Shown here: positions 1 through 32,960 of the stretch, in pieces
How the letters are laid out: each line of letters begins with the position of its first letter
How positions within the stretch are numbered: the stretch's first letter is position 1
Source: Candidatus Saccharicenans sp.
GTDB lineage: Bacteria > Acidobacteriota > Aminicenantia > Aminicenantales > Saccharicenantaceae
Length of the DNA stretch: 32,960 nt
Direction: 5' to 3'
Assembly: GCA_030018265.1 (NCBI GenBank)
Contig: JASEFX010000023.1
Span: forward strand, 1-32,960
Translations under genes and position numbers: made by a program
The notes under the pieces: generated by a model
Told to the model about the DNA's origin: nothing
Database searches by the model: none
The model's input: the letters and a program-made list of their open reading frames with translations, nothing else

Positions 1-201
1 ATTAAGGGGAGTTATGTCGAGAGGTGGAATTTTTCTTGATTTCGGAGAGCTTGTTTTTGAGTGTGAGACGGCTGGCCTAAGTTTTCTTCTTTGATAATAG
101 CTTCAAATGAAGCTGGAGGCCAGCAGAAACCTTAAAGGAAAATAAGTAAAGCTTGCCTTCCACTGTGTAACTTCATAAGAAATGCTGCCAGCGGATGCGG
201 C
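1..201. other. Left-edge stretch without a supported gene; nested inverted repeat
   Basis: No frame here gives a recognisable protein. The visible structure is an 8-bp inverted repeat, GCTGGCCT at 71-78 with AGGCCAGC at 117-124, that encloses a second one, AGCTTC at 99-104 with GAAGCT at 109-114 around an AAAT loop. No T-run follows on either side, so it does not look like an intrinsic terminator. It lies downstream of the minus-strand gene that ends at 202 and could be the 3' end of that transcript. Confidence 0.3.
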
Positions 202-759
202 TTAATTTTTAGGTCTGGAATTTATCAGACTTTCCCAGCCGTCCAGAAATTCGCGGATTTGAACTTTAAGGCGTTGGCGCTTGAAGAAGATTACTCCAGC
301 CACCCAGAGGATAAAGAATTTCCGCCAGAAAACCGATTCGAGCCAGACTGTTCTGAAGCCGAGCAGGATGTACAGAAAGTGAAATACCTGGTTAACGTAA
401 AAAGCTTTACTGAGCCAGTAAGAAAGAATATTGGTTCCCACGAAAAGTCCGAAGAAAGTCCAGGAATAATGGCCAAGCACTGTCCCGTAGGCCAGGGTGA
501 TTATGAACACTGCCCAATCAATCCAGCCGTCAGCCTCAGCCAGATTTCCGGGGCGAATACTTTTCCTGGCGAAATAACCATCCAGACAATCGCTCAACCA
601 GGCGGCAAAAATTAGGACCATGAAAAGATCAAATATGGTCTTCCCCTCCCATAGAATAAACGCCAGACAGAGAGCAATCACTCCACGCAGGGCGGTTAGA
701 AAGTCAGCTATCAGAAACCCCTTCTTCTCTAAATATTCAGACAGCATAGCTGAATACAC
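202..759 (-). CDS. CDP-alcohol phosphatidyltransferase family membrane protein
   Basis: This 185-residue integral membrane protein probably transfers a phospho-alcohol group from a CDP-activated lipid in phospholipid synthesis. The family signature lies near residues 56-81: DCLDG, then FAR, then G and two spaced Asp residues in EADGWID. The usual pattern is D-x2-DG-x2-AR-x8-G-x3-D-x3-D. Here the AR-to-G spacing is five residues and the G-to-D spacing five, so the motif is a variant but every charged residue is present. Several hydrophobic spans follow. The start is a GTG at 757-759 only nine bases after a TATAAT box; an in-frame ATG four codons later is an alternative. The acceptor alcohol cannot be told, so PgsA-like and other branches remain possible. 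The neighbour upstream on the same strand is yjbQ, 77 bases away. Confidence 0.72.
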   Translation of the reverse strand: MYSAMLSEYLEKKGFLIADFLTALRGVIALCLAFILWEGKTIFDLFMVLIFAAWLSDCLDGYFARKSIRPGNLAEADGWIDWAVFIITLAYGTVLGHYSWTFFGLFVGTNILSYWLSKAFYVNQVFHFLYILLGFRTVWLESVFWRKFFILWVAGVIFFKRQRLKVQIREFLDGWESLINSRPKN

Positions 760-768
760 ATTCTCATC

Positions 769-799
769 ATTATAATATTTCTCCGAAATATTTTTTCAA
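769..799 (-). promoter_or_regulatory. Putative promoter of the CDP-alcohol phosphatidyltransferase gene
   Basis: On the minus strand a perfect TATAAT (769-774) is preceded by TTGAAA (794-799) with a 19-base spacer, longer than the ideal 17. Transcription would begin near 762, only a few bases before the GTG start, so the mRNA may be nearly leaderless. Confidence 0.4.
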
Positions 800-836
800 A
801 TTATTATAAGTGCGTAGTTTTCCAGAAGGGTTGGCT

Positions 837-1253
837 TTATTCGCCGATTATTTTGATCAGAACTCTCTTGCGGCGCTGTCCATCAAATTCACCGTAGAAG
901 ATCTGTTCCCAGGGACCCAGGTCCAGCCGTCCGTTGGTGATGGCCACCACCACCTCTCTGCCCATTACAGTTCTTTTGAGATGAGCGTCTGCGTTGGACT
1001 CGCCGGTGAGGTTGTGCTGGTAGGAATCGGGAGAGTAGGGAGCCAGCTTTTCCAGCCAGCGAAAGAAATCCTGATGGAGACCGCTTTCGTCGTCGTTGAT
1101 GAAGACAGAGGCTGTGATGTGCATGGCGTTGACCAGGCATAGACCTTCTCTGACGCCGCTTTTTCGGACAGCTTCTTCCACCTTCCTGGTGATGTTGATC
1201 AGTTCCTGTCTTTTTTCTGTCTGGAACCAGAGATATTCAGTATAGCTTTTCAT
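837..1253 (-). CDS. yjbQ: YjbQ family protein (UPF0047, secondary thiamine-phosphate synthase)
   Basis: The 138-residue product has the full length and hallmarks of the UPF0047/YjbQ family. These are the mid-protein segment [13 protein letters not shown] (residues 45-57), the [18 protein letters not shown] stretch with conserved His, Asn and Glu (about 77-94), and the C-terminal [20 protein letters not shown] block (about 106-125). Family members form trimers around a metal-binding His/Asp site. A secondary thiamine-phosphate synthase activity has been reported for the family, but the main physiological role is unclear. The start is an ATG with a weak G-rich ribosome site just upstream. It lies between the S46 peptidase gene, whose terminator ends just before it, and the membrane phosphatidyltransferase gene. 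Confidence 0.9.
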
Positions 1254-1265
1254 TTTTACCCCCGT

Positions 1266-1307
1266 AAGAAATCAAGGTCAGGCTGACTGTTTCCAGCCAG
1301 CCTGACC
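1266..1307 (-). terminator. Intrinsic terminator of the S46 peptidase gene
   Basis: Read on the minus strand, 1307-1276 folds as a 14-bp stem (one G-U pair) closed by a GAAA tetraloop, with arms GGTCAGGCTGGCTG and CAGTCAGCCTGACC. TTGATTTCTT follows. It begins 22 bases after the stop codon at 1330. The T-run is interrupted, but the stem is very strong. Confidence 0.65.
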
Positions 1308-1329
1308 CTGAGATTGTTGACTGCTGAAT

Positions 1330-3399
1330 TTATTTGCCGGTCTTTCCCAGGAGCTCATCCACCAGCGGTCTGGCGTCGTACACCTTCAACAGCGCTTCGA
1401 TGATGCCGTCAGCGTGCACCATGACCGAACGAGCAATTTTATCTTCATAAACGAACCTGGTCGGCAGCGACTGAATGTTGCCGTCAAAAAGAACTCCAAC
1501 CAGCTCGCCTTTTCTGTTGACCACCGGAGAGCCGGAATTCCCGCCGATGGAGTCAACTGTGGCCACAAAGTTTAAAGGAACGTTAAGGTTCAATGCCTGC
1601 TTTCTCTCGAGCCACCGTTCGGGAAGCGACCAGGGAGACTGGAAATTCTTTTCCTGCGCTTTTCTGTACAGCCCGGCAAAGGTTGTCTGGAAAGGTATTT
1701 TCTTCCCGTCTTCCACATATCCTTTGACCACACCGAAGCTCAGCCTGAGGGTGCCGGTGGCGTCTGGAGGGATGGAAGTGCCTTTCAGCTTAAAAATTGC
1801 CCTGGCGATGAGCGTGCCATTTTTGGTTTCCACCGCCTGAACTTTCTTCTGATAAATTTCTCGCAAACCCTGGGAGATCGGTTCAACCAGCAGAGCCAGT
1901 TTGATCATCGGGTCGTTGCAGGTGTAGATGGCTTCAGCTCCACCCCCGGTCAGCTTCTTCCGGAATTCCGGATCTTTGAGTCTGGTGCCGGTAATCAGGG
2001 CTTTAGCCACCTCTTCCGGAGATTGACAGCCGAGAATCCATTTTGTCTCCTGATGGTCTGGAAGTTGTTCTTTCAGGAACTGGAGCGAGCTCGTCAGCTT
2101 GAAGATTTCAAAATCGTCGTTGATTTCAGCCGGCATCCTTCCGGGCATTTCCGCCGGAGCCTGCTGGTCTCTGCGGGCGGCAGTTCTGACGATCGCCCGG
2201 GCCAGGTTGAAATATACTGTGTCGAAGGCATTGCCCCTTTCAAACAGCATGTATTCCTTGTAAATGGCGGCGTATTCATTCTGTGCCTGAGCGATCTCAT
2301 CCCAGGCCTGACCGAACTCTTTTGCCAGTTCCGGGCTGGTTGCGATCGCCTGTCTGATGGCTTTTTCTTCCGCCTGTTTTTTTGCCATCAGGTTTCTGTC
2401 GAGCAGACCGGACTGATAGCCAATCGTGGCTTTCAGGCTGTTTTCTACCCCGAACAGCGTATTGAGCGCAATTCGAGCCTGCTCGGCTCCTTTCTTTGAG
2501 TATTCATGAAGCATTGCCTGGCGTCTTTTAAGGTTGGCGATGTTGAACGGATAAGCTACGTCCCGCAAGAATATCAGATTATCGTAGGTCAGCAATCTGC
2601 CGGTGGAACCGGGGTTTCCGGAGCAGAAGACCAGGTCTCCTTCCTTCAGCGGGCTGGTTTTCCATTTCAGGTAATGCGGAGTTTTCAGAGGTTGACCGTT
2701 CTCGTAGACGCGAAAGATAGCGATATCCAGGTCATAGCGTGGATAGGTGAAATTGTCAGGGTCTCCTCCGAAGAAAGCGACTTCTTCTTCCGGAGCGAAC
2801 ACCAGACGCACATCATTGTAAACCTTATATTTGTATAGATGGTACATGCCGCCGGAATAAAGTGAAACCACCTGGCAGCGCAGGCCTGAGGTTTTGCTGG
2901 CCTCTTTTTCGATTTCGCTGATTACTTTCTGTCTGGCCGCCAGCACTTCCTGCGCGCTCATCCCGGGCTTTTCGGAACCGAGTACCTTATCGGTGACATC
3001 TTCGATTTCCTGCAGCACCCAGAGCTGGACTCCCGGACATTTGAGCTCTTCGTCGCGGGTTCTGGCGTAGAATCCGGTCTTGATCAGATTGCGTTCAGCG
3101 GTCGACAGATTCTGAATCGCCCCTCTTCCCACATGATGATTGGTGAGAACAAGACCATCCGGGGAAACAAAAGAAGCCGAAGCTCCGCCAAACCTGATTG
3201 AAGAGAGCCTCAGATGGTTCAGCCACTCGTCTGTCACCTTAAAATTGTATTTTTTCGCCAGATAATCCTTCGGCACCAGGTTGTAGGGCCATAGACCTTC
3301 GTCGGCTGCCAGCGGCAATAGCAGCCAGAGAAAGAGAATAAGAAGGGTAAATGATAGCTTGAATGAAAGTTTTAAGCGGTCAGAACGAAATCCGTTCAT
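1330..3399 (-). CDS. Secreted S46 family dipeptidyl peptidase (DPP7-like)
   Basis: The 689-residue protein is a serine exopeptidase that removes dipeptides from the N-termini of oligopeptides, probably in the periplasm. Residues 1-32 form a signal peptide with a basic start and a long Leu-rich core. The catalytic His is in LTNHHVG (H88/H89), the Asp in YPRYDLDIAIFR (D225), and the Ser in GGNSGSP (S622). Length matches the S46 family (about 700). Eighteen residues after the catalytic Ser the protein has Gly640 in LFDGN. The DPP11 branch, specific for Asp/Glu, has Arg there and DPP7 has Gly, so I predict DPP7-type preference for hydrophobic P1 residues. A strong CAGGAGG ribosome site precedes the ATG. 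It stands alone between its own promoter and terminator. Its products would suit a peptide-fermenting lifestyle. Confidence 0.93.
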   Translation of the reverse strand: MNGFRSDRLKLSFKLSFTLLILFLWLLLPLAADEGLWPYNLVPKDYLAKKYNFKVTDEWLNHLRLSSIRFGGASASFVSPDGLVLTNHHVGRGAIQNLSTAERNLIKTGFYARTRDEELKCPGVQLWVLQEIEDVTDKVLGSEKPGMSAQEVLAARQKVISEIEKEASKTSGLRCQVVSLYSGGMYHLYKYKVYNDVRLVFAPEEEVAFFGGDPDNFTYPRYDLDIAIFRVYENGQPLKTPHYLKWKTSPLKEGDLVFCSGNPGSTGRLLTYDNLIFLRDVAYPFNIANLKRRQAMLHEYSKKGAEQARIALNTLFGVENSLKATIGYQSGLLDRNLMAKKQAEEKAIRQAIATSPELAKEFGQAWDEIAQAQNEYAAIYKEYMLFERGNAFDTVYFNLARAIVRTAARRDQQAPAEMPGRMPAEINDDFEIFKLTSSLQFLKEQLPDHQETKWILGCQSPEEVAKALITGTRLKDPEFRKKLTGGGAEAIYTCNDPMIKLALLVEPISQGLREIYQKKVQAVETKNGTLIARAIFKLKGTSIPPDATGTLRLSFGVVKGYVEDGKKIPFQTTFAGLYRKAQEKNFQSPWSLPERWLERKQALNLNVPLNFVATVDSIGGNSGSPVVNRKGELVGVLFDGNIQSLPTRFVYEDKIARSVMVHADGIIEALLKVYDARPLVDELLGKTGK

Positions 3400-3442
3400 G
3401 ATAACCTCCTGTCTGAATGATTATTGCAGATTACTGGATAAA

Positions 3443-3472
3443 ATTAAAGCGGGAAAGTCTTAAAGATCTCAA
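3443..3472 (-). promoter_or_regulatory. Putative promoter of the S46 peptidase gene
   Basis: On the minus strand TTGAGA (3467-3472) and TTTAAT (3443-3448) are separated by 18 bases, each with five of six consensus matches. The predicted leader before the ATG at 3399 is about 40 bases and holds the CAGGAGG ribosome site. Confidence 0.4.
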
Positions 3473-3519
3473 TTCCTGTAAAGTTTTGCCTCACTCTAAA
3501 AATATTTCCCCGATTGGCA

Positions 3520-3525
3520 TATAAT
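3520..3525 (+). promoter_or_regulatory. Possible -10 element for feoAB
   Basis: A perfect TATAAT lies 58 bases before the chosen feoA start. I find no good -35 hexamer at the right distance and no recognisable Fur or DtxR box, so regulation by iron is not visible here. Confidence 0.3.
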
Positions 3526-3582
3526 GTATTTTCAAAATAAAAGTTCGGCGATTTTTCCTGGATGAGAAAAGGAACGAGAGGA

Positions 3583-3888
3583 ATGTCTGAAGCAGAAAAA
3601 CAGCGGATAAAGGAAGCCAGTTCTGAGTTAAAGGCAGGGGTCTGCTCATTGCTGGAAGTGCCTCAGGGAGAAGTTTTCCGGATTCTGGAAATAAAAGGAG
3701 GACCGGGCTTACACCGCCGGTTGCTGGCACTCGGGTTCCATCGCGGGGACCTGGTTACGCTCGACGGGGAAGCTTTGATGGGCGGGCCTGTCCTGGTCAG
3801 AAACCTGACCACCGACACCAGGCTGGCTCTCGGCAGAGGAATTGCCGGGAAGATTCTGGTGGAGCCGGTTAAAGATGTCGGGGAATAA
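3583..3888 (+). CDS. feoA: FeoA, SH3-like ferrous iron transport accessory protein
   Basis: FeoA is a small cytosolic protein that assists the FeoB ferrous iron transporter. The 101-residue product carries the FeoA core from about residue 30: RILEIKGGPGLHRRLLALGFHRGD, then the MGGPVLVR and LALGRGIAGKILVEP strands. The family is usually 75-85 residues, so this one has roughly 20 extra N-terminal residues. I chose the ATG at 3583 because AAAGGA (3568-3573) lies nine bases before it. An in-frame ATG at 3562 has no good ribosome site and would add seven residues. The gene overlaps feoB by 14 bases if feoB starts at 3875, which implies translational coupling. No feoC follows. Confidence 0.88.
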   Translation: MSEAEKQRIKEASSELKAGVCSLLEVPQGEVFRILEIKGGPGLHRRLLALGFHRGDLVTLDGEALMGGPVLVRNLTTDTRLALGRGIAGKILVEPVKDVGE

Positions 3889-5812
3889 TATTCCAGAAAT
3901 TGTCTTTATCGGCCAGCCGAATTGCGGCAAAAGCACCCTTTTTAATGCGATTGCCGGTTATAAGGCGCAGACTTCCAACTTTCCGGGAACGACTGTCGCT
4001 CATCTGCACAGCCAGGTGCTCTGGAAAGGGAAGGTTTATTCGATAGTCGACCTTCCAGGAACGTATTCTTTGACTCCTCAGGAACCCCAGGAAAAAGTCG
4101 TTCTGACGCACATATTTAAGGAAAAGCCCGACCTCATCGTCAACGTGATAGACGCTTCTTTGCTCTGCCGCAGCCTGGAACTTACGGTCGAGCTGCTGGA
4201 ACTCGAATATCCGATGGTGGTTGTTCTGAACATGATGGACCTGGCTGAGAAAAAGGGCATGAAAATAGATATCCGGGCGCTTGAAGAGAAACTGGGCGTT
4301 CCGGTAATAAAGACGGTGGCCACCAGGGGAGAGGGAATATCAGAATTGATGGACCGGATCGAGCGAACGCTCGGGCAGCGCCATCGTCCGCGACATCTCA
4401 GTTATTACAGAGAGGTGGAAAATAGAATAAAAAAACTTACTGAAATGCTGCCTGAAGACTTTCCGGTCGTGTCGAATCCCAGGTTTACGGCCATCAGGGC
4501 GATCGAAGCTGAAACTCTATCTGTCGATAAATTTATCGCTGAAAATAATCCGCAGCTTAAATCAGCGCTGGAAAAAATTCGCGAGGAACTTTCAGCTCTC
4601 AGGAATGCTCCTGCCTATGAGGTGCTGGCGGCCGAGCGACATCATCTGGCGCTGAAGATATTTGAAGACTGCTGTCGGGTTCGTCATGCCAGGGTGAGTG
4701 GGCTGGAGAAACTTGACGATTTCATCATGCATCCGGTGCTCGGGCTTTTTCTACTGCTGCTGATTTTTGCTGGAATGTTCTATTTGATTTTCCGCGTCGG
4801 CAGCCCTCTGGAATCCTGGCTGCTTCAGCCCTGGGAATCTCTCCGGTCCGGCATTCACCAGCGTTACGGACAGAGTCTGCTGGCTGAATTGCTGGTCGGT
4901 CTGGTTCAGGGAATTGGCGGGGGAGTGGCCATAGTTTTCCCTTATTTTATTCCGCTCCTTCTTTTGATGGGCTTTCTGGAGGATATCGGCTATCTGGCCA
5001 GAGCCGGTTTTTTGATGGATGCCTTCATGCACCGGATAGGCCTTCACGGAAAATCAGTGCCGCTCTTCATCCTGGGTTTTGGCTGCAACGTTCCTGCCAT
5101 CATGGCCACAAGGATTCTGGAGTCGAGGCGAGACCGCATCATAACGGCTTTGCTCATTCCCTTCATTCCCTGTGCAGCCAGGACGACGATCATCCTGGCG
5201 CTGTTGGCTTTTCTCCTCGGACCGTGGTGGGCGCTTGGATTTTATCTGGTGAACATTATTGTTGTGGCAGTTCTCGGAGCTGTGCTCACCAGGATCTTCC
5301 GTTATTCTTCGCCCGGTTTGATCCTGGAAATTCCGGAGCTGAGATGGCCTTCCTTGAAGAATATCCTGCAGAAGACTTTTTACAATCTGAAAGAGTTCGT
5401 TCGTTTTGCCTGGCCGATCCTGATTGCCGGGAGCGTTTTCCTGAGTCTTTTGAGCTACCTGCATTTCGACCGGCTGGTGAATTCAATCCTCGCTCCTCTG
5501 GTCAGCGGTCTGCTCGGGCTTCCCGCGGAACTCGGCGTCACCCTGATTTTCGGTTTTTTAAGAAAGGAGCTTTCGCTCCTTATGATGTTTCAGGCGCTCG
5601 GAGTGAATTTTGATAACCTTCTTCAGGCCATCAGCCGTGCGCAGCTGCTGACTTTTGTTACTTTCGTCAATTTTTTCATTCCCTGCCTGGCCACCCTGGC
5701 CATTTTATGGAAAGAGCTGGGCAGAAGAATAGCCATGATTTCGCTGGCGCTAAATCTCACTCTGGCTGTCCTGATAAGCTGGCTGGTGCGTCTGGTTTTT
5801 TCTGTCTTCTGA
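3875..5812 (+). CDS. feoB: FeoB, ferrous iron transport GTPase/permease
   Basis: FeoB imports Fe(II) across the inner membrane. The 645-residue product has an N-terminal G domain with the P-loop GQPNCGKST (residues 13-21), the G2 Thr in FPGTTV, DLPGTY (G3) and NMMD (G4), then a helical spacer and a membrane domain of many hydrophobic spans. The conserved gate segment GFGCNVPAIMATR, with the permeation-associated Cys, is present, as is a second gate block near PILIAGSVFLSLLSYL. Two starts are open, 3842 and 3875. I prefer the ATG at 3875 because it puts the family's usual short lead before the P-loop and has GGAG ten bases upstream. It follows feoA with a small overlap. No clear terminator separates its 3' end from the convergent uvrC. 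Confidence 0.96.
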   Translation: MSGNNIPEIVFIGQPNCGKSTLFNAIAGYKAQTSNFPGTTVAHLHSQVLWKGKVYSIVDLPGTYSLTPQEPQEKVVLTHIFKEKPDLIVNVIDASLLCRSLELTVELLELEYPMVVVLNMMDLAEKKGMKIDIRALEEKLGVPVIKTVATRGEGISELMDRIERTLGQRHRPRHLSYYREVENRIKKLTEMLPEDFPVVSNPRFTAIRAIEAETLSVDKFIAENNPQLKSALEKIREELSALRNAPAYEVLAAERHHLALKIFEDCCRVRHARVSGLEKLDDFIMHPVLGLFLLLLIFAGMFYLIFRVGSPLESWLLQPWESLRSGIHQRYGQSLLAELLVGLVQGIGGGVAIVFPYFIPLLLLMGFLEDIGYLARAGFLMDAFMHRIGLHGKSVPLFILGFGCNVPAIMATRILESRRDRIITALLIPFIPCAARTTIILALLAFLLGPWWALGFYLVNIIVVAVLGAVLTRIFRYSSPGLILEIPELRWPSLKNILQKTFYNLKEFVRFAWPILIAGSVFLSLLSYLHFDRLVNSILAPLVSGLLGLPAELGVTLIFGFLRKELSLLMMFQALGVNFDNLLQAISRAQLLTFVTFVNFFIPCLATLAILWKELGRRIAMISLALNLTLAVLISWLVRLVFSVF

Positions 5813-5956
5813 CCCCCTGAACATCTGTTCTGCCATAAACCCTGAGAAATATCCGCGAGGATGATATTCAATGTGCGGGATGATTGATGTCATTTTGCCT
5901 GACGGTGCCGGGCAGACGATGGTGGAAGGTTTCAATAGCAGGGTCAGGTTAGTTAT

Positions 5957-7729
5957 TCAACTTAATTTCTGTTTTATGACCCGGGCCAGTTTCCGGCCGA
6001 CGACACTCGCCAGCTGTTCTTCCGAAGCTTCCCTGATGGCCGAAAGGCTTCCAAAAGTCAGAAGCAATTTTTTCTTCCTGGCCGGGCCAAGGCCGGCAAT
6101 TCCGTCCAGCTCTGAGGTCAGGCTGGCTTTCAGACGACGCTGGCGGTGGAAGCTGATGGCAAAGCGGTGCGCTTCATCTCTTATATGCTGAAGAAGCTTC
6201 AGTGCCGTTGAGGTGGGATCGAGGCGAAGACCTTCTGGATGGGCTGTAGAAAAGATCACCTCTTCTTTTTTAGCCAGGGAGCAAACCGGAATCTTCGACA
6301 GGTTGAGTGAGCTGAGGACTTCAAAAGCCAGGTTCAACTGGCCCTTTCCGCCATCGACAAAAATCAGGTCGGGGAGAGGGTGGTTCTCCGCCAGCAGCCT
6401 GGTCAGCCTCCGCGTTATAACCTCTTTGAGGGAAGCGTAATCATCCGGTCCAGTAACAGTCTTAATTTTGTATTTTCTGTATTCTGAACGAGCCGGCTGC
6501 CCGTCGATAAAAACCACCAGGGAGCCCACCGGCTCGGTGCCGGCGGTGGTGGAAATGTCGAAGCCTTCTATTCGGCGGGGAAGCGAGTTGAGCCCAAGCT
6601 GTTTTTGCAGTTCGGTCAGCGGACTTTCCGGCTGAATTTTTTCAAAAAGCAGGGCAGCGTTCTGAGCGGCCAGGTCGAGCAGAACCCGGTGTTTCCTGGA
6701 TTGAGGATGAAGAATTGTCAGTTTTCTACCGCCGGCGACCAGAGCCTGCTGAAGTTCTGATTGAAGGGTGGAAGATAACTTAAACGGCAGGAGTATTTTT
6801 TCGGCTGGCTCGGTGCTGGAGTACAGTTGTTTTAAGAAACGGACGAGCAGCTGCTCATCGTTTTCGCCGGCATTGGCTTCGAGAATGCGCCCGGTGGAGT
6901 GCCGGATGCGGCCTTCTCTCATGTGGAAAACCAGAAATCCGGCTCTGGTCTGCTGTCGGTGATAACCGGCTATATCCAGATTCTCCTTCTCGGTGGAAAT
7001 GACCCTCTGCGTTTCTTTAAGTCCCTCCAGGGCCTTAAGCGCGTCCCGCCAGCGGGCAGCTTCTTCAAACCTCAACTCTTCGGCGGCCTGTTCCATCTTC
7101 TTTTTCAGCTCACGGTAAAGCTCGAGTTTTTTTCCCTCCAGCAGCAGCAGCGCCCGGGAGACATTTTCGCGGTACTCCGCGGCGGAAATGAAGCCGGTGC
7201 AGGGGGCAGTGCAGAGTTTCAGGTCATATTCCAGACAGGGTCTCTTACGGTGGCGGAAGACAGTGTTCTCGCAGGTGCGCAGCTTGAAAATTTTGGTCAG
7301 GAAACTGATGAGTTTCCGGGCTTCATCGGCCGGGCTGAAGGGCCCGAAGTATCTGGCTCCATCATCTTCCACCCGGCGGCACAGATAGACTCCCGGAAAC
7401 TCTTCATTCAGCGATATTTTGATAAAAGGGAAGCTTTTGTCATCTTTCAGCCGCAGGTTGAAGCGCGGCTGATAAAATTGAATGTAATTGTTTTCGATGA
7501 AACTGGCTTCTTTTTCCGAGCTCACCAGGAGATAATCAACGTCGGCGGTTTCGCTCAAAATATTCTGAACTTTAACGTCAGGGGAGGGGAGAAAATAGCT
7601 TTTGACTCTGTCCCGCAGCGACCTGGCTTTTCCGATGTAGATGATTTCTCCCTGCCCGTTTTTGAAGAAATAAATTCCCGGCCTGGCTGGAAATTTTTTG
7701 ACTTTCTCCTTCAGCTTTTCCAGGTTCAT
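5957..7729 (-). CDS. uvrC: UvrC, excinuclease ABC subunit C
   Basis: UvrC makes the two incisions around a DNA lesion in nucleotide excision repair. The 590-residue protein is full length and shows the expected order. A GIY-YIG nuclease comes first (GIYFF and IYIGKARSLRDR, about residues 18-45), followed by the Cys-rich segment after CENTVFRHRKRPCLEYDLKLCTAP split by basic residues. Next are a UVR helix pair that binds UvrB (ELRFEEAARWRDAL, about 217-230), the RNase-H-like nuclease (IEGFDIST and FVDGGKGQ), and C-terminal helix-hairpin-helix repeats (GIAGLGPARKKKLL, GSLSAI). It lies 40 bases after uvrB on the same strand, so the two genes very likely share a transcript. Confidence 0.97.
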   Translation of the reverse strand: MNLEKLKEKVKKFPARPGIYFFKNGQGEIIYIGKARSLRDRVKSYFLPSPDVKVQNILSETADVDYLLVSSEKEASFIENNYIQFYQPRFNLRLKDDKSFPFIKISLNEEFPGVYLCRRVEDDGARYFGPFSPADEARKLISFLTKIFKLRTCENTVFRHRKRPCLEYDLKLCTAPCTGFISAAEYRENVSRALLLLEGKKLELYRELKKKMEQAAEELRFEEAARWRDALKALEGLKETQRVISTEKENLDIAGYHRQQTRAGFLVFHMREGRIRHSTGRILEANAGENDEQLLVRFLKQLYSSTEPAEKILLPFKLSSTLQSELQQALVAGGRKLTILHPQSRKHRVLLDLAAQNAALLFEKIQPESPLTELQKQLGLNSLPRRIEGFDISTTAGTEPVGSLVVFIDGQPARSEYRKYKIKTVTGPDDYASLKEVITRRLTRLLAENHPLPDLIFVDGGKGQLNLAFEVLSSLNLSKIPVCSLAKKEEVIFSTAHPEGLRLDPTSTALKLLQHIRDEAHRFAISFHRQRRLKASLTSELDGIAGLGPARKKKLLLTFGSLSAIREASEEQLASVVGRKLARVIKQKLS

Positions 7730-7769
7730 CTTTACATCTTCATCGATTTTCTCTAAATTTTCTTAATTT

Positions 7770-9764
7770 TCATTCAATGAGCTCCAGCTCGAGCTTCTTC
7801 AGGCGGTTGAGCTCATCGCGGTAACGCGCAGCTTTCTCAAATTCTAAGTTGCGGGCGGCTTCTTTCATCAACCTTTCCAGCTCTTTCATCCGTTTCTGGC
7901 GTTTTTCAGGAGAGAGATAGACGGCCTTTTCCTCAGCCACCCTGGTCAGGTCAACATAATCGCGCTCATAGACGCTGGCCAGAACTTCGACGATGTTCTT
8001 ACGGATAGACTGGGGAGTGATTCCATGCTGTTCGTTGTACTGCTGCTGGATCTGGCGGCGGCGGTTGGTTTCCTCGATGGCTCTTTTCATCGAATCGGTT
8101 ATGGTGTCCGCATACATTATAACCTTGCCGGCCACATTCCGGGCGGCCCGGCCAAAGGTCTGGATCAGGCTGGTGGTAGACCGCAGGAAACCCTCCTTGT
8201 CGGCGTCCAGAATGGCCACCAGGGAAACTTCCGGCAGGTCCAGCCCTTCCCTGAGCAGGTTGATGCCGACGAGAGCGTCAAATTCTCCCTTTCTCAGGTC
8301 GCGCAGGATTTTAACCCGTTCGAGGGTTTCTATGTCAGAGTGCAGGTATCTTACTCTCAGTCCAAGTTCATGATAGTAGCGGGTGAGGTCTTCAGCCATT
8401 TTTTTGGTGAGAGTGGTGATCAGAGTTCTTTCGTTTCTGGCGGCCCTTTCCTGGATTTCCTTTAACAGGTCGTCTATCTGACCCTTTACCGGACGCACTT
8501 CAACTTCCGGGTCGACCAGACCGGTCGGTCTTATGATCTGTTCGACCACCCGTCCGCCGGCTTTCTTCAATTCATAGGGACCGGGCGTGGCTGAAACATA
8601 GATTACCTGCCGCACGCGCTCTTCAAACTCCCGGAAGTTAAGCGGACGGTTGTCCAGGGCAGAAGGCAGCCGGAATCCGTGTTCGATCAGCGTCAGCTTT
8701 CTCGAACGGTCCCCGTGGTACATTCCGCCAATCTGGGGGACGGCCACATGCGATTCGTCGATGATCACCAGGTAGTCTTCAGGAAAATAATCGAGCAGGG
8801 TGTACGGGGGCTGGCCGGGCTGTCGGCGGCTTAGATAGAGAGAATAATTTTCGATGCCCGGGCAGTAACCGAATTCCCGCAGAAGTTCCAGGTCGTAAAG
8901 GGTTCTTTCCTCAATTCTCTGAGCTTCTATGTATTTGCCCTGACTGTTGAAAAATTCCACCTGGCGTTTGAGTTCCTGTTCGATGCCGGCGATGGCTTCC
9001 TCCAGGATGTCCCGCGGCGTGGAGAAGAAGGTTCGCGGATAGATTACCACCCGGTCGAGAAGCTGAAGTTTCTGGCCGAGAAGCGGGTCAAACACGGCGA
9101 TTTCCTTCAGCCGCCCGTCTTCAAGTTCCAGCCGGTAGCAAAAATCCTCATAGGAGGGGAAAATGTCAATTATGTCTCCTCGCACGCGGAACCGTCCACG
9201 CCTGAGGTCATCATCCGACCGCTCGTACTGGATTCCGACGAGTCTGTCGAGCAGCTGACGTCGGGTGAACGGCTGTCCGATTTCCAGCGGGAAACTTTGA
9301 GAATAATAGGTGTCCGGAGCACCAATCCCGTAGATGCAGGAGACGGAAGCCACTATGATCACATCGCGGCGTGAAAAGAGGGCATTGGTGGCAGCCAGGC
9401 GTAACCGGTCGATTTCTTCGTTGATGGTGGCTTCTTTGGCGATGTAAGTGTTCGTCGCCGGGATGTAAGCTTCTGGCTGGTAATAATCATAATAACTTAC
9501 GAAATATTCCACCGCATTTTCCGGAAAGAAACGTCTGAATTCCTGGTATAGCTGGGCAGCCAGGGTTTTATTCGGGCTGATCACCAGAACCGGACGGTTC
9601 AGGTTGGCTATGACGTTGGCCATGGTGAAGGTTTTGCCGGAACCGGTCACACCGAGAAGAACCTGGTGCTGCTTGCCGGAGAGCACTCCTTCGGTAAGCT
9701 GCTCGATAGCTTTTGTCTGATCTCCTCTTGGCTCGAATTCTGAATATAGCTTGAACCTTCTCAT
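7770..9764 (-). CDS. uvrB: UvrB, excinuclease ABC subunit B
   Basis: UvrB is the damage-verifying helicase-like subunit of nucleotide excision repair; UvrA loads it and it recruits UvrC. The 664-residue protein has Walker A GVTGSGKT (38-45), the DNA-inserting beta-hairpin beginning at [10 protein letters not shown] (91-100), the Walker B IIDESH segment, superfamily 2 motifs V-VI ([23 protein letters not shown], then QTFGRAARN), and a C-terminal UVR motif ([14 protein letters not shown]) that pairs with UvrC. Length is typical. It has its own extended -10 promoter and a leader of about 80 bases, and heads the uvrB-uvrC operon. I do not see a LexA-type operator in the leader. Confidence 0.98.
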
Positions 9765-9852
9765 TTCGGGTCGTTAGAAACTGCCTGGCCTTTCGGCGGG
9801 GCTCTCCTCAGGTTTTTTCAGGGAAAGCCGTGTGCAGGCAGGCTTTTTATTA

Positions 9853-9861
9853 ATTATAGCA
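9853..9861 (-). promoter_or_regulatory. Extended -10 promoter for uvrBC
   Basis: The minus strand reads TGC-TATAAT, a perfect extended -10 element, with no good -35 hexamer upstream. Transcription would start near 9846, giving about 80 bases of leader before uvrB. Confidence 0.5.
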
Positions 9862-9886
9862 GAAAAAACAGAGGGAAGGGGGCAGA

Positions 9887-10258
9887 TTAAGGCTGGTATT
9901 CCTTGTTGACCTTGATCGTCCCGCGAAATCTGGCGCCGTTCTGAACAGATATTTTGCAGGTGATTATGTCCCCGATGAAATTTCCGGTCTCGCTGATCAT
10001 AACTCTTTCTGCCGTGACTTTCCCCTCCAGCTGCCCGTGAAGAATGAGGCTCTTTGCTTTTATGTCGGCTTTCACCCTGGAGGTTTTCTGAATGATTAAA
10101 TCGTGAAGCGCTAAGTTGATCTGACCGGCGAAGGTTCCGTGGATTTCCAGGTCCTCGTGTCCGGTTAAATTACCCTCAAGGGTTATGGTCTGGCCGAGGC
10201 GGCTGGAAGTGCGAATTATCTGATTTTCTGGCAGGTTCTTTCTTTCATCGGGACTCAT
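9887..10258 (-). CDS. Bactofilin family cytoskeletal protein
   Basis: The 123-residue protein belongs to the bactofilins (formerly DUF583), which polymerise without nucleotide into filaments and place envelope enzymes or shape the cell. After a polar N-tail of about 20 residues comes a right-handed beta-helix core of short hydrophobic repeats such as LEGNLTGHEDLEIHGTFAG, SLILHGQLEGKV and MISETGNFIGDI, ending in GARFRGTI. The size fits a minimal single-domain member. It has an independent promoter and no peptidase partner beside it, so its specific cargo cannot be read from context. The tRNA-Gly gene is divergent from it. Confidence 0.92.
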   Translation of the reverse strand: MSPDERKNLPENQIIRTSSRLGQTITLEGNLTGHEDLEIHGTFAGQINLALHDLIIQKTSRVKADIKAKSLILHGQLEGKVTAERVMISETGNFIGDIITCKISVQNGARFRGTIKVNKEYQP

Positions 10259-10280
10259 CTTATTTACTCCAGATTTCCAG

Positions 10281-10308
10281 ATTATATATTTTCTGAAGTT
10301 AGAGTCAA
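10281..10308 (-). promoter_or_regulatory. Promoter of the bactofilin gene
   Basis: The minus strand has TTGACT (10303-10308), a 16-base spacer and a perfect TATAAT (10281-10286). The predicted start near 10274 gives a leader of about 15 bases. Confidence 0.65.
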
Positions 10309-10337
10309 CGGGGATTTTTCAGTTTGGAAGGGTTCCG

Positions 10338-10365
10338 TTGACAGAAAAAGTTGATTTGATAAAAT
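10338..10365 (+). promoter_or_regulatory. Promoter of tRNA-Gly
   Basis: A perfect TTGACA (10338-10343) and TAAAAT (10360-10365) are separated by 16 bases. Transcription would begin about 50 bases before the mature tRNA. The leader contains the self-complementary ACCGGCC/GGCCGGT region, which could fold before 5' processing. Confidence 0.65.
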
Positions 10366-10423
10366 TCTATCGGACCGGCCACCGGCCGGTTCGCTTAAGA
10401 AGCTGGTAGCTCTCTTAAGTCGA

Positions 10424-10495
10424 GCGGGCATAACTCAACGGTAGAGTGCGAGCTTCCCAAGCTCGGAGTTGCGGGTTCGAATCCCGTTGCCCGCT
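10424..10495 (+). tRNA. tRNA-Gly(CCC)
   Basis: The cloverleaf is complete. The acceptor arms are GCGGGCA and TGCCCGC, the D arm ACTC/GAGT, and the anticodon arm CGAGC/GCTCG with loop TTCCCAA, so the anticodon is CCC at 10456-10458. The T arm is GCGGG/CCCGT with loop TTCGAAT. The discriminator is T at 10495. The 3' CCA is not encoded (the next bases are CTC), so a nucleotidyltransferase must add it. A run of eight T follows the gene. Confidence 0.95.
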
Positions 10496-10532
10496 CTTTT
10501 TTTTATTATCGATGTAATGTCGGGAGCGACTG

Positions 10533-11345
10533 ATGTCTGAATGGGAATTGATTTACGACCGGGAGCCACTGCCGGGTTCGTGGAATATGGCCGTGGATGA
10601 ATTTTTGTTCCATGAGGCCCGGAAAAGCGGGAAAACCTTTCTTCGCTTTTACACCTGGCTCCGCCCGACGGCCTCTCTCGGCTGCAGCCAGGAAATCAGC
10701 CGGGTGCTGAACCTGGAGGAATGCCGGAAGAGGGGAGTGGATGTTGTCAGGAGGATGACCGGAGGTAAACTGGTGCTGCACCATTTTGAGGTCACCTATT
10801 CGGTTGCTTCAGCCCGGACCGATATTTTTGGCGCAACCCTGGAAGATTCTTACCGTCTTATCTCAGAAGCTCTGGTGCAGGGGCTGCGGCTGATGGGACT
10901 GCCGGCTGAGCTGGCTTCGAGCACTCCGTCCGGCTACGCCCGCAGTCATCTGCCGTGCTTCAGTTATCCGGCCAGGCATGAAGTGGTGGTAAACGGGAGG
11001 AAAGCCATAGGCAGCGCTCAAAAGCGCAGCGGGTCAGGTTTTCTTCAGCATGGTTCGATCCCGCTGGTAAAGGAGCTCGAGCTTCTGGCGGCCATCTCTC
11101 CGGGTTTCGACCCGGCCCGGGCTGAAAGCATAGCCTCTCTTTCGGATGAACTCGGCCGTACGGTTCAATACCATCAGGCGGTGGATTTTCTGGTTGAGGG
11201 TTTCAGAAACAGCTTCCGGTGCCGGCTGGAGGAGCGAAAGCTTCTTCCGGAAGAACTGGAGAAAATCAGGAAGGTCGAGCAGCTTAAATATGCCAGCTGG
11301 AAATGGACAGGCGAAAAGGTGGAGCCGGAAGGGTTTGATTTTTAA
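10533..11345 (+). CDS. LipM-like octanoyltransferase / lipoate-protein ligase A family
   Basis: The 270-residue protein belongs to the biotin/lipoate A/B ligase superfamily and attaches an octanoyl or lipoyl group to 2-oxoacid dehydrogenase E2 or GcvH domains. The signature VVRRMTGGKLVLHH is at 71-84, the PCFSYPARHE segment with Cys142 at 141-150, and the lysine motif NGRKAIGSAQKR with Lys157 at 154-165. A Cys in the position of Cys142 is the acyl-accepting residue of LipM octanoyltransferases. That favours LipM over an ATP-dependent LplA, which is also usually longer. The ATG has GGGAG seven bases upstream. The following 299-aa gene begins 48 bases later on the same strand. The tRNA-Gly promoter may read through to both. 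Confidence 0.82.
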   Translation: MSEWELIYDREPLPGSWNMAVDEFLFHEARKSGKTFLRFYTWLRPTASLGCSQEISRVLNLEECRKRGVDVVRRMTGGKLVLHHFEVTYSVASARTDIFGATLEDSYRLISEALVQGLRLMGLPAELASSTPSGYARSHLPCFSYPARHEVVVNGRKAIGSAQKRSGSGFLQHGSIPLVKELELLAAISPGFDPARAESIASLSDELGRTVQYHQAVDFLVEGFRNSFRCRLEERKLLPEELEKIRKVEQLKYASWKWTGEKVEPEGFDF

Positions 11346-11393
11346 TGGTGGGGATGTTAGCATTAAAATTGCAGATGAAGGAAGGAGCCGGTT

Positions 11394-12293
11394 ATGAACG
11401 AAATTGAAGAATTGATGAAGGTTGAGGTTAACAACCTGCCGCCCCTTCAGCCGATGCTTTATGACGACCTCTACCAGAATGTGCTGAAAAATCTTCACCT
11501 GGAGCTCGGAAGCGGTCCGGTTCTTTACCTGATTTCCCCCTCTTATTCAGTCCTGAACACTGTTCCCTCGGATACGGTGATGGATTTTCTCAACCGGAAA
11601 GAAAACCTGCTCAATTATCTGAAAGAATACATCATCCAGAATCTGGCCATTTACACCGTGATTCTGGAGATGAGCAGCTATTTCATAGAGCAGAACAGCT
11701 ATCTGGTGCTGGCCAGGTTGATGGACAGAGGCGGCGACGGCAGGAAGTTTGAAATCAAATTTTACACACATGCGCCAAAAGAACTGCTTAATAATTACAA
11801 GGATAAAATCTACATCGGCCGGGATTTTATCGACCTGTTGAATTTCAAGAGGAAGTACTGGGGTCTCAAAGATTTCATCATATCGGTCAAGGAACAGTAC
11901 GACCGGCTGCTCGACCGGGCGGAAGCCAGACTCAAGAATCCTATCGAATACAGTTCTTTCTTTCAGGAGATCAAGGAATCGGTCAACGAAGCCTACAACG
12001 AAAGCCTGCTGATTCTGCAATCGCTTCCACCATACCCCGAACTCGACAGACTGAGCGCCAGGGAGCTTATTGACCTGAACAATCAATTCCGGGAAATCAC
12101 TCACTTTCTGGTCGAATTGAGGGACGAGGTGGATGAGTTTGAAAACCTCCTTCGCTATAACAAGGAAAACGACTTTGTCCGGTACGTGACCAAATACAAG
12201 AAAGATCTGACCAACCTGATTTCATATCTGAACATCAAGGTTAACGGAGTGCTGGGTCACCGGATTTTTACTTACAAGTTCAAACATTCCTGA
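11394..12293 (+). CDS. Uncharacterised cytosolic helical protein, 299 aa
   Basis: I do not recognise this protein. It has no signal peptide or membrane span. The first 150 residues look mixed alpha/beta (VLYLISPSYSVL, YTVILEMSSYFI, FEIKFYTHAP). The rest is strongly helical and charged, with likely coiled-coil segments around residues 165-200 and 225-280 (LIDLNNQFREITHFLVELRD, then DEFENLLRYNKENDF). A good ribosome site, AAGGAG six bases before the ATG, and the stable reading frame support a real gene. It follows the LipM-like gene by 48 bases, so co-transcription is likely, but there is no motif linking it to lipoate metabolism. It converges on the DUF4097 gene of the sigma-factor locus. Confidence 0.75.
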   Translation: MNEIEELMKVEVNNLPPLQPMLYDDLYQNVLKNLHLELGSGPVLYLISPSYSVLNTVPSDTVMDFLNRKENLLNYLKEYIIQNLAIYTVILEMSSYFIEQNSYLVLARLMDRGGDGRKFEIKFYTHAPKELLNNYKDKIYIGRDFIDLLNFKRKYWGLKDFIISVKEQYDRLLDRAEARLKNPIEYSSFFQEIKESVNEAYNESLLILQSLPPYPELDRLSARELIDLNNQFREITHFLVELRDEVDEFENLLRYNKENDFVRYVTKYKKDLTNLISYLNIKVNGVLGHRIFTYKFKHS

Positions 12294-12371
12294 ACTTCAG
12301 GGATGGAGGAACCTGAAGCCTTTTCCTTCAGCACAGAATAATTATCGGTCGGGCCGTTGTTTATTGATAGT

Positions 12372-13679
12372 TTATTCCTTCTTGAGAATTTTTATATCTC
12401 CGTAAGCAGTTTCCAGCTTTATTTCAGGACGATCGAGGGCTGAACAGAAGGCTTTGAGCACAGCCGTGCCGTTGGAAGTGTTTTCGTCCGGGAGAAGAGG
12501 GAGCTTCCAGGAAATACTGCCTCCTCGAGTGAAAGCCTGAAATCTGGCAGTCTGGTTTTCCGGCCAGAAAAAGGTGATATCGCCATACGCGGTTCGGGCG
12601 AAAATCGGAAAATCAAGACTGGAGGGAACCAACCTTATGTCTCCATGTTTCGAGATGAGCTGGAGCTGACCGCTGAAATTTTCCAGAGTGACCGGTTCAT
12701 AGGTGGTTTCGATGTTAAAATTTCCTCCTGAAGCGTTGACTATCTCTATCCTGGAACTTTTTGCTCTGACCATCAGATCACCTTCGACCTCAGAGATTTT
12801 AATTTTTTCATAGGTTGTTTCCAGGTCGAGTTTTCCCTTCAGCCGGGTTATTTCTACCGGAGAATGATGTCCCCGGATAAGGGCCGGTCCGGTTTCCATC
12901 AGGCTGATCAGTTCGTGCGACCCTTTAATTTCCAGCGGGCCTGAGATGCGCAGGGCTTTTATACGGGTATGTCGGGACTGGATGTTGAGAGAATTTTTCA
13001 GGTCGAAGAGCTCCAGAGTTTCGTGAGCGCAATCTATTCTCACAGGTCCGCCGATCCGGCTTAAAAGGGCGGAGGAGTGTCTGGTTTCGAGCTGACACTC
13101 GCCGCCGGCATCGATGATGGAAACTTTTTCGTGCGAGTTTTTAACGCGGACAGCGCCGGAAATTTCGATAATCTCCACCTTCCCGCCGGGGTTTTCCAGG
13201 TCAACTTCTTTTGCTCCGGAAATACGAACCGGGCCGTACGAATTGCGGATGATTAATGCCGTGGTCGAGGGTACTTTCAGCCTGAAACTGGTGGTAAAGT
13301 TTTTCCTTCTGAAGCTGTCTCGATTGGTGGTCAGGACCAGTTGCTGGTCTTCTGCTGTCATCAACGGTTTTATCTTTTCAGCAATTTCTCTGGCCTCCTC
13401 CTCGTTTTTACTCCAGACTCTTTTTTCCAGGATTATCTGTATTCTGTCAGTATCGCCTCCCTCAACCTGAATGCTGCCGTGAGTGTTGATCACCTTCAGG
13501 ATTTCAGCCGGCTCCCGGGAGAAACTTTCTTCAAAAAGATATGATTCGCCCCGGAGCTTAAGGATTAAATCCCGGTCTTCTATTCCGGCTTTGATCCGGT
13601 CGAAATAGTGAAAACCGACGCCGATCAGGATGATCAATAGCAGGAGAAGAACTTCCTTAGCTTTCATCTTTTTTATCAC
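12372..13679 (-). CDS. Membrane-anchored DUF4097-type beta-solenoid protein
   Basis: The last gene of the five-gene sigma-factor operon encodes 435 residues. A short cytosolic tail and one hydrophobic span (about residues 9-25) anchor a large outer domain. From residue 148 to 345 the sequence repeats every 17-19 residues with a His or Tyr at matching places: Y148, H183, H201, H219, H237, H255, H272, Y290, Y327 and H345, with degenerate turns at 165 and 308. Each turn ends in a Gly-rich or polar corner followed by an alternating hydrophobic strand. This is the look of a DUF4097/DUF4098 beta-solenoid. Such proteins sit beside LiaF-like and PspC-like genes, but their ligand is unknown. The start is a GTG with GGAG ten bases upstream and overlaps the preceding gene by 23 bases; an ATG four codons later is also possible. 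Confidence 0.82.
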   Translation of the reverse strand: MIKKMKAKEVLLLLLIILIGVGFHYFDRIKAGIEDRDLILKLRGESYLFEESFSREPAEILKVINTHGSIQVEGGDTDRIQIILEKRVWSKNEEEAREIAEKIKPLMTAEDQQLVLTTNRDSFRRKNFTTSFRLKVPSTTALIIRNSYGPVRISGAKEVDLENPGGKVEIIEISGAVRVKNSHEKVSIIDAGGECQLETRHSSALLSRIGGPVRIDCAHETLELFDLKNSLNIQSRHTRIKALRISGPLEIKGSHELISLMETGPALIRGHHSPVEITRLKGKLDLETTYEKIKISEVEGDLMVRAKSSRIEIVNASGGNFNIETTYEPVTLENFSGQLQLISKHGDIRLVPSSLDFPIFARTAYGDITFFWPENQTARFQAFTRGGSISWKLPLLPDENTSNGTAVLKAFCSALDRPEIKLETAYGDIKILKKE

Positions 13680-13905
13680 CGGGAATTATCTCCACCCGGG
13701 GGAGGTCGGCTTCAGTTCGCTCAGCCTGGCGGCGGGCTTTAAGACCATAGTAAAGTTTTGAAGCGCCCCAGAAAATCAGAATCAAAGGCCAGAGCTTGAA
13801 AAGAATTCTCCAGGCGTCATAGCCAATGTTCTCCAGCAGGAAGAGGACCCCGAGAGTTATCAGTATGAGTCCCCAGACTAAGTTGTGTTTATGCTTTCGG
13901 GTCAT
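13657..13905 (-). CDS. Small LiaI/LiaF-like (DUF5668) membrane protein
   Basis: The 82-residue protein is almost entirely a two-span unit of the LiaI-LiaF-TM/DUF5668 type: VWGLILITLGVLFLLENIG, then a short WRILFKLWPLILIFWGASKL helix, ending in a charged cytosolic tail. In Firmicutes related proteins inhibit envelope-stress signalling or respond to it. Here it lies between a larger paralogue, which it overlaps through an ATGA start-stop junction (13902-13905), and the DUF4097 gene, which it overlaps by 23 bases. It likely forms a complex with one of them; that is inference from the order. Confidence 0.8.
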   Translation of the reverse strand: MTRKHKHNLVWGLILITLGVLFLLENIGYDAWRILFKLWPLILIFWGASKLYYGLKARRQAERTEADLPRVEIIPGDKKDES

Positions 13906-14432
13906 CTTTGTTCTCCTTTTTCCTGATTTTTATGTTTTTTCTGGCTGGTAAAATAATCGGCCAGAAGTTTCAAACCGAGACCGATCAGAAGAAGCGGCCA
14001 GTAGTCGAGAAGCGAATCATAACTGATGAGGTCAAAATTGGCCAGCAGGAACAGGCCTCCGAGCAGGATGAGAATAATCCCCCAGGATATCGAACCGGAA
14101 GGACGGTTTAATTCCAGCTCGGCTTCCATCGAAACTCGGGTTGAAGCTTTTTCTGCCATTTCTTCACCGGCTGAGACGGCCGAGATTTTTCGGGCTTCGT
14201 GGACCGAGTCGATGATCTGAAAGAAGTAGAAGCCGGCCAGAAGCAGGCCAGCGAATGGCTGGGGACCTCTTGATTGCATCGTTACCAGGCCGGCGAAGAT
14301 GACGATGAACATCAGCCCTTTCAGGTAACTTCCGTTGTAGATGGCGCCGGTCCCGGGAAAGATGGCTGAAAAGATTCCAGCCAGAGCCGGCGAACGAGGC
14401 GGTTTTTTTTCGATTTTAATTTTTTCTTCCAC
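13902..14432 (-). CDS. Membrane protein with N-terminal TM2-like and C-terminal LiaF-type (DUF5668) spans
   Basis: The 176-residue protein has two hydrophobic halves. Residues about 16-70 (LAGIFSAIFPGTGAIYNGSY and following) resemble a TM2/DUF5683-type hairpin with Pro-Gly turns. A polar, probably cytosolic linker follows (about 75-112). Residues about 113-160 (SWGIILILLGGLFLLANFDL, then YWPLLLIGLGLKLLADY) match the span pair of the 82-aa gene downstream, so the two are local paralogues. It starts 17 bases after the anti-sigma gene and overlaps the next gene by four bases. A role in relaying envelope state to the anti-sigma factor is inferred from context only. Confidence 0.78.
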   Translation of the reverse strand: MEEKIKIEKKPPRSPALAGIFSAIFPGTGAIYNGSYLKGLMFIVIFAGLVTMQSRGPQPFAGLLLAGFYFFQIIDSVHEARKISAVSAGEEMAEKASTRVSMEAELELNRPSGSISWGIILILLGGLFLLANFDLISYDSLLDYWPLLLIGLGLKLLADYFTSQKKHKNQEKGEQR

Positions 14433-14449
14433 CTTAAACCTCCATATTT

Positions 14450-14980
14450 TTATTTTTCCGGTTTATCAGAAGGATTTATATTTTTCTTTTCCAGAGTGGC
14501 CATCAGGCTTTCACGGTATCCGTCGAGCCTGTCTTTCAGGACTCCGGCTTTAACTATCGTTTTCTGAACTCCGCTGTAAAGGCGGCGAAATTCCAGCGCG
14601 GCAGATTTCTGGAGGCTTTTGCCCGGAGCGGTGAAAGTCAGCAGCGAGAAGAAAACCAGAATCACCGATACAGACACCAGAACCGGCTGGAAAGCTGGAT
14701 TCAGCCAGAACTGCCAGAAGCGTATTTTTTTCGCTGCGGCGGGTTCTTGCTTGAGCCGGGTAGCCTGTCGGGGAATTTGATAAAGTTTCTCGCTCAATTC
14801 AGCCGGAGGCTCGACTTCTGGCAGCCTTGACCACACCTCAGCCAGACTTCTCGTGGCTTCCAGGAGGCGTGAGCAGTCGGAGCAGCCGGTCAGATGGGCC
14901 TCAAAGTCTGAGTGGAGATCTGCCGGGAGTGCGCCTTCAAGATAGGCAGAAAACAGAGATCGGGCTCTCTTACAGTTCAT
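14450..14980 (-). CDS. Zinc-finger (HC2) transmembrane anti-sigma factor
   Basis: The 176-residue protein should bind and hold the ECF sigma factor encoded just upstream. Its N-terminal anti-sigma domain has Cys3 and the H-x3-C-x2-C cluster H29, C33, C36, the zf-HC2/ZAS zinc site. A single hydrophobic span lies at about 97-117, followed by a C-terminal outer region of about 55 residues without a known sensor fold. The start codon overlaps the sigma gene stop (ATGA at 14977-14980), the usual translational coupling of sigma and anti-sigma. Release could be by redox change at the zinc site or by proteolysis of the outer region; the sequence does not decide. Confidence 0.92.
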   Translation of the reverse strand: MNCKRARSLFSAYLEGALPADLHSDFEAHLTGCSDCSRLLEATRSLAEVWSRLPEVEPPAELSEKLYQIPRQATRLKQEPAAAKKIRFWQFWLNPAFQPVLVSVSVILVFFSLLTFTAPGKSLQKSAALEFRRLYSGVQKTIVKAGVLKDRLDGYRESLMATLEKKNINPSDKPEK

Positions 14981-15540
14981 AATTCACCTCCTGTTTTTTC
15001 CAGGATCGCCCGGGCAATCTGTATTCGGCCGCGGTTTACCCGGCTTTTAACCGTGCCCAGCGGAAGTTTCAGCTGGCTGGCTATTTCTTCATAGCTGAAT
15101 CCCTCTAATTCTCTCAGGATAAGCACGATTCTTAACTCTGGAGAGAGACTCAGAAGCGCCTGCCTGACCAGTTCGGCTTTCTCCTGGCCGAGCAATCTGT
15201 TTTCGGGCGAATCAACCGCGCTGGCGGAAGCGTTGAGTTCCTCAAAATCTGACCTGAGCGAGTTTTCCACCCTGTGTTTACGGTATTCATCTATCAGGAA
15301 ATTCCTGGCCAGTGTGAGAAACCAGGCGCTGAAATCCTTCTCGAAATCGTATTTCTCCAGGGAATTGTACAGCTTGAGAAAAATTTCCTGGGTGAGGTCC
15401 TCGGCTTCCTGGGGTGTGCCGGCGAACCGGTAGGCTAAGTTGAAAATTTTTCGGGAATAAAGGTCAACCAGCATTTTCCAGGCTTCCGCCTCTCCTTTCA
15501 GGCATTTTTTGACGATCTCTTTCACTTCCACGCAATTCAC
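14977..15540 (-). CDS. ECF RNA polymerase sigma factor (minus-strand arm)
   Basis: The 187-residue protein has the two-domain ECF architecture. Sigma-2 (about residues 20-90) includes EAEDLTQEIFLKLY for core and -10 recognition. A variable linker follows. Sigma-4 (about 125-180) has the helix-turn-helix FSYEEIASQLKLPLGTVKSR. It heads a five-gene operon running down to 12372. The start is unusual. The open frame begins with GTG at 15540, only four bases after a sigma-E-like -10 element, which suggests a leaderless mRNA. A second in-frame GTG at 15531 has AAGGTG six bases upstream. The promoter next to it suggests autoregulation by an ECF sigma. Confidence 0.94.
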   Translation of the reverse strand: MNCVEVKEIVKKCLKGEAEAWKMLVDLYSRKIFNLAYRFAGTPQEAEDLTQEIFLKLYNSLEKYDFEKDFSAWFLTLARNFLIDEYRKHRVENSLRSDFEELNASASAVDSPENRLLGQEKAELVRQALLSLSPELRIVLILRELEGFSYEEIASQLKLPLGTVKSRVNRGRIQIARAILEKTGGEL

Positions 15541-15544
15541 CTTG

Positions 15545-15573
15545 ATAGACGGAATTTCAGGCTAAAAAGTTCC
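15545..15573 (-). promoter_or_regulatory. Sigma-E-like ECF promoter of the sigma/anti-sigma operon
   Basis: The minus strand reads GGAACTT (15567-15573), a 16-base spacer and GTCTAT (15545-15550). E. coli sigma-E promoters have GGAACTT and TCTGA/GTCTAA with nearly the same spacing. The match on both elements right before an ECF sigma gene argues for autoregulation. Confidence 0.55.
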
Positions 15574-15622
15574 TTCATGCCCCGTAATTTGAGAGGAAGA
15601 ATCTGGCCACTGAACTTCAGGG

Positions 15623-15651
15623 TTGGAAAATCTCAGCGCCGGCTATATTAT
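15623..15651 (+). promoter_or_regulatory. Possible promoter of the plus-strand sigma gene
   Basis: TTGGAA (15623-15628) and TATTAT (15646-15651) are separated by 17 bases, and the leader to the ATG at 15699 is about 40 bases. This is a housekeeping-type promoter. I find no GGAACTT/GTCTAT pair in this direction. Confidence 0.35.
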
Positions 15652-15698
15652 TAAAGAAAAATGACAGGGATGCAACATTTTTAGCAGAAGTCAGGTTA

Positions 15699-16304
15699 AT
15701 GAATAACTGGATGGACGAGCAGGCTCTTATGGAAAGAGTAAAAAAGGGGGACGAGTCTGCTTTCGCCAGGCTGATGACCATTTACAAAGACCGGATAGTG
15801 AATTTTCTTTACCAGGCGACCGGAGATTACCAGCTGGCTGTCGATCTGGCCCAGGAAACCTTTCTTCGGGTGTATTTCAAGGCTAAAAAGTACCGGCCGA
15901 TCGCGCCGGTTTCAGCCTGGATTTATTCGATCGCGGCCAACCTGGCCAGAACCGAAAAGAAAAAATTGAGCCGCCAGCAGACGATTTCTCTGGAGGAAAT
16001 TGTCAACGACTATTCTTCCGGAAGCTATTCGGTCGACCATGCTGACCCGGGCTTGATGAGGAATGTGCGCCAGGCTCTAAAACGCCTTCACCCCAGATAC
16101 CGCATTCCGTTAATACTGAAAGATGTCGAAGGCTTTTCTCAGGAGGAGATTGCCGAGGTGCTTAAACTTCCTCTGGGCACGGTCAAAGCCCGGATCAGCC
16201 GTGGACGGGAATACATCAGGCGCTGGCTGGAAGAAGGACAGGAGATAAAAAACAGGAAAGATAAGAGCGACAATGAAACCGAAAACGACTTTCATGAATT
16301 ATAA
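15699..16304 (+). CDS. ECF RNA polymerase sigma factor (plus-strand arm)
   Basis: The 201-residue protein is a second ECF sigma. Sigma-2 covers about residues 15-90, with LAVDLAQETFLRVYFKAKKY and the WIYSIAANLA segment. Sigma-4 covers about 125-185, with FSQEEIAEVLKLPLGTVKAR. It ends in a charged tail rich in Lys, Asp and Glu. It is divergent from the other sigma gene across 158 bases and is followed after 17 bases by a one-span membrane protein and then an HtrA-like protein. This sigma / membrane protein / HtrA-like order recalls rpoE-rseA plus degS or degP. The ribosome site is weak (CAGG before the ATG). Confidence 0.93.
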   Translation: MNNWMDEQALMERVKKGDESAFARLMTIYKDRIVNFLYQATGDYQLAVDLAQETFLRVYFKAKKYRPIAPVSAWIYSIAANLARTEKKKLSRQQTISLEEIVNDYSSGSYSVDHADPGLMRNVRQALKRLHPRYRIPLILKDVEGFSQEEIAEVLKLPLGTVKARISRGREYIRRWLEEGQEIKNRKDKSDNETENDFHEL

Positions 16305-16321
16305 ATATACGGAGAGCTGAG

Positions 16322-16684
16322 ATGGATATCGGAAATTATTTTAAGAATCTCGACCGGGTATCTGCCCCGCCCGGATTTGAAGCGTCAGTTCTGGCCCGGC
16401 TGCGGGAAAGAAATGAAGCCAGGCTGCGCTTGAGAAGGCTGAGCTTCAGCCTGGCCGGCGCCATGGCGGTCGTTCTGGCGGCGGTGATTCTCCTCCTTCC
16501 GATTTTTAGAAAAACTCACCCGGAACAGGCAGATCTTTCGTTCGCCGGTCAGCCGGAAAAAGTGATTGCCATTGTCGAACCTCTTAACCTTAAGAACGAG
16601 TTGCACCGGTCTGAGGGCGATTACCGAACGATATTCATCCTGGAGCAGGTTTCCAACAGCATGATTCAGCAAATCAGTTATTAA
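16322..16684 (+). CDS. One-span membrane protein in anti-sigma position, no zinc finger
   Basis: The 120-residue protein has a cytosolic N-terminus of about 42 residues (a helix with APPGFEASVLARL and a basic RLRLRRL stretch), one hydrophobic span at about 43-61, and a C-terminal outer part of about 58 residues. It contains no cysteine, so the zinc cluster of the other arm is absent. Its place right after an ECF sigma gene and its topology fit an RseA-like anti-sigma factor. A role as a co-regulator or as an anchor for the HtrA-like protein is also possible. GGAGAG precedes the ATG, and the next gene begins ten bases after its stop. Confidence 0.7.
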   Translation: MDIGNYFKNLDRVSAPPGFEASVLARLRERNEARLRLRRLSFSLAGAMAVVLAAVILLLPIFRKTHPEQADLSFAGQPEKVIAIVEPLNLKNELHRSEGDYRTIFILEQVSNSMIQQISY

Positions 16685-16694
16685 GGAGGTTCAG

Positions 16695-18368
16695 ATGAAA
16701 GGAAAAGCTTCAGGACGATGGCTGGCATCGACGATCATCCTGGCGAGTCTATTCTTTTTGGTCAATCCTGCTCATTCGAAACCGGTTCCGTCGGCCGATC
16801 GAGACGCCAGCGAGATTGTTAAAAAGGTCGCACCCTCGGTGGTCAGAGTTGAGGTCCGGAATGGTCTCCGGAGGGTGGCCACCGGCGTGGTTATAGATAA
16901 AGATGGCTATATAGCCACCACCGCTCTGGTTTCGCCGAAAGGCGAGAAGCTCTCTGTGGTTGATAGCGGCGGTAAAAGCTATGAAGCCGTGTTCCTCGGT
17001 TTTGACCCGGAAACCAGGATAGCCTTCGTTCAGGTAAAGGATAAAAAGCTTACTCCGGTGAACCCGGGTTCCACCAGAAATCTCTCGCCCGGTTCCTGGG
17101 TCTGCGCGCTGGGCATTTCTCCGGACGCAGGCATTTCAGTGACCCAGGGAATAGTGAGCAGCCTTTCGGCTGGCCGGATGAGGCTTAACCTCTGGTTAGC
17201 CCCCGGAATGAGCGGAGGTCCTGTTCTGGACGAAAAAGGCGACTTTGTTGGCCTTCTCCGCGGTGTCTATTCTGAAGACCGCCCGATTGTTTTCCAGTTC
17301 AGGGATCGAGAAGCTACAGGAACCGGAGTGGTCTACAGTCAGGCGGAGGCTCCTTCAGCTGGCATGGCAATGGCAATCCCGGTAGAAATGGTTATGGAAA
17401 TTTTCAGGGAGATAAAAACCAGAGGCAGAGTCGAAAGAGGCTGGCTTGGAGTTTCCATCGCCGAGGACCGGCAGGGGAAAGTGTTCATCACTCAGGTGGA
17501 GGAAAAAAGTCCGGCTGAGCAGGCCAGGCTTAAACCCGGCGACCGGATATTAAAAATTGGTGGACGGGAAATCGTTTCCAGCGATCAGCTCGTGGCGGAA
17601 ATAAGAAGCCGGCGGCCAGGGCAGGAAGTAAACCTGAGCATCGAAACGGATGGAGAAACCCGCGAAGTTAAGGTTAAGCTCGGCTCGGTGCCGGAGGAAC
17701 AGGCCCGGAGGGAGCTCGAACTGAGGTTCCCGGAACTTTTCAGAAACCTGCCTAAATTTCCGGAAAGACCTGTGCTGCCGGAGTTCCCGGGAGGAGAAAA
17801 ATTCGAGTTTGGCTTCGAACATTACAGGTATATTGGAGTCTATATTGAGCAACTTAATCCTGAACTTTCAAAGTATTTTGGCGTCCCTGAAGGACGGGGA
17901 CTTCTGATTGCCAGGGTAAATGCCGGGAGTCCGGCCGAAAAAGCAGGACTGAAGGTAGGGGATGTAATCATAGCTGCTGACGGAAGGAGAGTCGAAACTC
18001 TTGAAGCGCTGACTGATGAGATTCAGAAGAAAAAGAAGGGAGAAAAAATTTCCCTGGAAATTATAAGAGATAAGAAAAAAATGCGGCTTGAAGTGGAAGT
18101 GGCTGAAGAAAAAAGGCCTGGCTGGCCAGGGACAGCCAGGATTTATGGAAAACCGGGAGAATGGCCGGAGGCTCTGGAAAAGTACCGGGACCGGGTAAAA
18201 AAATCTGTGGAAAAGGTGATAGAAGAAAATAAGGAGCAGCTGATGAAAATTCAGGAAGAGCTGGAAAGGATAAAACCCGAAGTCGAAAAGAATCTCCAGA
18301 AGTTGCAGGAAGAGACCGGAAAGTTGAAGCTGGAAATCTTTTTTCCGGATTCTATCAGAAAAATATAA
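16695..18368 (+). CDS. HtrA/DegP-like two-PDZ protein with a degenerate catalytic triad
   Basis: The 557-residue exported protein has a signal peptide (1-28, AHS before KPV), a trypsin-like domain (about 37-235), PDZ1 (about 248-330), PDZ2 (about 379-470) and a C-terminal charged coiled coil (about 491-546). The fold matches DegP: GYIATTALVSP aligns with the DegP segment that contains the catalytic His, but Leu78 is there; FDPETRIAF aligns with the Asp segment, but Arg108 is there. Only the Ser remains (GMSGGP, Ser173). It is therefore probably not a protease but a peptide-binding sensor, chaperone or scaffold. PDZ ligand loops look intact (GWLGVSI, KPGDRILKI). A strong AAGGAGG site sets the start. 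It is the last gene of the plus-strand sigma arm and ends in an intrinsic terminator. Confidence 0.9.
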   Translation: MKGKASGRWLASTIILASLFFLVNPAHSKPVPSADRDASEIVKKVAPSVVRVEVRNGLRRVATGVVIDKDGYIATTALVSPKGEKLSVVDSGGKSYEAVFLGFDPETRIAFVQVKDKKLTPVNPGSTRNLSPGSWVCALGISPDAGISVTQGIVSSLSAGRMRLNLWLAPGMSGGPVLDEKGDFVGLLRGVYSEDRPIVFQFRDREATGTGVVYSQAEAPSAGMAMAIPVEMVMEIFREIKTRGRVERGWLGVSIAEDRQGKVFITQVEEKSPAEQARLKPGDRILKIGGREIVSSDQLVAEIRSRRPGQEVNLSIETDGETREVKVKLGSVPEEQARRELELRFPELFRNLPKFPERPVLPEFPGGEKFEFGFEHYRYIGVYIEQLNPELSKYFGVPEGRGLLIARVNAGSPAEKAGLKVGDVIIAADGRRVETLEALTDEIQKKKKGEKISLEIIRDKKKMRLEVEVAEEKRPGWPGTARIYGKPGEWPEALEKYRDRVKKSVEKVIEENKEQLMKIQEELERIKPEVEKNLQKLQEETGKLKLEIFFPDSIRKI

Positions 18369-18391
18369 GAAACCTGCTCCAGTTCCATTGA

Positions 18392-18423
18392 GGGCGGGAT
18401 TTATCCCGCCCTTTTTATTTTTT
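18392..18423 (+). terminator. Intrinsic terminator of the HtrA-like gene
   Basis: A perfect 8-bp stem, GGGCGGGA (18392-18399) with TCCCGCCC (18404-18411), has a four-base loop and is followed by TTTTTATTTTTT. It lies 24 bases after the stop codon. The T-run overlaps the 3' end of the convergent trmH gene. Confidence 0.9.
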
Positions 18424-19029
18424 CTCGCAGAAAGGCCGGCGTGGTCTGGGATTCGACAGCCAGTGCTGCAGCCAGTGTTCGTATTCTTCAGGGGAGAGGC
18501 GGCACTGCGAGTAAAATCCCCGGGCCTGACGCTGACGGAAAGCTTCGTACAGAATAACACCGACTGAAACGGATAGATTCAGACTCTGAACCATTCCGAC
18601 CATCGGTATCTGAATGCGATAATCGGCCAGCTCCAGAGCCTGGCGGGAGACTCCTTCCGCTTCATTGCCGAAGACGATCGCTATGGGTTGACAGTAGTCA
18701 ATCTGATCGTAGGGAATGGTCACGCCCTCGAGAGTGGTCACCGCGATGCGGTGTCCCAGTTGTTTGAGCAATTTCAAGCACTCCTCAGTTGTTTTATGAA
18801 AGTGGATGTTCAGCCATTTTTCCGCCCTGGTGGAGATGGCTTCGTTAAAGGCAATCTGTTCCGGCTGGGGGGTGATTATATGAAGGTTGAAAACACCGGT
18901 GGCTTCGCAGGTCCGGGCGACAGCGCTGGCGTTGTGGGCGATGATGACTTCTTCCAGCACCACCCTTAAATCAGGCTGTCGTCTGGAGAGAACATTTTCT
19001 ATTCTTTCTCTTCTTCTATCGGTGGCCAT
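18415..19029 (-). CDS. trmH: TrmH family tRNA (guanosine-2'-O)-methyltransferase
   Basis: TrmH methylates the 2'-OH of G18 in the tRNA D-loop using S-adenosylmethionine. The 204-residue protein has the SPOUT motifs: NASAVARTCEATGV (about 33-46), IVFGNEAEGVS (about 118-128) and IPMVGMVQSLNLSVSVGVIL (about 140-159), where the knot binds SAM and the Asn/Ser of SLNLSVS are conserved. The C-terminal extension with CRLSPEEYEHWLQHWL is typical of TrmH rather than RlmB or TrmL. The ATG lies six bases after a TATAAA box and has no ribosome site, so I predict a leaderless mRNA. Confidence 0.92.
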   Translation of the reverse strand: MATDRRRERIENVLSRRQPDLRVVLEEVIIAHNASAVARTCEATGVFNLHIITPQPEQIAFNEAISTRAEKWLNIHFHKTTEECLKLLKQLGHRIAVTTLEGVTIPYDQIDYCQPIAIVFGNEAEGVSRQALELADYRIQIPMVGMVQSLNLSVSVGVILYEAFRQRQARGFYSQCRLSPEEYEHWLQHWLSNPRPRRPFCEKK

Positions 19030-19035
19030 ACGAAA

Positions 19036-19064
19036 TTTATAACATTAAGATGAATAATTGACAA
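19036..19064 (-). promoter_or_regulatory. Promoter of trmH, predicted leaderless
   Basis: On the minus strand TTGTCA (19059-19064), a 17-base spacer and TATAAA (19036-19041) form a near-consensus promoter. Only six bases separate the -10 element from the trmH ATG, so the start of transcription should fall at or next to the A of the ATG. Confidence 0.65.
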
Positions 19065-19283
19065 TGCCGGTGGATTCCGGAAATCTTCTGTGACGAGAAC
19101 CGGAAATTTGAAAATTCTCGTTAGCTCAGGCCATGGCCATCAAAAATGATTTATTAAAAACTGCTGAATGTCAGCAGTATGGAGCAAGCTGGAGAGAAGA
19201 TAGCCTTCATTTAGCATATTTATTGTTATTAGCCGTCGGGAGAATCAGTTTTTCTCCGATGCATACGGTGGTTTGGGCTGCCC
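19065..19283. other. Intergenic stretch with two small hairpins
   Basis: Between the trmH promoter and the tRNA-Leu promoter I see no gene. There are two perfect 7-bp inverted repeats: ACGAGAA (19093-19099) with TTCTCGT (19115-19121), and CTGCTGA (19161-19167) with TCAGCAG (19171-19177) around an ATG loop. Neither is followed by a T-run. Their function is unknown. Confidence 0.35.
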
Positions 19284-19312
19284 TTGAAAAAAGGCAAAGA
19301 TTTTTCTATAGT
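19284..19312 (+). promoter_or_regulatory. Promoter of tRNA-Leu
   Basis: TTGAAA (19284-19289), a 17-base spacer and TATAGT (19307-19312) make a good housekeeping promoter. Transcription would start about ten bases before the mature tRNA. Confidence 0.65.
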
Positions 19313-19328
19313 TTATTAACCAGAAGTT

Positions 19329-19417
19329 GCCGGAGTGGCGGAACTGGCAGACGCGCTGGACTCAAAATCCAGTCCGATTCAAATCGGGTGTGGGTTCGAC
19401 TCCCTCCTCCGGCACCA
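19329..19417 (+). tRNA. tRNA-Leu(CAA)
   Basis: This is a type II tRNA with acceptor arms GCCGGAG and CTCCGGC. The anticodon arm CTGGA/TCCAG has loop CTCAAAA, giving anticodon CAA at 19363-19365. The long variable arm is CCGATT/AATCGG. The T-loop is TTCGACT. The discriminator is A19414, and CCA is encoded at 19415-19417, unlike the tRNA-Gly gene in this window. Confidence 0.95.
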
Positions 19418-19613
19418 TAACGTTATTCAGATGCTGATTCCTCTATTCAAGCAATTGATTTTTCCAGCCATGTTTTCCTTTTAGCTAAATGAGAAAGTAA
19501 GAAATTTTTAATTTTTGACATTCTGTCTGCCTGAGTGCTTTCGGTCTGAAAATCTTTAAAATCACATGTTTAGCGAAATCCCTGGAGGCAGTGCCGATAC
19601 GACTTTTTTGCTC

Positions 19614-19643
19614 TTGACATTTTTTGAAATAAGTTTCAATAAT
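19614..19643 (+). promoter_or_regulatory. Promoter of the first TonB-dependent receptor gene
   Basis: A perfect TTGACA (19614-19619) and AATAAT (19638-19643) are 18 bases apart. Transcription would start near 19650, leaving an unusually long leader of about 137 bases before the TTG start of the receptor. The stretch 19418-19613 upstream shows no other feature. Confidence 0.6.
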
Positions 19644-19694
19644 TTTAATAGGTTAGGGGAAATAGAATGCCTGAATGGCCTATTTAATCCTTTT

Positions 19695-19780
19695 AAGGAG
19701 GTACAATGACCGGGTAGGGGTAATATTCTGTTTCGGTGGGGAAATGTTCCCCGGGTTAATAACTTTTATAAAAAGGAGGG
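19695..19780 (+). promoter_or_regulatory. Structured leader with a three-codon ORF
   Basis: The leader holds a perfect AAGGAGGT (19695-19702), then ATG ACC GGG TAG (19706-19717), a three-codon ORF. Next comes a 6-bp hairpin, GGGGAA/TTCCCC (19738-19752) with loop ATG. The real receptor ribosome site, AAAAGGAGGG (19771-19780), follows. A ribosome stopping on the mini-ORF could affect folding near the receptor start. This could be a translational control leader, or the mini-ORF could be a chance product of a strong ribosome-site-like sequence. Confidence 0.3.
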
Positions 19781-19786
19781 TTTAAA

Positions 19787-22700
19787 TTGAAAAAGCTAAT
19801 TTTGATCAGCTTTCTTCTTATCTGGTTGCTGGCAGCGGGAACAGCCTTTGCCCAGATCAACCCTGAAGGCATGATTATGGGAAAAGTCCTGGACGAGCAG
19901 GGCAATCCGCTGCCGGGTGTTTCGGTTGAAGCTACCAGCCCGAAGCTGGTGGGAAAAGCCACGGCGGTTACCGATGCCTCCGGCATTTATCGTCTCATGG
20001 CTCTGCCTTCCGGAACTTATGAAATCACCTTTACGCTTCCCGGGTTCAAGAAACTCGTAAGGAAAGATATCTACCTGGCACTTTCCCAGAATCTGGTGTT
20101 GAATGTGACACTGGAACCGGCAGCTATCGAGGAAGAAGTGACCGTGGTCGGACAGGCGCCCCTGATCGACGTGAAAAGCACGGTCAAAGGAATGGTTATG
20201 ACCAAAGACATCTTTATGTCGCTGCCACGCGGACGGAGTTTTGATTCTTTGATAAACATAGTTCCGGGAGTTCATTATGAGAGCAAGGTTGGCGGCTTTA
20301 CCATGGATGGGGCTTCCGGCGCTGAAAACGTCTGGCACGTGGACGGCACAGATGTAACCAGCATTCATGTTGGCACAAGAGCCCAGAACGTCGTTCTGGA
20401 GCTGGTGGACGAAGTAAAGGTGGTGGCTTCAGGGTATAACGCGGAGTTCGGCGGCTCGATGGGCGGAGTGGTCAACGTGATTACCAGGTCCGGAGGCAAC
20501 ACTTTCCATATGGATATCATCGGTTTCTATGAAAACAACAAAAGATACATGCAGGGTAAAGCTCGGGATTATCTGCGGCAGAATCCTTATGACGTGGATC
20601 TTTATGAATACGTAAATAATGACGACCTCTATTTTGATGGCGGCAGAAATCGGGATAAATATTACCGGCTGGAAGGCGCTTTCACCCTCGGAGGATATAT
20701 CATAAAAGACAGGCTGTGGTTTTTCGGTTCCTACAATCCAATCTTTGCTCAAACGCTGGCTCTTCGTGATTTTAATTCCAGACAGGGACCTTTTTATCAA
20801 TTTCCAAGACGGGACTACTACTACAACGGTTCTTTTAAGTTAACCGCTGCGCCGGTAAAGGGGCTCAGACTTTCTGCCAGTTTTGTCAACAACTTTTATA
20901 AATACAGGGGAGCCATACCGAGCATCGGCGGCACGTCTTCTGCCTCTTATGAATGGTACAAAGAAGGTTATGATTATCCGGATTATTCCACTTCATTCAT
21001 GGCTGATTATTCCACCAGCAATAATTTCCTGGTAAGTCTCAGGGGTGGCTGGCACCGGCAGAATACCACTAACCAGCAGATTAAACCGCCGGCTCATACC
21101 ACTTATTATTTCTACACTTCCAATTATGTTTTTCAGAATGATCCTTTTTTCCAGGCTCATCCGGAACTTCTCCATTATGCTTACTGGACGGATTCCAGCA
21201 TATTTATGGAGACAAGGAAAAGGCTGTACGAAAAGATCAGCGCCAACCTGGACTTCACCTACTACCTGACGATGGCCGGAGAGCATGCCTGGAAAGCCGG
21301 GCTTCAGTTTATCCAGTTGCACGAAGATGTTCTGGATTATTCGCCTTATCCGAGAGTGTATCTATTCTGGAACAGGACTTCATACGCGCTTGGTTTTCCG
21401 GTTGGCGTTGGCGCACCTCCCGATAGCCCCTATTATGGTCGTTACGGTTACTATTACATCAGAAGCGGCTGGACCTCGCCTTATGGTGGCGTCTGGAACG
21501 CCAGAAGCAACAACTGGGCGATTTACCTGCAGGATTCCTGGACGGTCAAAGATCGTTTTACCGTTAATTTTGGTGTCAGGGCTGAGAGCGAATACATTCC
21601 ATCATTCACTGACGACCCGATTTACGCTCATATCAAGAAACCGGTCAATTTCACCTTTACCGACAAAATAGCTCCGAGAATTGGTGTCGTCTATGATGTT
21701 TTCGGAGATTCCAGCCTGAAGATTTTCGGTAGCTACGGCATTTATTACGACGTGATGAAGCTCTACATTGCCGTCCTGAGCTTCGGAGGCTGGAAACACA
21801 AACGCGATTTTTACGCGCTGAAGGATCCTGACTGGACGAAAATAGCGGCCAGCGGGTTGCTTGATGACAGAGCCAGTCAGGAGTACAACAACACCTATAC
21901 CGGCACGCTGGATTATCTGCCACCTTCTTTCGACCGGGTGGACCCGGCACTGAAACCGGCAGCCCAGAGCGAGATCTCACTGGGAGCCGAGAAAAAATTG
22001 ATGGAAGATCTCTCCCTCTCGCTGAGACTCGTTCATAAACACCTGATCCGGACGATTGAGGATGTCGGTGCTCTCGAATGGGTTGGCGATACACTGCAGG
22101 AAATCTTCTACATCTGCAATCCTGGATACGGCTATTCGCTGCCAGTTTCCAGGGGAGGTAAGTTTGCTGATGAGTACTGGCCATGCCCCAAAGCCAGGAG
22201 AGATTATTACGCTCTAAATCTTTCTCTGGAAAAGAGATTCAGTAATAACTGGCAGGGCGGAATCAATTACACGCTGAGCCGGGTTCAGGGCAACTATTCC
22301 GGACTGAGCAGCGCGGATGAGGACGGCCGCAACGCGCCCAACGTCACGCTTTATTATGATGACTGGTTCCTGGCTTACGATGCCTACGGTAATGTCCTGA
22401 AAGGTCCACTGCCTCACGACCGCACCCATTACATCAAAGCCTATGGTTCTTACGTGTTTCCGTTCGGGTTGACCATCGGTGTAACTGCTTACGGACGGAG
22501 CGGCTTGCCACTGACCACAAGGTTATATATGAATAACCGCTACATTTATCCGGAAAACAGAGCTGACCTTGGCCGCCTGCCGTTCACCGTCTGGGCTGAT
22601 GTTTTTATGGAATATACCTTCAGGTTCGCTCAGAAATATTCGGTGGCAGTTAACCTCCAGGTAAACAATGTCTTTAACACTAAAACCATTCAGAGCAAGA

Positions 22701-22879
22701 TTACGGACCTGAACAGGAACTCCATCTGGGTGGATGATGAAGATATACTGAACGGGAATCTGGCTGCTAATTACCGCGAATGGTCCAACACTATGGGCAA
22801 TCCGCATCCGGCTTTCGGTCAGTGGTCAACCAGATTCGGAACCTGGTCAGCCCGGGCAGGCTTCAAATTCTCCTTCTAA
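19787..22879 (+). CDS. TonB-dependent receptor with carboxypeptidase-regulatory-like N-domain (Oar-like), 1030 aa
   Basis: This outer-membrane beta-barrel probably imports a large substrate, such as a peptide or glycan fragment, using TonB energy. A signal peptide (1-23, ending AFA before QIN) is followed by a CarboxypepD_reg-like Ig domain (about 29-115, GKVLDEQGNPLPGVSVEAT). The plug (about 118-235) contains PRGRSFDSLINIVPGV and FGGSMGGVVNVITRSGGN. The long aromatic barrel ends in KFSF with a terminal Phe for BAM recognition. The start is a TTG, fixed by AAAAGGAGGG six bases upstream and by the signal peptide starting there. There is no SusD-like partner nearby. The gene has its own promoter and terminator. 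The substrate cannot be read from the sequence. Confidence 0.93.
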   Translation: MKKLILISFLLIWLLAAGTAFAQINPEGMIMGKVLDEQGNPLPGVSVEATSPKLVGKATAVTDASGIYRLMALPSGTYEITFTLPGFKKLVRKDIYLALSQNLVLNVTLEPAAIEEEVTVVGQAPLIDVKSTVKGMVMTKDIFMSLPRGRSFDSLINIVPGVHYESKVGGFTMDGASGAENVWHVDGTDVTSIHVGTRAQNVVLELVDEVKVVASGYNAEFGGSMGGVVNVITRSGGNTFHMDIIGFYENNKRYMQGKARDYLRQNPYDVDLYEYVNNDDLYFDGGRNRDKYYRLEGAFTLGGYIIKDRLWFFGSYNPIFAQTLALRDFNSRQGPFYQFPRRDYYYNGSFKLTAAPVKGLRLSASFVNNFYKYRGAIPSIGGTSSASYEWYKEGYDYPDYSTSFMADYSTSNNFLVSLRGGWHRQNTTNQQIKPPAHTTYYFYTSNYVFQNDPFFQAHPELLHYAYWTDSSIFMETRKRLYEKISANLDFTYYLTMAGEHAWKAGLQFIQLHEDVLDYSPYPRVYLFWNRTSYALGFPVGVGAPPDSPYYGRYGYYYIRSGWTSPYGGVWNARSNNWAIYLQDSWTVKDRFTVNFGVRAESEYIPSFTDDPIYAHIKKPVNFTFTDKIAPRIGVVYDVFGDSSLKIFGSYGIYYDVMKLYIAVLSFGGWKHKRDFYALKDPDWTKIAASGLLDDRASQEYNNTYTGTLDYLPPSFDRVDPALKPAAQSEISLGAEKKLMEDLSLSLRLVHKHLIRTIEDVGALEWVGDTLQEIFYICNPGYGYSLPVSRGGKFADEYWPCPKARRDYYALNLSLEKRFSNNWQGGINYTLSRVQGNYSGLSSADEDGRNAPNVTLYYDDWFLAYDAYGNVLKGPLPHDRTHYIKAYGSYVFPFGLTIGVTAYGRSGLPLTTRLYMNNRYIYPENRADLGRLPFTVWADVFMEYTFRFAQKYSVAVNLQVNNVFNTKTIQSKITDLNRNSIWVDDEDILNGNLAANYREWSNTMGNPHPAFGQWSTRFGTWSARAGFKFSF

Positions 22880-22907
22880 GCTCTGCCAGAAGAATGAAAT
22901 AACTCAG

Positions 22908-22940
22908 GGCTTCTCCCCGTGAGGGGAGAAGCCTTTTTAT
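22908..22940 (+). terminator. Intrinsic terminator of the first receptor gene
   Basis: An 11-bp perfect stem, GGCTTCTCCCC (22908-22918) with GGGGAGAAGCC (22923-22933), has a GTGA loop and is followed by TTTTTAT. It begins 28 bases after the stop. Confidence 0.93.
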
Positions 22941-23122
22941 TCTTAATTTCGATGAAAAAATATGTTACGTTTTGAATTAAAATAATCAGCAGAGATTTCA
23001 GCCAGGCCTGCTTTTGCTCAGTAAATTCTGACTGTTTTACCTGCCAGAAAAGGAAACTTTAAAAAAGTTCTTATTGCCGTATTTCTTCCGGTCCTTTTTC
23101 CTAATAAAATCATTCCTTTTTC

Positions 23123-23151
23123 TTGACAAAAGAGGTAATTGGTAATAGAAA
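23123..23151 (+). promoter_or_regulatory. Promoter of the second TonB-dependent receptor gene
   Basis: A perfect TTGACA (23123-23128) lies 17 bases before TAGAAA (23146-23151), four of six matches. The leader is about 40 bases and holds AAAGGAGG. The rest of the 316-base gap 22880-23195 contains only the upstream terminator. Confidence 0.5.
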
Positions 23152-23195
23152 ATAACAAACAGGATGGAATATGGAAATGAGGAAAGGAGGGTGAT

Positions 23196-25949
23196 ATGCC
23201 TAAAATATTAAAAAATTTTTTATGGCTTTCTGTTCTTCTGGTATTGCTTGCCTCACTCACCGTGGCTCAGGAAAGAGGATCTGTCCGCGGGGTGGTTAAA
23301 AACCCGGACGGCCAGGTAATTGAAGAAGCCACGGTAATCATTTCGGGCAAGCCGTTGCCGCTCGGCCGGGAATTTATCACCGGCAGGGACGGAAACTTCC
23401 TGTTCCAGGCCCTGCCGCCGGGAAAATACACCCTGGTGGTAACTCATCCTGAGTACATCGACTTCACAGCGGAAGTGGTGGTGTCCATCGACCGCCAGAC
23501 CTTCGTCAACGCTGTTCTCCAGCCGATGGGAAAAATTACCGAAGAGGTGACAGTGGTGGCCGCCACCCCGATGGTTGACATCAAGTCAACAGAAATTTCC
23601 TCCAACTGGGTATCCGAAGTTGTCCAGAAGCTGCCGCTCGGACGCTCTTACGCTTCGCTTTTCCAGCTGGCTCCGGGCGTGGCTGACAACCGCGATTTCG
23701 CTCCTCAGGCCGGAGGAAACAAGCAGGATAATGTTTATCTTTACGATGGTTCCAACATAACGAACCCCTTCTTCGGTTATCTCGGCTCTAATTTTTCCGA
23801 GATGGACATTCAGGAAGTGAATATTAAAAGGGGCGGGATCAGCGCTGAATTCGGTCGGGCAGCCGGGATGGTCACCAACGCCATAACCAGGTCCGGCTCG
23901 AATGAAATCAGCGGCACTTTCCGTTTCGTTTTCGAACCCTCGGAGTTCACCTGGAAAAGCAAGGATCCGAATCTGGTGACCAAGTACGATAGATACACTC
24001 CATCTATCGGCCTGGGTGGACCGGTTCTTAAAAACCGGCTGTGGTGGTATGTCTCTGCCAACCTGCCTTATTCCAGGACCACCGGCCGCATTAACAATCT
24101 TGGACCGGTGCCGGACGCCAAGAGCACCGGCAATGAATTCTTTGTGAAACTCACGGCGAATCCCTGGAGAGCACATCTGTTTTCTGTAAGCTTCAGAAAC
24201 AATGATTATGTCAACAGGAATTCCGGCATCGGAGTGAATGATGCTCCCAGCGTCGCCGTGAACGCTAACGGCCTTTCGAGAATAATTTATGCTTCCTGGG
24301 TCTGGACGATAACTCAATCGACCCTCCTTGAAGTCAAGTACGACCACGTGAACGAAAACCACGATAGCGTGCCGATTACCGAGCTCGGATATCTGCCGCT
24401 TCCTTTTGATTACCAGCATCCAGAAAGGATGGGATATTTCCGGACAGCATCCGGATATGTCTTTCCTCCTGCCACCACCACCGGACAGTACATCGGAGCT
24501 GCTTCTGAATACAATACTCAGAATTTCTTCCGGGATGAGTTTAAGGTGGTCTTCACCAAATATTTAGATTTCGCCAGACATTCACACGTGATAAAAGCCG
24601 GTTTCAGTTATGATGACGGCGGCGAATACCTGAGGAGGCTGGCCAACGGCTGGGGAAGCATAATTCTGACCACCTATGCCGGTCAGCCGGCTTTCAGGTG
24701 CCGGTACTACACCGAGCAACCAGCTCAGGATTCCCGCGGCCGCACCTACGGAATTTTTGTTCAGGATAACATCACCATCGGCGAACAGCTCACTCTGTCC
24801 CTGGGCGTTCTTCTTAATCGCGACGAATTCAGCGTGAAAACAGATCAGAAGATAAGGTTCCTGGTGTTCAACTTTGACAGAGAAATTCAACCGCGGGTTG
24901 GCTTTACCTATGTTCTAAACCCGAAAGTAGGGGATAAACTCTATGCCACCTTCGGGCGGTACAACAACATGGACAACCGTTCACTGTCGAGAGCGGCTGC
25001 TCCTGTTCGTATCTACCGCACGGATACGTATTTTTCTGCCGCTGATGGGACCCGACTGGCGGACGTGGTTCAGGCCAACGAAACCGGAAAAATCATTCAT
25101 CCCGACGTCAAGCCGACATACACCGACGAAGTGGTGGCTGGTTACAGCCGGCCGATCGCCAGACACTGGAGCATAGACATCTGGGGTCAGTACCGCTACG
25201 TAAGAAATGTCATCGAGGATTTCCCCACGAGAAATCGCGAGACTTCCCCTTCGAGCTATATTTACGATAATCTGAACGGTCAGCTTTATTCCTGGGAATT
25301 CCTGCCTCCTGACATTCAGGCAAAAATCCCGCAAACCGGATTCACCCCGTTCTTCGTTTCCAGAGCCCAGAGAATTTATAAAGCCCTGAGCGTTGAGGTG
25401 AAGAAGCAATATTCCGACAGGTGGTCGCTGAATGTTATGTACACGCTCAGCCGGATGAGCGGCAACTGGGATCTGGATTACGCTCCCGGAACCGCTCTGT
25501 TTTACGCCTCATCATATCTTGAAGATGCTCCGGGGTTGTATCTGAGAGATGCGAACCGCAAGGGTATTCTCTCTGGAGACCGGACTCATATCCTGAAGGT
25601 TTTCGGTACCTGGCAGTTCCTGAAGAGATTCTATTTTGGAGGCTATTTCAGGCTTCAGAGCGGAGCTCCGTGGGAAAAGAGAGGGCTTGATTATTACGGC
25701 AACTACTACCGTTACCTGGAACCTGCTGGAAGCCACCGGCTGAAAACCTGGGTCAACACCGATATGCAGATTTCATATGAGGTTCCACTCGGAAGGTTGA
25801 GGGCGGTGGTTGAAGCCAGGATGATGAATGTCTTCAACACTCAGACAGTTCTGAGGATCGACGTCAGAGGCGATCAGCCGACATTTATGAACCCCATTTC
25901 CTATGCGCCGCCGCGAACCTTCGCTCTGACATTTTATCTTAACTATTAA
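23196..25949 (+). CDS. TonB-dependent receptor with carboxypeptidase-regulatory-like N-domain, 917 aa
   Basis: This is a second outer-membrane receptor of the same architecture: signal peptide (1-24, TVAQ region), Ig-like domain (about 28-115, GSVRGVVKNPDGQVIEEAT), plug (about 118-235, LPLGRSYASLFQLAPGV and FGRAAGMVTNAITRSGSN) and a barrel ending in FYLNY with a terminal Tyr. The linker before the plug (EEVTVVAATPMVDIKST) is nearly the same as in the first receptor (EEVTVVGQAPLIDVKST), but the barrel is shorter and differs, so the pair are paralogues rather than a recent copy. The ATG has AAAGGAGG five bases upstream. The substrate is unknown. Confidence 0.93.
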   Translation: MPKILKNFLWLSVLLVLLASLTVAQERGSVRGVVKNPDGQVIEEATVIISGKPLPLGREFITGRDGNFLFQALPPGKYTLVVTHPEYIDFTAEVVVSIDRQTFVNAVLQPMGKITEEVTVVAATPMVDIKSTEISSNWVSEVVQKLPLGRSYASLFQLAPGVADNRDFAPQAGGNKQDNVYLYDGSNITNPFFGYLGSNFSEMDIQEVNIKRGGISAEFGRAAGMVTNAITRSGSNEISGTFRFVFEPSEFTWKSKDPNLVTKYDRYTPSIGLGGPVLKNRLWWYVSANLPYSRTTGRINNLGPVPDAKSTGNEFFVKLTANPWRAHLFSVSFRNNDYVNRNSGIGVNDAPSVAVNANGLSRIIYASWVWTITQSTLLEVKYDHVNENHDSVPITELGYLPLPFDYQHPERMGYFRTASGYVFPPATTTGQYIGAASEYNTQNFFRDEFKVVFTKYLDFARHSHVIKAGFSYDDGGEYLRRLANGWGSIILTTYAGQPAFRCRYYTEQPAQDSRGRTYGIFVQDNITIGEQLTLSLGVLLNRDEFSVKTDQKIRFLVFNFDREIQPRVGFTYVLNPKVGDKLYATFGRYNNMDNRSLSRAAAPVRIYRTDTYFSAADGTRLADVVQANETGKIIHPDVKPTYTDEVVAGYSRPIARHWSIDIWGQYRYVRNVIEDFPTRNRETSPSSYIYDNLNGQLYSWEFLPPDIQAKIPQTGFTPFFVSRAQRIYKALSVEVKKQYSDRWSLNVMYTLSRMSGNWDLDYAPGTALFYASSYLEDAPGLYLRDANRKGILSGDRTHILKVFGTWQFLKRFYFGGYFRLQSGAPWEKRGLDYYGNYYRYLEPAGSHRLKTWVNTDMQISYEVPLGRLRAVVEARMMNVFNTQTVLRIDVRGDQPTFMNPISYAPPRTFALTFYLNY

Positions 25950-25984
25950 AGCCGGAAACGAACGCTTCCGCTACGTTCAGCGAG

Positions 25985-26024
25985 CGGGGAGGGGAGGCAA
26001 AATTCCCCTCCCCGTTTTATTTTT
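25985..26024 (+). terminator. Intrinsic terminator of the second receptor gene
   Basis: An 11-bp perfect stem, CGGGGAGGGGA (25985-25995) with TCCCCTCCCCG (26004-26014), is followed by TTTTATTTTT. Its T-run overlaps the last codons of the convergent tautomerase-like gene. Confidence 0.93.
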
Positions 26025-26223
26025 CGGGCTTTTTGCCGTATTTTTCAGAAGCCAGAACTCCGGCCGTTATGAATTCATCCAGAGGAATTTCCTGAATCCA
26101 CACTCTTATGGTTTCCAGAGGAGCCTGAATTGACTCCTGCACCGCCCGGGTTACCGCCTCCAGCAGGGCTTTTTTCTGCTCCTTGCTCCGTCCTTCTAAA
26201 AGATGAATTTCTATCAGTGGCAT
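26017..26223 (-). CDS. 4-oxalocrotonate tautomerase family protein
   Basis: The 68-residue protein begins Met-Pro-Leu-Ile-Glu. In this family Met is removed so that Pro becomes the N-terminal catalytic base. The rest follows the tautomerase fold: EGRSKEQKKALLEAVTRAV helix, then ETIRVWIQEIP strand, with an Arg at the usual substrate-binding position. Subunits of this length form hexamers. The physiological substrate is unknown, as for most small members. GGGAGGGT precedes the ATG. It is the last of three same-strand genes (transglutaminase-like lipoprotein, Nudix, tautomerase), 112 bases after the Nudix gene. Confidence 0.9.
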   Translation of the reverse strand: MPLIEIHLLEGRSKEQKKALLEAVTRAVQESIQAPLETIRVWIQEIPLDEFITAGVLASEKYGKKPEK

Positions 26224-26335
26224 TTTACCCTCCCGTTTATAATTTATTGAATATCGTCCGGCGAGCGCTGTTTGAAGATATCTATTGCCCGGCTCCCTAA
26301 AAAAGCGAGTTTTACGTTGACCGGGAAACCGCGGG

Positions 26336-26995
26336 TTACACTTTTTCTGTCAGGTCCTCCGTCCTGCTGATTATTTCCAGCAGCTCGCTTAGAATCATGG
26401 CCGTCGCTCCCCAGATTTTGTGCTGACCGAACTCATAGAAGGGAACCAGAAATTTCTGACCACGTAGAGTCCAGTATTCCTGCTTGAGATTCTTTCGGTC
26501 AAGAAGGTGTGACAGCGGGACCTCGATGATTTCCGCCACTTCCAGCTGACAGGGCTTAAAATTGATTTCGCGGCTGGTGATAGCCACCACCGGGTGAATG
26601 CAATAATTGCTGCGTTCGACATAGAGCGGAGTGAGCAAACCGGCAATCTTCAGCTGTTCTTCTTCCAGTCCGATTTCTTCTCTGGCCTCTCGCAGGGCAG
26701 CCTCGACAAAACTTTCACCCTCTTTCAACCCGCCTCCCGGAAAGGAAATCTGGTTCTGGTGGTGGTTGCCCAGGCTGGTTCTGAGAATAAAAACGATATG
26801 GGGTTGAGAATCTCTGGGGTAAATCAGAATCAGCACCGCCGCTTTCAGGCATCTTCCCCGGGCATCCAGCCAGGTCAGTGACGATGGAGGCGGGAGCGGA
26901 CTGAGTTTCAATTGTGCGTTCAATCCTGGAAGAGAGCCGGAGAGCCTTTCAGGCAAAAATTTCTGGAGGAAGTCGATGTTCAAATTATTTTTCAT
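26336..26995 (-). CDS. Nudix hydrolase, CoA pyrophosphatase-like
   Basis: The 219-residue protein has a Nudix box near residues 89-111, GGLKEGESFVEAALREAREE plus IGL, which binds Mg and cleaves nucleoside diphosphate-linked substrates. Directly before it lies FILRTSLGNHHQNQISFPGG, which resembles the NuCoA motif of CoA pyrophosphatases such as E. coli NudL, so CoA or acyl-CoA is the likely substrate. The length also fits that branch. It starts 42 bases after the transglutaminase-like gene and has no clear ribosome site, which suggests it depends on upstream translation or uses a weak site. Confidence 0.88.
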   Translation of the reverse strand: MKNNLNIDFLQKFLPERLSGSLPGLNAQLKLSPLPPPSSLTWLDARGRCLKAAVLILIYPRDSQPHIVFILRTSLGNHHQNQISFPGGGLKEGESFVEAALREAREEIGLEEEQLKIAGLLTPLYVERSNYCIHPVVAITSREINFKPCQLEVAEIIEVPLSHLLDRKNLKQEYWTLRGQKFLVPFYEFGQHKIWGATAMILSELLEIISRTEDLTEKV

Positions 26996-27037
26996 CGGCT
27001 GTCCGGTTCACCCTAAAGCTATTCATGGTGTCCATTT

Positions 27038-29695
27038 TTATTTGAGCCAGATAAGAGTTCTTACCAGCTGATCTCCTGTGCCAATCCGGTAACCCTCAGA
27101 AAAGAAGATGACCTGATTTCCCTGGCGGCAGGCCACAGCCAGCGGCAGGGAAAAACTCTGTCTGTTAAAAGTCCTGGGAAACGATTCCCGCAAATGATTT
27201 CCGCGGTCGTAAAGTAATCGAACAGTTGCGGGCAGTTGCCGGTAGGCTTCAGCTCCGAAACCGGGAGGCAGAGTGTCCCGTGCGACCACAATCGCCAGCT
27301 GTCCGGACCAGGAAGAAAAATGATGAGCCAGCGATTGCAGCTCCTCCATAAGATGCTTCGTCGGTTCCCGGTAAGGTTCTATCAACAGTAGGATGTAACT
27401 TCCTTTAAGAAAGCTGGAAAGAGTAACCGGGAGTTGGTCTTTTAAGTCAAAAACTTCAACTTCCGGGTCGAAGTAGCCGATAACTTCCGGTTCCTGGAAT
27501 CCGGTCCTCAGCGTAAATTTCACCCTGTTTTCTCTTCCAGGTAGAACGTCAAAGAACTTCAGCCGGCAGAGAACACTGCCGTCCGGCTGACGGTTGCCGC
27601 TTATCAAAAGATAATGTCCCGGGTCAACGCGGAGGGTGAAGGGAAAAGATTTAACGGCCGGGTCGTTCTCGTAGTCCAGAGTGCGGTACCACCCCTGGCT
27701 GAATTGAGCCAGGGTGGAATGACTGTAATAAGACGGCTGCGGCAGTCCCGGAGCCGATTCATAATCGATAATCAGCGTCGACTTTTCATCCGTTCCGCTT
27801 TCGGGTTTTTCCTGGCCGAAGTATATTTCTTTCCAGTCGCCGTTTTTCAGATAACAGGGCCGGCCGGTAGCCCGGTCAAGCCGGGCGGGAATGCCCAGCG
27901 ACCTGGCCATCGCCACAAAAAGTATTTTCATCGAATAAACATCACCGCGTCCGAGCTCGACCATTCCTTGTGGCAGCAGCGGCACGCCGTAATAGTTGGT
28001 GCTGTCAAGCATGATGTTGTTTTTTATCCAGCCGGCAATTTTTTCAGGGTCGGTTATGAATTCCTTTTTGAGATTTTCGGGGAATTTCTCCTGCAGATAC
28101 CGCCGCCAGGGGCTCAGAAGTTCGCGACCGATGCGAGGAGAGAGAACATACCTGATGTAAGTTTCTTCATCCATTTCAGCCGGACGCGGCTGGCTTTCAC
28201 GCAGGTGATGGAGAAGGGTGCTGGCCGGGGTGTCACGCAGGTCTTTTTCGGTGATCGCTCCGAGCAGAGCGAGACCTTCCTGAAATTCTTCGGGTTTGAG
28301 CTGGTAGAGATAATCGAGGATTTCCGGCCAGTTGCCGCGGCTGAGCTCGAGATATTTCCACACAGGTTCTTCAGGCAGTCCTTTTTCCCGGGCGAAGATG
28401 GCGGCAATTTCCGGTCTGATGAAAGTGGATTCGTAAGCTGCTCTTTTGATGTCTTCAAGTCTTAACCTTCTTTTATTTTCCTCCTCTTTCACCGGATCCG
28501 GCGGCTCAACCGGGCGTTCCGCCGGGGGAATTATATCTAGGTCTTCTTCTCTTTCTGTTAGGTCGGGTTCGCTGAGGGTTAATTTTATATGGTCATTTTT
28601 TCCGGCCGAAACCTTTTCCCGGGCGACAAGTCCATTCTTGCGGGCAATGACCATGAGGTCGCCATAGCCGGTGATCAACGAAGCCTGACCTTTTTTATCG
28701 GTTAGTTTGACCGCTATCGGGTAGAATTCCGCATAGTTGTAAAGACAGAACTCTACCGTGGCTTCCGGAACCGGCCTTCCAGAAGTATCATAAACTTCCA
28801 CCAGCAGCCTGGCGGTCGGGGCGTACATCGGAAGCTGATTTATTCTGGTGTAAAGTTCTGTCCGCTCCAGGACTTCTTCCGGGCCGGAGTACTGACCGAA
28901 GACGGTCGTGTGGACCATCATCGCTCTTTTAGCCGGGCCAGTGAACCATCCCATATTGAGCTCGGGTTCAGGTTCGCAGGCGCCGAGGTAATACCAGCGG
29001 CCGTTGACCCAGACTTCAACCCAGGCATGGTTGTCATCGGTGTGAGCCCAGCGCGGTGTGTACACCTGACGGGCGGGAATGGAGACAGCCCGGAGAGCGG
29101 CCACGGTAAAGGTCGATTCCTCGCCGCAGCGGCCGAAGGCAGTCCTGACCGTGGCCAGCGGAGCCGAGGTTCGTTCATCGGTCGGCCGGTAGGTTACTTT
29201 CTCGTGACACCAGTGGTTGACTTCTAAAGCCGCCCGGTACATATCCAGATCCTTGATTCTGTTTTTCAGCTCTTCAATGAATACCTGCCGGGCCAGGTCT
29301 GGATTTTCGTTGTTCACGCGATAGGGGAGAACGAAGTGTCGGAAGATTTCATCCGGGATGGATTTTCCCCAGGGAAAATAGCTCCTGGCTTCGAGCGCTG
29401 TTCTGACCTGCTGCAGAAAATAATTTCCGTCGAGATTGGCCAGGTCGCTGAGAGGCATAAAAGCGTAAAGAAACTCCAGCGCTTCCCTTTCTTCGGTTTT
29501 GAGTCCGTTCATCACGGAGAAAAGTTCCTGCTGTCGTCCGCGGGCAAGTTCAGCTCTTTTGAGAAACTGGCGATGAACCAGTTTTCTGTAGGCCGGGTCT
29601 TTTATGAAATGCTCCTCCCGACTGCAGGCAGGAAACAGCAGGCAGGCGGCGAAGGTCAATATTAACAGGAGACTCAGGACGTTTATTTTTTTCAT
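27038..29695 (-). CDS. Transglutaminase-like lipoprotein with a second, degenerate transglutaminase-like domain
   Basis: The 885-residue protein has a lipoprotein signal, LFPAC with Cys24 (a second Cys at 18 is possible). The first transglutaminase-like core (about 155-250) keeps Cys190 in GRCGEES and His223 in DNHAWVEVW. The usual Asp is followed here by GACEPEPE, so the acid may be supplied by Glu. An Ig-like region follows (about 295-375), then an acidic-proline linker (about 378-405). A second core-like stretch (about 548-626, GDVYSMKILFVAMARSLGIPARL) lacks the Cys. The C-terminus (about 760-885) looks thioredoxin-like without a CXXC pair. The ATG at 29695 is preferred over one twelve codons earlier because AGAGG lies six bases before it and the predicted transcript starts near 29736. 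It heads a likely operon with the Nudix and tautomerase genes. Confidence 0.85.
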   Translation of the reverse strand: MKKINVLSLLLILTFAACLLFPACSREEHFIKDPAYRKLVHRQFLKRAELARGRQQELFSVMNGLKTEEREALEFLYAFMPLSDLANLDGNYFLQQVRTALEARSYFPWGKSIPDEIFRHFVLPYRVNNENPDLARQVFIEELKNRIKDLDMYRAALEVNHWCHEKVTYRPTDERTSAPLATVRTAFGRCGEESTFTVAALRAVSIPARQVYTPRWAHTDDNHAWVEVWVNGRWYYLGACEPEPELNMGWFTGPAKRAMMVHTTVFGQYSGPEEVLERTELYTRINQLPMYAPTARLLVEVYDTSGRPVPEATVEFCLYNYAEFYPIAVKLTDKKGQASLITGYGDLMVIARKNGLVAREKVSAGKNDHIKLTLSEPDLTEREEDLDIIPPAERPVEPPDPVKEEENKRRLRLEDIKRAAYESTFIRPEIAAIFAREKGLPEEPVWKYLELSRGNWPEILDYLYQLKPEEFQEGLALLGAITEKDLRDTPASTLLHHLRESQPRPAEMDEETYIRYVLSPRIGRELLSPWRRYLQEKFPENLKKEFITDPEKIAGWIKNNIMLDSTNYYGVPLLPQGMVELGRGDVYSMKILFVAMARSLGIPARLDRATGRPCYLKNGDWKEIYFGQEKPESGTDEKSTLIIDYESAPGLPQPSYYSHSTLAQFSQGWYRTLDYENDPAVKSFPFTLRVDPGHYLLISGNRQPDGSVLCRLKFFDVLPGRENRVKFTLRTGFQEPEVIGYFDPEVEVFDLKDQLPVTLSSFLKGSYILLLIEPYREPTKHLMEELQSLAHHFSSWSGQLAIVVARDTLPPGFGAEAYRQLPATVRLLYDRGNHLRESFPRTFNRQSFSLPLAVACRQGNQVIFFSEGYRIGTGDQLVRTLIWLK

Positions 29696-29742
29696 CTCAA
29701 ACCTCTGGTTTTTATGTTTAAATTTAATCATTCTTAATTCTG

Positions 29743-29771
29743 ATTTTATTCCCCGCTGTTCCTTATATCAA
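29743..29771 (-). promoter_or_regulatory. Promoter of the transglutaminase-like lipoprotein gene
   Basis: On the minus strand TTGATA (29766-29771), a 17-base spacer and TAAAAT (29743-29748) give a near-consensus promoter. Transcription near 29736 leaves about 40 bases of leader to the ATG at 29695. Confidence 0.58.
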
Positions 29772-29786
29772 GAAGTTAAAACTTCT
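29771..29786. promoter_or_regulatory. Perfect 16-bp dyad next to the promoter, possible operator
   Basis: AGAAGTT and AACTTCT (29771-29777, 29780-29786) form a perfect dyad with a two-base centre. On the minus strand it directly abuts the -35 hexamer of the lipoprotein promoter, the usual place for an activator site. It also lies in the gap shared with the divergent namZ-like gene, so it could affect both. The rest of the 29696-30067 gap shows only the two promoters. Confidence 0.35.
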
Positions 29787-30022
29787 CACAACCGCGATTA
29801 TGAAAAAACCCGCATTCCTTTGAAAGGGATGAAACCAGACGGCTGATTCGGATTATCTTCGCCGGCAATTCCTGGCAGCCGGAGAGTTAATTTTTCTTTA
29901 AGAAGATCCCTTCTTTGGCGGAGATCAACCTGATGACCTAATTTCTGGATGATTTTGAGCGGCCAGGTCAGGTCAGACTGGCTCGCTGGAAATTTTTTCT
30001 TTCTATATTTTCCTCCGGAGAT

Positions 30023-30028
30023 TATAAT
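30023..30028 (+). promoter_or_regulatory. Likely -10 element of the namZ-like gene
   Basis: A perfect TATAAT lies here; the -35 region is poor (TTTCTA at 30000-30005). Transcription near 30035 would give a 33-base leader to the ATG at 30068, with GGAG eight bases before it. This argues against the in-frame TTG at 30035 as the start. Confidence 0.4.
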
Positions 30029-30067
30029 TTTTAATTGCTGACAAAAAAGCTAAATGGAGAAAAAATT

Positions 30068-31435
30068 ATGACGCTGTTAAAACTGTTTCTCAGGAAAACA
30101 ATCCGGATTAAATGCCGGCTGGTGGCCTTCGCCATTCTATCGACTTTTTTTCTTCTGGTGATTTCCTGCCGGCTGGAAGAAACTAAAAATCAGACGGCGT
30201 CAGCGGAGTCAGGGATGCCCGCAGTTCGGCCCGGCGTGGAGGTTTTCCTTGAGAAGAAACTTGACCTGGTGCGCGGAAAGAGGGTCGGGCTGATTACCAA
30301 TCCTTCCGGAGTTGACCGGAACCTGCGTTCCACAGCCTGGTTGCTCAAGGAAAATCCTGAAGTTCATCTGGTAGCTCTTTACGGCCCCGAGCACGGAGTG
30401 AGGGGTAACGCTCAGGCGGGCGAATACGTTCCTTTTTATTTTGACGAGAAATTCCAGCTTCCGGTGTTCAGCCTTTACGGTCAATCATTCCGGCCGGCGC
30501 CCGGGATGCTGAAAAACATTGACGAGTACATGAGGTCGTTTGATATTCAGGAAACCGGTAAAATTCCCGAAAAGGGCATGATCGAGAATGTGGAAGTCAT
30601 GATTTTTGACATCCAGGATGTGGGGACCAGGGTTTACACCTACATCGCCACCATGGCCTACGCGATGGAAGCCTGCGCTGAACAGGGTATAGAGTTCATA
30701 GTTCTTGACCGGCCGAATCCGATCACGGGGACAATTATCGAAGGAACCGTGCTGCAGTATCCGGAATTCAGCTCGTTTGTCGGTCTGTATCCGATTCCCC
30801 AGCGGCATGGCCTGACCGTTGGCGAGCTGGCCATTCTGTTCAACGAACTTTTTCTGAAGAAAAAGGCCAGACTTACGGTGGTGCCGATGGAAGGCTGGAG
30901 GAGGGATATGTGGTTCGATCAAACCGGCCTGCCCTGGGTGATGCCTTCGCCCAATATGCCCACGCTGGAGACAGCGGTGGTTTATCCCGGTCAGGTCTAC
31001 CTGGAAGGCACCAACGTATCGGAGGGACGCGGCACCACCAGGCCGTTTGAGCTGTTCGGTGCTCCCTGGATTGACGGCAATGAGTTAAGCGCCCGGCTGA
31101 ACGCCCTCGAGCTTCCCGGCGTCAGATTCCGCGAAGCCTGGTTTACACCCTATTTCTCCAAATATCAGGGTCAGCTCTGCGGCGGCTGCCAGCTGCACGT
31201 GACTGACCGTCAGAGTTTTCACCCGTTTCTCACCAGCCTGTGGATAATCGCTACCATCAGAAATATGTATCCGGAGAAATTCGCTTTTTATCCAGATTAT
31301 TTCGATCGGATTATGGGCAATTCCCGCGTCCGCCAGGACCTGGAAGCCGGGAAATCACCGGCCGAAATTGTCAGGGAACTGCAGCTACAGCTGGAAGAGT
31401 TTGAGCGGCTGAGAAAACCTTATCTGCTGTATTGA
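30068..31435 (+). CDS. NamZ-like exo-beta-N-acetylmuramidase lipoprotein (DUF1343, GH171)
   Basis: Members of this family (Bacillus NamZ/YbbC) release MurNAc from the non-reducing end of peptidoglycan fragments. The 455-residue protein has an N-terminal basic stretch, a hydrophobic core and a lipobox LVISC (Cys34), so it is probably membrane-anchored in the periplasm. Family blocks are clear: VGLITNPSGVD (about 73-83), ALYGPEHGVRG with Glu108 (103-113), DIQDVGTRVYTYIATM, DRPNPITG, QRHGLTVGELA and EGTNVSEGRGTTRPFE. The start is the ATG with GGAG eight bases upstream. It probably serves cell-wall recycling or scavenging of wall fragments. It is divergent from the transglutaminase-like gene. Confidence 0.9.
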   Translation: MTLLKLFLRKTIRIKCRLVAFAILSTFFLLVISCRLEETKNQTASAESGMPAVRPGVEVFLEKKLDLVRGKRVGLITNPSGVDRNLRSTAWLLKENPEVHLVALYGPEHGVRGNAQAGEYVPFYFDEKFQLPVFSLYGQSFRPAPGMLKNIDEYMRSFDIQETGKIPEKGMIENVEVMIFDIQDVGTRVYTYIATMAYAMEACAEQGIEFIVLDRPNPITGTIIEGTVLQYPEFSSFVGLYPIPQRHGLTVGELAILFNELFLKKKARLTVVPMEGWRRDMWFDQTGLPWVMPSPNMPTLETAVVYPGQVYLEGTNVSEGRGTTRPFELFGAPWIDGNELSARLNALELPGVRFREAWFTPYFSKYQGQLCGGCQLHVTDRQSFHPFLTSLWIIATIRNMYPEKFAFYPDYFDRIMGNSRVRQDLEAGKSPAEIVRELQLQLEEFERLRKPYLLY

Positions 31436-31515
31436 GCCTTCTGTCTTTTGAATCGGCCTCTGGCCATGTCTTTTCCGCAGCGCGATGGAAGACCATAAAG
31501 CGGCTGAAATAGCGC

Positions 31516-31545
31516 TTGCCTGAAATTATAGATTTAGCTTAAAAT
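31516..31545 (+). promoter_or_regulatory. Possible promoter of the glutamine synthetase gene
   Basis: TTGCCT (31516-31521) and TAAAAT (31540-31545) are 18 bases apart. A start near 31552 would place the following hairpin at the very 5' end of the mRNA. Confidence 0.35.
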
Positions 31546-31552
31546 ACTTTTC

Positions 31553-31576
31553 CCGGCCGAAACGGCCGGCATTTTT
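31553..31576 (+). terminator. Hairpin with T-run between the namZ-like and glutamine synthetase genes
   Basis: CCGGCCG (31553-31559) pairs with CGGCCGG (31563-31569) around an AAA loop, followed by CATTTTTAT. It is either the terminator of the namZ-like gene, 117 bases after its stop, or a 5' leader hairpin or attenuator of the next gene. Confidence 0.55.
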
Positions 31577-31607
31577 ATCGGCAAAAAAAATATACAGGAA
31601 GGAAAGA

Positions 31608-32960
31608 ATGACAGCAAAAAAAGGTCTGGCTCTCTTCAGTCCTCTGGCCTCGATCCTGGACAAAGATCCCCGGGATTTCCGTCGGGCTGACTTTATCAGG
31701 GTAATAGAAGAAAGAGGTATCGAAAAAATAACCTTTCATTATTTCGGTCTAGATGGCCGGTTAAAAGAGCTCAAAATCCCGGTCATGGATTCCTTTCAGG
31801 TTGAAACCATATTGACAGAAGGGGAAAGAGTTGACGGTTCCTCTCTGTACAGGGGACTGGTGGATATGGGGCTTTCTGACCTCTACGTCGTCCCGGTTTA
31901 CCGGACAGCTTTTCTCAACCCGTTCGATGAAAAAAGTCTTGATTTCATCTGCCGTTATCTCGATAGAGACGGGCTGCCGGTTCCCTTTACCTTCGATAAC
32001 ATTCTTCTCAGAGCGCATCAGTTGTTCAAGGAACATACCGGGCTGGAACTTAGAGCTCTGGGTGAGCTGGAATTTTTCCTGATCAGCGAACAACCGAACT
32101 TGTATCCGGCAGAGAGACAGCGCGGCTATCACAGCTCATCTCCTTTTTTCAAGACGGGACCGGTTCTGGATGAAATGGTCAGGTTGATTGCCCAGCTTTC
32201 AGGAGCGGTGAAGTACGCCCACAGTGAGGTCGGGTACATAGAGAGGATTGAAAGCGAGGTGGAAGAGATCGCCGGAAAATCCGCCGAGCAGGTGGAAATC
32301 GAATTTCTGCCGGAGGCGGTGGAGTCCTGCGCCGAGCATCTGGTGCTGGCTCGCTGGATAATCAGAAACGTGGCTTACAGACACCGCATGGTGGCCACCT
32401 TTGTGCCGAAACTGGAAGAAGGCGTGGCCGGCAACGGGCTTCACTTTCACCTGGAACTCAGGAAAGACGGCAAAAACATAATGACCGGTGCTGACGGCAA
32501 TCTCAGCCGCGAAGCCAGGTTGCTGATCGGAGGTCTCTGTTATTATGCTGATTCTCTGACCGCTTTCGGCAACACGGTTGCTTCCTCCTATTTCCGGCTG
32601 GTGCCGCATCATGAAGCTCCGACCAGAATCTGCTGGAGCGACCTTAACCGCAGCGCGATGATCAGAGTTCCCCTCGGCTGGACCAGAGCCAGAAATCTGG
32701 CCGCCGTGGTTAATCCGGAAGAGAAGCAGTGGAAGGAATCGACTGAAGGACGTCAGACAGTGGAAATGAGAACCGCTGACGGCAGCGCTTTGATCCATCT
32801 CTTTTTAGCCGGCATGACCATGGCCGCTGACTGGGCTCTGAATCCGGCTTCTGCCGGAGAGAGCGGGCAGAAGGCGGCTGAGCTGGCTGAAAAACTTTAT
32901 GTGAGCGGAAACATATTTCAGGACAAAAAACTGTTGGAGAGTCTGCAGTCCCTCCCGGCC
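31608..32960 (+). CDS. Divergent glutamine synthetase family protein, 3' end beyond the window
   Basis: The frame is open from ATG at 31608 through the last base, 451 codons. Glutamine synthetase joins ammonia to glutamate using ATP. Visible motifs are DGSSLYRG (76-83), GELEFFL with Glu153 and Glu155, SEVG with Glu207, QVEIEF with Glu230, GNGLHFHLEL with His279, RLVPHHEAP with Glu336, NRSAMIRVP with Arg348 and Arg353, and TVEMR with Glu386 and Arg388. Catalytic residues are therefore kept, but the usual NPYL block after the arginine is replaced by ALIHLF. The Glu207-Glu230 and Arg353-Glu386 spacings are also longer than in GlnA. It may be a true synthetase of a divergent subgroup or a relative acting on another amine. 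A strong AGGAAGGAAAG ribosome site supports the start. Confidence 0.88.
   Translation, partial: MTAKKGLALFSPLASILDKDPRDFRRADFIRVIEERGIEKITFHYFGLDGRLKELKIPVMDSFQVETILTEGERVDGSSLYRGLVDMGLSDLYVVPVYRTAFLNPFDEKSLDFICRYLDRDGLPVPFTFDNILLRAHQLFKEHTGLELRALGELEFFLISEQPNLYPAERQRGYHSSSPFFKTGPVLDEMVRLIAQLSGAVKYAHSEVGYIERIESEVEEIAGKSAEQVEIEFLPEAVESCAEHLVLARWIIRNVAYRHRMVATFVPKLEEGVAGNGLHFHLELRKDGKNIMTGADGNLSREARLLIGGLCYYADSLTAFGNTVASSYFRLVPHHEAPTRICWSDLNRSAMIRVPLGWTRARNLAAVVNPEEKQWKESTEGRQTVEMRTADGSALIHLFLAGMTMAADWALNPASAGESGQKAAELAEKLYVSGNIFQDKKLLESLQSLPA

Follow-up and report, generated by a model that had tools for sequence, protein, structure and literature searches.

Both halves of the arrangement described here are already known, namely operons of sigma and anti-sigma factor genes that include an HtrA gene, as is the case for MucD, and HtrA pseudoproteases, as exemplified by MamO. 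The PDZ domains of the HtrA proteases DegS and AlgW bind YxF and WVF C-termini (PMC8545111). In RseA, the segment holding Val148/Ser149, the site of DegS cleavage, is buried by RseB, whereby the site is protected (PMC7400510). MamO is a characterised HtrA pseudoprotease with a bulky Trp in its L1 loop, and further, independent HtrA pseudoproteases are found in other magnetotactic bacteria (PMC4794232). As a group, HtrA pseudoproteases are little studied, and MamO, a well-characterised bacterial example, serves magnetosome formation. In the open-access literature, no report was found of a catalytically dead HtrA protein in an ECF sigma/anti-sigma operon, or of a family of such proteins in Aminicenantes.

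The window analysed here is a stretch of 32,960 nucleotides from Candidatus Saccharicenans sp. (contig JASEFX010000023.1 of assembly GCA_030018265.1). At 16695..18368 of its forward strand (+), on which all gene and protein features lie unless stated otherwise, it encodes an HtrA pseudoprotease of 557 amino acids, as judged from the open reading frame, Pfam, alignments, a tree and an AlphaFold2 model. The protein begins with a putative signal peptide, read from the sequence (about residues 1–28; 16695..16778; N-terminal helix 6–22 in the model), followed by a trypsin-like domain (about residues 40–249; 16812..17441) with barrel strands in the model and a Pfam Trypsin_2 match at 62–187 (7.5e-23). 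Two PDZ domains are found by Pfam, with carboxylate-binding loops that are conserved among 60 aligned orthologues, which represent the order Aminicenantales. PDZ1 (residues 250–329; 17442..17681) carries the loop RGWLGV, with W250 and G252 each present in 60/60 orthologues, and PDZ2 (about residues 378–469; 17826..18101; Pfam PDZ_6 at 405–458) carries the loop RYIGV, with G381 in 60/60. The C-terminal region (residues 490–543; 18162..18323) is modelled as two helices (490–511 and 513–543), probably forming a coiled coil. These C-terminal helices are absent from the shorter dead HtrA proteins (471–478 amino acids) of several Saccharicenans-related species (L054–L057 and L059). The extreme C-terminus (18357–18365 in the window) is Ile or Val in 46/67 sequences, often as R-I, K-V or R-V, and this end is possibly another C-terminal PDZ ligand candidate, perhaps for self-binding.

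The AlphaFold2 model, built with the 60 orthologues (mean pLDDT 77, pTM 0.54), comprises the trypsin-like barrel, both PDZ domains and the C-terminal helical region, and its top Foldseek matches are DegQ and DegP at 22–24% identity. Against the NCBIfam Do family TIGR02037, the protein scores 227.5 bits, which is below the cut-off of 416.2; in Pfam, only trypsin and PDZ-type families match, with no match to the MucB/RseB family. An earlier, sequence-only reading of this DNA had described the frame as unbroken and the two PDZ domains as intact, and had suggested an overlay on DegP/DegS; the open frame with its 60 orthologues, the two Pfam domains with conserved carboxylate loops, and the DegQ/DegP-like predicted fold all agree with it.

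The positions of the catalytic triad were set by HMMER alignment to solved DegP-like proteins as well as to the active HtrA paralogues that this genome encodes. The catalytic His is replaced by Leu78 (16926..16928), which is Leu in 60/60 orthologues and is written in six codon types. The catalytic Asp is replaced by Arg108 (17016..17018), a position held by R in 23, H in 20, Q in 7, G in 6, N in 3 and S in 1 of the orthologues and never by D or E, while the nucleophile is retained as Ser173 within GMSGGP (17211..17213; Ser in 60/60, with AGY codons in 53 and TCN codons in 6). These are the same three assignments that the sequence-only reading had made by hand. On the question of whether Leu and Arg are conserved, which it had raised, Leu turned out to be fixed, whereas Arg is not, although an acidic residue never takes its place. 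The six codon types of Leu78 and the two codon classes of Ser173 indicate that selection acting at the protein level keeps both residues, and Ser173 is under selection within the order Aminicenantales. The triad loss is far beyond chance, given Leu at the His position in 60/60, the constant absence of D or E at the Asp position and the single clade of dead proteins (see below), and the gene is maintained rather than decaying. Gene decay or a private mutation was ruled out by Leu at the His position in 60 orthologues, and retention of Ser173 merely through recent common descent by the use of two Ser codon classes.

Residues 40–250 of the pseudoprotease contain no His, the protein having only two His residues, one in the signal peptide (His26) and one in the linker (His376), and no column of the protease domain conserves a substitute His or Lys among the 60 aligned orthologues, 21 of which lack any His in their first 250 residues. 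A nearby His therefore cannot complete the triad, a way out for which the sequence-only reading had left room, and substitute triad residues are ruled out. Loss of catalysis is considered close to certain. In the L1 loop, Trp167 (17193..17195), six residues before Ser173 and W in 51/60 orthologues, may fill the S1 pocket, which it probably obstructs.

Two alternatives bear directly on these residues. A cryptic hydrolase, in which Ser173 and an unusual partner still cut, perhaps only the tail of the neighbouring one-span protein described below, could account for the invariance of Ser across two codon classes and of the G-x-S-G turn, from which the oxyanion loop is probably kept; it is nevertheless very improbable given the missing His and Lys, the probable block of the S1 pocket by Trp167 and the loss of Ser in a sister family (see below). 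Still harder to credit is a trypsin fold repurposed for metal binding as in MamO, with which the protein shares the kind of triad loss and the L1 Trp, since the metal ligands of MamO are His148 and His263, whereas the pseudoprotease domain has no His and there is no magnetosome context.

An orthologue was detected in 39/40 relatives at 43–71% identity, the exception being an assembly (G035) that is 82% complete. When one genome of each bacterial species was scanned by pattern, 67 loci of dead HtrA were obtained, mostly labelled as Aminicenantes, Saccharicenans or Acidobacteria, with a few labelled as ‘uncultured bacterium’ or ‘Bacterium’ and one as ‘Clostridiales’. The last (L062, JARYMI010000026.1, ‘Clostridiales bacterium’) has a typical Aminicenantes operon at 48% identity and is probably a mislabelled assembly. 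Within two samples of Acidobacteriota, comprising 297 and 199 genomes, the family is confined to the class Aminicenantia, nearly all sampled members of which keep dead HtrA beside the genes for a stress-response sigma factor and a membrane-bound partner; some genomes of the class (family f8 and one genome of family f11) lack both dead HtrA and any detectable one-span protein.

In a maximum-likelihood tree, the dead proteins constitute one clade with 100/100 support, apart from the active HtrA paralogues of the same genomes, all of which have His-Asp-Ser. The triad was lost before these orders diverged. The triad is gone in the other orders of the class, too, and there the Ser position varies, with Ser in L127, L129, L130 and L134, Thr in L131, Ala in L132, L133 and L135, and Ile in L136; in the most distant rows, MAFFT had put the His column one residue off, and these were read by the motif T/S-T/N/S-x-L/I/M. 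Hence, the wider family can function without the Ser that is retained in Aminicenantales. In the sister family f9, Ser is replaced by Thr, Ala or Ile in 5/6 proteins, most of which show the operon, and the retained Ser173 is therefore unlikely to mark hidden catalysis.

The pseudoprotease gene is preceded by an ECF sigma factor gene, the first of the operon (15699..16304; Pfam Sigma70_r2/r4_2), and by a gene for a one-span protein. It is followed by a GC-rich inverted repeat with a T run (18392..18411), which, from its sequence, is a probable terminator between it and a convergent SpoU methylase gene. This order of ECF sigma, one-span, dead HtrA and convergent SpoU genes is conserved from genus to order, with the SpoU gene being further away in a few loci. 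The adjacency of the first three genes holds in every Aminicenantales relative with enough upstream contig, all exceptions being contig ends, and their order persists in other orders, except for L136, where the upstream region is not readable as an operon. By comparison, in none of 40 loci of active HtrA is an ECF sigma gene located up to about 1.5 kb away. The placement of the gene directly after an ECF sigma gene and a one-span gene, as stated in the sequence-only reading, is thus a conserved linkage, and the single transmembrane span of the intervening product was borne out by sequence and alignment.

The main rival explanation starts from this operon. According to it, the pseudoprotease is a non-proteolytic chaperone or scaffold of the sigma regulon, which binds misfolded envelope proteins via its PDZ domains and leaves the anti-sigma factor alone, the gene sharing the transcript because its expression is under the control of the sigma factor. 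Operons of sigma, anti-sigma and effector genes are common (algU-mucA-B-C-D includes an HtrA gene) and the PDZ domains are intact; the strict class-wide linkage to the one-span gene, however, would be left unexplained, and we deem this explanation rather unlikely.

A second ECF operon, comprising genes for a sigma factor, a zf-HC2 anti-sigma factor, LiaI-like membrane proteins and a DUF4097 protein (12372–15540, reverse strand), diverges from the pseudoprotease operon across about 158 bp; conservation of this divergent pair covers the genus and L061, a locus from the same family, and does not extend to the other families that were checked. Downstream, an open reading frame at 19133–19420 (+) overlaps a tRNA-Leu gene (19329–19417) and is probably no real gene.

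The one-span protein (120 amino acids; 16322..16684) has one transmembrane span (about residues 43–62; 16448..16507), preceded on the cytoplasmic side by an AP..FE motif (residues 15–20; 16364..16381), which is invariant in 65/65 sequences. Weak matches to NCBIfam anti-sigma families were obtained for 13/26 members. The segment of AP..FE motif and transmembrane span is shared well beyond the one-span family across Acidobacteriota, and no Pfam family describes it; all 18 remote homologues examined elsewhere in the phylum (L173–L190) are encoded next to an ECF sigma gene. Some of them carry an HxxxCxxC zinc-binding part upstream of the shared segment. Based on the weak matches and on these neighbours, the one-span protein resembles an anti-sigma factor that has been shortened, possibly down to its last helix and the transmembrane span. 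As in class I anti-sigma factors, the gene is located beside an ECF sigma gene and the product has a single span, while the N-terminal 42 residues are devoid of the His/Cys zinc motif (HxxxCxxC) of that class; its anti-sigma role is, therefore, inferred.

The C-terminal tail of the one-span protein, TIFILEQVSNSMIQQISY-COOH (residues 103–120; 16628..16681), comprises a strand-like motif with a Val-Ser pair, a variable spacer and a terminal Tyr. Its consensus is T-[IV]-[YF]-I-L-E-Q-V-S, followed by the spacer, the columns of which have an entropy of about 3 bits, and by I-x-Tyr-COOH; the terminal Tyr, L107 and E108 are present in 65/65 sequences and S111 in 60/65. A one-residue insertion in the tail is seen in L054–L057 and L059. 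Since the Tyr is encoded by TAT as well as by TAC, and each of the three stop codons occurs, the constraint acts on the end of the protein, and a nucleotide constraint such as a ribosome-binding site is ruled out on the same grounds. In other orders, the one-span proteins end in Phe (..GAYF), Tyr, Ile or Leu, all of which are hydrophobic. Because the ends are -NQI or -GTI in the sister family f9 and -KPL in one genome of another family, a terminal aromatic residue is not universal. In one locus of another order (L127, genome G099), the protein ends in ..DREGAYF, close to the YxF outer-membrane ends that activate DegS.

The hallmark of PDZ ligands is a hydrophobic residue fixed at the free C-terminus, and the conserved tail resembles the ends bound by the PDZ domains of HtrA proteins. 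Its Val-Ser pair recalls the DegS site Val148/Ser149 of RseA, the latter parallel being an analogy. The invariant terminal Tyr and the ILEQVS motif of the neighbouring protein would be left unexplained if the pseudoprotease were merely a chaperone of the regulon. On the other side, a natural stop-read-through fusion of the two proteins (locus L071) was modelled with AlphaFold2, and no docking of the tail was seen, the tail being disordered (pLDDT 25–34) and forming no strand, which is in line with the chaperone explanation. This model represents a monomer instead of a trimer, has no free carboxylate and is based on 15 fused rows; hence, it lowers, and does not refute, the proposal of tail binding by the pseudoprotease.

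Besides the pseudoprotease, the host genome encodes two active HtrA proteins, one with two PDZ domains (DegP-like, contig C28) and one with a single PDZ domain, as well as RseP, so that the components needed for regulated intramembrane proteolysis are present. The one-PDZ protein (L041/L152, contig C35) has a full triad and is a candidate site-1 protease. With two active HtrA proteins and RseP in the genome, the cutting cascade may still run, which would make the pseudoprotease a modulator, not a stand-in for DegS. The same active paralogues allow for an improbable reading in which the tail is recognised by an active HtrA, which the pseudoprotease joins or allosterically activates. HtrA proteins are trimers. 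MamO, as a precedent, promotes MamE-dependent proteolysis (PMC4794232); against such a role, the operon has no linked active HtrA gene, and there is no sequence sign of mixed oligomers.

With the cutting machinery lost, the pseudoprotease probably binds peptides and regulates the sigma factor instead of cutting. Specifically, we propose that the class-wide pseudoprotease is a non-proteolytic periplasmic partner of the ECF sigma/anti-sigma pair and holds the tail in a manner similar to RseB/MucB, a reading for and against which the case is about evenly balanced. The one-span protein, as a putative shortened anti-sigma factor, would keep the sigma factor at the membrane, and the pseudoprotease would bind its periplasmic tail T[IV][YF]ILEQVS...IxY-COOH as a ligand, a PDZ domain taking up the terminal Tyr and the dead cleft possibly accommodating the ILEQVS strand. 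In this bound state, the tail, including its Val-Ser pair, would be shielded from the active HtrA proteases of the cell. Ends of mislocalised outer-membrane proteins, which have aromatic C-termini, or other stress ligands could compete for the PDZ domains; this would expose the tail to active HtrA and then to RseP, upon which the sigma factor would be released. A candidate for a natural competitor peptide is encoded in the window itself, namely the end ..FKFSF, a typical outer-membrane C-terminus, of a large TonB-type outer-membrane protein (19787–22879, +). The more far-reaching claim of a new class of ECF envelope-stress systems, in which dead HtrA replaces RseB/MucB, its PDZ domains hold the ..IxY-COOH end of the anti-sigma factor and stress peptides compete it off, is put forward tentatively and with some doubt.

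The pseudoprotease is ancient, extending across orders of the class; its linkage to an ECF sigma module is strict, and a candidate ligand is encoded next door. Relative to the sequence-only reading, the invariant Tyr at the end of the one-span protein is new, and it makes the hypothesis testable. If the tail is bound, the HtrA scaffold would be able to regulate regulated intramembrane proteolysis without cutting, and a route would be opened to envelope-stress sensing in a mostly uncultured diderm class.

Among known systems, the Do family (DegP/DegQ/MucD, S1C) shares the architecture of the pseudoprotease, with a signal peptide, a trypsin-like barrel and two PDZ domains, and DegP-like proteins are its best PDB sequence and Foldseek matches. 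Of the features that define HtrA proteins (S1C), the double-barrel domain with one or two PDZ domains is present and the His-Asp-Ser triad is not; unlike DegP/DegQ/MucD, the protein has lost His and Asp, scores far below the Do cut-off and carries a C-terminal helical extension. MamO is likewise derived from HtrA, with a dead triad and an L1 Trp, and is maintained by selection, but it has a di-His metal site, a transporter domain and a magnetosome context, whereas the pseudoprotease has no His in the protease domain, keeps its PDZ domains as well as Gly at position 193, and is encoded in an ECF sigma operon. From the class I ECF anti-sigma factors (zf-HC2), the one-span protein differs by the missing zinc HxxxCxxC part and by its periplasmic tail, which is short and carries a fixed motif at the C-terminus, while it shares the AP..FE motif and the transmembrane span with anti-sigma-like proteins of other Acidobacteriota. 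DegS and AlgW, too, combine an HtrA fold and PDZ with an ECF anti-sigma factor, a partnership suggested for the pseudoprotease by linkage; however, they cut, have one PDZ domain and are anchored in the membrane, whereas the pseudoprotease cannot cut, has two PDZ domains and carries a signal peptide. The job proposed for it would be that of RseB/MucB, a soluble periplasmic partner that keeps a region of the anti-sigma factor from the site-1 protease and is encoded after the anti-sigma gene, as the pseudoprotease is after the one-span gene. The folds, however, are unrelated, RseB/MucB being composed of lipid-binding lipoprotein-like domains and the pseudoprotease being built on the HtrA scaffold.
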